From NCBI GenBank assembly GCA_018714925.1, contig DVMP01000048.1, positions 1 to 45,404 on the forward strand: DNA of 45,404 nt, read 5' to 3'. Position numbers and translations under genes: made by a program. Origin of the DNA: Candidatus Allocopromorpha excrementigallinarum (GTDB lineage Bacteria > Bacillota > Clostridia > Peptostreptococcales > Anaerovoracaceae). The first letter of the stretch is position 1; each line of letters opens with the position of its first letter. This document shows positions 1 to 45,404 of the stretch, piece by piece. The notes beneath the pieces were generated by a model that saw only the letters and a list, made by a program, of their open reading frames with translations, searched no databases and had not been told where the DNA came from.

Positions 1-462
1 ATGTTTTTCAGGATCTCCAGGGTCATTGACAATCACAAATTTTCCACCCGGTTCAATCGTTCTCTTAACTTCCACAAAGCATTTCCCCAGATCTTCCCAG
101 AAATATACGGTTTCAAAAGCTATGGCAAGTTTTATGGAATTGTCCTCCAACGGAAGGTTGTCCGCACTCCCAAGAAGCACTTCACATCTTTTATCAATAT
201 TCTTTTTATTCACCTTTTTGGACTTCTCAACACTGGTGCTGGAAATATCGATCCCGTAAACAAAACCGTCCCTGGAGCGCTCTAATAATCTTCGGATATT
301 AAATCCGCCGCCGCAGCCGATATCAACCAGCTTTCCGTCATCAGGGACATCAAATTGTGTAAATGCCCATTTGGCCATTGGACTGTGCCCCATATTCATA
401 CCGGAAAGCATTAGCCTTCCTATAAATCCCTGCGGATTGCCGAAATTATCTCTGAATGCCAT
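1..462 (-). CDS. Class I SAM-dependent methyltransferase (C-terminus off window)
   Basis: Reverse-strand translation from ATG at 462 reads MAFRDNFGNPQGFIGRLMLSGMNMGHSPMAKWAF...GKLVDIGCGGGFNIRRLLER...VYGIDIS; GxGxG motif I present. Confidence 0.85.
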   Translation of the reverse strand, partial: MAFRDNFGNPQGFIGRLMLSGMNMGHSPMAKWAFTQFDVPDDGKLVDIGCGGGFNIRRLLERSRDGFVYGIDISSTSVEKSKKVNKKNIDKRCEVLLGSADNLPLEDNSIKLAIAFETVYFWEDLGKCFVEVKRTIEPGGKFVIVNDPGDPEKH

Positions 463-545
463 TTTTATTGCTCCTTCTTCATCAGATTTGTAATACCGGT
501 TTATTCATTCGGAATTGGGCGAGTTGTTTCCGTATATTATATTTC

Positions 546-1262
546 TTATTGATACCCATCCCCTTGTGTAAATACCGGCGGCCAGTATGGCAGCAGCGGC
601 GCACCTGGCTTCAGGCTGAAGTCACAGTAGTCGCCATTGGCGAAGCAGGTATGCCTACGATACAGTGGTACGCCCAACACACCAAACATCACATAGTCCA
701 GGTTGCAGAGATATGGCATATATTCCTCGTAACCGTATTTTTTTGCGAAGTCGGTCAGCGGGCAGACGAGGGTATGATAAGTAAAAGCGCAGCCCTCTGC
801 GGGCGGCTGCATGGTCTTTGTCTGAAAGCTGCCGGGATATTTTGCGGCATTCTCCGCATTCTTCCGGTCTTTCTTTTGATACATCTTAGTAACAAGCCTG
901 GGCGATGAAAATATCTTCCTCATAACTGCCCGGACGAGTCGTGGGATAGCCTGAAACTTCCGCTCATAAGCCAGTACCATCAGATGCGCTGAATCCTCCA
1001 CAGATACGCTGTAGCGTTTAAGCACCTCACCCATCGCCACAAAGATGTAAGCGCCGGTGAGATTCTTTGTCCCGCTGACTTGGTCCCCGCCGATGTAAGG
1101 GAAATGCTCCAGCAGATTTTTTTCATAGAAGCCCCAGACTTCATCCCATACCTCGCTGTAAGGTTTGCCGGTGTTCTGTTCCAGCTCCGCTTTCACAGAG
1201 CGAAGATAATCCTCGTTTTCCTTTTTTAATTTCAGGATATTGTTCCGATAGTATTCATGCAT
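546..1262 (-). CDS. L-2-amino-thiazoline-4-carboxylic acid hydrolase family protein
   Basis: 238 aa ORF; C-terminal CNLDYVMFGVLGVPLYRRHTCFANGDYCDFSL resembles ATC hydrolase family; ends of this and the TetR ORF overlap. Confidence 0.65.
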   Translation of the reverse strand: MHEYYRNNILKLKKENEDYLRSVKAELEQNTGKPYSEVWDEVWGFYEKNLLEHFPYIGGDQVSGTKNLTGAYIFVAMGEVLKRYSVSVEDSAHLMVLAYERKFQAIPRLVRAVMRKIFSSPRLVTKMYQKKDRKNAENAAKYPGSFQTKTMQPPAEGCAFTYHTLVCPLTDFAKKYGYEEYMPYLCNLDYVMFGVLGVPLYRRHTCFANGDYCDFSLKPGAPLLPYWPPVFTQGDGYQ

Positions 1263-1878
1263 GATCCGTTTCCTCCATCAAACTGAGCATTCCGTTACGG
1301 TATACCAGCGCCACATCGCGCATCCGCCGGATGACCGTTTCCTTATCCTCGGTTTCCAGAATGATGCGGGCAAGTATATCAAAATAGCCCCGCATCATCA
1401 GATCGAGGGAACCGGGATCGATGTCTCGCAGAGCCTTTGCCGTATGTTCAGCCGTCTCCACGCCCTGCGAAATCCGTTCCATGTTCGCTATGCGGAAGTT
1501 GTCAAAGAAGTTTTCATACTTAGTTCCCCCAGAGCAGCGAAGCAGCAATACCATTTCTTCCCGGTGGGCGCAGAGATAATCTGCCAACTCCGGAAGGCGG
1601 CGCAGATAGCAGTCAAGCATGGAAAAGAGCATCTGCTCCGGCGGGAGCTTTTGCATGTCATCACCAATGGAGCGGACAATGGCGGCAAGGCCCTGCGCCG
1701 TCTCGTCCGTCAAGGCGTAGAACAGTTCCTCTTTATTTTTGTAGTAGCCATAAAAGGCGCCAAGGGTAAAGCCCGCATCACTCACAATCCTGCGCAGCGG
1801 AGCTGATTTGAAGCCTTTCTCCAAAAACCAGCGCTTAGCGCTGCTCAGGATCTTCTGCTGCGTTACAGTCAGTTCCAT
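1255..1878 (-). CDS. TetR/AcrR family transcriptional regulator
   Basis: N-terminal HTH: ILSSAKRWFLEKGFKSAPLRRIVSDAGFTLGAFYGYYKNKEELFYAL. Confidence 0.9.
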   Translation of the reverse strand: MELTVTQQKILSSAKRWFLEKGFKSAPLRRIVSDAGFTLGAFYGYYKNKEELFYALTDETAQGLAAIVRSIGDDMQKLPPEQMLFSMLDCYLRRLPELADYLCAHREEMVLLLRCSGGTKYENFFDNFRIANMERISQGVETAEHTAKALRDIDPGSLDLMMRGYFDILARIILETEDKETVIRRMRDVALVYRNGMLSLMEETDHA

Positions 1879-2255
1879 TTTATATCCTCCACTTTATATA
1901 GCTTTGATATATAGCTAAGATATATTATACAAAAAAGCCGTTCCTTGTCAAGGGTTTTGCGAGCCGATAGTCGTCGATAGTCGCAGTAAAATCTATGTAC
2001 AGCGGAATTTGCCCGTTACGGAGATTATTGCGAAGTGACAGGTTCCTCATATCAGAGGGAAACAACATCATCCAATGCGGCGCCTATTATCACTACTTTA
2101 CCCGGATTTACGGTAATGCTTGACCAAAGCGAATCATATATAATCGAGCCGTTTCTCCATTGCCATTAAAAAAGAATGAAAGTTAAAATGCGTTGCTTGC
2201 GGCAACGGGCAATTCCGGCTACAATAACGGTGATGAAAGAAAGGAGACTGTCCTA

Positions 2256-2765
2256 ATGCTCAGCGAAAATATTAAAGCAATCAGAAAATCAAAAGGACTT
2301 TCGCAGCAGGAGCTTGCTGTCAAGCTGAACGTCGTGCGGCAAACAGTTTCTAAATGGGAGCAGGGACTCTCGGTTCCCGATTCTGATATGTTAATCTCCA
2401 TATCGGAAGCCCTTGAAACACCTGTGGGCACATTGCTTGGAGAAACTGTTGCCGAAACGGAAACTGATAATATAAAAGCCATTTTCGAAAAATTGGAAGC
2501 GATAAATTGGCAGCTGGCACAAAGGAAAAACACGAGAAGAAAATTTGTCCGCTGGCTGTTTGTTTCATTATGTGCGGTCACAGTAATGGCTTTTGCAGCC
2601 TTAGGAATAGTAAAGAGTCCTTATTTGGAGTGGAATTACAGTGATCCTGAAACCGCTGTTCTTGGAGTGGCATTTCACTCATTTGAATGGTTGTTTGTAA
2701 GAGCGGCGCCTATTATCTTTGTTATCGCAGGCATTGGAATTTTCTTAACACGGAGGAAGGAATAA
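2256..2765 (+). CDS. XRE-family helix-turn-helix regulator with C-terminal TM segments
   Basis: MLSENIKAIRKSKGLSQQELAVKLNVVRQTVSKWEQGLSVPD HTH; two hydrophobic segments; internal ATG at 2256 preceded by aaggag. Confidence 0.9.
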   Translation: MLSENIKAIRKSKGLSQQELAVKLNVVRQTVSKWEQGLSVPDSDMLISISEALETPVGTLLGETVAETETDNIKAIFEKLEAINWQLAQRKNTRRKFVRWLFVSLCAVTVMAFAALGIVKSPYLEWNYSDPETAVLGVAFHSFEWLFVRAAPIIFVIAGIGIFLTRRKE

Positions 2766-2789
2766 AATCATGTTCCGACCACACCTCAC

Positions 2790-3269
2790 TTACTTATGAT
2801 AGGGCTCGTTTCTAATTATCTTAAAGCTTCTGTAAATCTGCTCCAGCAGAATTATCCTCATCATCTGGTGGGGGAAGGTCATGGCTGAAAATGAAAGCCT
2901 GAAGTCGGCCCGCCTGCTGACCTGATCCCAAAGGCCCAGGGAGCCCCCTATGATAAAGACCAGAGAGCTTTTCCCCTGAATGCCCAGGTCTTTTAGACGG
3001 GAGGCCATTTGTTCCGATGAAAGAGCTTCTCCCTTTATTTCCAGGGTGATAACATAATCGGAGGGCTTGAGGACGTCTAAGATCATGCGTCCCTCCGCCT
3101 CCCTGACAGCCTCCTCATCGGCGGGAGAGGGATTGGCCCTCAGGGGGCTTTCCTTTATTTCCCGTATCTGTAGCCCGCAGTACCGTCCTATGCGCCTGGA
3201 ATATTCCTCTGAGGCCTCTTTCCAGTATTTTTCCTTCAGGCTGCCTACAGCAAGTATTTTTATGTTCAT
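2790..3269 (-). CDS. rlmH: 23S rRNA (pseudouridine1915-N3)-methyltransferase RlmH
   Basis: 159 aa; MNIKILAVGSLKEKYWKEASEEYSRRI...FIIGGSLGL...SFSAMTFPHQMMRIILLEQIYRSFKIIRNEPYHK. Confidence 0.95.
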   Translation of the reverse strand: MNIKILAVGSLKEKYWKEASEEYSRRIGRYCGLQIREIKESPLRANPSPADEEAVREAEGRMILDVLKPSDYVITLEIKGEALSSEQMASRLKDLGIQGKSSLVFIIGGSLGLWDQVSRRADFRLSFSAMTFPHQMMRIILLEQIYRSFKIIRNEPYHK

Positions 3270-3270
3270 A

Positions 3271-4065
3271 TTATACCTCGTATACGCAGCTGCGGCAGTC
3301 TCTGAGAATAACGTCTATTTTAAGCTTGTCTCCCGGGATGATATCCTTTTCCATGAGAGTGTTTTTAACCGCCAGCATGGCAAGGGAGGGATCGTTGTTT
3401 TCCCTGCTGAGATGCCCTAAAAGTATGCGGCGGCTTTTATCCTTTGCCTCCACAAGACAGCTGAGACACTCTCCCGCAGAGACATTGGAAAGGTGTCCGT
3501 GATCCCCGAGTATTCTGCGTTTAAGGCTGTACGGGTACCTGCCCATGTGAAGCACCTCCACCTCGTGATTGGCTTCAAGAACCAGAAGATCAGCGTCCAC
3601 TATTTCTCTGAAGATATGATCCGTTATACAGCCCACGTCGGTGACGATGCTGATCTGCCGGCCTCCGCTGTAAAGGGAAAAGCCCACAGGCTCAGCCGCG
3701 TCGTGGGGTATGGCGAAGGGTCTTACAGTAAGGTCTTCAATTTGAAAATTCTCTCCCGTTACAAAGAGACGCCGTTTTTCCTCGGCTACGGGCCGTTCTA
3801 TGCCCTCCCAGGTGGCCCGGTTGGCGTAGGCCTTTATATTGGGAAGGGTTTTGGTAACTATGGGAAGACTTTTTATGTGATCTATATGCTCATGGGTAAT
3901 GAGCAGGGCGGATACCTCCTCCATGGGGGTCTCTGTCTCCTCAAGTCCCCGGAATATTCTCCTTCCCGAAATACCCGCGTCTATAAGTACAGCCGTTTCA
4001 CCGGTTTTTACAAGATAGCTGTTGCCGCTGCTTCCGCTGGCAAACGAACAGAATTTAAGTGCCAT
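3271..4065 (-). CDS. MBL fold metallo-hydrolase, WalJ/YycJ type
   Basis: ALKFCSFASGSSGNSYLV and THEHIDH motif. Confidence 0.88.
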   Translation of the reverse strand: MALKFCSFASGSSGNSYLVKTGETAVLIDAGISGRRIFRGLEETETPMEEVSALLITHEHIDHIKSLPIVTKTLPNIKAYANRATWEGIERPVAEEKRRLFVTGENFQIEDLTVRPFAIPHDAAEPVGFSLYSGGRQISIVTDVGCITDHIFREIVDADLLVLEANHEVEVLHMGRYPYSLKRRILGDHGHLSNVSAGECLSCLVEAKDKSRRILLGHLSRENNDPSLAMLAVKNTLMEKDIIPGDKLKIDVILRDCRSCVYEV

Positions 4066-4263
4066 TGATGTTTCTCCTTTTGTCCACTATTAAGATACTC
4101 CAAAGCTCCGGGCAATGTCAAGACGTCATATCCCCGGGGAGATTTTTTATGGGCTGCGATTTTGCAGATGGTAAAATAAAATCGCGATTTCAGCCGGAGG
4201 GAGGTTTACGTGACATTCCAAATATGGTAGATTTTTAAGAAGAAAGGAATACAGGAGAAAATA

Positions 4264-4824
4264 ATGAGACAGGACAGAATACTCAGAATATATACCGACG
4301 GAGCCTGTGCCGGCAATCAGAATGAAGAGAACACGGGAGGCTGGGGAGCCATTCTCAGATTCGGAGACCACACCAAGGAAATCTTCGGAGGAGAAAAAAA
4401 CACCACCAACAACAGGATGGAGATGACAGCTCTTCTTGAGGCCTTTAAGGCCATAAAAAAGGAAGGGCAGATTATAGAGGTTTTTTCAGACAGCGGCTAT
4501 CTTATGGACTGCTTCAGAAAAAAATGGTACCTTAACTGGGAAAAAAACGGCTGGAAAACCTCCAAGAAAACTCCCGTGGAAAATAAAGAGCTGTGGCAGC
4601 AGCTTATATCGTATCTGGATAAGCACACCATATCCTTTTACAGGGTAAAGGGACATGTAAACCTTGACAGCGATAAAACAGACAGGGATAAGCTCTATGA
4701 AAAGTTTATCCAGTGGAACGGAAGGGGATTTTCACCGGAGGATTTCAGGTACATTACGGAAATGAACAACAGGGCCGATGAGCTGGCCAATATGGGTATA
4801 GAACAGGCAGGAAATTCAGACTGA
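4264..4824 (+). CDS. rnhA: Ribonuclease HI
   Basis: IYTDGACAGN...NNRMEM...SDSGYL...VKGH...NNRADELAN. Confidence 0.93.
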   Translation: MRQDRILRIYTDGACAGNQNEENTGGWGAILRFGDHTKEIFGGEKNTTNNRMEMTALLEAFKAIKKEGQIIEVFSDSGYLMDCFRKKWYLNWEKNGWKTSKKTPVENKELWQQLISYLDKHTISFYRVKGHVNLDSDKTDRDKLYEKFIQWNGRGFSPEDFRYITEMNNRADELANMGIEQAGNSD

Positions 4825-4852
4825 TTTTAGGGAAAAGCTATAAAAGACACAG

Positions 4853-4886
4853 GACCTCCGTATATTAAGCATATGGAGGTTTTTTT
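4853..4886 (+). terminator. Intrinsic terminator-like hairpin overlapping the next gene's SD
   Basis: ACCTCCGTAT / ATATGGAGGT 10-bp stem (one G-U) followed by T-run, directly abutting ATG 4887. Confidence 0.7.
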
Positions 4887-6197
4887 ATGAGAAAAGGGCG
4901 ATACACGGTCTGGGCTTTACTGGCGGCAGGAATGCTTTTAGGAGCAGCGGCGGGCCTTTTGGAGGAGGGAATAAGGGGAGAGGACAGCCCCGCAATAAAG
5001 GAAGAGGCTGCCGGAGGGCTTACGGAAGAAAGCTCCGGCGGCGGACAGGAGATTATATCTCTTGGGGAAAGGGAGGGGGAAATTTCCGTAAGCTGGAAGG
5101 GAAGCGCCCATGGCCCCAAATGGGTCAGGTACGGAAGGACGGAAGAGAAGGAAGACCGGTGGAAGATGATAAAAGGAAAGGCAGAAAGGGCTCTCGGGGG
5201 AAAATACTTCAGATATCACGCAATCCTTGAAGATCTTGATCCTGGAGAAGAGTATTTTTATGAAACAGGGGACGGAGAGAGCTTTTACCGGAGAAAAATC
5301 TTTACTGCCCCTGACAGGGAGGGAGAAACGAGATTTCTGTATCTGGGAGACGTTCAGTTTGACGCTTCCATGGAGGATTACAAAAGCTGGGGCAATATGA
5401 CCCGCAGAATATACAGGAAAAACCGTGAGCTTGATTTTGCCGTAATAGGAGGAGACATGGTCAACGAGCCTCTTGAGGCGGAGCAGTGGAACAGCTTTTT
5501 CAACAGCGCCCGGGTCTTCGCCGGGCTTCCCCTTATGACGGTATCGGGAAATCACGAGGGAGTCAGCTCCAACATAACCTACAGAAAGATGCTTCCCATG
5601 CCGGAAAAGGGCCCCGGAAAGGAAGGAAGCAGAGTGAGAGAGGAGCTTGCCGGCAATTTTTTCTTTTTCGATTACGGAAGCTGCAGACTGATAATGCTGG
5701 ACAGCTCCTTTCTTACGGAGCAGAGAAGGGAGGGGCTGGGAGAAAAGCTTTGGAAAAGCTGTGAGAGGGCCGTGGAGGAGTGGCTGAAGAAGACCTTTGA
5801 ATCAGCCGGCGACAGGTGGCTTATAGTGGTGATACATCATCCCCCTTACGGAATTCACGATGAGGAGGTATCGCGGAGCATACGCGACAGATGGACGCCC
5901 CTCATGGAGAGAGGCGGGGCTCATCTGGTTCTGTCAGGTCATCAGCATATGTACATGAGAACGAGGCGGATAAACGGAATAGTCTATCTCATGGGGAACT
6001 CGGGAGCAAGGAAAAGCGCCTACTATAACGGGTATAACGGACCTGTTTACGCCAGAAGCCTTTACGGAGAGGGCCCCACATACGAGATAATAACAGTATC
6101 AAAGGATTCTCTGAAAATAGAGGCCCGCAATGAAAAAGACCGGGTGCTGGACCGGGTCTTTTTAAAAAAGGAGATCACATATTTTCAAATTTTTTAG
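4887..6197 (+). CDS. Metallophosphoesterase with purple acid phosphatase-like N-terminal domain, secreted or membrane-anchored
   Basis: N-terminal signal/TM; YLGDVQFD, GGDMV, SGNHE, VIHHPPYG, SGHQHMYMR calcineurin-like motifs. Confidence 0.88.
   Translation: MRKGRYTVWALLAAGMLLGAAAGLLEEGIRGEDSPAIKEEAAGGLTEESSGGGQEIISLGEREGEISVSWKGSAHGPKWVRYGRTEEKEDRWKMIKGKAERALGGKYFRYHAILEDLDPGEEYFYETGDGESFYRRKIFTAPDREGETRFLYLGDVQFDASMEDYKSWGNMTRRIYRKNRELDFAVIGGDMVNEPLEAEQWNSFFNSARVFAGLPLMTVSGNHEGVSSNITYRKMLPMPEKGPGKEGSRVREELAGNFFFFDYGSCRLIMLDSSFLTEQRREGLGEKLWKSCERAVEEWLKKTFESAGDRWLIVVIHHPPYGIHDEEVSRSIRDRWTPLMERGGAHLVLSGHQHMYMRTRRINGIVYLMGNSGARKSAYYNGYNGPVYARSLYGEGPTYEIITVSKDSLKIEARNEKDRVLDRVFLKKEITYFQIF
6133..6163. 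terminator. Bidirectional intrinsic terminator inside the 3' end of the phosphoesterase CDS
   Basis: AAAAAGACC / GGTCTTTTT 9-bp symmetric arms. Confidence 0.65.
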
Positions 6198-6498
6198 TGG
6201 CCACAAGGTAATCGTTGAGGGTCCCAAGATGTATAAAATAGTAGGAGTAGCGGTCCTCTCTCTTTACCTGTACAAGCCCTGCGTCGCTCAGTTTCTTTAC
6301 GTGCTGGGATATGGTGGCCTGAGAATAATCAAAATGATTTACAAGATCCTTATTGCATATTCTCTGACGCTTCTTGTTCTGCTCCATTATATATCGGAAA
6401 ATTTTTATTCTGGCAGGGTGAGCCAGGGCGTCGGATATTTTCGCTATGAGGAGAATATCCTTTTCCTGCATCTCGTCCACTTCTTTTCTCAATCTCAT
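6175..6498 (-). CDS. ArsR family winged-helix regulator
   Basis: ISDALAHPARIKIFRYIM...CNKDLVNHFDYSQATISQHVKKLSDAGLVQVKREDRYSYYFI. Confidence 0.9.
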   Translation of the reverse strand: MRLRKEVDEMQEKDILLIAKISDALAHPARIKIFRYIMEQNKKRQRICNKDLVNHFDYSQATISQHVKKLSDAGLVQVKREDRYSYYFIHLGTLNDYLVATKKFENM

Positions 6499-6519
6499 AG
6501 TCTGCTGCGCTCCTTGCTG

Positions 6520-7080
6520 TTAAATACGGTTCAGATACTCCATGATTCTGTCGGCTATAAAGCGATGGCCCTCGGGAAGAGGATGAACGCCGTCGCAGTA
6601 TTTGCCGCATTCTCTGTAGAGGCTGTTAAGATCAATAAAATCAAAGCCTGAATCCATTATTATATCGGAAAGAGCCGAAAGACACCTGTTTATTCTTTCG
6701 TAGTCTATATTCTCCCCCACTCTCCAGCACCTGGAGGCCATCTCCGAATCGGTGGGCAGGGGAGTGAGAAAGACCGCGCTTATACCCTCGGCATCAGCCT
6801 TTTCCTTCATAAGCTCAAGGATGGAAAAAACATGCTCAGGTATATTCTGACCGTATATAAAATCGTTGGTTCCCGTGAGAACAAAGACCATGTCGGGCCT
6901 CTGGGATATAACGTCCCTCTCGAATCTGGAAAGAACCTCTGAAGCGGTCTGACCGTTGATGCCTCTGTTTATAATCTCAAAGCCCGTCTCCTCTTCGATT
7001 ATGCCGGCAAAAGAAGCTCCCCTCTGGTAAGGGAAGCCGTTTACTATACTGTTTCCTATAAATACTATCTTCTTATTCAT
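6520..7080 (-). CDS. SGNH/GDSL-type esterase/hydrolase
   Basis: MNKKIVFIGNSIVNGFPYQRGASF...NRGINGQT...LTGTNDF...DGVHPLPEGH; upstream part of the ORF is probably not translated. Confidence 0.88.
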   Translation of the reverse strand: MNKKIVFIGNSIVNGFPYQRGASFAGIIEEETGFEIINRGINGQTASEVLSRFERDVISQRPDMVFVLTGTNDFIYGQNIPEHVFSILELMKEKADAEGISAVFLTPLPTDSEMASRCWRVGENIDYERINRCLSALSDIIMDSGFDFIDLNSLYRECGKYCDGVHPLPEGHRFIADRIMEYLNRI

Positions 7081-7166
7081 CATACTATAAGTATACCCAT
7101 GAGAAAAAAATATGTCAATGGGCGCCCGGCTCTTGGACAGGGGGAAGTTTTTTCGTTTTCCAGTGA

Positions 7167-7182
7167 TGCAAAAATATTTGCA
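7167..7182. promoter_or_regulatory. Palindrome GCAA-N6-TTGC upstream of sigma-54 regulator gene (candidate autoregulatory operator)
   Basis: TGCAAAAATATTTGCA; identical to the reverse complement of the site at 8700-8715. Confidence 0.7.
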
Positions 7183-7233
7183 CGAGATATGTCTGTTGTG
7201 ATATAGTCTGTATATGGAAAAGGAGGAACGGTC

Positions 7234-8646
7234 ATGAGAGCCAAGGATTACAGAGCAGCGCTGCAGAAGGCGGCTGAAATACTGGGAGAAGCCATGCATG
7301 TAGTGGATGCGGGAGGAAGGACCATAATATACAACGAGGCCATGGCAAGGCTTGAGAAGATAAATGTGGAGGATGCTCTCGGACGCTCCTTTGAGGAGGT
7401 GTTTACCCATATTCCCCTTGAGGAAAGCACTCTCTACAGAGCCCTCAAAAAAAATGAAGCCACTGTAAACAAGGAACAGACATATCTCAATGTTTACGGC
7501 AGACAGGTTACAACCGTCAATACCACGGTGCCCATAGAATCAGAGGGCAGGGTGGTGGCAGCCATGGAAATCGCCAAGGACATAACCGACATAAAGAATA
7601 TGAGCGACACCATACTGGAGCTGCAGGAGGAAACCATACTGGGAGACAGAGGAGAAAAGGAGGAGGGCAGGAAAAGAAAGGGCGTAAAAAAATACAGATT
7701 TGATGATATAAAGGGAGAGAGCCCTCTGCTAAGGGAAGAGATAAAAAGGGCTCAAAAAGCCTCAGCCACAGACGTCTCTCTTTTTATATACGGTGAAACA
7801 GGCACGGGAAAGGAGCTTTTCGCTCAGAGCGTTCACTATGACGGAGTGAGAGGGGATAAGCCCTTTCTGGCCCAGAACTGCGCGGCCCTGCCGGAATCAC
7901 TCCTTGAGGGAATTCTCTTCGGCACAGCCAGAGGAGGCTTTACAGGCGCGGTGGACAGAGCCGGACTCTTTGAGCAGGCAGACGGAGGGACTCTGCTTCT
8001 GGATGAGATAAGCGCCATGCCCTATGAGCTGCAGGGAAAGCTCCTGAGGGTTCTCCAGGAGGAGTATATAAGGCGAGTGGGAGGAAATAAGGATATTCCG
8101 GTGGATGTGAGGATAATAGCCACTGTAAACGAGCCGGCTGAAAAGCTTATAGAGGAGGGAGCCCTGAGAAAGGATCTGTACTACAGACTTAAAATAGTGG
8201 GGCTGAATATTCCTCCTCTCAGGGAAAGAAAGGAGGACATTCCTCTTCTGGCGGAGCATTTCCTTGAAAAATACAACAGAAAATACGGAAGAGAAATATG
8301 GATGATATCCCGGGAGGCACTGGAAAAGCTCAGGGATTATGATTATCCGGGAAATGTGAGAGAGCTGGAAAACATTATAATGTCAGCAGTATCAATGTCA
8401 GAGGAAGGACATGCTCTGAAGCCTGAGGACATAGAAATAAGCAGAAGCTACAGGAGGCCGCCGGGGCCTGAGGAGAGCTTTAACAGTGAAGAACAGAGCC
8501 TCTCAGGCTATCTTGCCTCTATAGAGGAAAATCTCATAAGAACATACCTTATAAAAAACCAGTGGAACATATCGAGAACCGCGGAGGAGCTTGGTATGCT
8601 GAGGCAGAACCTGCAGCACAAAATAAAAAAATACGATCTCATATGA
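7234..8646 (+). CDS. Sigma-54-dependent enhancer-binding regulator: PAS + AAA+ + Fis-type HTH
   Basis: PAS-like N-terminus; Walker A GETGTGKE; GGFTGA (GAFTGA loop); GTLLLDEI; C-terminal NISRTAEELGMLRQNLQHKIKKY. Confidence 0.95.
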   Translation: MRAKDYRAALQKAAEILGEAMHVVDAGGRTIIYNEAMARLEKINVEDALGRSFEEVFTHIPLEESTLYRALKKNEATVNKEQTYLNVYGRQVTTVNTTVPIESEGRVVAAMEIAKDITDIKNMSDTILELQEETILGDRGEKEEGRKRKGVKKYRFDDIKGESPLLREEIKRAQKASATDVSLFIYGETGTGKELFAQSVHYDGVRGDKPFLAQNCAALPESLLEGILFGTARGGFTGAVDRAGLFEQADGGTLLLDEISAMPYELQGKLLRVLQEEYIRRVGGNKDIPVDVRIIATVNEPAEKLIEEGALRKDLYYRLKIVGLNIPPLRERKEDIPLLAEHFLEKYNRKYGREIWMISREALEKLRDYDYPGNVRELENIIMSAVSMSEEGHALKPEDIEISRSYRRPPGPEESFNSEEQSLSGYLASIEENLIRTYLIKNQWNISRTAEELGMLRQNLQHKIKKYDLI

Positions 8647-8676
8647 ATCAGACACATTACCAGCAGCATTAGAAAA

Positions 8677-8716
8677 CGCAAGTATATTTGCGCATATACT
8701 GCAAATATTTTTGCAG
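8677..8716. promoter_or_regulatory. Two upstream activator sites (GCAA-N6-TTGC) for the ornithine operon
   Basis: CGCAAGTATATTTGCG (8677-8692) and CTGCAAATATTTTTGCAG (8699-8716), centres 23 bp apart. Confidence 0.75.
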
Positions 8717-8808
8717 TAAAATCAAAAAATAACGTCTAAAAAAAACGTCAGACCGTGAACCTGCTGAAAAACAGGGATTATGATAGGGTCAGACATAGGA
8801 GCCCTGTT

Positions 8809-8824
8809 TGGCACGGGAATTGCT
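8809..8824 (+). promoter_or_regulatory. Sigma-54 (-24/-12) promoter
   Basis: TGGCACGGGAATTGCT, GG-N10-GC spacing. Confidence 0.9.
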
Positions 8825-8872
8825 GTTAATAATAGCATAATAAAGCTGATAAAGAGGAAAGGAGACTGCGCT

Positions 8873-9928
8873 ATGGAAAATGTAAAGGTCATAATATGGG
8901 GACTGGGAGCCATGGGCGGCGGTATAGCCGACATGCTTCTTTCCAAAAAAGGAGTTGATATAGCCGGAGCGGCGGACATGGGACAAAAGGTGGGAACCTC
9001 CATGTACGACCATATAAAGACAGAAAGAGGGGGAAGACCGGAGATAATAGTAAGCGAGGCGGAGGAAATAATAAAGCCGGGAGCTGCGGACATAGTTATT
9101 CTCTGTACGGATTCCTTTACGGAAAAGGCCTTTCCGAAAATAAAATTTATCATTGAGCAGGGGATAAACTGTATAACCTCAGCGGAGGAAATGTCATATC
9201 CCGGGGCGAAAAACCCGCGTCTGGCGGAGGAGCTGGACCGTACGGCGGCTGAACACGGAGTTTCCATTCTGGGCACAGGAATAAATCCGGGGCATATAAT
9301 GGATATGCTCGTTCTGGTGATGACAGGCTGCATGACAGACGTAAAGCATATTCTTTCAAGGCGGGTCAACTCCCTCTCCCCTTTCGGGAAGACGGTTATG
9401 GAGGAGCAGGGAATAGGCATATCTCCTGAGGAATTCGCTGAAAGAAAGAAGGAGGGAACCATGTCGGGCCACGTGGGGTTCGCCGAATCTGTGGGGATGA
9501 TGGCAGAGGGCCTTGGCCTTAAGGTGGAAAGCTTTGTCCAGGACATGGAGCCTATAATCACCGATACTGACAGAAAATCGCCTCACGGCTTCGCGGCGGC
9601 GGGCTCCTGCGCCGGAGTGGCCATGACCGCGGACGCGTCCTTAGAGGGGGGAATAAAAATAAGGATGGAGCACCCTCAGCAGATAGAGCCTGAGCAGGCG
9701 GGAATAAGCACAGGAGACTACGTGAAAATAGAAGGCTCTCCTTCCATAAACCTGGTAAACAGCCCCGAGGTGGAGGGGGGCCTGGGAACCATAGCCATGT
9801 GCGTCAATATGATACCGCAGGTAATAAACGCGGAGCCCGGGCTTCATACCATGCTTACGCTCCCTGTTCCAAGAGCCGTTATGGGAGATATGAGAGACAG
9901 AATAAAGCCGTCAAAGAAATTAGTCTGA
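8873..9928 (+). CDS. ord: 2,4-diaminopentanoate dehydrogenase
   Basis: MENVKVIIWGLGAMGGGIADMLLSKKGVDIAGAAD Rossmann start; first gene of ortAB/oraSE cluster. Confidence 0.9.
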   Translation: MENVKVIIWGLGAMGGGIADMLLSKKGVDIAGAADMGQKVGTSMYDHIKTERGGRPEIIVSEAEEIIKPGAADIVILCTDSFTEKAFPKIKFIIEQGINCITSAEEMSYPGAKNPRLAEELDRTAAEHGVSILGTGINPGHIMDMLVLVMTGCMTDVKHILSRRVNSLSPFGKTVMEEQGIGISPEEFAERKKEGTMSGHVGFAESVGMMAEGLGLKVESFVQDMEPIITDTDRKSPHGFAAAGSCAGVAMTADASLEGGIKIRMEHPQQIEPEQAGISTGDYVKIEGSPSINLVNSPEVEGGLGTIAMCVNMIPQVINAEPGLHTMLTLPVPRAVMGDMRDRIKPSKKLV

Positions 9929-9944
9929 GAAGGGAGGATATAAA

Positions 9945-10244
9945 ATGGCGAAAAAAGGAGACTGGGTAAGGATTCACAAGGTGATCCTCAAGCCTGAGGA
10001 AAGAACGGGAAAGCTTCCCGAGGATACTAAAAAGGTACCCCTTGAAATGTGGACAAAGGGATATCTTCTTCACGATGGAGATATAGGAGAAGAGGTTGAG
10101 ATCGAGACTGTATGCGGAAGACATGAAAGGGGAACCCTTACAGAGGTAAACCCTTATTATACTCACAGCTTCGGAAGGTGTGTGCCGGAGCTTCTGGCTG
10201 TAGACAGACAGGTGAGAGAAATCGTGTTTGGAGGTGAGAAATAA
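9945..10244 (+). CDS. ortA: 2-amino-4-oxopentanoate thiolase alpha subunit
   Basis: 99 aa, MAKKGDWVRIHKVILKPEERTGKLPEDTKKVPLEMWTKGYL; position before ortB. Confidence 0.9.
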   Translation: MAKKGDWVRIHKVILKPEERTGKLPEDTKKVPLEMWTKGYLLHDGDIGEEVEIETVCGRHERGTLTEVNPYYTHSFGRCVPELLAVDRQVREIVFGGEK

Positions 10245-11668
10245 TGGCGGGGCTTCCTCAGGACTACGACAGCGTTATGAGCAGAAAAAATCAGGTAATG
10301 AACGCCGCTCTTTCCATAGACTACTCCAGGTTTGAGTCAGGCTCCATGGCCTTTGACTATGAGAAAATGATGAGAGAGACAGGTTACTGCCTGGAGGAGA
10401 TGGAGAAAATACAGCGGGAGGTAAACGTGGGAAACACTCCTGTTCTTGAGCTTAAAAATCTTACGGCCCTGGCCAGAGCCTGCGCTCCCGAGGGTAAGGG
10501 GGCGAGAATATTCATAAAGGATGAGGCGGCCAACCCTTCGGGAAGCTTTAAGGCGAGACGGGCCGCCAATGCGGTATATCACGCCAAAAAGCTGGGCTAC
10601 AAGGGAGTTATAGCCGCCACCTCGGGGAACTACGGCTCGGCTGTAGCCTCCCAGGCTGCCATGGCGGGCCTTAAATGCATCATAGTTCAGGAGTGCTACG
10701 ACTCAAAGGGAGTGGGCCAGCCTGAAATAATAGAAAAGGCCAGAAAGTGTGAAGCCCTGGGAGCAGAGGTGGTGCAGCTTACAGTGGGACCGGAGCTTTT
10801 TTACAAGTTCATACTTCTTCTGGAGGAAACGGGATATTTTAACGCGTCTCTTTACACCCCCTTCGGCATAGGAGGAGTGGAGACTCTGGGCTATGAGATA
10901 TCCATGCAGTTCAGGGAAAAATACGGGAAAGACCCTGACGCCGTAGTATGCACCAACGCGGGAGGGGGAAATCTCACGGGAACCGCCAGAGGCCTTATAA
11001 AGGCAGGCGCCAAGACCACCAGGATAATAGGAGCCTCCATAGATCTTACGGGGCTTCATATGGCGTCGGATTCGGCCTTTAATCTCAAGTCCTGCACCAC
11101 GGGCCATACGGGCTTCGGAGTTCCCTACGCGGTTGATCCCGATCATTCCGACGTGCCGAGATCAGCCGCCAGACCGCTCAGGTACATGGACAGATACGTG
11201 ACCATAACTCAGGGAGACGTTTTCTATATAACAGAGTGTCTGGCAACTCTCGAAGGTCTCGAAAAGGGCCCTGCGGGAAACACCTCTCTGGCGGCTGCCT
11301 TTGCCATATCCCAGGAGATGGACAGGGATGAGATGATAGTGGTTCAGGAAACCGAGTATACGGGAGCAGGCAAGCATGTGCAGCCACAGCTTTCCTTTGC
11401 CAGGGAAAACGGTATAGAGGTAAGACTGGGAGATCCCGCGGAAGAGATTCCGGGAAAAAGCGTCATAATTCCCGAGCATCCATCCCTTATAAAGGCAAAG
11501 GATATGGATCTTGACCACCGGAGGAGATCCCTTATAAAGGTCAACATGAGAAAATACACCATGGATCCCACCGCGGAGGATATAAAATACCTTGCGGCTG
11601 AGACGAAAAAGGATGAGCAATGGGTAAAAGCAACTGTAGAAGAGCTTAAGAAGGAGCTGAGACAATGA
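10244..11668 (+). CDS. ortB: 2-amino-4-oxopentanoate thiolase beta subunit (PLP-dependent)
   Basis: DEAANPSGSFKARRAANAVYHA PLP-lysine motif; threonine synthase-like fold; 1-nt overlap with ortA (TAATG). Confidence 0.92.
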   Translation: MAGLPQDYDSVMSRKNQVMNAALSIDYSRFESGSMAFDYEKMMRETGYCLEEMEKIQREVNVGNTPVLELKNLTALARACAPEGKGARIFIKDEAANPSGSFKARRAANAVYHAKKLGYKGVIAATSGNYGSAVASQAAMAGLKCIIVQECYDSKGVGQPEIIEKARKCEALGAEVVQLTVGPELFYKFILLLEETGYFNASLYTPFGIGGVETLGYEISMQFREKYGKDPDAVVCTNAGGGNLTGTARGLIKAGAKTTRIIGASIDLTGLHMASDSAFNLKSCTTGHTGFGVPYAVDPDHSDVPRSAARPLRYMDRYVTITQGDVFYITECLATLEGLEKGPAGNTSLAAAFAISQEMDRDEMIVVQETEYTGAGKHVQPQLSFARENGIEVRLGDPAEEIPGKSVIIPEHPSLIKAKDMDLDHRRRSLIKVNMRKYTMDPTAEDIKYLAAETKKDEQWVKATVEELKKELRQ

Positions 11669-12036
11669 AAAGAGCAGATGATTTTCAGGAAAGAAGAAAG
11701 CATATAGCCAATCTCACCGATGAAGAGCTTTACAACAGATTCTGGGAGCTGACGGCTCAGGTGGTGGAGCCCCTTATAGAGCTGGGGAGGACACATACCA
11801 CTCCGTCTGTTGAAAGAGCCGTGCTTCTGAGAATGGGAATATCATCTCTGGATACTCAGAAAATAGTGGAGGGCTGTATGGAAAGAGGCCTCATGGGTCA
11901 TGGGGCCGGCCATGTGGTATACAGATACGCCAAAGAAAAGGGAATTTCCATAAGAGAGGCGGGGGAGAATCTCGCCGGAGGAGAAGGCTGGGATGAAGCG
12001 GCAGCCATGTTCAGGGGAGGTAAGAGATATGACTGA
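11665..12036 (+). CDS. oraS: D-ornithine 4,5-aminomutase S subunit
   Basis: 123 aa MKRADDFQERRKHIANLTDEELYNRFWELTAQVVEPLIELGRTHTTPSVERAVLLRMG; ATGA overlap with ortB. Confidence 0.92.
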   Translation: MKRADDFQERRKHIANLTDEELYNRFWELTAQVVEPLIELGRTHTTPSVERAVLLRMGISSLDTQKIVEGCMERGLMGHGAGHVVYRYAKEKGISIREAGENLAGGEGWDEAAAMFRGGKRYD

Positions 12037-14254
12037 TATGAAGCTGAAGCCTAACGAAAAGCTGGATGTGAGAAATATCCTCAAGGATTTGGACAAATAC
12101 AGCCCCAGAAGAAGGGGCTGGACCTGGAGGAAGCACGCGCCAGGCCTTAAAATGGGTCCCTTCGAGTATCGCGACTGCTCGGAGCCTCTTAAAAACAGCG
12201 TGGGGCTTCCTCCCGCCAAATATTTCGGAAACATAGATCCTCAGCCTGACGCTGTTATAACAACAGAGATAGCCTCGGGAAGATTCGAGGATGATATAAG
12301 AAGGATGAGAATGGCTGCCTGGCACGGCGCTGATCACATAATGGTAATAAGGCATATGGGGCAGTCCCACATAGACGGACTTATGGAGGGGACCCCTCAG
12401 GGAATAGGGGGAGTGCCCATTACAAGGAAGCAGGTGAGAGCCCAGAGAAAGGCCCTGGACATTATAGAGGACGAGGTGGGAAGACCCATAAACTACCATT
12501 CGTATGTTTCAGGAGTGGCGGGCCCCGACGTGGCTGTAATGTTCGCGGAGGAGGGAATAAACGGAGCTCATCAGGATCCTCAGTACAACGTTCTCTACAG
12601 AGACATAAACTGTGTAAGATCCTTTGTGGACGCCTGCGAGTCAAAGAAGATAATGGCCTGGGCCGGAATACTTCAGATAGACGGGGCCCACAACGCCAAC
12701 GCCACGGCCAGAGAGGCCTGGAAGGTGATGCCCGAGCTTATAGTTCAGCACGCCATTAACGCTCTCTTTTCGGAAAAGGTGGGAATAAAGCCTGAAAATA
12801 TCAGCCTTTCCACTGTACCGCCCACAGCCGCTCCCGCCCCGTGCGTTTACATGGATCTGCCCTACGCGGTGGCTCTCAGGGAAATATGCGACAGATACAA
12901 AATGAGAGCTCAGCAGAATACCAAGTATATCTGCTCCTCAACGAGAGAGGCGACAGTAACCCATGTGCTCAACATGCTCATCTCAAAGCTGACCAGAGCC
13001 GATATACAGTCCACAATTACTCCTGACGAGGGAAGAAACGTGCCGTGGCACATATACAATATAGAAGCCTGCGACAACGCCAAGCAGACACTGGTAGGCC
13101 TTGACGGCCTTATGGAGATGGTGGAGCTTAAGAAGGAAGGCCCTCTCAGGGAAAAGGTCAGAGAAATAAAGGAAAGAGCATGTCTGTTTATGGAGGAAAT
13201 CCTCGAGACGGGCGGCTACTTTAAGGCTGTGGAGGAAGGCTTTTTCGTGGATTCCGCTCAGTACCCGGAAAGAAACGGAGACGGCATCGCCAGAAAGGCG
13301 GATGGAGGCGTAGGCAGCGGCTGTATTTTCCAAAGAGAGGATGACTATATGGCCCCGGTTACCGCCCACTTCGGATACAACAATGTAGAGCAGTACGGAG
13401 GAGATCCTGAGAACCCGGCGGCTCTTATAGGAGGCTGCACCTTTGAGGACAGAGATAAAATCGTGTATATAGACGAGCTGGATGAAGAGGACTGTGTTGA
13501 AAGAAGACTTGAGAATGTGGAAAGGTACCTGGATGGCCGGGCTTTAAAGCCTGAGATGGAATGGTGCGGAGACGGAGTCGTTATGATGACCATGTGTCTG
13601 CCCGTACACGCCAGAGCAGCCGAGGCCGCCGCCCTGGAGATAGGAAGAAGGCTGGGCCTTGAGGATCCCGAGGTTATAAACAGAGAGGTTCTTCAGGAAG
13701 CGGAGGGGACCAGAATAGAAATGAAGGGCAGGGTTTCCTTTGACATAGATCCCGCTAATCTTGAGATACCTCCCGAGCCCCATCATATGAGCGACGAGGA
13801 GCTTTACAGAGAATTCAGCGAGCATCCCATGACAGTGGTATGCGGTACAGTGGGAGAAGACGAGCATTCGGTAGGCCTCAGGGAGATAATAAACATTAAG
13901 CACGGAGGCATAGAAAAATGGGGAGTAAAGGTGGAATATCTGGGAACCTCGGTTCCCGTGGAAAAGCTGGTGGACGCGGCCATTGAGCTGGACGCCGACG
14001 CTATTTTAGCCTCCACCATTATATCCCATGACAACATTCACTATAAGAACATGAAGCGGATAAACGATCTCGCGGTGGAAAAGGGTATAAGAGACAAGGT
14101 GATAATCGCCGCGGGAGGTACTCAGGTAGTGCCGGAGGAGGCCAGAAGCACAGGCATAGACCGGGGATTTGGCAGAGATTCCCACGGCATAGACGTAGCC
14201 ACCTTCCTGGCGGAGGAAGCCATGAGAAGGAGAGGGGAGACAAATGAAAGCTGA
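12029..14254 (+). CDS. oraE: D-ornithine 4,5-aminomutase E subunit (adenosylcobalamin/PLP)
   Basis: 741 aa; MTDMKLKPNEKLDVRNILKDLDKYSPRRRGWTWR; cobalamin motif DEHSVG (DxHxxG) near C-terminus. Confidence 0.95.
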   Translation: MTDMKLKPNEKLDVRNILKDLDKYSPRRRGWTWRKHAPGLKMGPFEYRDCSEPLKNSVGLPPAKYFGNIDPQPDAVITTEIASGRFEDDIRRMRMAAWHGADHIMVIRHMGQSHIDGLMEGTPQGIGGVPITRKQVRAQRKALDIIEDEVGRPINYHSYVSGVAGPDVAVMFAEEGINGAHQDPQYNVLYRDINCVRSFVDACESKKIMAWAGILQIDGAHNANATAREAWKVMPELIVQHAINALFSEKVGIKPENISLSTVPPTAAPAPCVYMDLPYAVALREICDRYKMRAQQNTKYICSSTREATVTHVLNMLISKLTRADIQSTITPDEGRNVPWHIYNIEACDNAKQTLVGLDGLMEMVELKKEGPLREKVREIKERACLFMEEILETGGYFKAVEEGFFVDSAQYPERNGDGIARKADGGVGSGCIFQREDDYMAPVTAHFGYNNVEQYGGDPENPAALIGGCTFEDRDKIVYIDELDEEDCVERRLENVERYLDGRALKPEMEWCGDGVVMMTMCLPVHARAAEAAALEIGRRLGLEDPEVINREVLQEAEGTRIEMKGRVSFDIDPANLEIPPEPHHMSDEELYREFSEHPMTVVCGTVGEDEHSVGLREIINIKHGGIEKWGVKVEYLGTSVPVEKLVDAAIELDADAILASTIISHDNIHYKNMKRINDLAVEKGIRDKVIIAAGGTQVVPEEARSTGIDRGFGRDSHGIDVATFLAEEAMRRRGETNES

Positions 14255-15620
14255 TATTCTCGTAGCGGAAATAGGCTCAACTACAACTGTAGTCAACGCC
14301 TTTAACAACATAGACAGCGATGATCCCGTCTTCCTGGGACAGGGGCAGGCTCCCACCTCTGTGCTTGAGGGAGATGTGAGAATAGGCCTCAGGGGAGCCA
14401 TAGAAGACCTGTGCAGGAAAAAGAATGAGGAAGCCCTGGAGTACGGCGAAATGGCGGCAACCTCCTCGGCTGCCGGCGGACTCAGGATGACAGTTCACGG
14501 ACTCGTCTACGATATGACGGCCAGGGCGGCAAGGGAGGCGGCCCTGGGAGCCGGAGCCGTTATAAAGAAGGTAACTGCCGGAAAGCTGAGAAGAACAGAT
14601 CTTGCCGCCATAAAGGAGACGGATCCCAACATAATACTAATAGCCGGAGGAGTGGATTACGGAGAAAGAGACACCGCCCTGCACAACGGTGAGCTGATAA
14701 GAAGTCTGGGACTGACCACGCCGGTCATATACGCGGGAAACTGCGAGAACACAGAAGAGATGAAGCTTATATTTAATGAGAAAAGCGGGCAGAAGCTTTA
14801 CTGTGTGGAAAATGTATATCCCCAAATAGACCGGCTCAACGTGGAGCCCTGCCGAAGGGTTATTCAGCAGGTATTTGAGGAGCATATAACAGCGGCTCCC
14901 GGAATGGAGCAGGTGAGAGAAATGGTAAACGGAACCATAATTCCCACGCCGGGAGCCGTAATGGAGGCGGCGAAGCTGCTGTATGAAGCTGTAGGAGACC
15001 TGATGGTTATAGACGTAGGCGGAGCCACTACAGACGTACATTCCGTGGCGGAGGACTCAGAGGCCGCGGCGGGAATAATGACAGCTCCGGAGCCCAAGGC
15101 AAAGAGAACGGTGGAGGGGGACCTGGGAGTCTATGTCAACAGGCTCAACGTAATAGAATCCATGGGAGAGGAAGACTTCAGACAGAGCTGCGAAGCTTCG
15201 GGGATAGATCCCGAAAAGACACTGGAGTCCTACAGAGCCATTCCCCAAAATAAAGAGGAAACAAGGCTGGTGGAGATACTGGCTGAGGAAGCCGCCGTCA
15301 GAGGAGTGGACAGACATGCCGGACGGATCCGTTACGTATACGGACCATCGGGAAGAAGCGCCCTGGCCGAGGGAAAGGATCTCACCCGGGTTAAGACCAT
15401 TGTGGGAACAGGGGGAGCCCTTACGCGTCTTCCGGAGGGAAAGAAAATAATAAAAAGAGCTCTGACCTTTGACCATACGGGTCTCCGGCTTCTGCCGGGA
15501 GAAGGTGGACGAATAGAGGTGGACAGTCATTACATTATGGCCTCCGCCGGCGCCCTTTCAAAGAAATACAGGAAGGCGGCTCTCAGACTTCTGGAAAAGA
15601 GCCTGGAAGGCGGAAGCTGA
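14244..15620 (+). CDS. GlmL/MutL-like ASKHA protein associated with ornithine aminomutase (probable reactivating factor)
   Basis: ILVAEIGSTTTVVNAF, MVIDVGGATTDVHSV, VGTGGALTRLPEG; overlaps oraE by 11 nt. Confidence 0.88.
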   Translation: MKADILVAEIGSTTTVVNAFNNIDSDDPVFLGQGQAPTSVLEGDVRIGLRGAIEDLCRKKNEEALEYGEMAATSSAAGGLRMTVHGLVYDMTARAAREAALGAGAVIKKVTAGKLRRTDLAAIKETDPNIILIAGGVDYGERDTALHNGELIRSLGLTTPVIYAGNCENTEEMKLIFNEKSGQKLYCVENVYPQIDRLNVEPCRRVIQQVFEEHITAAPGMEQVREMVNGTIIPTPGAVMEAAKLLYEAVGDLMVIDVGGATTDVHSVAEDSEAAAGIMTAPEPKAKRTVEGDLGVYVNRLNVIESMGEEDFRQSCEASGIDPEKTLESYRAIPQNKEETRLVEILAEEAAVRGVDRHAGRIRYVYGPSGRSALAEGKDLTRVKTIVGTGGALTRLPEGKKIIKRALTFDHTGLRLLPGEGGRIEVDSHYIMASAGALSKKYRKAALRLLEKSLEGGS

Positions 15621-15656
15621 AGCTCCGCGAAAAATAAAAGAAAGAAGCCCGGAAAC

Positions 15657-15709
15657 AAAAGGGGCTGTGAAAAAAATGATATTTCATTTTTTCACGGCCC
15701 CTTTTGCCA
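15657..15709 (+). terminator. Strong terminator after the ornithine operon
   Basis: AAAAGGGGCTGTGAAAAAAATGATATTTCATTTTTTCACGGCCCCTTTT. Confidence 0.9.
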
Positions 15710-15989
15710 TCATCATCATTATTCTACTATTTTGTAGGAGGTGTATGCTTCTGTCGTACCCGAACCTTTCGGCCCGGGTACAAACAGAGACTTTTTAGGA
15801 AGGGCTGCTTTATATTGGGGATTTGAGAAGAAGAAGTGTTGTTTTTTTTACGCAGCCCTTGTATCCTCTTTGTCTCAGCAGCATTCCTTTCTGCTGCTGT
15901 GTCTATATAATAGCAGTGGAATATGCCGTTTTTGGGATACTATTGTGAAGGTTTTTTGAAAAAAACATGTGAAAGCCATGAGATGGCTC

Positions 15990-17135
15990 CTATGAAAGGT
16001 CAATAAGCCCCAGATCGGCCTTCCACAAAAGTATGCGCCGCAGGGAGCTGTCTATGCGGGATTCCTTTATGAGACCATCCCGGACAGCCTCCAGGAGCGC
16101 CCTGCTCTGGACGGCGAAATCACCTGTGCATATCATGTCGTTTCCGGCGAGAACCGCCGTTACGGCGCTGTCGCCGTAGGAAGAATAATCCTTTACAGCC
16201 CCCATGGACAGATCGTCGGTTATAACAACACCGTCAAAGGCAAGATCATGTCTGAGAGCTACGTGTACCGCCGGAGAAAGAGAGGCAGGTCTCCTGCTGT
16301 CAAAGGCTGAAACTATGTTATGAGAAATGAGTACGGCAGGGGCTCCGGCGTCTATGGCCGCCTTAAAGGGAACAAGATCACGCTCCTCTATTTCCTTCAG
16401 GGTCCTGTTGTCTGCGGCAAGACCCTTGTGGGTATCTCCGGTGCTGCCGTAGCCGGGAAAATGCTTCAGAACGCACCCCGTGCCATCCTCAAGACATGCC
16501 TCGACAACAGCGGAGGCGTAGCGGGCGGTTGTGCGGGGGCCCTGACCAAGGCTTCTGCTGTACATAAAGTCGGAAGGATCGAGGGAAATATCGCAGACGG
16601 GAGCAAGATTCACATCTATTCCCAGAGCTTTCAGCAGCTGATTCTTCTGGTGGGTATCTGAGATTATGAGATCAAGACCGCCCTCATTATAAAGCTCACG
16701 AGGTGATTTAAAGGGCTCTGACCTGAAGGCCTTGTGAGAGCTTATTCTCACCACAGTGCCGCCCTCCTCGTCTACTGCCGTAAGAGGAGGTATATCCATG
16801 GAGCTGTGAAGCTCCTCCGTAAGGGCCGCCGTCTCATTGGGAGAAGAGTCTTCAAAGGCGGAGGAAAAAAGAAGAACTCCTCCCAGATGAAGCCCGGAGA
16901 CCTGGGAGGGGTCGGGAAAGCCGTCGTAAAAACAGCCGAGAAACATCTGTCCCACCTTTTCCTCGAGAGTCATTTCATCTATTATTTCATTTATAGCCGA
17001 GGCTTCGCCGCCTGCGATGGAGGCCTCTATATCCTCCAGGCTTCCGGCCTTTTCCCCGTCAAGAGCGCGCCATGAAAAAAAGGCCAGCACAGCGGCCGCC
17101 GCGAGAAAGGCGCAGAAAAATAAAAATCGTTTCAT
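15990..17135 (-). CDS. Glycoside hydrolase family 3 (beta-N-acetylhexosaminidase/NagZ-like), signal peptide
   Basis: KVGQMFLGCF, DEEGGTVVRI, KHFPGYGSTGDTHKGL, VVITDDLSMGAV. Confidence 0.92.
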   Translation of the reverse strand: MKRFLFFCAFLAAAAVLAFFSWRALDGEKAGSLEDIEASIAGGEASAINEIIDEMTLEEKVGQMFLGCFYDGFPDPSQVSGLHLGGVLLFSSAFEDSSPNETAALTEELHSSMDIPPLTAVDEEGGTVVRISSHKAFRSEPFKSPRELYNEGGLDLIISDTHQKNQLLKALGIDVNLAPVCDISLDPSDFMYSRSLGQGPRTTARYASAVVEACLEDGTGCVLKHFPGYGSTGDTHKGLAADNRTLKEIEERDLVPFKAAIDAGAPAVLISHNIVSAFDSRRPASLSPAVHVALRHDLAFDGVVITDDLSMGAVKDYSSYGDSAVTAVLAGNDMICTGDFAVQSRALLEAVRDGLIKESRIDSSLRRILLWKADLGLIDLS

Positions 17136-17174
17136 ACCTTACCAGCTTTACAGGTTAACATTTAATTTCAACAA

Positions 17175-17218
17175 AAAATATCCGCCTTTAGATTCTATCA
17201 CAGAAAAGGCGGATATAG
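17175..17218 (-). terminator. Intrinsic terminator downstream of bioY
   Basis: ATATCCGCCTTT...AAAAGGCGGATAT; minus-strand T-run follows. Confidence 0.85.
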
Positions 17219-17250
17219 CACATATTTAAAGAGATTATTTTATGAAAAAA

Positions 17251-17835
17251 TCAGAAAAGAAGAGGTCTCAGCCTTACCACAAGAAGGGAAGCGGCGATGA
17301 TTTTGAGGCCGTCTCCAATAAGAAAAGGAATTACACAGGCTACGAGAGAGGCAATGAGTCCCGTTCCGGTGCTGTACATAAACCACGCTGTGCCGAGAAA
17401 GTAGCAGGCGGTCAGACCGCATATCATGGCCAGAACGCAGACAGCGGTTTTTTTCGGTCCCGATAAAGAGGCGGCGAAGGCTCTGTCGCATATGAATCCC
17501 ACAATAAAGGCTGCGGCTATGTAGCCTGCTATATAGCCTCCCGTAGGGCCCATCAGGACTCCGGGACCGCCGCTGAAATTAGAAAAGACGGGAAGTCCCA
17601 CAGCGCCCAGAAGCACATACACCATAAGACTTACGGTTCCGTATTTCATTCCCAGAATTCCTCCTGCAAGGAAAACAGCCAGGGTGGCTAGATTTACAGG
17701 CACGGGAGTGAATCCCAGAGGAATGGAAATATATGTGCATACCGCGGTAAGGGCCGCGAAGAGGCCGCATAGAGCCAAGTAAGCTGTATTTGAATATCTT
17801 TTTTCTCCTGTCATCATTTTCAGATCTCCTTTCAT
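17251..17835 (-). CDS. bioY: Biotin transporter BioY
   Basis: SIPLGFTPVPVNLATLAVFLAGGILG...GAVGLPVFSNFSGGPGVLMGPTGGYIAGYIAAAFIVG. Confidence 0.95.
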   Translation of the reverse strand: MKGDLKMMTGEKRYSNTAYLALCGLFAALTAVCTYISIPLGFTPVPVNLATLAVFLAGGILGMKYGTVSLMVYVLLGAVGLPVFSNFSGGPGVLMGPTGGYIAGYIAAAFIVGFICDRAFAASLSGPKKTAVCVLAMICGLTACYFLGTAWFMYSTGTGLIASLVACVIPFLIGDGLKIIAASLLVVRLRPLLF

Positions 17836-18815
17836 TTGAGCCTTATGGATATTTCTCCGGTGGTAAGAACCTCCTGGCTGCCGTTGGAATAAAGAACAAC
17901 AAGGCCGCCGTCGTCGGTTATGTCGAGAACCCTGGCAGGTACGCCTTTTGATTCCTTTTGGGGATCCACCTTATATGCTCCCCTGTATACGTTTACCGTT
18001 TTTCCCAGAACAAGGCATTTTTCTCTGTAGGCTTTCATAAAGGCCCTGTTATCCAGGTCCTCGGTAAAATCGAGAAGCTTGCTTATTACAGAGGCGGCAA
18101 GGGCTGATTTTGAATAGCTTCCCGTAACGGCGCCCACTGTATCAAGAAGCTCCTCCGGAAAATCCTTTACAGTGGTGTTTATGCCTATTCCCGTAATCAG
18201 GCTGTCCACACTGCCTGTTTCAAAGTCGGTAATGCCTTCGGTGAGTATGCCGCATACCTTTTTGCCGTCAACGTATATATCGTTGACCCATTTTATCAGG
18301 GCCTCCTTGCCGCACACCTCCTCTATGGATTCAGCTACTGCCACAGCGGCGGCCAGAGTGGCCGGAAGAGATTTGCTTATATCAAGAGCGGGCCTGAGTA
18401 TTACGGATATGTATATGCCCTCGTCCGGGGAAAAGAAGCTGCGCCCGAGGCGACCTCTGCCCTTTGTCTGGCGGCGGGCCATTACCACTGTTCCGTGGGC
18501 TCCTCCCTCAAGGGCCGTCTGCTTGGCTTCAAGGTTGGTGGATTCAAGAGAATCGTATATATATATGTCGTTTCCCTTGTATGGGGCGGGAAGATAAGTC
18601 CTCAGGCTTTCCTCCGTTATGAGCCAGCTGCTCTGCATGAGCATATATCCTCTGTTGGTGGAGGACTCTATGGGATACCCCTCCTCCCTCAGAAGCTTAA
18701 TGGCCTTCCATACGGCGGTTCTCGAAACCCCCAGAGAATCGGAGAGAGCCTCTCCGGAAATAAAGCCTCCCTTTCCGGCCTCAAGAGCCTTCAGTACAGA
18801 ATCCTTTACAGACAT
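17832..18815 (-). CDS. birA: Biotin--[acetyl-CoA carboxylase] ligase / biotin operon repressor BirA
   Basis: N-terminal HTH (GEALSDSLGVSRTAVWKAIKLLREEGYPIES); RRQTKGRGRLGRSF; KWVNDIYVDGKKVCGILTE. Confidence 0.95.
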   Translation of the reverse strand: MSVKDSVLKALEAGKGGFISGEALSDSLGVSRTAVWKAIKLLREEGYPIESSTNRGYMLMQSSWLITEESLRTYLPAPYKGNDIYIYDSLESTNLEAKQTALEGGAHGTVVMARRQTKGRGRLGRSFFSPDEGIYISVILRPALDISKSLPATLAAAVAVAESIEEVCGKEALIKWVNDIYVDGKKVCGILTEGITDFETGSVDSLITGIGINTTVKDFPEELLDTVGAVTGSYSKSALAASVISKLLDFTEDLDNRAFMKAYREKCLVLGKTVNVYRGAYKVDPQKESKGVPARVLDITDDGGLVVLYSNGSQEVLTTGEISIRLK

Positions 18816-18864
18816 GCGAACCTCCTTGAAATTTCCGTAAAGCGCAGAGAAGATTTTTCTTAAG

Positions 18865-18899
18865 GAGAATTGTAAACCAAACATCGGCAATTGTCAACC
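18865..18899 (-). promoter_or_regulatory. birA promoter with embedded BirA-box-like half sites
   Basis: Minus strand GGTTGACAATTGCCGATGTTTGGTTTACAAT: TTGACA-N17-TACAAT; repeated GGTTNACAA with 21-bp period. Confidence 0.7.
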
Positions 18900-19006
18900 A
18901 AAAAGAGAAAAAGCCATTTTCCCAAAGACACATGTAATAAGCGGCGGGCATATTATGTAGTTAAGATGTATAGCATATAAAATTGAGATTTTAAGGGAGG
19001 CAATTT

Positions 19007-19912
19007 ATGATAAAAGGATCCATAGTAGCGCTGATAACACCCTTTGATGAAGAGGGAAGAGTTAATTACAGACGCCTCGAAGAGCTTATAAGATGGCATG
19101 AGTCGCAGGGAACCGACGGCATTCTCATTCTCGGCACAACGGGAGAAACTCCCTCCCTTACAGAGGAGGAGCAGGATAAAATTGTTGAAACAGCCGTAAA
19201 AACAGCGGGAGGAAGGATACCGGTAATAGCTAACAGCGGCACCAACAACACGGAGAGATCCCTGGAAAAAAGTCTGAAATACGAAGGCATGGGAGTTGAC
19301 GGCCTTCTGGTAATAACTCCTTATTACAACAAGCCTAATTCCTCCGGAATGGAGGAGCATTTTCTTAAAATAGCCGACAGAGTAAAGACTCCCGTTTATA
19401 TCTACAATGTGCCGGCCAGAACGGGAATATGCATAGAGGCTGAAACTGTAAAGGAGCTGTCAAAGCATGAGAATATAGCGGGAATAAAGGAGGCCAGCGG
19501 GGACATGTCATACGCGGCCAGGATCTCGGCCCTGGCGGGAGAGAATTTCAGTATATATTCGGGAAACGACGATATAACCGTGGCGCTTATGTCCATGGGA
19601 GCCTCGGGAGCGATTTCCGTATGGGCCAATCTCATGCCGGGAAAGGTTCATGAAATGACGGCGGCCTATCTTGAGGGCAGGACAGAGGAGGCCAGAAAAA
19701 TTCAGCTCAGATATCTGAATCTCATAAACGCTCTCTTCTGCGAGACGAATCCCGTACCCATAAAGGAAATCATGAATATGGCGGGTATGGAGGTGGGAAA
19801 CTGCCGTCTGCCTCTGGGAGCAATAAGCGGAGCCAGCAGGAGAGTTCTGGAGACTCTGGTAAGGGAAGGGAGGCCGGAGACTGATAATTCACCGAAAACA
19901 CACAGAGGATAG
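19007..19912 (+). CDS. dapA: 4-hydroxy-tetrahydrodipicolinate synthase
   Basis: MIKGSIVALITPFDEEGRVN...GTTGETPSL...YNVPARTG...GIKEASGD. Confidence 0.95.
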   Translation: MIKGSIVALITPFDEEGRVNYRRLEELIRWHESQGTDGILILGTTGETPSLTEEEQDKIVETAVKTAGGRIPVIANSGTNNTERSLEKSLKYEGMGVDGLLVITPYYNKPNSSGMEEHFLKIADRVKTPVYIYNVPARTGICIEAETVKELSKHENIAGIKEASGDMSYAARISALAGENFSIYSGNDDITVALMSMGASGAISVWANLMPGKVHEMTAAYLEGRTEEARKIQLRYLNLINALFCETNPVPIKEIMNMAGMEVGNCRLPLGAISGASRRVLETLVREGRPETDNSPKTHRG

Positions 19913-19914
19913 CC

Positions 19915-19944
19915 TTGACTGACTCCTCAAAGCGCGAGTATAAT
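19915..19944 (+). promoter_or_regulatory. Sigma-A promoter for ABC exporter leader
   Basis: TTGACT-N18-TATAAT immediately after dapA stop. Confidence 0.6.
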
Positions 19945-19988
19945 GAACGGCGGAAACGGCTGCCCGCGCGGCTGCTTGTGAAATTTTC

Positions 19989-20036
19989 AAAAAAAGCCCG
20001 TCTTTTGCCCTGCGGCAGCAGCAAAAGGCGGGCTTT
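19989..20036 (-). terminator. Strong 16-bp stem whose U-tract is on the minus strand
   Basis: AAAGCCCGTCTTTTGC (19993-20008) / GCAAAAGGCGGGCTTT (20021-20036), A7 on the left = T7 on minus strand. Confidence 0.7.
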
Positions 20037-20098
20037 AAGGCTCTCCCTGAAATGGATTTTCGGTACATGAAAGGGAGAATAAAGGGAGGAAAGACGAC

Positions 20099-21838
20099 GT
20101 GAAGTATGTTCTGAGATATTACAGACCCTACTGCCCATATATAATCCTTATACTGCTCCTTCTTTTCGGACAGGCCATGTGCGAGCTGGCCCTGCCGGGA
20201 TATATGTCGGACATAATAAACAACGGCATAGTGGCGACAGATATGGAATATATAAAGCGCACGGGGATTATAATGGCAGGGGTATCCGCCGCGGCGGTGG
20301 TCTGTTCAGCGGGAGGCAGCTTTTTCGCGGCCAGAGTGTCGGCAAAATCCTCCAGGGATGTGAGAAAGGCGCTCTTTGAAAAGGTTACGTCCTTTTCGGC
20401 GGCTGAGCTTGAGGAATTTTCCACGGCGTCCCTTATAACCAGATCCACAAACGACGTGCAGATGGTACAGCAGGCAACGGTAATGATACTGCGGCTGGCC
20501 TGCTTCGCGCCCATAATGGGAATAGGAGCAGTCATAAGAGCTCTGGAAACGAGCCTTTCTCTTTCCTGGACCATAGGACTGGCGCTTCTTGTGATTCTGT
20601 GTATAATGGCCGTATCATTTTTTCTCATTCTGCCTAAATTCCAGGTGCTTCAGAAAAAGCTGGACAGGCTTAATCTCATAATGAAGGAAAGGCTTACGGG
20701 AATACTTGTCATCAGAGCCTTTACCACAGAAAAGGAGGAGGAAAGGAATTTTGACACAGCCAACAGGGAGCTGACCAAAATAAATATGTTTGTTAACAGA
20801 GCAATGTCCTTTATGATGCCTGCCCTCATGTTTGTAATGAACGCTGTAAGCGTTCTTATAATATGGGCCGGGGCTCACCTTATAGAGAGCCGGGAGCTTA
20901 TGATAGGAGATATGCTGGCATATCTTCAGTACGCCATGCATGTAATAATGTCCTTCCTTTTTATAACCATGATATTTATAATGATCCCGAGAGCGGCTGT
21001 ATCCGCCCAGAGAATAGGCCGGGTGCTTCAGGTGGAGTCTTCGGTCAATGATCCGGAAAATCCCGTAAATCCCGGGGAGCCCGAAGGGCTGGTGGAGTTT
21101 GAGAAGGTTTCCTTCGCCTATCCCGACGCTCAGGAAAAGACTATCGACGGAGTAAGCTTTACGGCGGAGCCGGGGAAAACCACGGCCGTTATAGGAGGAA
21201 CAGGCGCGGGAAAATCCACACTCATCGGCCTCATACCGAGATTTTACGATGTTACAGAGGGCCGGATACTCATAGACGGCAGGGATATCAGAGAAATTTC
21301 CCAGCACCGGCTCAGAGAGATGATCGGCTACATCCCTCAGAAGGGAATGCTGTTTTCCGGAACCATAGGCTCCAACCTGCGATACGGAAAGGAAGACGCC
21401 ACGGATGAAGAGCTCAGGGAAGCGGCGGAAACAGCTCAGGCCATGGAATTTATAGAGGAAAAGGAACACGGCTTTGAGGAGGAGGTCTCCCAGGGAGGCA
21501 CCAACGTTTCCGGAGGTCAGAAGCAGAGGCTTTCCATAGCGAGGGCTCTTGTTAAAAGACCGAAAATATACATCTTTGACGACAGCTTCTCCGCCCTGGA
21601 TTTTAAAACCGACAAGGCTCTGAGAGAGGCCCTTGGGAAAAAGGTCGGAGACAGCACCATTATAATAGTGGCTCAGAGAATAAACACCATACTGGATGCC
21701 GATCAGATACTTGTTATGGAGGAAGGAAGACTGGTGGGAAAGGGAACCCACATGCAGCTTATGGAAGACTGTTCCGTCTACAGAGAGATAGCGCTTTCAC
21801 AGCTCAGTGAGGAAGAACTGGAAAGGGGGCGAAGCTGA
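20099..21838 (+). CDS. ABC exporter, fused TMD-NBD subunit 1 (GTG start)
   Basis: GGTGAGKST Walker A, NVSGGQKQRLSIARAL signature, IYIFDDSFSALD Walker B (non-canonical D). Confidence 0.95.
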   Translation: MKYVLRYYRPYCPYIILILLLLFGQAMCELALPGYMSDIINNGIVATDMEYIKRTGIIMAGVSAAAVVCSAGGSFFAARVSAKSSRDVRKALFEKVTSFSAAELEEFSTASLITRSTNDVQMVQQATVMILRLACFAPIMGIGAVIRALETSLSLSWTIGLALLVILCIMAVSFFLILPKFQVLQKKLDRLNLIMKERLTGILVIRAFTTEKEEERNFDTANRELTKINMFVNRAMSFMMPALMFVMNAVSVLIIWAGAHLIESRELMIGDMLAYLQYAMHVIMSFLFITMIFIMIPRAAVSAQRIGRVLQVESSVNDPENPVNPGEPEGLVEFEKVSFAYPDAQEKTIDGVSFTAEPGKTTAVIGGTGAGKSTLIGLIPRFYDVTEGRILIDGRDIREISQHRLREMIGYIPQKGMLFSGTIGSNLRYGKEDATDEELREAAETAQAMEFIEEKEHGFEEEVSQGGTNVSGGQKQRLSIARALVKRPKIYIFDDSFSALDFKTDKALREALGKKVGDSTIIIVAQRINTILDADQILVMEEGRLVGKGTHMQLMEDCSVYREIALSQLSEEELERGRS

Positions 21839-23682
21839 TGTCAGAAGAAAAAAACGCCTTCCGCCGCCGCGGCGGTAAGCGAGGCCACGGAGGACCGGGA
21901 GCCGGCATGATGCCCGGAGAGAAGGCAAAGGATTTCAAGGGAACAATGAAAACCCTGGCCGGATATCTTAAGCCCTATAAATTCAGACTGGCGGCAGTAT
22001 TTGTCTTTGCCGTTGCCAGCACTGTTTTCACCATAATATCCCCCGCGGTTCTGGGAGAGGCCACCGACAAGGTGGTTGAAGGCCTAATGGGAGGGAGTAT
22101 GGATTTCCGGGGACTGGGAATCATTCTCCTTGTCCTTCTGGGAATGTACGGCCTCAGCCTCTTTTTCGGAGTGGCCCAGGGGTGGATAATGGCCGATGTG
22201 TCTCAGAAGATAATATATACTCTCAGGGACAGGATGTCCGTAAAAACAGACAGGCTGCCTCTTAAATACTTTGACAGCAAGACTCACGGCGAAATCCAGA
22301 GCAGGATGATAAACGACATAGAGACTGTAAATCAGACTCTTTCAGTGAGTCTTACTCAGATAATAACAAGCATTGTAACCATTGTCGGAATACTTGTTAT
22401 GATGGTGAGAATCAGTCTGATAATGACATTGATAGCGGTTCTCGTGCTGCCTGTGTCCATGGGGCTCATAAGGCTCATCGTGTCAAAATCCCAGAAGCAC
22501 TTTAAAAATCAGCAGAAGTACCTGGGATATGTCAACGGACACGTAGAGGAAATGTATACAGGTCACGATATAATAAAGGCCTTTAACAGAGAAGAGGAAT
22601 CGGAAAAAACCTTTGAGGAGTACAACGACAGACTGTGTGAGTCAGCCTGGAAATCTCAGTTTATTTCGGGAGTCATGATGCCCCTTACCGGCTTTATAGG
22701 CAATCTGGCCTATGTGGCGGTATGTCTTCTCGGAGGATATCTGGCCATAAACGGAAAAATTTCCATAGGAAATATCCAGGCCTTCATACAGTATGTGAGA
22801 AGCTTTAACCAGCCCATTTCTCAGGTGGCCAACGTGGCCAGCCAGCTTCAGTCAACGGCGGCCGCGGCGGAAAGAGTATTTGAGTTCATAGAGGAAGAGG
22901 AGGAAGAGGACCTTGACAGGGAGCCTGAAACGGTTCTCGATCCGCGAAGGGTAAAGGGAGAGGTATCCTTTGAGCATGTAAGGTTCGGATACAATGAAGA
23001 GGAGAATGTAATAAAGGACTTTTCCTTTACAGCTCATTGCGGGCAGAAAATCGCCATAGTAGGGCCTACGGGAGCCGGAAAGACCACCATGGTAAAGCTT
23101 CTGATGAGATTTTACGAGCTTAAGGGAGGAAGAATTACCATAGACGGTCATAATATAAAGGAGCTTTCCAGAGAAAATCTGAGAAGCCTTTTCAGCATGG
23201 TTCTTCAGGACACCTGGCTCAATAACGGCACCATAAGAGAAAATATAAGGTATGGCAGAAAGAACGCCTCTGACGAGGAGGTGGAAAAGGCCGCCGCTGC
23301 CGCCCATATAGACCACTTTATAAAAACTCAGCCAAAGGGCTATGATATGGAAATCAACGAAGAGGCTACCAACATATCCCAGGGACAGAAGCAGCTGCTC
23401 ACCATAGCCAGGGCGTTTCTTGCCGACGCTCCCATTCTCATTCTCGACGAGGCCACAAGCTCTGTGGATACAAGGACGGAGCAGCAGATACAGCAGGCGA
23501 TGACGGCTCTCATGAAGGGAAGAACCAGCTTTATAATCGCTCATCGCCTTTCTACAATTAAAAACGCGGATCATATACTGGTGATGAATCACGGCGACAT
23601 AATAGAGCAGGGAGATCATGAAAGCCTTCTGGCACAAAATGGTTTTTATACCAGTCTTTACAACAGCCAGTTTGCCAAATAA
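21838..23682 (+). CDS. ABC exporter, fused TMD-NBD subunit 2
   Basis: GPTGAGKTT Walker A, NISQGQKQLLTIARA, ILILDEATSSVDTRTE canonical Walker B. Confidence 0.95.
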   Translation: MSEEKNAFRRRGGKRGHGGPGAGMMPGEKAKDFKGTMKTLAGYLKPYKFRLAAVFVFAVASTVFTIISPAVLGEATDKVVEGLMGGSMDFRGLGIILLVLLGMYGLSLFFGVAQGWIMADVSQKIIYTLRDRMSVKTDRLPLKYFDSKTHGEIQSRMINDIETVNQTLSVSLTQIITSIVTIVGILVMMVRISLIMTLIAVLVLPVSMGLIRLIVSKSQKHFKNQQKYLGYVNGHVEEMYTGHDIIKAFNREEESEKTFEEYNDRLCESAWKSQFISGVMMPLTGFIGNLAYVAVCLLGGYLAINGKISIGNIQAFIQYVRSFNQPISQVANVASQLQSTAAAAERVFEFIEEEEEEDLDREPETVLDPRRVKGEVSFEHVRFGYNEEENVIKDFSFTAHCGQKIAIVGPTGAGKTTMVKLLMRFYELKGGRITIDGHNIKELSRENLRSLFSMVLQDTWLNNGTIRENIRYGRKNASDEEVEKAAAAAHIDHFIKTQPKGYDMEINEEATNISQGQKQLLTIARAFLADAPILILDEATSSVDTRTEQQIQQAMTALMKGRTSFIIAHRLSTIKNADHILVMNHGDIIEQGDHESLLAQNGFYTSLYNSQFAK

Positions 23683-23752
23683 AAGATAATGCTGTCACAC
23701 AGCCTTCACTGAAAAATGTTATAAGAGTTATTACAGAAAAAACAGGAAGGAG

Positions 23753-23777
23753 TCGGCACGATCAAAAGTCGTGCCGA
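23753..23777 (+). promoter_or_regulatory. Perfect hairpin between SD and start codon
   Basis: TCGGCACGA-TCAAAAG-TCGTGCCGA between GGAAGGAG (23745-23752) and ATG 23785. Confidence 0.75.
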
Positions 23778-23784
23778 AAATCAC

Positions 23785-24387
23785 ATGAACGAGACTATGG
23801 CAAAAAAACGAAAGCTGAAAATTATGCTTATGGCGGCAGGGATAATAATTGTCCTGCTGGCAGGCGGTCTGATGGCCATGACCTTTCTCAGCGACAGGGA
23901 AGCGTCGGCAACCAGCAATGAGGATGCCCTTGACGTGAAAGCCATGGAAATCGAGACTTCCGGTGACAGAGCTGAAGAGCTCTTCAGCAAAAAGGTGGAG
24001 GACACCAACGACACCGCGGCGGTGGCGGAGCTTCTGGAAACCATGGGAATGGGGGAGGCTGCCGGAGAGTACACTGTGAGAATAGCCGCTGAAGGAGAGG
24101 AGCAGGTAATGAACCTGACTGTTGCGGGCCCCGTTCAGAGCGCTGACAGAGAGGTGTTCGACGCCAACATGCAGATAATGGCGGAGCAGCTGCTGGCCCT
24201 GACCTCCGGAGTGACAAAGGTACAGTGGAGCTATCCTGTTCTCACGGCCGACGCCAGAGAGGAAACGGTAACGGTATCCCTTGACCAGGCGGGCGCCGGC
24301 GAGGAGCTGGGCAGAAAGGTGAAAAACCTGGGAGAATCAGCCGAAAAGGTTAGAACCCTTCTGAGGATTCAGGCGGGAGAAAGCTAG
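23785..24387 (+). CDS. Membrane-anchored extracytoplasmic protein of unknown function
   Basis: 200 aa; one N-terminal TM (IMLMAAGIIIVLLAGGLMAMTFL), hydrophilic remainder. Confidence 0.75.
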   Translation: MNETMAKKRKLKIMLMAAGIIIVLLAGGLMAMTFLSDREASATSNEDALDVKAMEIETSGDRAEELFSKKVEDTNDTAAVAELLETMGMGEAAGEYTVRIAAEGEEQVMNLTVAGPVQSADREVFDANMQIMAEQLLALTSGVTKVQWSYPVLTADAREETVTVSLDQAGAGEELGRKVKNLGESAEKVRTLLRIQAGES

Positions 24388-24441
24388 AGGAAGACAGGGC
24401 GGCTGTCGATAAATTTTACTCAATTTCTTCCGGGGCCGGTA

Positions 24442-24470
24442 TTGACAGAAAAATTGGCGAATAGTAAAAT
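24442..24470 (+). promoter_or_regulatory. Sigma-A promoter of DUF3793 gene
   Basis: TTGACA-N17-TAAAAT. Confidence 0.85.
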
Positions 24471-24472
24471 AT

Positions 24473-24496
24473 ACATGCGGTTAGTTAACGCTAACC
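24473..24496. promoter_or_regulatory. Palindromic operator/hairpin GCGGTTAG-N6-CTAACCGC
   Basis: Perfect 12-bp inverted repeat CATGCGGTTAG..CTAACCGCATG just downstream of -10; shares architecture with feoA promoter. Confidence 0.75.
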
Positions 24497-24547
24497 GCAT
24501 GTTTTTTCGTTTATTTGTCCTCGGATGAGAGTAAAAGGAGAGAAAAC

Positions 24548-25123
24548 ATGTCCGATAATATGCTGGTGGCTCACTGCGCCCCGACGCTGGCGGGTATGAA
24601 AACAGGAAGCCTGTTCGCGTGTATGTGCGGCTGCGCCGGAGAGCTGAAGCAGGAGACTGAGCAGTGGAACGCCATGCTCAACCCAAGAGGGGTATTTATC
24701 TTTGTACTGAGAATAAGCTGCGGAAGGGCTTTAATATACGTTTACAGAAAGGAGCGGCTTGAAAAGGAGCTGGAGGATGAAAAAAGAAGAGAGTTTCTCA
24801 CAAAGCTGGGATATGACTGCGGAGACGTGTCTCGTATGCTCAGGAGACTTTCGGAGAGGATATCGGGAGAAGAGGAATTTCCTCATGAAATAGGGCTGTT
24901 TCTGGGATACCCCTTTGCCGATGTAAAGGGGTTTATAGAAAACAAGGGAAAAAACTGCAAATGCGCGGGTCACTGGAAGGTATACACAGACGAAGAGGAG
25001 GCGAAAATACTTTTTACAAAGTACAGAAAATGTACTGATATATACTGCAGGCTGCTGAAAGAGGGCTCCCACATACTGAGGCTTACGGTAGCGGGAAGGT
25101 GTCTGAGAGAGACCGGCCTTTAG
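24548..25123 (+). CDS. DUF3793 family protein
   Basis: AHCAPTLAGMKTGSLFAC...LGYPFADVKGFIENKGKNCKCAGHWKVYTDEEEAKILFTKYRKCTDIY. Confidence 0.85.
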   Translation: MSDNMLVAHCAPTLAGMKTGSLFACMCGCAGELKQETEQWNAMLNPRGVFIFVLRISCGRALIYVYRKERLEKELEDEKRREFLTKLGYDCGDVSRMLRRLSERISGEEEFPHEIGLFLGYPFADVKGFIENKGKNCKCAGHWKVYTDEEEAKILFTKYRKCTDIYCRLLKEGSHILRLTVAGRCLRETGL

Positions 25124-25148
25124 GGTCTTTAAGGAGCGGCCCGGCTCT

Positions 25149-25466
25149 TCAGTCCTCAGATGACTCTGCTCCGTATCTTTTAAGCATGTTCAGTCCGGAG
25201 GATATAAGCTCGCGCTTCTTTTCGGCGCTGAGCTTTTTTATTGCGGCCTCTCTTTTGACGGCGGAGCTTTTGTCATCAAAATACTCCGCGTAGACGGGAG
25301 CTACAGGAAGTCTTGATCTTGTGTATTTGGCGCCTTTCCCGCTGCTGTGGGCTCGAACCCGGCTCTCCAGGTCGTTGGTCCAGCCTGTGTAGAGACTGTT
25401 GTCGGCGCACAGAAGCATGTAGACGCAGGGCTTTTTTTCACGGTTCTTGTGTATCTTCTTTTTCAT
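25149..25466 (-). CDS. GIY-YIG nuclease family protein
   Basis: CVYMLLCADNSLYTGWTNDLESRVRAHSSGKGAKYTRSRLPV. Confidence 0.93.
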   Translation of the reverse strand: MKKKIHKNREKKPCVYMLLCADNSLYTGWTNDLESRVRAHSSGKGAKYTRSRLPVAPVYAEYFDDKSSAVKREAAIKKLSAEKKRELISSGLNMLKRYGAESSED

Positions 25467-25620
25467 AAAAAAATTATACGATAAAACCTCACAGGTCACA
25501 ACCTTGAAATAATGGGGACTGAAAGGAGACAATGTTGTTATTTTTTTCTCAAAGTATGTCAACTTTGCTGACTAAAGGCTTCTTTTCTGATATAATCAGA
25601 TACGAATGGGGAATTTACTT

Positions 25621-26574
25621 ATGATAGACAGCTTTGGAAGAAATATAAAATACATGAGGATCTCGGTGACGGAGCTGTGCAATCTCCGCTGCCGTTACTG
25701 TATGCCTGAAGAAGGAGTAAAGAAAAGAGCTCACGAGGATATGATGACTGCGGAGGAAACGCTGGATGCCGTAAGAGCGGCGGCCTCTCTGGGAATAGAG
25801 AAAATCAGAATTACGGGAGGAGAGCCGCTGGTTAAAAGGGGAATAATATCCCTGTGCCGCAATATATCGGAAATCCCGGGGGTGAGGGAGCTGTGCATGA
25901 CCACCAACGGGACCCTTCTGGAGGAGTATGCCCCGGGGCTCAGGGAAGCAGGCGTAGACAGGCTCAATATAAGCCTGGATACCCTTGACAGTGAAAAATA
26001 CAGAAGCATAACCAGAAGAGGAGATCTTCGGGAGGCCCTCCGGGGAATAGAAGCGGCCGGGGAGGCCGGATTTGAAAAAATAAAGATAAACACCGTCCTC
26101 ATGGGCGGCTTTAACGATGACGAGATAGAGGATTTTGTAAGGCTTACGGAAAAAAATCCCATTGAGGTAAGGTTCATAGAGCTGATGCCCATAGGAGGAG
26201 GCGTATCCTTTGACAGGGGCAGATTCATAAGCTGCCGTCATGTGCTCTCAAAAGTGCCGGAACTGAAGCCTCTTGAAAGACCCGACGGGGTGGCGGACAT
26301 GTACGCTCTTCCCGGAGGAGCGGGAAAGGTTGGCCTTATAAGATCCATAAGCTGCCACTTCTGCGGCAGATGCGATAAAATAAGGCTTACTGCCGACGGC
26401 ATGATAAAACCGTGTCTTCATTCCTCAAGGGAAATATCCATAAGGGGAAAAAGCCGGGAGGAAATGAAGGAGCTTTTTCAAAAGGCCATAATGGAAAAGC
26501 CGGAGCAGCGTGAAGCCCTCGACGCGGACAACCCAAGCCACGCGGGAAGGGATATGAACGCCATAGGAGGATAA
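25621..26574 (+). CDS. moaA: GTP 3',8-cyclase MoaA (radical SAM)
   Basis: [20 protein letters not shown]-terminal [22 protein letters not shown]. Confidence 0.95.
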
Positions 26575-26576
26575 TT

Positions 26577-27053
26577 ATGTCTGATTTCACACATTTTAAT
26601 GGTGAGGGAAGAGCGAGAATGGTCTACGTGGGAGAAAAGGCGGAGACGGAAAGAACCGCCGAGGCCGCCGGCCGCGTCCTCGTCAGCGAGGAGACCTTTG
26701 ATCTTATAGAAAGCGGAGGAATGAAAAAGGGGGACGTTCTTGGAACAGCTCAGATCGCGGGAATAACCGCGGCGAAAAAAACCTGGGACATTATCCCCAT
26801 GTGCCATCCTCTTCTGCTTACGGGAATAGATATAGAGTTTACACTTAACAGGGAAGAGCTTGCTGTTGAAATAAGATCAAGGGTGAGCTGCCGCGGAGTC
26901 ACGGGAGTGGAGATGGAGGCTCTTACAGCTGTATCGGCCGCCGCTCTGACGGTGTACGACATGTGCAAGGCGGTTCAGAAGGATATGGTTATAGACGAGA
27001 TCTGTCTTGTTTCCAAGACGGGAGGCAAGAGCGGAGATTTCGTCAGAGAATAG
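26577..27053 (+). CDS. moaC: Cyclic pyranopterin monophosphate synthase
   Basis: [54 protein letters not shown]. Confidence 0.95.
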
Positions 27054-27070
27054 ATGAGACGGAGGTTTTT

Positions 27071-27592
27071 ATGAAGTATACCGCTGCTGTTATAACCATG
27101 AGCGACAAGGGCTCAAAGGGACTGAGGGAGGACACCGCAGGAGACGCTGTGGCGGCAATCCTTGAAAAAAACGGCTGGACTCTTGAGTACAGAACCCTGA
27201 TTCCCGACGAGTATTCTCAGATAAAGGAGGAGCTTGTGAGGTGCGCCGATGATCTGGCTGTACAGCTGGTGGTCACTACGGGAGGCACGGGCTTTTCGCT
27301 GAGAGACGTGACCCCGGAGGCCACTCTGGCCGTAGGGGACAGAGAGGTGAGAGGGATCCCTGAAGCCATGAGGGCGGAGAGCATGAGAATAACTCCCATG
27401 GGTATGCTGTCAAGAGCCGCCGCTGTACTGAGAAAGAGGACGCTCATAATAAACCTGCCGGGAAGCAGGAAGGCAGCCTCCGAATGCCTTGAGGCCGTAA
27501 TAGGTCCCGTAAAGCACGGAGTTGACGTACTCATGGGAGACGCGGGAGACTGCGCTGAAATGCACCTGCATGGAAAGGAACAGGAGAAGTAA
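27071..27592 (+). CDS. mogA: MogA/MoaB family molybdopterin adenylyltransferase
   Basis: MKYTAAVITMSDKGSKGLREDTAG; TTGGTGFSLRDVTPEAT. Confidence 0.9.
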   Translation: MKYTAAVITMSDKGSKGLREDTAGDAVAAILEKNGWTLEYRTLIPDEYSQIKEELVRCADDLAVQLVVTTGGTGFSLRDVTPEATLAVGDREVRGIPEAMRAESMRITPMGMLSRAAAVLRKRTLIINLPGSRKAASECLEAVIGPVKHGVDVLMGDAGDCAEMHLHGKEQEK

Positions 27593-27596
27593 CGGG

Positions 27597-28028
27597 ATGG
27601 CAAGGGTAAAAGCAGTATGTATAAGTGAAAGAAAAGGAGAGCAGAAGCATCCGGTGGATGAAGTCTGGCTGGAAAAGGATTACGGTATAGACGGGGACGC
27701 TCACGCAGGAAACTGGCACAGGCAGGTAAGCCTGCTGGCCGCGGAAAGCGTTGAAAAGGTTCAGAAGAATCTTCCCTTCAGTCTTACCAGCGGAGCTTTT
27801 GCCGAGAACATTCTGACAGAGGGAATCGAGCTTTACACTCTTCCTGTGGGCACAAGGCTGAAAATAGGAAGAGCCGAGGGGGAGGTTACTCAGATCGGAA
27901 AGGAATGTCACCAGGGCTGCGCCATAAGAGAGCTGGCAGGTGACTGCGTTATGCCCAGAGAAGGCATATTTGTAAAGGTTGTTAAGTCCGGCAGAGTAAA
28001 GGCCGGAGATGAAATAAAGATATTGTAA
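27597..28028 (+). CDS. MOSC domain protein
   Basis: VWLEKDYGIDGDAHAGNWHRQVSLLA; GKECHQGCAI. Confidence 0.9.
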   Translation: MARVKAVCISERKGEQKHPVDEVWLEKDYGIDGDAHAGNWHRQVSLLAAESVEKVQKNLPFSLTSGAFAENILTEGIELYTLPVGTRLKIGRAEGEVTQIGKECHQGCAIRELAGDCVMPREGIFVKVVKSGRVKAGDEIKIL

Positions 28029-28045
28029 CCAAGGGGGACAAAAAA

Positions 28046-29842
28046 ATGATAAAAAAAGTTACGGATTCCATTATCTACGCGGGAGCCAACGACCATGAGA
28101 TAGACCTTTTTGAAGGTCAGTACCCGGTGCCTGACGGAATAGCTTACAACTCATATGTTATTCTCGATGACAAGACCGCCGTAATGGATACCATCGACAA
28201 AAGAAAGACCGACGAATGGCTGGCCAATGTGGAAAAGGCCCTCGATGGAAGGAAGCCTGATTATCTGGTGATCCAGCATATGGAGCCGGATCATTCGGCG
28301 TCGATACAGGCATTTATGGACAGACATCCGGAGACCACTGTAGTAGGCAACAAGAAAACCTTTAATATGATACACCAGTTTTTTCCCTACATGGAGCTGA
28401 AGAACACTCTCACCGTGGAAAACGGCGATGTTCTCGAGCTGGGAAGCCATAAGCTGACCTTTGTATTCGCGCCTATGGTTCACTGGCCGGAGGTAATGAT
28501 GACCTATGAGTCAGAGGAAAAGATACTCTTCTCCGCCGACGGCTTCGGCAAGTTCGGCGCACTGGATGTTGACGACGACTGGGCCTGCGAGGCCAGACGG
28601 TACTATATAGGCATAGTTGGAAAGTACGGTCAGCAGGTGCAGAACGTACTGAAAAAGGCGGCCGCTCTGGAGATAGAAAAGATATGCCCTCTCCACGGAC
28701 CTGTCCTTGAGGACAACCTGGAGTACTATATAAATCTCTATGACATATGGTCAGGATACAGACCTGAGACGGATGGAGTCTGCATCTGCTACACATCAGT
28801 ATACGGCAACACAAAGAAGGCGGTAATGCTCCTTAAGGAAGAGCTGGAAAAGAAGGGAGTTCCACAGGTTGTTGTAAACGATCTGGCCAGATGCGACATG
28901 ACAGAGGCGGTGGAAGACGCCTTCAGATACGACAAGCTGGTTCTGGCCACCACAACATACAATTCGGAGATATTCCCGTTTATGAAAACCTTCATAGACC
29001 ATCTCCTTGAGAGGAATTTCCAGAACAGAACCCTTGCCTTTATAGAAAACGGCTCATGGGCGCCTACGGCCATGAAAATAATGAAAAAATCCTTTGAGAA
29101 TTCAAAGAAAATAACCGTTGTGGACAACAACGTTTCCATACTGTCGGCCTTAAACAGGGAAACAGAGGAGCAGATAAGGGCTCTTGCCGCCGAGCTGGCC
29201 GAGGGCTACGGACCGGTGGTGGTTAAAGAGGACAACAGGGTAAACCCTACGGCTCTCTTTAAGATCGGCTACGGACTTTACGTGGTGACGGCAAGGGACG
29301 GAGAAAAGGACAACGGCCAGATTGTCAACACGGTAACTCAGGTGAGCGACAAGCCTAACAGAATAGCCGTAAACATCAACAAGGTAAACTACACCTGTGA
29401 GATGATAAACAAGACGGGAAGACTGAACGTGTGCGTTCTTTCGGAAGACGCGCCTTTCAAGGTGTTCGAGCACTTCGGATTCCAGTCGGGAAGAGACGTG
29501 GACAAATTCGCCGACTTCAGTCATGCGGAGAGAGCCTCCAACGGCGTCCTCTTCCTTGACAGGTACGCCAATGCCTATATTTCAGGCAAGGTGGTGGACA
29601 AGGTCGATCTGGGAACCCACACCATGTTTATCTGTGAGGTTACGGAGAGCGTAGTCCTGTCCGACAGAGAGACCATGACCTACAGCTACTATCAGAAGGA
29701 GGTTAAGCCTCGTCCTGATACTGATAAAAAAGGCTTCGTATGCACGGTATGCGGATATATATATGAGGGAGACAAGCTTCCTGATGATTTCATCTGCCCT
29801 CTCTGCAAGCACGGAGCAGACGACTTTGAGCCTATCGGATAA
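28046..29842 (+). CDS. Flavodiiron protein (MBL + flavodoxin) fused to flavin reductase and rubredoxin domains
   Basis: HMEPDHSASIQ diiron ligands; TSVYGNTKKAV flavodoxin; flavin-reductase-like middle; C-terminal FVCTVCGYIYEGDKLPDDFICPLCKHGADDFEPI rubredoxin. Confidence 0.93.
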   Translation: MIKKVTDSIIYAGANDHEIDLFEGQYPVPDGIAYNSYVILDDKTAVMDTIDKRKTDEWLANVEKALDGRKPDYLVIQHMEPDHSASIQAFMDRHPETTVVGNKKTFNMIHQFFPYMELKNTLTVENGDVLELGSHKLTFVFAPMVHWPEVMMTYESEEKILFSADGFGKFGALDVDDDWACEARRYYIGIVGKYGQQVQNVLKKAAALEIEKICPLHGPVLEDNLEYYINLYDIWSGYRPETDGVCICYTSVYGNTKKAVMLLKEELEKKGVPQVVVNDLARCDMTEAVEDAFRYDKLVLATTTYNSEIFPFMKTFIDHLLERNFQNRTLAFIENGSWAPTAMKIMKKSFENSKKITVVDNNVSILSALNRETEEQIRALAAELAEGYGPVVVKEDNRVNPTALFKIGYGLYVVTARDGEKDNGQIVNTVTQVSDKPNRIAVNINKVNYTCEMINKTGRLNVCVLSEDAPFKVFEHFGFQSGRDVDKFADFSHAERASNGVLFLDRYANAYISGKVVDKVDLGTHTMFICEVTESVVLSDRETMTYSYYQKEVKPRPDTDKKGFVCTVCGYIYEGDKLPDDFICPLCKHGADDFEPIG

Positions 29843-29855
29843 AATTTCATAAATT

Positions 29856-29885
29856 AAAAGGAGCCCCGCTTTCAGGGCTCCTTTC
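29856..29885 (+). terminator. Terminator after flavodiiron gene
   Basis: AAAAGGAGCCC-CGCTTTCA-GGGCTCCTTT. Confidence 0.75.
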
Positions 29886-29980
29886 AAGCTGCGGACAAAA
29901 GCTCAGCCTGTACCTGTAAAAATGAAGAAGGCGCTTAAATGATACAGACATAGAAGCGAGGAAGTGCCGGGGAGGTTATT

Positions 29981-30874
29981 ATGTTCGAGTTGCATCAGGT
30001 TGGTAAGAATACTTACTATATTAATTATCCCGTTAAGGTGGGAGTTTACAGGGTAAGGGATGATGAGGTATATCTCATAGACAGCGGCAACGATAAAAGC
30101 GCCGGCCGCCGTATATTGAAGAAGGTCCTGGAGGAAAACGGCTGGACGCTGAGAGGAATTATCAATACCCATTCCAACGCGGACCACATTGGAGGCAACG
30201 CATATCTGCAGCAGCAGACCAAATGCAGAATATTTACAACCGGAGTGGAAGCGGCATTTACCAATTATCCCATTCTGGAGCCTTCATTTTTGTATGGAGG
30301 ATATCCCTTTAAAGAGTTTCGTGATAAATTTCTGCTGGCGCAGCCAAGCGACGCGGAGGATATTGCGAATCCCGATTTTCCCGGGGAGCTGGAAATTATT
30401 CCGCTGCCGGGACATTTCTTTGATATGATCGGCATACGCACTCCTGATGATATTGTCTTCCTGGGAGATTGTGTCAGCAGTCAGGCTGTTCTTGAAAGGT
30501 ATCATATTTGTTTCATCTATGACATCGCCGGGTATCTGGAAACGCTCGATAAGGTTGAATCCATGGAAGCGGCTTTATTTATTCCCTCGCATACAGAAGC
30601 CGTTGAGGATATACGCCCGCTGGTGAAAATAAACCGTGAAAAGGTACACGAGGTGACCTCAAAGATACTCCGGCTTCTTCAAAGGCCTATGAGCTTTGAA
30701 ATTCTGCTGAAGCATCTTTTTACAGAGTTTGACATCTCCATGACCTATGATCAGTATGCCCTTATCGGCAATACCGTCCGATCCTATCTGGCATGGCTGA
30801 AGGATACGGGTAAAATCGAGGCTTCCTTTGAAGAAAATGTAATGATATGGAGAGTAAAGGAAGACCTCCGTTGA
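29981..30874 (+). CDS. MBL fold metallo-hydrolase with C-terminal winged-helix-like region
   Basis: INTHSNADHIGGN variant motif; FLGDCV; PSHTE. Confidence 0.85.
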   Translation: MFELHQVGKNTYYINYPVKVGVYRVRDDEVYLIDSGNDKSAGRRILKKVLEENGWTLRGIINTHSNADHIGGNAYLQQQTKCRIFTTGVEAAFTNYPILEPSFLYGGYPFKEFRDKFLLAQPSDAEDIANPDFPGELEIIPLPGHFFDMIGIRTPDDIVFLGDCVSSQAVLERYHICFIYDIAGYLETLDKVESMEAALFIPSHTEAVEDIRPLVKINREKVHEVTSKILRLLQRPMSFEILLKHLFTEFDISMTYDQYALIGNTVRSYLAWLKDTGKIEASFEENVMIWRVKEDLR

Positions 30875-30893
30875 CAGACTGCACACGGCGGCT

Positions 30894-31772
30894 TCACTTT
30901 TCCTTGTCAAAGGCCCCCACAGGCCTGCTTACAGGCTCCTCCAGCTCCCAGGGGCGAGAGAGGATGTCCTCAAGAAGGCGTATTGACCTGGCGAAGTAGA
31001 AGCCGTCGGCTATTCTCTCGTCTACAGTGGCTCCTATGTTGACCGCGTCTATAAGGGAAGGCTTTCCATTGCGGTCAAGGATGGTTTCCTTATGAATTGT
31101 TCCTATGGTAATGACGATGGAGTTGGTTCCGTAATTGTTGAGATGATGATAGGCCGCGTCGCACCTTATGCTTCCCAGGTTGGAAAGAAGCACTGTGGCG
31201 TAGTTGCTGTCGCCGCGGCATATGCTTTCAGGCATGAGGCCGTGAAAATCCAGAAACCTGAAGCCGCACATTAAAAGGCGCATAAGGAAGCGGGGAAGCC
31301 CGGCCAGCCTGTCCAGGAGCTGGTTTATATCATTGCCACCTTCCTTTCTTACACTTTCCGAATCCCCGACTATTTTTCTGCTCATTTTTTCAAGGTTAGT
31401 ATCTCCGTCAGCTTCTGTTATGAGCATGGATTCCTCTGAGTGGTCGCTGAATTTTCTCTTTACCACAAAGGCCAGGGTAATACCCTTTCTTTCGTAGAAC
31501 CTTTTCCCGGCTATAAATCTGTTGAGAAGAGGCCGGTGATATACTGTCTTGGCCACAGCTGTGGCGAACACATGAAAGAATGTGGTCTTGTACGGGGGAG
31601 ACCCGCTGTTTTTCCTTTCAATATATTTTACGGCTTCGGTAACGTCGAGAGTCTCCTCTATGTAAACCTCGGAATCGCATCTGTTGGGCATGAGATGGGG
31701 CATTATGGCGTGAAACCCGTCTATATCTCTGATCCGTCTTCCGTCTCTTCTGTCCCCTCTTCTTTTTTCCAT
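30894..31772 (-). CDS. Stand-alone 2-oxoacid dehydrogenase E2/CAT-like acyltransferase-fold protein
   Basis: ATVDERIADGFYFARSIRLLEDIL aligned to E2 HxxxDG region; no lipoyl domain. Confidence 0.75.
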   Translation of the reverse strand: MEKRRGDRRDGRRIRDIDGFHAIMPHLMPNRCDSEVYIEETLDVTEAVKYIERKNSGSPPYKTTFFHVFATAVAKTVYHRPLLNRFIAGKRFYERKGITLAFVVKRKFSDHSEESMLITEADGDTNLEKMSRKIVGDSESVRKEGGNDINQLLDRLAGLPRFLMRLLMCGFRFLDFHGLMPESICRGDSNYATVLLSNLGSIRCDAAYHHLNNYGTNSIVITIGTIHKETILDRNGKPSLIDAVNIGATVDERIADGFYFARSIRLLEDILSRPWELEEPVSRPVGAFDKEK

Positions 31773-31941
31773 CTGAATATGTCCCTTTCTCTGTAAATAT
31801 AGATGTAATACCAGAATTATACCATCCCTGGAGAGAGAAAAGAATTAAAAATAATCCGGCGGAAAAGGATTATCCGGAATAGGAAGAGCTTCAGCATGAA
31901 ACAGTACTCTTTTCAGAGCTGTTTTGATAATATATTGTGCA

Positions 31942-31981
31942 GGCGGAAGGCGGGAATTTTGTTCCCGTCTTCCGCTTTTCA
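31942..31981 (+). terminator. Orphan plus-strand intrinsic terminator
   Basis: GCGGAAGGCGGGAA-ttttg-TTCCCGTCTTCCGC-TTTT. Confidence 0.75.
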
Positions 31982-31995
31982 GTTTACCGTAAAAA

Positions 31996-32024
31996 TTGAC
32001 TTTTGAGCCGCTCCATGCTAAAAT
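31996..32024 (+). promoter_or_regulatory. Promoter of Mn riboswitch / mntP-nfo
   Basis: TTGACT-N17-TAAAAT. Confidence 0.8.
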
Positions 32025-32029
32025 CATCA

Positions 32030-32148
32030 GGAAATGAGGGAGTAGTTAGCGCCCCGGGCGTGGTAAGTCAACATGCTGATCCTTTGGGATCTGGCTTATC
32101 TTAAATAACGAGACTCATGTACAGTCTGTCTGCACTTGAGTCTTTTTT
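32030..32148 (+). ncRNA. yybP-ykoY (Mn2+) riboswitch with terminator expression platform
   Basis: gagggagtag...aagtcaacatgctgatcctttgggatctggctt...acgagactcat; GACTCA..TGAGTC TTTTTT terminator shares the P1 3' strand; directly upstream of mntP. Confidence 0.88.
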
Positions 32149-32195
32149 GTCAGGTGCAGTCATGTATCTGATTTTTTTGTTGGGAGGAAGTAAAG

Positions 32196-32765
32196 TTGAG
32201 TTTAGCAGAGCTGTTTCTCATAGCCGTGGGCCTTTCCATGGATGCCTTCGCGGTGTCCGTCTGTAAGGGCCTGGCGGTAAGGGAGGTAAAGAATCGTCAT
32301 TTTGTTATCGCGGGGCTGTGGTTTGGAGGATTTCAGGCGCTGATGCCCTTTATAGGGTATATGCTGGGAGCTTCCTTTGAAAGGTACATAACGGCATTTG
32401 ACCACTGGGTGGCCTTCGGCCTTCTTCTGATAATAGGAGGAAACATGATAAAGGAAGCCTTTTCCCGCGAAGAGGAATGTGCCGACGGTTCCTTCGGCGT
32501 AAGAGCCATGTTTCCCATGGCTGTGGCTACCAGCATAGACGCCCTGGCTGTGGGAGTAACCTTTGCCCTGCTTCCTCAGGTCAACATAGGAGCGGCGGTG
32601 CTTTTCATCGGAGCCACCACCTTTGTGCTGGCGGGAGCGGGAGTGAAAATAGGCAGCGTTTTCGGACTCAGATACAAATCAAAGGCGGAGCTGGCGGGAG
32701 GAATAATACTTATACTCATGGGAATCAAAATACTTTTTGAGCATCTGGGAATTATAAATTTTTAA
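32196..32765 (+). CDS. mntP: Manganese efflux pump MntP
   Basis: [18 protein letters not shown]...[16 protein letters not shown]...[15 protein letters not shown]. Confidence 0.95.
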
Positions 32766-32775
32766 GGAGGCGGAG

Positions 32776-33609
32776 ATGTTATACATAGGATGTCATCTTT
32801 CATCGTCAAAGGGCTTTGAGGCCATGGGAAAAACAGCCCTTGAAATAGGAGCCAACACCTTTCAGTTTTTTACAAGAAACCCAAGGGGAGGCAAAGCCAA
32901 GGCCATAGATGAGGAGGATGTGAAAAGATTTTTGAAAACAGCGGAAAGAGAAGGCTTCGGAAGGATAGTGGCTCACGCCCCCTACACACTGAACCCCTGC
33001 TCGGCCTCGGAGAAGGTGAGAAATTTTGCATTTACGGCAATGGAAGACGATATGAGGCGCATGGAATATATTCCGGGAAATTATTATAATCTTCATCCGG
33101 GAAGTCATGTGGGCCAGGGAGCGGAAAGAGGGATTGAGATGACAGCGGAGCTTCTCAACAGAATAATAAAGCCCTCTCAGAGTACGGTGATACTTCTTGA
33201 AACCATGGCGGGAAAGGGAAGCGAGATCGGAGGAACCTTTGAGGAGCTGAAAGCTATAATAGAAAGGGTGGAGATAAAGGAGAAAATAGGAGTATGTCTC
33301 GATACGTGCCACATAAGCGATGGAGGATATAATGTAAAGGATGATCTCGACAGTGTCGCGGAGGAATTTGACCGGGTCATAGGCCTTGATTATCTTAAGG
33401 CTGTCCACATAAACGACAGCCTTAATCCACAAGGCTCTCACAAGGACAGACATGCCCCCATAGGAAAGGGTACTCTCGGGACCGGGGCAATAGCCGCGGT
33501 AATAAACCATCCTTCCTTCAGGGGTATTCCATGTATTCTGGAAACTCCCAATGATCTGGAGGGCTACGCCCGGGAAATAAAGCTGCTGAAGGAGGCCTAC
33601 AGAGGGTAG
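32776..33609 (+). CDS. nfo: Deoxyribonuclease IV (endonuclease IV)
   Basis: [36 protein letters not shown]...[15 protein letters not shown]...ILETPND. Confidence 0.95.
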
Positions 33610-34793
33610 CTGGCCTTGCTGCCCAGACTGGTATAGGCCTTGTCAAAGGTGATTACAACGTAGTAATTGACGTTTACGGCCTTTACGGCCTTGTCTGCGG
33701 CTTCCTTTATTTCGCTTTCAGAGAGCCTGCAGTCAGGGGAAAGAACAACGTCGAAGATTATATTGGTATGAGTTGGGCCGGGCACTATTCTGAAATCGTG
33801 AATGCTGTCCACTCCCTCCATAGGAGTAAAGGCCTGAGATATTACGCCCTTCATCTTTCTTATGAGGGGATCATGGGTCCTTATGGGGTCCATGTGAGCC
33901 ACGAATTCTATATTAAGGGATTCCTTTACGTGTCTTTCTATATTGTCGATCATATCGTGGCTTTTCATGAGATCGCCGTCAGCGTCAACCTCAATGTGCA
34001 TGGAAGCGAATATTTTGCCGGGACCGTAGTTGTGGACCATGAGATCGTGTATTCCCAGAACCCCGGGCTCACTTAGAACGGTTTTCATTATAGAGGCAAC
34101 CAGCTCCTTGTCGGGAGCCTCTCCCAGAAGGGGACTTGATGTTTCGCGTACAAGCTGTATGCCTGACCATATAATAAAGAGAGCCACAAGGCAGCCCATG
34201 ACGCCGTCTGTCTGAAGACCGGTGAACCTGCCTATAATGAGGCTCAAAAGCACGGCGCCCGTGGATATAACGTCGTTTCTGCTGTCTGCGGCAGTGGCCG
34301 CCAGAGTGACGGAGTTTATTTTTTTCCCTATGCTCCTGTTAAAAAGAGACTGCCACAGCTTTACCAGTATGGCGATAACAAGCACAGCCGCGGTTATATA
34401 GCTGAACTGGACAGGCTCCGGATGCAGGATCTTGTCTACGGAGGTTTTCATAAGCTGTACTCCTATGACGATAATAAACACGGATACAAAGAGCCCCGTA
34501 AGGTATTCTATTCTCGCGTGTCCATAAGGGTGATCCTCGTCCTCGGGCTGTGAGGCCAGCTTAAAACCCACCAGAGTTATAATTGATGAAGAAGCGTCGG
34601 CCAGGTTGTTTATTCCGTCCGCTACTATTGCTATGCTCTTTGAAAACAGTCCGATAAGTATCTTTAAAATGCACAGAAACAAATTGGAAATTATGCCTAC
34701 AACGCCGGCAAATTTTCCATATCGCTCCCGCACCTTTGGATCCGAGGTGTTTTCCCAGTCCTTTACAAACAGTTTAATTAAAAATCCGCCCAT
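33597..34793 (-). CDS. Cation diffusion facilitator family transporter
   Basis: [55 protein letters not shown]. Confidence 0.93.
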
Positions 34794-34821
34794 GGATAAA
34801 TCCTTCCTTCAGCAGCGGCTT

Positions 34822-35100
34822 TCAGCCGCGTTTAGCTCCGCCTTCCGCATTTTCCCGGCGGGAAGCCTCGATGACAGCTCTGGCAAGCTGATCGGAGCAG
34901 GAGGTGTCCTTTATTCCGCAGTGTATTCCCAGAAGCTTTTCCTCTATTTCATCTACAGTCATTCCCTCCGCCAGAATGGAAAGAGCCTTCAGATTGCCGT
35001 TGCAGCCGCCGTGAAACTGTATATTTCTGACCTTGTCCCCGTCAAGCTCAAACTCCAGCTTCAGAGGACATACTCCCTTTGGTGAAAAATCGTACTTCAT
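34822..35100 (-). CDS. TSCPD domain-containing small protein
   Basis: FELDGDKVRNIQFHGGCNGNLKALSILAEGMTVDEIEEKLLGIHCGIKDTSCSDQLA. Confidence 0.88.
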   Translation of the reverse strand: MKYDFSPKGVCPLKLEFELDGDKVRNIQFHGGCNGNLKALSILAEGMTVDEIEEKLLGIHCGIKDTSCSDQLARAVIEASRRENAEGGAKRG

Positions 35101-35227
35101 CCGCCCTTTTCCTTTCTCTCTCAATTTATATAAGGTATAATAGTGATAAAAAAGGTACACTGAAAATATACTTATATCATGTTATAATAAACAAAATACA
35201 AAATCAAGCGGGAAAGGAAAAGGAGCA

Positions 35228-36265
35228 GTGGATATTATCAGGAAAACAAGAAGGATCGTAGAACACAACCTCATTAAAACCGTTGTTATCCTGGCGATCC
35301 TGGTGGCGGCCATAGGAGCCGCGGGGGTCGCGGCCTCGGGAGGAAGCATTCTGGGAGCCCTTCCCGCCGATAAAATGAAGGAAGTCGCGGAAAATCCCCT
35401 TACAGGCAGAATCGCGGAGGAAGAGCCGGCGCCAAGACCCCTGGTGGTATCAATTGACAACGTGGGAGACGCGATTCCTCAGTCATGGCTCTCCATGGCT
35501 GATCTCATCTATGAATTCCCAGTGGAGGGAGCGCAGACAAGAATTCAGGCCATTTATTACGGAAGCTTTCCCGAGGAACTGGGTCCTGTAAGAAGCACAA
35601 GGCCTTACTTTGTAGATCTGACAAGAGAATACAGGGGAATATTTCTGGCTCACGGCTGGAGCCCTCAGGCAAAGGAATATCTCCTCAGCGGAGTTGTTCC
35701 ATATATAAACGCCATGAACAGCGACTGCGAGTTTTACAGGGACAGTGAGAAATCGGCTCCTCACAATTCATACATAAAATGGGAGGAAGTTAAGAGCAAA
35801 ATAGACGAGGAGGGCTGGTGGGAAGAAAGGCAGGACATAAGACCCTTCCTCTTTCTCAGCGGAGCCCAGAGAAACGACGGAGACGCGGCGGAGGAAATAA
35901 GCTTCAGATATTCGGGAAGCAGATATGAGTTTACCTACGACAGAGAAAGAAATCTCTATATCAGAACCCTTGACGGAGAAAGATATACAGACAGAGAGAC
36001 GGGAGAGGATATAACCTGCTCCAACGTGCTGGTCCAGACTGTGGAAAGCCGCGTTTTAGACGGCGCCGGAAGACTTGAGATAGATATGACCGCAGGGGGA
36101 GAGGCTACCCTTTTTACGGGCGGCGTAGCGGTAAAGGGAGCCTGGTCACGGGATGATCTCGATTCAAGAACCATATTCGTTGACACCGAGGGGAACGAGT
36201 TCAGGCTGACCCCCGGAAGCACATGGGTTGAGGTGGTTGATCAGAACTGCAGTATAAGCTATTGA
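35228..36265 (+). CDS. DUF3048 domain-containing protein, N-terminal TM/signal (GTG start)
   Basis: RPLVVSIDNVGDAIPQSWLSMADLIYEFPVEGAQTRIQAIYYGSFPEELGPVRSTRPYFVDLTREY. Confidence 0.88.
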   Translation: MDIIRKTRRIVEHNLIKTVVILAILVAAIGAAGVAASGGSILGALPADKMKEVAENPLTGRIAEEEPAPRPLVVSIDNVGDAIPQSWLSMADLIYEFPVEGAQTRIQAIYYGSFPEELGPVRSTRPYFVDLTREYRGIFLAHGWSPQAKEYLLSGVVPYINAMNSDCEFYRDSEKSAPHNSYIKWEEVKSKIDEEGWWEERQDIRPFLFLSGAQRNDGDAAEEISFRYSGSRYEFTYDRERNLYIRTLDGERYTDRETGEDITCSNVLVQTVESRVLDGAGRLEIDMTAGGEATLFTGGVAVKGAWSRDDLDSRTIFVDTEGNEFRLTPGSTWVEVVDQNCSISY

Positions 36266-37627
36266 TCAGCGGTTTACCACAGCCTGAAGGACCCGGTTGG
36301 CCACAGAGCCCGCGGTGCTGGAGCCGTAGCCGCCGTTTTCCACCAGAACAACAAAGGCGTAAGGATTTTCCGTATCGTCAAGAAAGCCTACGAACCAGGC
36401 GTTAGGACGCCTGTCGCCTCCCACCTCAGCTGTGCCTGACTTGGCGCATATGCTGAGTCCTGGGAACATATCGGATCCGTAGTTGTTGACAACGTTGCCT
36501 GCCATCATTGATTTCAGAGAATCGGCTGTAGAGGCCTCGATCATCTGCTTGGTCTGTGTCCCCACTACAGGAAGCTTCGAGACCTGGCTCTCCACAAAGG
36601 AGCCGGGTTTTATTATTGTCGGCATCACTGCTTCTCCTCCGTTGGCAATGGCGCCTACATAGACCATCATGGAGCAGGGGTTTACCATATCGTGATACTG
36701 GCCTATTCCCGTCCAGGCAAGATTGACTCCGCCGTCAGGATAGTCGAAGGTGCCGGGCTTTGTTTTGATGCCGTTTACGTCGATGCTCTCGGTGAGCCCC
36801 GCTTTCCCGGTGTATTCTTCCAGGACGGTGCCGCCCAGCTTTTCGGCCAGCTGACCGAAGTAGCAGTTGCATGAAACCTCAAGAGCCCTTTCAAGATCCA
36901 CCGTTCCGTGAGCCGAAAGGTCTGTAACATCGTCTCCGTGTCCGTAGTCTACCCTGCCGGTACAGTTGATTTCCCACGTATAGGCGTCACTGAGAGTTTC
37001 TATGGATGCCGCGGCGGTTACCAGCTTAAATATTGAGCCGGGAACAAAGGTTCCGGAGGTAAATCTGTTTATATACACTCCCGATGTATCGTCGGAGGAA
37101 ATTTCCGGAGGATCCTCAGGATCATAGGTAGGAGAGCTTACCATACATATTATTTCTCCCGTCTCATAGTTGTAGACTCCCACAGTGCCCCTTCGTCCGT
37201 CGAAAGCCTCGTAGGCGGCGGCGCATACCTGTGAGTCAAGGGTTAGGGTAACGTCCTCGCCGGCGTTGTTGAGGGAATAAACTCCGTTTATGAAATCATA
37301 TCCTATAAATTCGTCTGTAAAGGCCCTGTTGGCTCCGGTGGATATGTTGTTGTCTTTATCTCCTGTTATATGCATGAGGGCCCTTCTCACAGTGGAGTCC
37401 TCATTAAAAATCATTCCGTTTTCGGTGTTACGCATTAAAAGCACGCCGTTGGTATCGTACAGGGCGCCCTTTGTAAGATCGCCATTGGTATAGACGTCGC
37501 GGTTTCCTTCATAGGAAGCCCAGTCGTCTCCATAGGCGAAGTATCTGTATGAAAACACGCCTACGCCCACAAGGAGGACGCATGCCAGCAGAAGACACAT
37601 TATGGCTCTTTTTTCTACCTTTTTCAT
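36266..37627 (-). CDS. Class B penicillin-binding protein (PbpA-like transpeptidase)
   Basis: GSIFK (SxxK), SCN (SxN), KSGTAE (KTG box). Confidence 0.93.
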   Translation of the reverse strand: MKKVEKRAIMCLLLACVLLVGVGVFSYRYFAYGDDWASYEGNRDVYTNGDLTKGALYDTNGVLLMRNTENGMIFNEDSTVRRALMHITGDKDNNISTGANRAFTDEFIGYDFINGVYSLNNAGEDVTLTLDSQVCAAAYEAFDGRRGTVGVYNYETGEIICMVSSPTYDPEDPPEISSDDTSGVYINRFTSGTFVPGSIFKLVTAAASIETLSDAYTWEINCTGRVDYGHGDDVTDLSAHGTVDLERALEVSCNCYFGQLAEKLGGTVLEEYTGKAGLTESIDVNGIKTKPGTFDYPDGGVNLAWTGIGQYHDMVNPCSMMVYVGAIANGGEAVMPTIIKPGSFVESQVSKLPVVGTQTKQMIEASTADSLKSMMAGNVVNNYGSDMFPGLSICAKSGTAEVGGDRRPNAWFVGFLDDTENPYAFVVLVENGGYGSSTAGSVANRVLQAVVNR

Positions 37628-39642
37628 TTCTTATCGCCTCCGAATATATCATCTAAAGTAAGGGGCTCATCCTTACGGTCGTCTCTGCCGCCGCTGTAGG
37701 AAGACCTTCTCGAGCCTGCCGGGTCCGGGCCTTTGGCGGAAGAAGAGTCCTCAAAGCTCTTAAAAAAGTCGTCGTCGGAAAAATCCTCATATTTTATGGA
37801 TTTTCTGCGTCCGGCGGAGGAGGAAGGCTTTCTTACTATAGTATCCTGACTGCCCTTATAGGTGTAGTCCTCAACTGATTTAGGAGTGTAAAAAAGCTCC
37901 TCGGGATTTTCTATGCCCCGGCCCTCCAGCTCGTCGTCAAACTCGTTTTTTCTGTCAAGGCGTACGGCGAAGCTGGCGTTCTGCCTTGTATCCGCGGCCT
38001 TGAGAAAGGCCAGAAGTCCCCAGGAGGCTATCATGCTGGTGCCGCCCGAGGAAACAAAGGGGAAGGTTACTCCCGTGAGAGGAAGCAGATCAACCGAGCC
38101 GAACACATTGAGTATGGTCTGGAATATGAAGAGAGAGGTGGCGGCGCAGGCGGCTATGCTGTAATAGGTTGACCTTCCCGCTATAATGGATCTTACGGCA
38201 AAAACTCCCAGAGTGATTACGCAGAGCACCGCCAGCACGGCTATAATAAGGCCCCATTCCTCGCTTAAAAGTCCGAATACAAGGTCTGTACTTGAAGCCG
38301 CAACCTCGCTGAGATGGCCGTTTCCCGCTCCCAGACCGGGGAGTCCGCCGCTGGCCGCGGAGGTCATGGTCTGAACCTGCTGAAAGCCTGAATCTGTAGG
38401 ATCATCCCACACATGGCCCCAGGCGGAGAACCTGTCGGCCACATAAGGACGGAATCTGAGAACCATAAGCCCCATAAGGCCCGCAGCGCCTATTATGAGG
38501 AAGAGCTTGGTAAAGTCTCCGCTTCGCAGGAAGGATATTATAAGGAAGGTGACGAAGAATATTATAGCTGTACCGAAATCGCCCATAATAGCCAGACAGC
38601 CCAGACAGAACACTGAAAAGGCCATGAATACAGTGAGATTTTTTCTCTGCTGCAGCTCGTCGAGAGTCGCTGCTCCAACGTATACGAAGACTATTTTTAC
38701 CAGCTCGGATGGCTGTATGGAAAATGAGTCTCCTATGACTATCCAGTTCTGAGCGCCTGACCTTACGGTTCCGAAAAGAAGATTCACCAGCAGGAGAAAG
38801 GCGCTTATTCCTACTAATATATATGTTATTCTCTTTGCTCTGTTGAGATCTCTCAGAAACCAGCACAGTCCGAAGAAGAGCCCTACGCCCAGCACAGCGC
38901 AGAGAGCCTGCTTCATTCCCTGTCCGGGAAAGGCCGTTACCGTTACAGCCAGACTGAGGGTGGAGAGAAAGAAGGCTATTATTTCCATTTCAAAGCCCAC
39001 GCGCCTGAATATCTTCATAAAGATTACATAACCCCACATGAGGGCGCAGAGAAGGCCGAAGGCAAAGGGCAGAGAGGAAGGAAAATCCTCTCCCATGGAT
39101 ACCCGGAACTGCATAACCGTAAGAAGCTGGAATAAAGTAAGAGCCGCCAGCGAAGGCCATGGCGAAGCGGGATGGGTCTTGCGCTTCCTCTTCTCTATAT
39201 TGTTAACCCTCTCCTGAAGGCTTACGGGATAGAGAGTAAAATCAGAGCCGCCTATGGTCAGTATGTCGCCGGCCTTAAGCTCAGTGGGCTTTTTAACGGG
39301 ACGGCCGTTTATGGCCGAGCCGTTTTTTGAATTGAGATCGTTGTATCTCCACACTCCCGCCGAGTCTCTTATAAGAGTGCCGTGGCTTCTTGAAACGCTG
39401 CTGAGGTTAAGGATAACATCGCAGCCTCGCCCCCTTCCTATAAGATTTTCCCAGTGGGTAAGGGGAACGCTGGTGTCATCGGGACAGCCTAAATAAGCCC
39501 ATATCTCGGAAGGATTTCTCGATCTGAGAAGAGAGCTTATCTGATGAGCCAGTATGAAAACCGCCAGAATAACAAACGCCCATCTGGCTCCTGTTGTAAA
39601 ATATATGCCGATCATTTCGACGGCTGTATTCAGAAAATCCAT
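37624..39642 (-). CDS. FtsW/RodA/SpoVE (SEDS) protein with N-terminal FHA domain
   Basis: FHA: LIGRGRGCDVILNLSSVSRSHGTLIRDSAGVWRYNDLNSKNGSAING; SEDS: QPSELVKI...PLTGVTFPFVSSGGTSM. Confidence 0.93.
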   Translation of the reverse strand: MDFLNTAVEMIGIYFTTGARWAFVILAVFILAHQISSLLRSRNPSEIWAYLGCPDDTSVPLTHWENLIGRGRGCDVILNLSSVSRSHGTLIRDSAGVWRYNDLNSKNGSAINGRPVKKPTELKAGDILTIGGSDFTLYPVSLQERVNNIEKRKRKTHPASPWPSLAALTLFQLLTVMQFRVSMGEDFPSSLPFAFGLLCALMWGYVIFMKIFRRVGFEMEIIAFFLSTLSLAVTVTAFPGQGMKQALCAVLGVGLFFGLCWFLRDLNRAKRITYILVGISAFLLLVNLLFGTVRSGAQNWIVIGDSFSIQPSELVKIVFVYVGAATLDELQQRKNLTVFMAFSVFCLGCLAIMGDFGTAIIFFVTFLIISFLRSGDFTKLFLIIGAAGLMGLMVLRFRPYVADRFSAWGHVWDDPTDSGFQQVQTMTSAASGGLPGLGAGNGHLSEVAASSTDLVFGLLSEEWGLIIAVLAVLCVITLGVFAVRSIIAGRSTYYSIAACAATSLFIFQTILNVFGSVDLLPLTGVTFPFVSSGGTSMIASWGLLAFLKAADTRQNASFAVRLDRKNEFDDELEGRGIENPEELFYTPKSVEDYTYKGSQDTIVRKPSSSAGRRKSIKYEDFSDDDFFKSFEDSSSAKGPDPAGSRRSSYSGGRDDRKDEPLTLDDIFGGDKK

Positions 39643-39655
39643 TGGAACCTTCTCC

Positions 39656-40939
39656 TTATGGTGTGTATTTTATCCGCTGATTTTGTAATTGGTGTGATGA
39701 AGACTGCTGTTTTACGGCTCTGTACCCCAGCACGGTTATCTGCTCGCCGGGAACATTATGGTAAAAATGCTTTTCGCTGCCGGTGGTCCTGCCGATGATC
39801 TTTCTGTCCGTAAGAGTCATGGCGTTTTCCTCAAGATCAGCCTTTATTCTCCCGAGATTCATTTTTTCGGGAAGAAAGTCGGGATTGTCGGCCTTGAAGT
39901 TGTTGAGGCTTTTGGGAGCCTCGTTGTATCCGGCGAATATACCCACGGCAAGGCCGCCTTTTTTTATAAGGGGCGCGATATATGAGTACAGACTCCTGTT
40001 ATATGTAAATATACTGTTGGTCATGGAAAAATCGTCTATATATATGTCTATGCATTCCCTGCAGAGAGGAAGTCTTGAAACATTGCCCGCCATAAAGACC
40101 GTCTGCGAGTCACAGTCCTCCAGATACTGCTGTATCTTTGATATTTTCTTCAGGGAGGGATCGACTATCACATAGGTCACGGAGGGACTGAATCTGCGGC
40201 AGTACCTGAGTATAAAATTGAAAGGAAAGGGACCTGTCATTACATTGCGAGGCTCCTTTGCCTCCAGTATCTGGTGGTATATCCACAGATAGGTTCTGGC
40301 TATAAGCATACGGTAGCATCCGCTGAACTGGTCGATGATGCCTGTAACGGTTTCCATGTTCTTAAATGATTTGAAGGGCGTGTCCTCGGCGGCTCCCTCG
40401 CACAGGATGACTCCTTTCTCTATGGAGGCTCTGTATCCGCACTGGCAGTGCAGGGTGCCCGAAAGTATTTTGCCGCCGCTGATATCGGCTGATTCCAGAC
40501 TGAGGGGCCTGCGGCAGTCGGGGCAGTAGAGATAAGGAATGAAGGAAAAAGGAAACCCGTAGGAAGCAGCCGTCGCATCGCTTCTCTTTGCCTCGGAAAA
40601 TTTTTCCAGCTCCTCATCGAGCCTTTCTATGGCCGCGGACAGCTTGTCTCTTTCGGAGGTAAGCTGGTCTCTCTTTCCTGAAAGAAGCTGGGACATTATG
40701 TCAAGCACTGTATCGTCCTTGAAGTTGGATGTTTTTTCCAGGAAAAACAGAAGCTCTATCTCCTCAAGAGAAAGGCCGAACTCCTTGTATTTAAGTATTT
40801 TTTCCATATCATCCATGCAGGCTCTGCTGAAAACATACTGGTTGTTCCTCCTGCCGGGAGTAAGGAGAGCCTTGTCCATATAATATCTCACAGTAGATAT
40901 GTTCAGACCGTACTTTTCGGCGAATTCTCCTATTTTCAT
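39656..40939 (-). CDS. MerR-family regulator fused to Cys-rich zinc-ribbon and methyltransferase-like domain
   Basis: MKIGEFAEKYGLNISTVRYYMDKALLTPGR; YCPDCRRPL...HCQCGYRASIEKGVILCEG; VTYVIVDPSLKKISKIQQYL..VSRLPLCRECIDIYID. Confidence 0.85.
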   Translation of the reverse strand: MKIGEFAEKYGLNISTVRYYMDKALLTPGRRNNQYVFSRACMDDMEKILKYKEFGLSLEEIELLFFLEKTSNFKDDTVLDIMSQLLSGKRDQLTSERDKLSAAIERLDEELEKFSEAKRSDATAASYGFPFSFIPYLYCPDCRRPLSLESADISGGKILSGTLHCQCGYRASIEKGVILCEGAAEDTPFKSFKNMETVTGIIDQFSGCYRMLIARTYLWIYHQILEAKEPRNVMTGPFPFNFILRYCRRFSPSVTYVIVDPSLKKISKIQQYLEDCDSQTVFMAGNVSRLPLCRECIDIYIDDFSMTNSIFTYNRSLYSYIAPLIKKGGLAVGIFAGYNEAPKSLNNFKADNPDFLPEKMNLGRIKADLEENAMTLTDRKIIGRTTGSEKHFYHNVPGEQITVLGYRAVKQQSSSHQLQNQRIKYTP

Positions 40940-40964
40940 TTCAACCACACCTTTCCGCAATTAA

Positions 40965-40993
40965 ATTATACTAAAAACAGACTCCCGCGGCAA
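40965..40993 (-). promoter_or_regulatory. Promoter of MerR/FHA-FtsW/PBP operon
   Basis: Minus strand TTGCCG-N17-TATAAT. Confidence 0.6.
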
Positions 40994-41128
40994 GGCTAAA
41001 GGAAGGTGAAGCCGGGTTGAGGTTTTTGGAAAAAACCATGTTGCGGTGCATCGGGGTCAATGAGATATGATACAGAAAGGAGAGGATAAAGTCACAGCCT
41101 CTTAAAAGATAAATATAAATTATAACAC

Positions 41129-41184
41129 AAAGGGGACTGTCCCGCGGCTGACCTGTCAGGCCGGTTTGAAGGACGGTCTCTTTT
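41129..41184. repeat. Long imperfect stem-loop (REP-like or structured RNA)
   Basis: AAAGGGGACTGTCC pairs with GGACGGTCTCTTTT over 14 positions with 3 G-U; nested CGGCTGAC/GTCAGGCCG hairpin. Confidence 0.55.
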
Positions 41185-41252
41185 CATTTTCTTCCTTGGA
41201 GGTTGATAAAAAAAGAGGTAATATGGTAAGCTGTTAAAAACAGGAGGATGAG

Positions 41253-41819
41253 ATGAAGAAATACGCTTTTATTCTTAAGGCGGAGGGCGCGAAGCCCGAC
41301 ACCTGCTCTCTTACATACAGAAACGATGAAAGCCTTTGTATTATAGCCGCGGCGGGAAAGGTGCAGGCTGCGGAGGAATATGTGAAGGGACTTTCCGGGC
41401 AGGGCTTTTATACCATAGATCTCAGCGGTGAATTCAGCGACCCGGAGCTGGAGCTAATCAGCAGAGCGGCGGGAGAAAAGGTCAGTATCAGAAAGGCTCT
41501 TTATGATCTTAACGGTCTTGTGAGGCTGGACAGGCTGGAAGCTTCATTCCTGCCGAAAACACAAGGTATAATCATACGCGCCGGCGGAGTGGAAAAAGCC
41601 TGGGAGGGAGTTATAAGAAGAAGGTCCGGGGATGTGAGAGTGATGATTGTAAGGGATATCCCCCAGGCAAAAAGAGCAGCCGTAAGAATGCTGGAAAAGA
41701 GAGTGTGTCTCATAGAGCTGAGCCGGTGGTTTGATAATCTCAGACTGGATGCCGTAGTAAGGGCTGTGGACGACGCTGTTCCCGTAGGAACCTGCGGCAA
41801 GCTCTTTATATACAGGTGA
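41253..41819 (+). CDS. DUF6506-like protein with two tandem repeats
   Basis: IDLSGEFSDPELELISRAAGEKVSI (first half) parallels IELSRWFDNLRLDAVVRAVDDAVPVG (second half). Confidence 0.65.
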   Translation: MKKYAFILKAEGAKPDTCSLTYRNDESLCIIAAAGKVQAAEEYVKGLSGQGFYTIDLSGEFSDPELELISRAAGEKVSIRKALYDLNGLVRLDRLEASFLPKTQGIIIRAGGVEKAWEGVIRRRSGDVRVMIVRDIPQAKRAAVRMLEKRVCLIELSRWFDNLRLDAVVRAVDDAVPVGTCGKLFIYR

Positions 41820-41901
41820 GCTTCAGGAACGCCCGTGAATCCTTTAAATTGCCCATTTAAAGATATCCGCCGCAATACCTGAGGATTTTTTGCCAAAGCT
41901 G

Positions 41902-41955
41902 TTGACAAAGTTTTTTAATATGTTAAAATAAGAACGCGGTTAGAAAATGCTAACT
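41902..41955 (+). promoter_or_regulatory. feoA promoter with GCGGTTAG-N6-CTAAC operator
   Basis: TTGACA-N16-TAAAAT, 6 nt, GCGGTTAGAAAATGCTAACT. Confidence 0.8.
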
Positions 41956-42030
41956 ACGGGACGGTTTACCTAACATACATTAAAGACAGATTATTCCCGT
42001 GGATATTTACAGACGGCGAAGGAGATAAAC

Positions 42031-42243
42031 ATGAATTTAAAGGAAGCGGCTATTGGAGAAACTTACATTATAAAGGAAATCCGTACAGATGACGAGGATC
42101 TGGAAGCTTTTCTTTTCCGTCTTGGCTGTTACAGCGGCGAGCCGATTACTGTGATCTCACATTTGAAAGGCGGCTGCGTTGTGTCCATCAAAGATGGCAG
42201 GTACAATATCGACAACGGCATCGCGGAGGCTGTTTTGATATAA
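42031..42243 (+). CDS. feoA: Ferrous iron transport protein A
   Basis: 70 aa SH3-like: FLFRLGCYSGEPITVISHLKGGCVVSIKDGRYNIDNGIAEAVLI; precedes feoB. Confidence 0.88.
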   Translation: MNLKEAAIGETYIIKEIRTDDEDLEAFLFRLGCYSGEPITVISHLKGGCVVSIKDGRYNIDNGIAEAVLI

Positions 42244-42248
42244 AGAGG

Positions 42249-42274
42249 AATAGTGGCTTGAGTCACTATTTTTT
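42249..42274 (+). terminator. Intercistronic terminator/attenuator between feoA and feoB
   Basis: AATAGTG-GCTTGAGT-CACTATT-TTTT. Confidence 0.65.
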
Positions 42275-42341
42275 ATGGCCGGTGGTTAGCCATGTATAAC
42301 TACATATGCAATACTTAAGCTGATAAGCAGGAGGAGGTATT

Positions 42342-44357
42342 ATGAGAATTGCTTTTGCCGGCAACCCTAACAGCGGCAAGACGACTATGTACAACGCGCT
42401 GACAGGGAAAAGTGAACATGTTGGTAACTGGGCCGGGGTTACTATAGGAAAAAAGGAGAGCCCTATAAAGAAGGAGTTTTCCGGAGGAGCGTCGGAAGAG
42501 CTCATCGCGGTGGATCTGCCGGGAGCTTACTCCATGTCTCCCTTTACTCCGGAGGAAAGTATAACTAGCGGCTTTGTCAGAAATGAAAACCCGGATGCGA
42601 TTATTAACATCGTAGACGCCACAAATCTGAGCCGAAGCCTGTTTTTCACCACTCAGCTTCTGGAGCTGGGAATCCCGGTAGTCGTAGCGCTGAATAAAAG
42701 CGACGTTAACGAGAAGCAGGGGACTAAAATAGATGTAAAGCTCCTGGAGGAGAAGCTGGGCTGTCCGGTAATAGAGACTGTTTCCACCAGCAGCAGGGGG
42801 CTGAGGGAGGTAATGGAGAAGACGGCCGCCTTAAAGGGAAAAGGCCAGAAGGCTCCTTACATGCAGGCGGATATAGATATGACCGATAAAAACGCGGTAG
42901 ATGCTGAAGACAGAAAGAGATTCGCCTTTGTAAACAGCATAGTAAACGATGTGGAAACGAGAAAAATTCTCACAAAGGACACCACAAAGCAGGATAAGGT
43001 GGACCGTATTCTTACCAATAAAGTAGCCGGTATAATTATTTTCGCGGCGGTTATGTGGGCGGTGTTCTGGATCTCCCAGTCAAAGATAGGACCGCTTATC
43101 GCCGACTGGCTGGTAGGATGGATAGAGACCTTCCAGGGATGGGTGGCAGGACTTCTTGAAAACAGCTCGCCGTTCCTGCAGGCTCTTCTGGCAGACGGTA
43201 TAGTGGGCGGTGTAGGAGCCGTAGTCGGCTTCCTGCCGCTGGTAATGGTAATGTACTTCCTGATTGCTCTTCTTGAGGACTGCGGCTACATGGCCCGTGT
43301 CAGCGTTGTCATGGACCCTATCTTCAAGAGAGTGGGGCTTTCGGGAAAATCCATAATCCCTTTTATAATCACCACAGGCTGCGGAATACCCGGAATCATG
43401 GCCAGCCGTACAATCAGAGATGAAAGAGAAAGAAGGGCTACGGCCATGCTGGCCACCTTTATGCCGTGCGGCGCTAAAATACCTGTTATCGCCCTCTTCG
43501 CGGCGGTATTCTTCGGAGGGGCTTCCTGGGTAAGCTTTGTGGCGTACTTCGCAGGAATAGCTTTGATATTCCTGGGCGCGCTGCTCATAAAGCAGATTAC
43601 GGGACATAAATACAGAAAGTCATTCTTCATCATGGAGCTTCCGGAATATAAAATTCCGAGCCTTAAGAGAGCGGCATTCTCCATGCTGGGAAGAGCCAAG
43701 GCCTACATAGTCAAGGCAGCCACCATAATTCTGGTCTGCAACGCGGTAGTTCAGATTATGCAGTCCTTCAACTGGCAGCTTCAGCTGGTGGAGGAGGGAA
43801 TGGAAGACACCTCTATTCTGGCAACTATAGCCACTCCGTTTGCTGTACTTCTCATTCCTCTGGGATTCGGTGTATGGCAGATGGCGGCGGCAGCCATTAC
43901 AGGGTTTATCGCCAAGGAAAATGTAGTAGGTACGCTGGCGGTTGTTTACGGCCTGTCAGCCTTTATTGATACTGACGAGCTGGCGCTCACAGGAGGAGCG
44001 GGCGAAGTGGCCACAACCTTCGGACTCACTTCAGCAGCGGCTCTGGCATGCCTCATGTTCAACCTTTACACACCTCCTTGCTTCGCGGCTATTGGAGCCA
44101 TGAACTCGGAGCTGGGCAGCAAGAAGTGGCTCTGGGGCGGCATCGGACTGCAGCTGGCCACAGGCTATACTGTAGCCTTCCTGGTATATCAGGTGGGAAC
44201 TATTATCACCACAGGCAGTCTCGGTTCAGGCTTCCTGCCGGGTCTCATAGCGGTTCTTGCCATGGCGGCCATAGTGGTAATGGTTACAATTCGCTCCAAC
44301 CGTAAGCTGGCGGCGGAATACGGCGCCATCCACAGCAAAGGAGGAGTGACGGCATGA
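42342..44357 (+). CDS. feoB: Ferrous iron transporter B
   Basis: GNPNSGKTT G1; DLPGAYS G3; NKSD G4; GCGIPGIMASR Gate motif. Confidence 0.97.
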   Translation: MRIAFAGNPNSGKTTMYNALTGKSEHVGNWAGVTIGKKESPIKKEFSGGASEELIAVDLPGAYSMSPFTPEESITSGFVRNENPDAIINIVDATNLSRSLFFTTQLLELGIPVVVALNKSDVNEKQGTKIDVKLLEEKLGCPVIETVSTSSRGLREVMEKTAALKGKGQKAPYMQADIDMTDKNAVDAEDRKRFAFVNSIVNDVETRKILTKDTTKQDKVDRILTNKVAGIIIFAAVMWAVFWISQSKIGPLIADWLVGWIETFQGWVAGLLENSSPFLQALLADGIVGGVGAVVGFLPLVMVMYFLIALLEDCGYMARVSVVMDPIFKRVGLSGKSIIPFIITTGCGIPGIMASRTIRDERERRATAMLATFMPCGAKIPVIALFAAVFFGGASWVSFVAYFAGIALIFLGALLIKQITGHKYRKSFFIMELPEYKIPSLKRAAFSMLGRAKAYIVKAATIILVCNAVVQIMQSFNWQLQLVEEGMEDTSILATIATPFAVLLIPLGFGVWQMAAAAITGFIAKENVVGTLAVVYGLSAFIDTDELALTGGAGEVATTFGLTSAAALACLMFNLYTPPCFAAIGAMNSELGSKKWLWGGIGLQLATGYTVAFLVYQVGTIITTGSLGSGFLPGLIAVLAMAAIVVMVTIRSNRKLAAEYGAIHSKGGVTA

Positions 44358-44551
44358 GCAACGTCATAGCTGTAATCGTACTGGCGGTAATTATAGGAGC
44401 CGCGGTAGGATATATTGTAAGATCGAGAAAAAAAGGAGCAAAATGTATCGGCTGTCCGGCTGGAGACAGCTGTTCCATGAAAAATATCAAAGCTCTTGAG
44501 CATTCGCTGGAGCAGTCAAAGCACGAGTGCGGCTGCCAAAGCGGCAAGTAA
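44354..44551 (+). CDS. FeoB-associated Cys-rich membrane protein
   Basis: One TM then CIGCPAGDSCSMKN...HECGCQSGK; ATGA overlap with feoB. Confidence 0.88.
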   Translation: MSNVIAVIVLAVIIGAAVGYIVRSRKKGAKCIGCPAGDSCSMKNIKALEHSLEQSKHECGCQSGK

Positions 44552-44566
44552 CGGATAATAGACAGA

Positions 44567-44600
44567 CGAAAAAGGGGTCGAAGATTTCGGCCCCTTTTAT
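44567..44600 (+). terminator. Terminator after feo operon
   Basis: AAAAAGGGGTCGAAGATTTCGGCCCCTTTTATT. Confidence 0.88.
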
Positions 44601-45011
44601 TCCGGCTTTTCCGCCCCGGAGAAGCCGTTGTTTCCTGCGACAGAATGGTAGACGGTGAAAGCATTAATCAGCGGTAGCTTTCCCTTTGAGCCGTGTTTCT
44701 ACCGCAACTATTCCGATAATTTGCTTTTGAGGGAGAAATCACCGTCTGACATTTCCTCAGCTGACATGAAGCCTTGTAATTTCTCCCTGATCATGGTCTG
44801 CATAATACCAAACAGGGAGAAGCCACCTGTGCAGGCATAAAAAATAATATTATACATTAAAGCGTTAAAGCGATATTTTTTATACAAATTCTATAAAATA
44901 GAAGCATTTCTCCCTGTATATAGCCAATATAAATGATTTCAGGCAGAAATCCCGTCCGCGGCCGGAAAAAATACCCTTGCTGTGGAACAATCACAAGCAA
45001 ATTCCATGATT

Positions 45012-45140
45012 ACCGTATTCAACTGGTAAATTGCAGACATTTTTCCAAACAGAAAACATGATATGATCCGTCACTGTCTACTCAGATACAACAACCGTAA
45101 AGATGTGAAGTTTGTTGTAATGGACATGACCGGCGGACCT
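45012..45140 (+). pseudogene. Frameshifted remnant of an ISL3-family transposase
   Basis: YRIQLV (one frame) then IADIFPNRKHDMIRHCLLRYNNRKDVKFVVMDMT (next frame), then stop. Confidence 0.55.
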
Positions 45141-45248
45141 TGAGCGTTTACATACTATCTTACCAATCCATAACGCACGTTATATCAGCTGCGTTAATCG
45201 TTGAAAACTCAACGCATATCGGATGTCGTAATACAAAATAAAACTTAA

Positions 45249-45404
45249 AGATATTTTATAACTATTATTCAGAAACAGAGCGCTTTGTGGGGAGAATTTA
45301 TAGATATGAAGGCGGCTGAGAATATTACGGAAGAGCTCAAGGCGAAGGATATGATGGCATGGATGCGAGCAATAAATAATATAAGTAATAGAGCTGATGA
45401 GGTC
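45249..45404 (+). pseudogene. Possible TnpV-like fragment running off the window
   Basis: ALWGEFIDMKAAENITEELKAKDMMAWMRAINNISNRADEV, similar to remembered C-terminal TnpV signature TEELKxxDQMAWVRxMNxIRNRAxE. Confidence 0.45.

Follow-up and report, generated by a model that had tools for sequence, protein, structure and literature searches.

Is a MerR-type regulator that precedes a pair of wall-synthesis genes a dedicated controller of that pair, or has it come to stand there by other means? In the window, by which we mean the whole 45,404-nt stretch analysed (contig DVMP01000048.1 of Candidatus Allocopromorpha excrementigallinarum), the minus strand between 36266 and 40939 carries three genes. 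They are, in order, a 427-aa MerR/zinc-ribbon/methyltransferase-like protein (MerR-MT, 39656-40939), a 672-aa fusion of an FHA domain to a SEDS (FtsW/RodA-type) glycosyltransferase (FHA-SEDS, 37624-39642) and a short class B penicillin-binding protein of 453 aa (PBP, 36266-37627). The first two are separated by 13 nt (39643-39655), and the last two overlap by 4 nt (37624-37627). MerR-MT begins at the ATG at 40939 and stops at 39656; this start is favoured over an alternative upstream TTG at 40960 because orthologues begin at ATG. Its GC3 of 0.58 is similar to that of neighbouring genes, and its composition shows no sign of a recent foreign origin. A sigma-70-like promoter, TTGCCG-17-TATAAT, was found on the minus strand at 40993-40965 and is likely the promoter of the whole three-gene unit. 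The FHA-SEDS and PBP assignments rest on Pfam matches (FHA, E 2.8e-16; FTSW_RODA_SPOVE, E 9.6e-54; Transpeptidase, E 5.2e-43) and on motifs: GRGRGCD, SRSH and NG of FHA and the STDLVF segment of SEDS are retained, as are the PBP active-site motifs S-I-F-K (198), S-C-N (252) and K-S-G (396). The original prediction had described this layout, promoter and set of assignments correctly; it went on to propose that the methyltransferase is a dead ligand sensor governing the SEDS-PBP pair. A DUF3048 gene (35228-36265) converges with the PBP gene, and the same layout is seen in G022 (L035).

The regulator was characterized by domain search, alignment, an AlphaFold2 model and Foldseek. Its N-terminal winged HTH (residues 1-70) matches PF13411 (MerR_1; E 1.6e-11, 44.6 bits versus a cut-off of 21.6) and is followed by a coiled coil, helix 76-115 in the model, and by a zinc ribbon, C139-x-x-C142 ... 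C165-x-C167, with a sub-threshold match to Trm112 (E 1.3e-4). All three elements had been read from the sequence beforehand. The methyltransferase region falls below the Pfam threshold (E 0.24), and the predicted structure places an RlmA-like methyltransferase fold at about 207-412. The model, built from 19 orthologues, has a pLDDT of 81.6 and a pTM of 0.65, and its top Foldseek match in the PDB is RlmA(I) (1p91, E 1.2e-9); among 857 PDB chains at E <= 0.001, the best 50 are mostly class I methyltransferases. Since the model matches RlmA(I) best, the domain order MerR HTH, coiled coil, zinc ribbon and methyltransferase fold stands, and the predicted Rossmann fold is borne out. The effector domain is best explained as the descendant of an RlmA-like protein combining a zinc ribbon with a class I methyltransferase. 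The window protein also has a 17-residue C-terminal tail, missing in most orthologues, which may derive from intergenic DNA that is now translated as far as the ribosome-binding site of FHA-SEDS. A single-sequence scan of the genome contigs returned no MerR-MT relatives and an alignment-based scan did find relatives; a plasmid search gave two distant matches only, and a literature search on MerR-methyltransferase fusions yielded nothing relevant among the papers covered.

The usual partner of this regulator is a different gene. A GrdX-like gene lies divergent from the MerR-MT orthologue in 14 of the 17 other loci with upstream sequence, at a distance of 155-280 bp in most of them; the remaining three include two with divergent cytosine/purine-type permeases (L079, L085). 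The GrdX-like proteins match NCBIfam GrdX just under the cut-off (E 1e-4 to 6e-10), and their AlphaFold2 model (L072:7405-7749 and relatives, A4) is confident (pLDDT 91) and has no PDB match at E <= 0.001, the best being E 0.85. In C. difficile, GrdX itself belongs to the glycine reductase operon (PMC3510511). One query found no GrdX-like match in the window genome, which is 91% complete. The divergent gene of the window, DUF6506 (41253-41819, plus strand, assigned by domain search), was ruled out as a distant GrdX homologue (hhalign probability 0.7%). In one same-genus genome, grdX and the MerR gene are separated by another open frame (L087:6993-7898) that starts like GrdX (ERIIVTNNP) and is perhaps a duplicated or fragmentary GrdX-like copy.

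Comparison with relatives further revealed a predicted operator and a second, divergent promoter, both of which the original prediction had missed. The intergenic regions contain a composite element in which one dyad is followed, 40 bp on (start to start), by a second located inside a divergent promoter with a spacer of 18-19 bp; the promoter points towards the GrdX-like gene in relatives. The search matrix was derived from eight loci with leave-one-out scoring, and the window was scored with a matrix from other genomes only. The element was recovered in the window and in 14 of 17 other intergenic regions, each score being reached by 0/1000 shuffles. The loci are related, so that common descent contributes to this conservation, yet the proteins share only ~47% identity. 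In the window, the element is intact at 41006-41071 with a score of 38.3, which 0/1000 shuffles reach; the next best place on either strand has 6.1. Its first dyad (41006-41021, no strand assigned) reads GTGAAGCCGGGTTGAG, the family consensus being approximately GTGAACCNNGGTTCAC. The promoter TTGCGG-19-TATGAT (41041-41071, plus strand) is in register with those of relatives, and the second dyad within its spacer is weak. Spacers of 19-20 bp are the rule for MerR-family promoters (PMC5045206). The predicted operator is not universal, since no element was recovered in L074 or in two same-genus orthologues, L075 and L087. When the rest of the genome was scanned, the only near match to the dyad was the palindrome GGGAACCTCGGTTCCC at 13942-13957 of the window, which was rejected as a second operator because it performed no better than a reversed-pattern control. 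A terminator-like hairpin (41129-41184, plus strand; -26.6 kcal/mol, z -2.2), followed by a T-rich run, stands after the divergent promoter and before the start of DUF6506; it may be an attenuator or the leftover terminator of a lost gene; an Rfam search of the divergent leader for a riboswitch gave no credible match.

The original prediction implied that MerR-MT, FHA-SEDS and PBP would be linked in related genomes, and the neighbourhood survey contradicted it. FHA-SEDS is present in 36 out of 36 same-genus genomes searched, with PBP adjacent wherever the contig reached, and in 183 out of 297 genomes of the family. Strong MerR-MT orthologues occur in about 15 of these 297, and only two of the 36 same-genus genomes have the MerR gene, on contigs other than that of FHA-SEDS. 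The two genes are on different contigs in G018, G027, G065, G144 and G196, and the carriers G067, G083 and G091 have no FHA-SEDS match at E 1e-70. With flanks of 1.5 to 10 kb examined, no locus except that of the window brings them together. The link to the wall-synthesis operon is a local, one-genome arrangement, and the cell-wall inference is weak. The gene upstream of FHA-SEDS changes often within the genus (L031-L060), most commonly being a membrane transporter (PF03547), as it is next to the closest FHA-SEDS (80%, G009), and otherwise DUF6506, an endonuclease IV-like gene or an ABC transporter. Two genomes of the same genus (G022, G023) have no MerR gene at this place, and DUF6506 there is the immediate divergent neighbour of FHA-SEDS. 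In the window, the MerR gene stands between the two, and DUF6506 occupies the place that the GrdX-like gene has in most relatives. Synteny with the genus is thus preserved on both flanks, and this speaks against a chimeric contig. The position of the regulator before FHA-SEDS and PBP appears to be lineage-specific, and the direction of the rearrangement is inferred.

Collectively, MerR-MT is best explained as a regulator of metabolism whose promoter has, in one lineage, taken over a pair of wall-synthesis genes, and not as a conserved regulator of wall synthesis. We consider it reasonably likely that it is a GrdX-associated, autoregulated one-component regulator that has lost its partner here and now sits with the DUF6506 gene on one side and, on the other, the housekeeping operon of FHA-SEDS and PBP, which it probably co-transcribes. 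The regulator would bind the two dyads of the predicted operator between the two divergent promoters, adjust the promoter with the long spacer, which drives the divergent gene (usually GrdX-like in relatives), when its ligand is present, and set its own level at the promoter at 40993-40965. In the window, transcription from the latter would lead through the MerR gene and across the 13 nt into FHA-SEDS and PBP; since this gap is so short, the pair is probably co-transcribed from the regulator's promoter. The strongest competitor, which we regard as unlikely without being negligible, is that the adjacency is fortuitous: the regulator would control itself and the divergent gene only, FHA-SEDS/PBP would have its own promoter, and any read-through would be inconsequential. 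Because its upstream neighbour varies so widely in the genus, the pair must usually be expressed independently, and an internal promoter for FHA-SEDS is possible; however, a search of the MerR gene's 3' end gave no consensus promoter, and the narrow gap likewise argues for co-transcription.

As the original prediction had quoted, RNVMTGPFPFNFILRY stands at the SAM-loop position and the VIVDPS and LP strands are present; motif I is replaced by GPFxxN (G236, P237, F238, N241). The 18 orthologues collected (43-50% identity; Anaerovorax, Sinanaerobacter and Firmicutes MAGs) gave an alignment of 19 rows, in all of which G-P-F-x-x-N occupies this position and the glycine-rich loop is missing. D260-P-S, which includes the acidic residue kept at the end of beta-2, and D302-D303 are invariant across the same rows. 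Judged by these aligned sequences, the odd motif I is a family trait and not local decay or damage. Conservation at the strand ends lining the would-be SAM pocket, computed on 17 non-redundant full rows, is 0.78 for beta-1, 0.81 for beta-2 and 0.80 for beta-4, exceeding the domain mean of 0.65 and speaking for a binding site that has been kept; the beta-3 end (0.66) is not above the mean. With GPFxxN fixed in place of the SAM loop, MerR-MT therefore most likely recognises a small metabolite and methylates nothing, and the alignment suggests a domain that has been repurposed for ligand binding and is probably non-catalytic. This part of the original prediction held: the fold is there, its SAM loop is replaced, and the acidic beta-2 residue is retained and invariant, as a repurposed sensor predicts. 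The domain could alternatively still be active with a non-canonical SAM loop, the protein both regulating and modifying something such as RNA or a metabolite. The invariant D260 and beta-4 D302-D303 and the best fold match to an active rRNA methyltransferase would suit such an enzyme, but the uniform substitution of Pro-Phe for the glycine-rich loop and the different ways in which other branches lost that loop make it improbable. Still less probable is a regulator dedicated to wall stress, in which the dead methyltransferase would sense SAM, a lipid or a wall precursor and govern a phospho-regulated SEDS-PBP pair: the shared strand, 13-nt gap, common upstream promoter, intact FHA motifs and a PASTA kinase in the genome would fit it, but the linkage was seen in the window genome only, orthologues adjoin GrdX-like genes, and three carriers had no FHA-SEDS match at E 1e-70.

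Beyond the close orthologues, distant homologues (L069, L070) retain a canonical motif I, DLGSGVG/ELGTGVG, and other branches of the same architecture have ETYINAW(FF), EPLINTC or PDxS-type replacements. Motif I states largely track the branches of the tree, and each branch tends to have neighbouring genes of its own: HisD-like dehydrogenases, an aminotransferase, MFS_2 transporters, CoA-transferase and amidohydrolases, some of these pairings resting on 1-2 loci. We tentatively propose, as a reading that could well go either way and leans slightly towards doubt, that a clostridial MerR family turned an RNA-methyltransferase fold into metabolite sensors, the SAM loop being rewritten differently and fixedly in each branch, each with its own catabolic neighbour, and that one genome's sensor took transcriptional control of a SEDS-PBP wall-synthesis pair. 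If true, the converted-methyltransferase branch, with its several independent-looking loop replacements and matching neighbours, would offer a natural series for the passage from enzyme pocket to sensor. Because the predicted operator is conserved, the sensor reading can be put to the test, and the GrdX-like protein acquires a candidate for its regulator. It is the converted methyltransferase, a member of a wider family, that holds the interest; the wall link, as far as has been shown, is a peculiarity of one genome.

Several known systems resemble parts of this locus. GrdX (NF038093), a component of the glycine reductase operon of Clostridia, is the nearest family to the usual divergent partner; by contrast, the GrdX-like partner genes are solitary and just under the family cut-off, and none was found in the window genome. 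In the actinobacterial fhaB-rodA-pbpA locus, FHA (as a separate protein), SEDS and a class B PBP are encoded together, with kinase and phosphatase genes adjacent. The window likewise has FHA, SEDS and class B PBP side by side, and the only Ser/Thr kinase found in its genome (G000:C21:13430-14188; L119) is by sequence of the PASTA type and adjoins a PP2C-like phosphatase gene. However, the kinase and phosphatase are on another contig (C21), the MerR gene has no actinobacterial counterpart, and FHA is fused to SEDS; a literature search on such fusions in Clostridia returned nothing relevant. RlmA(I), the 23S rRNA m1G745 methyltransferase (PDB 1p91), resembles MerR-MT in that a class I methyltransferase fold comes after a zinc ribbon, whereas MerR-MT carries in addition an N-terminal HTH and coiled coil of the MerR type and has no glycine-rich SAM loop. 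Most of the MerR regulators known have a metal-binding loop or a drug-binding domain. CueR, CadR, BmrR and Mta share with the window the HTH, the coiled coil for dimerisation and a promoter whose 19-bp spacer contains a dyad, but the effector domain in the window is RlmA-like instead of a metal loop or a GyrI-like/TipAS domain, and the window has a further dyad 40 bp away.
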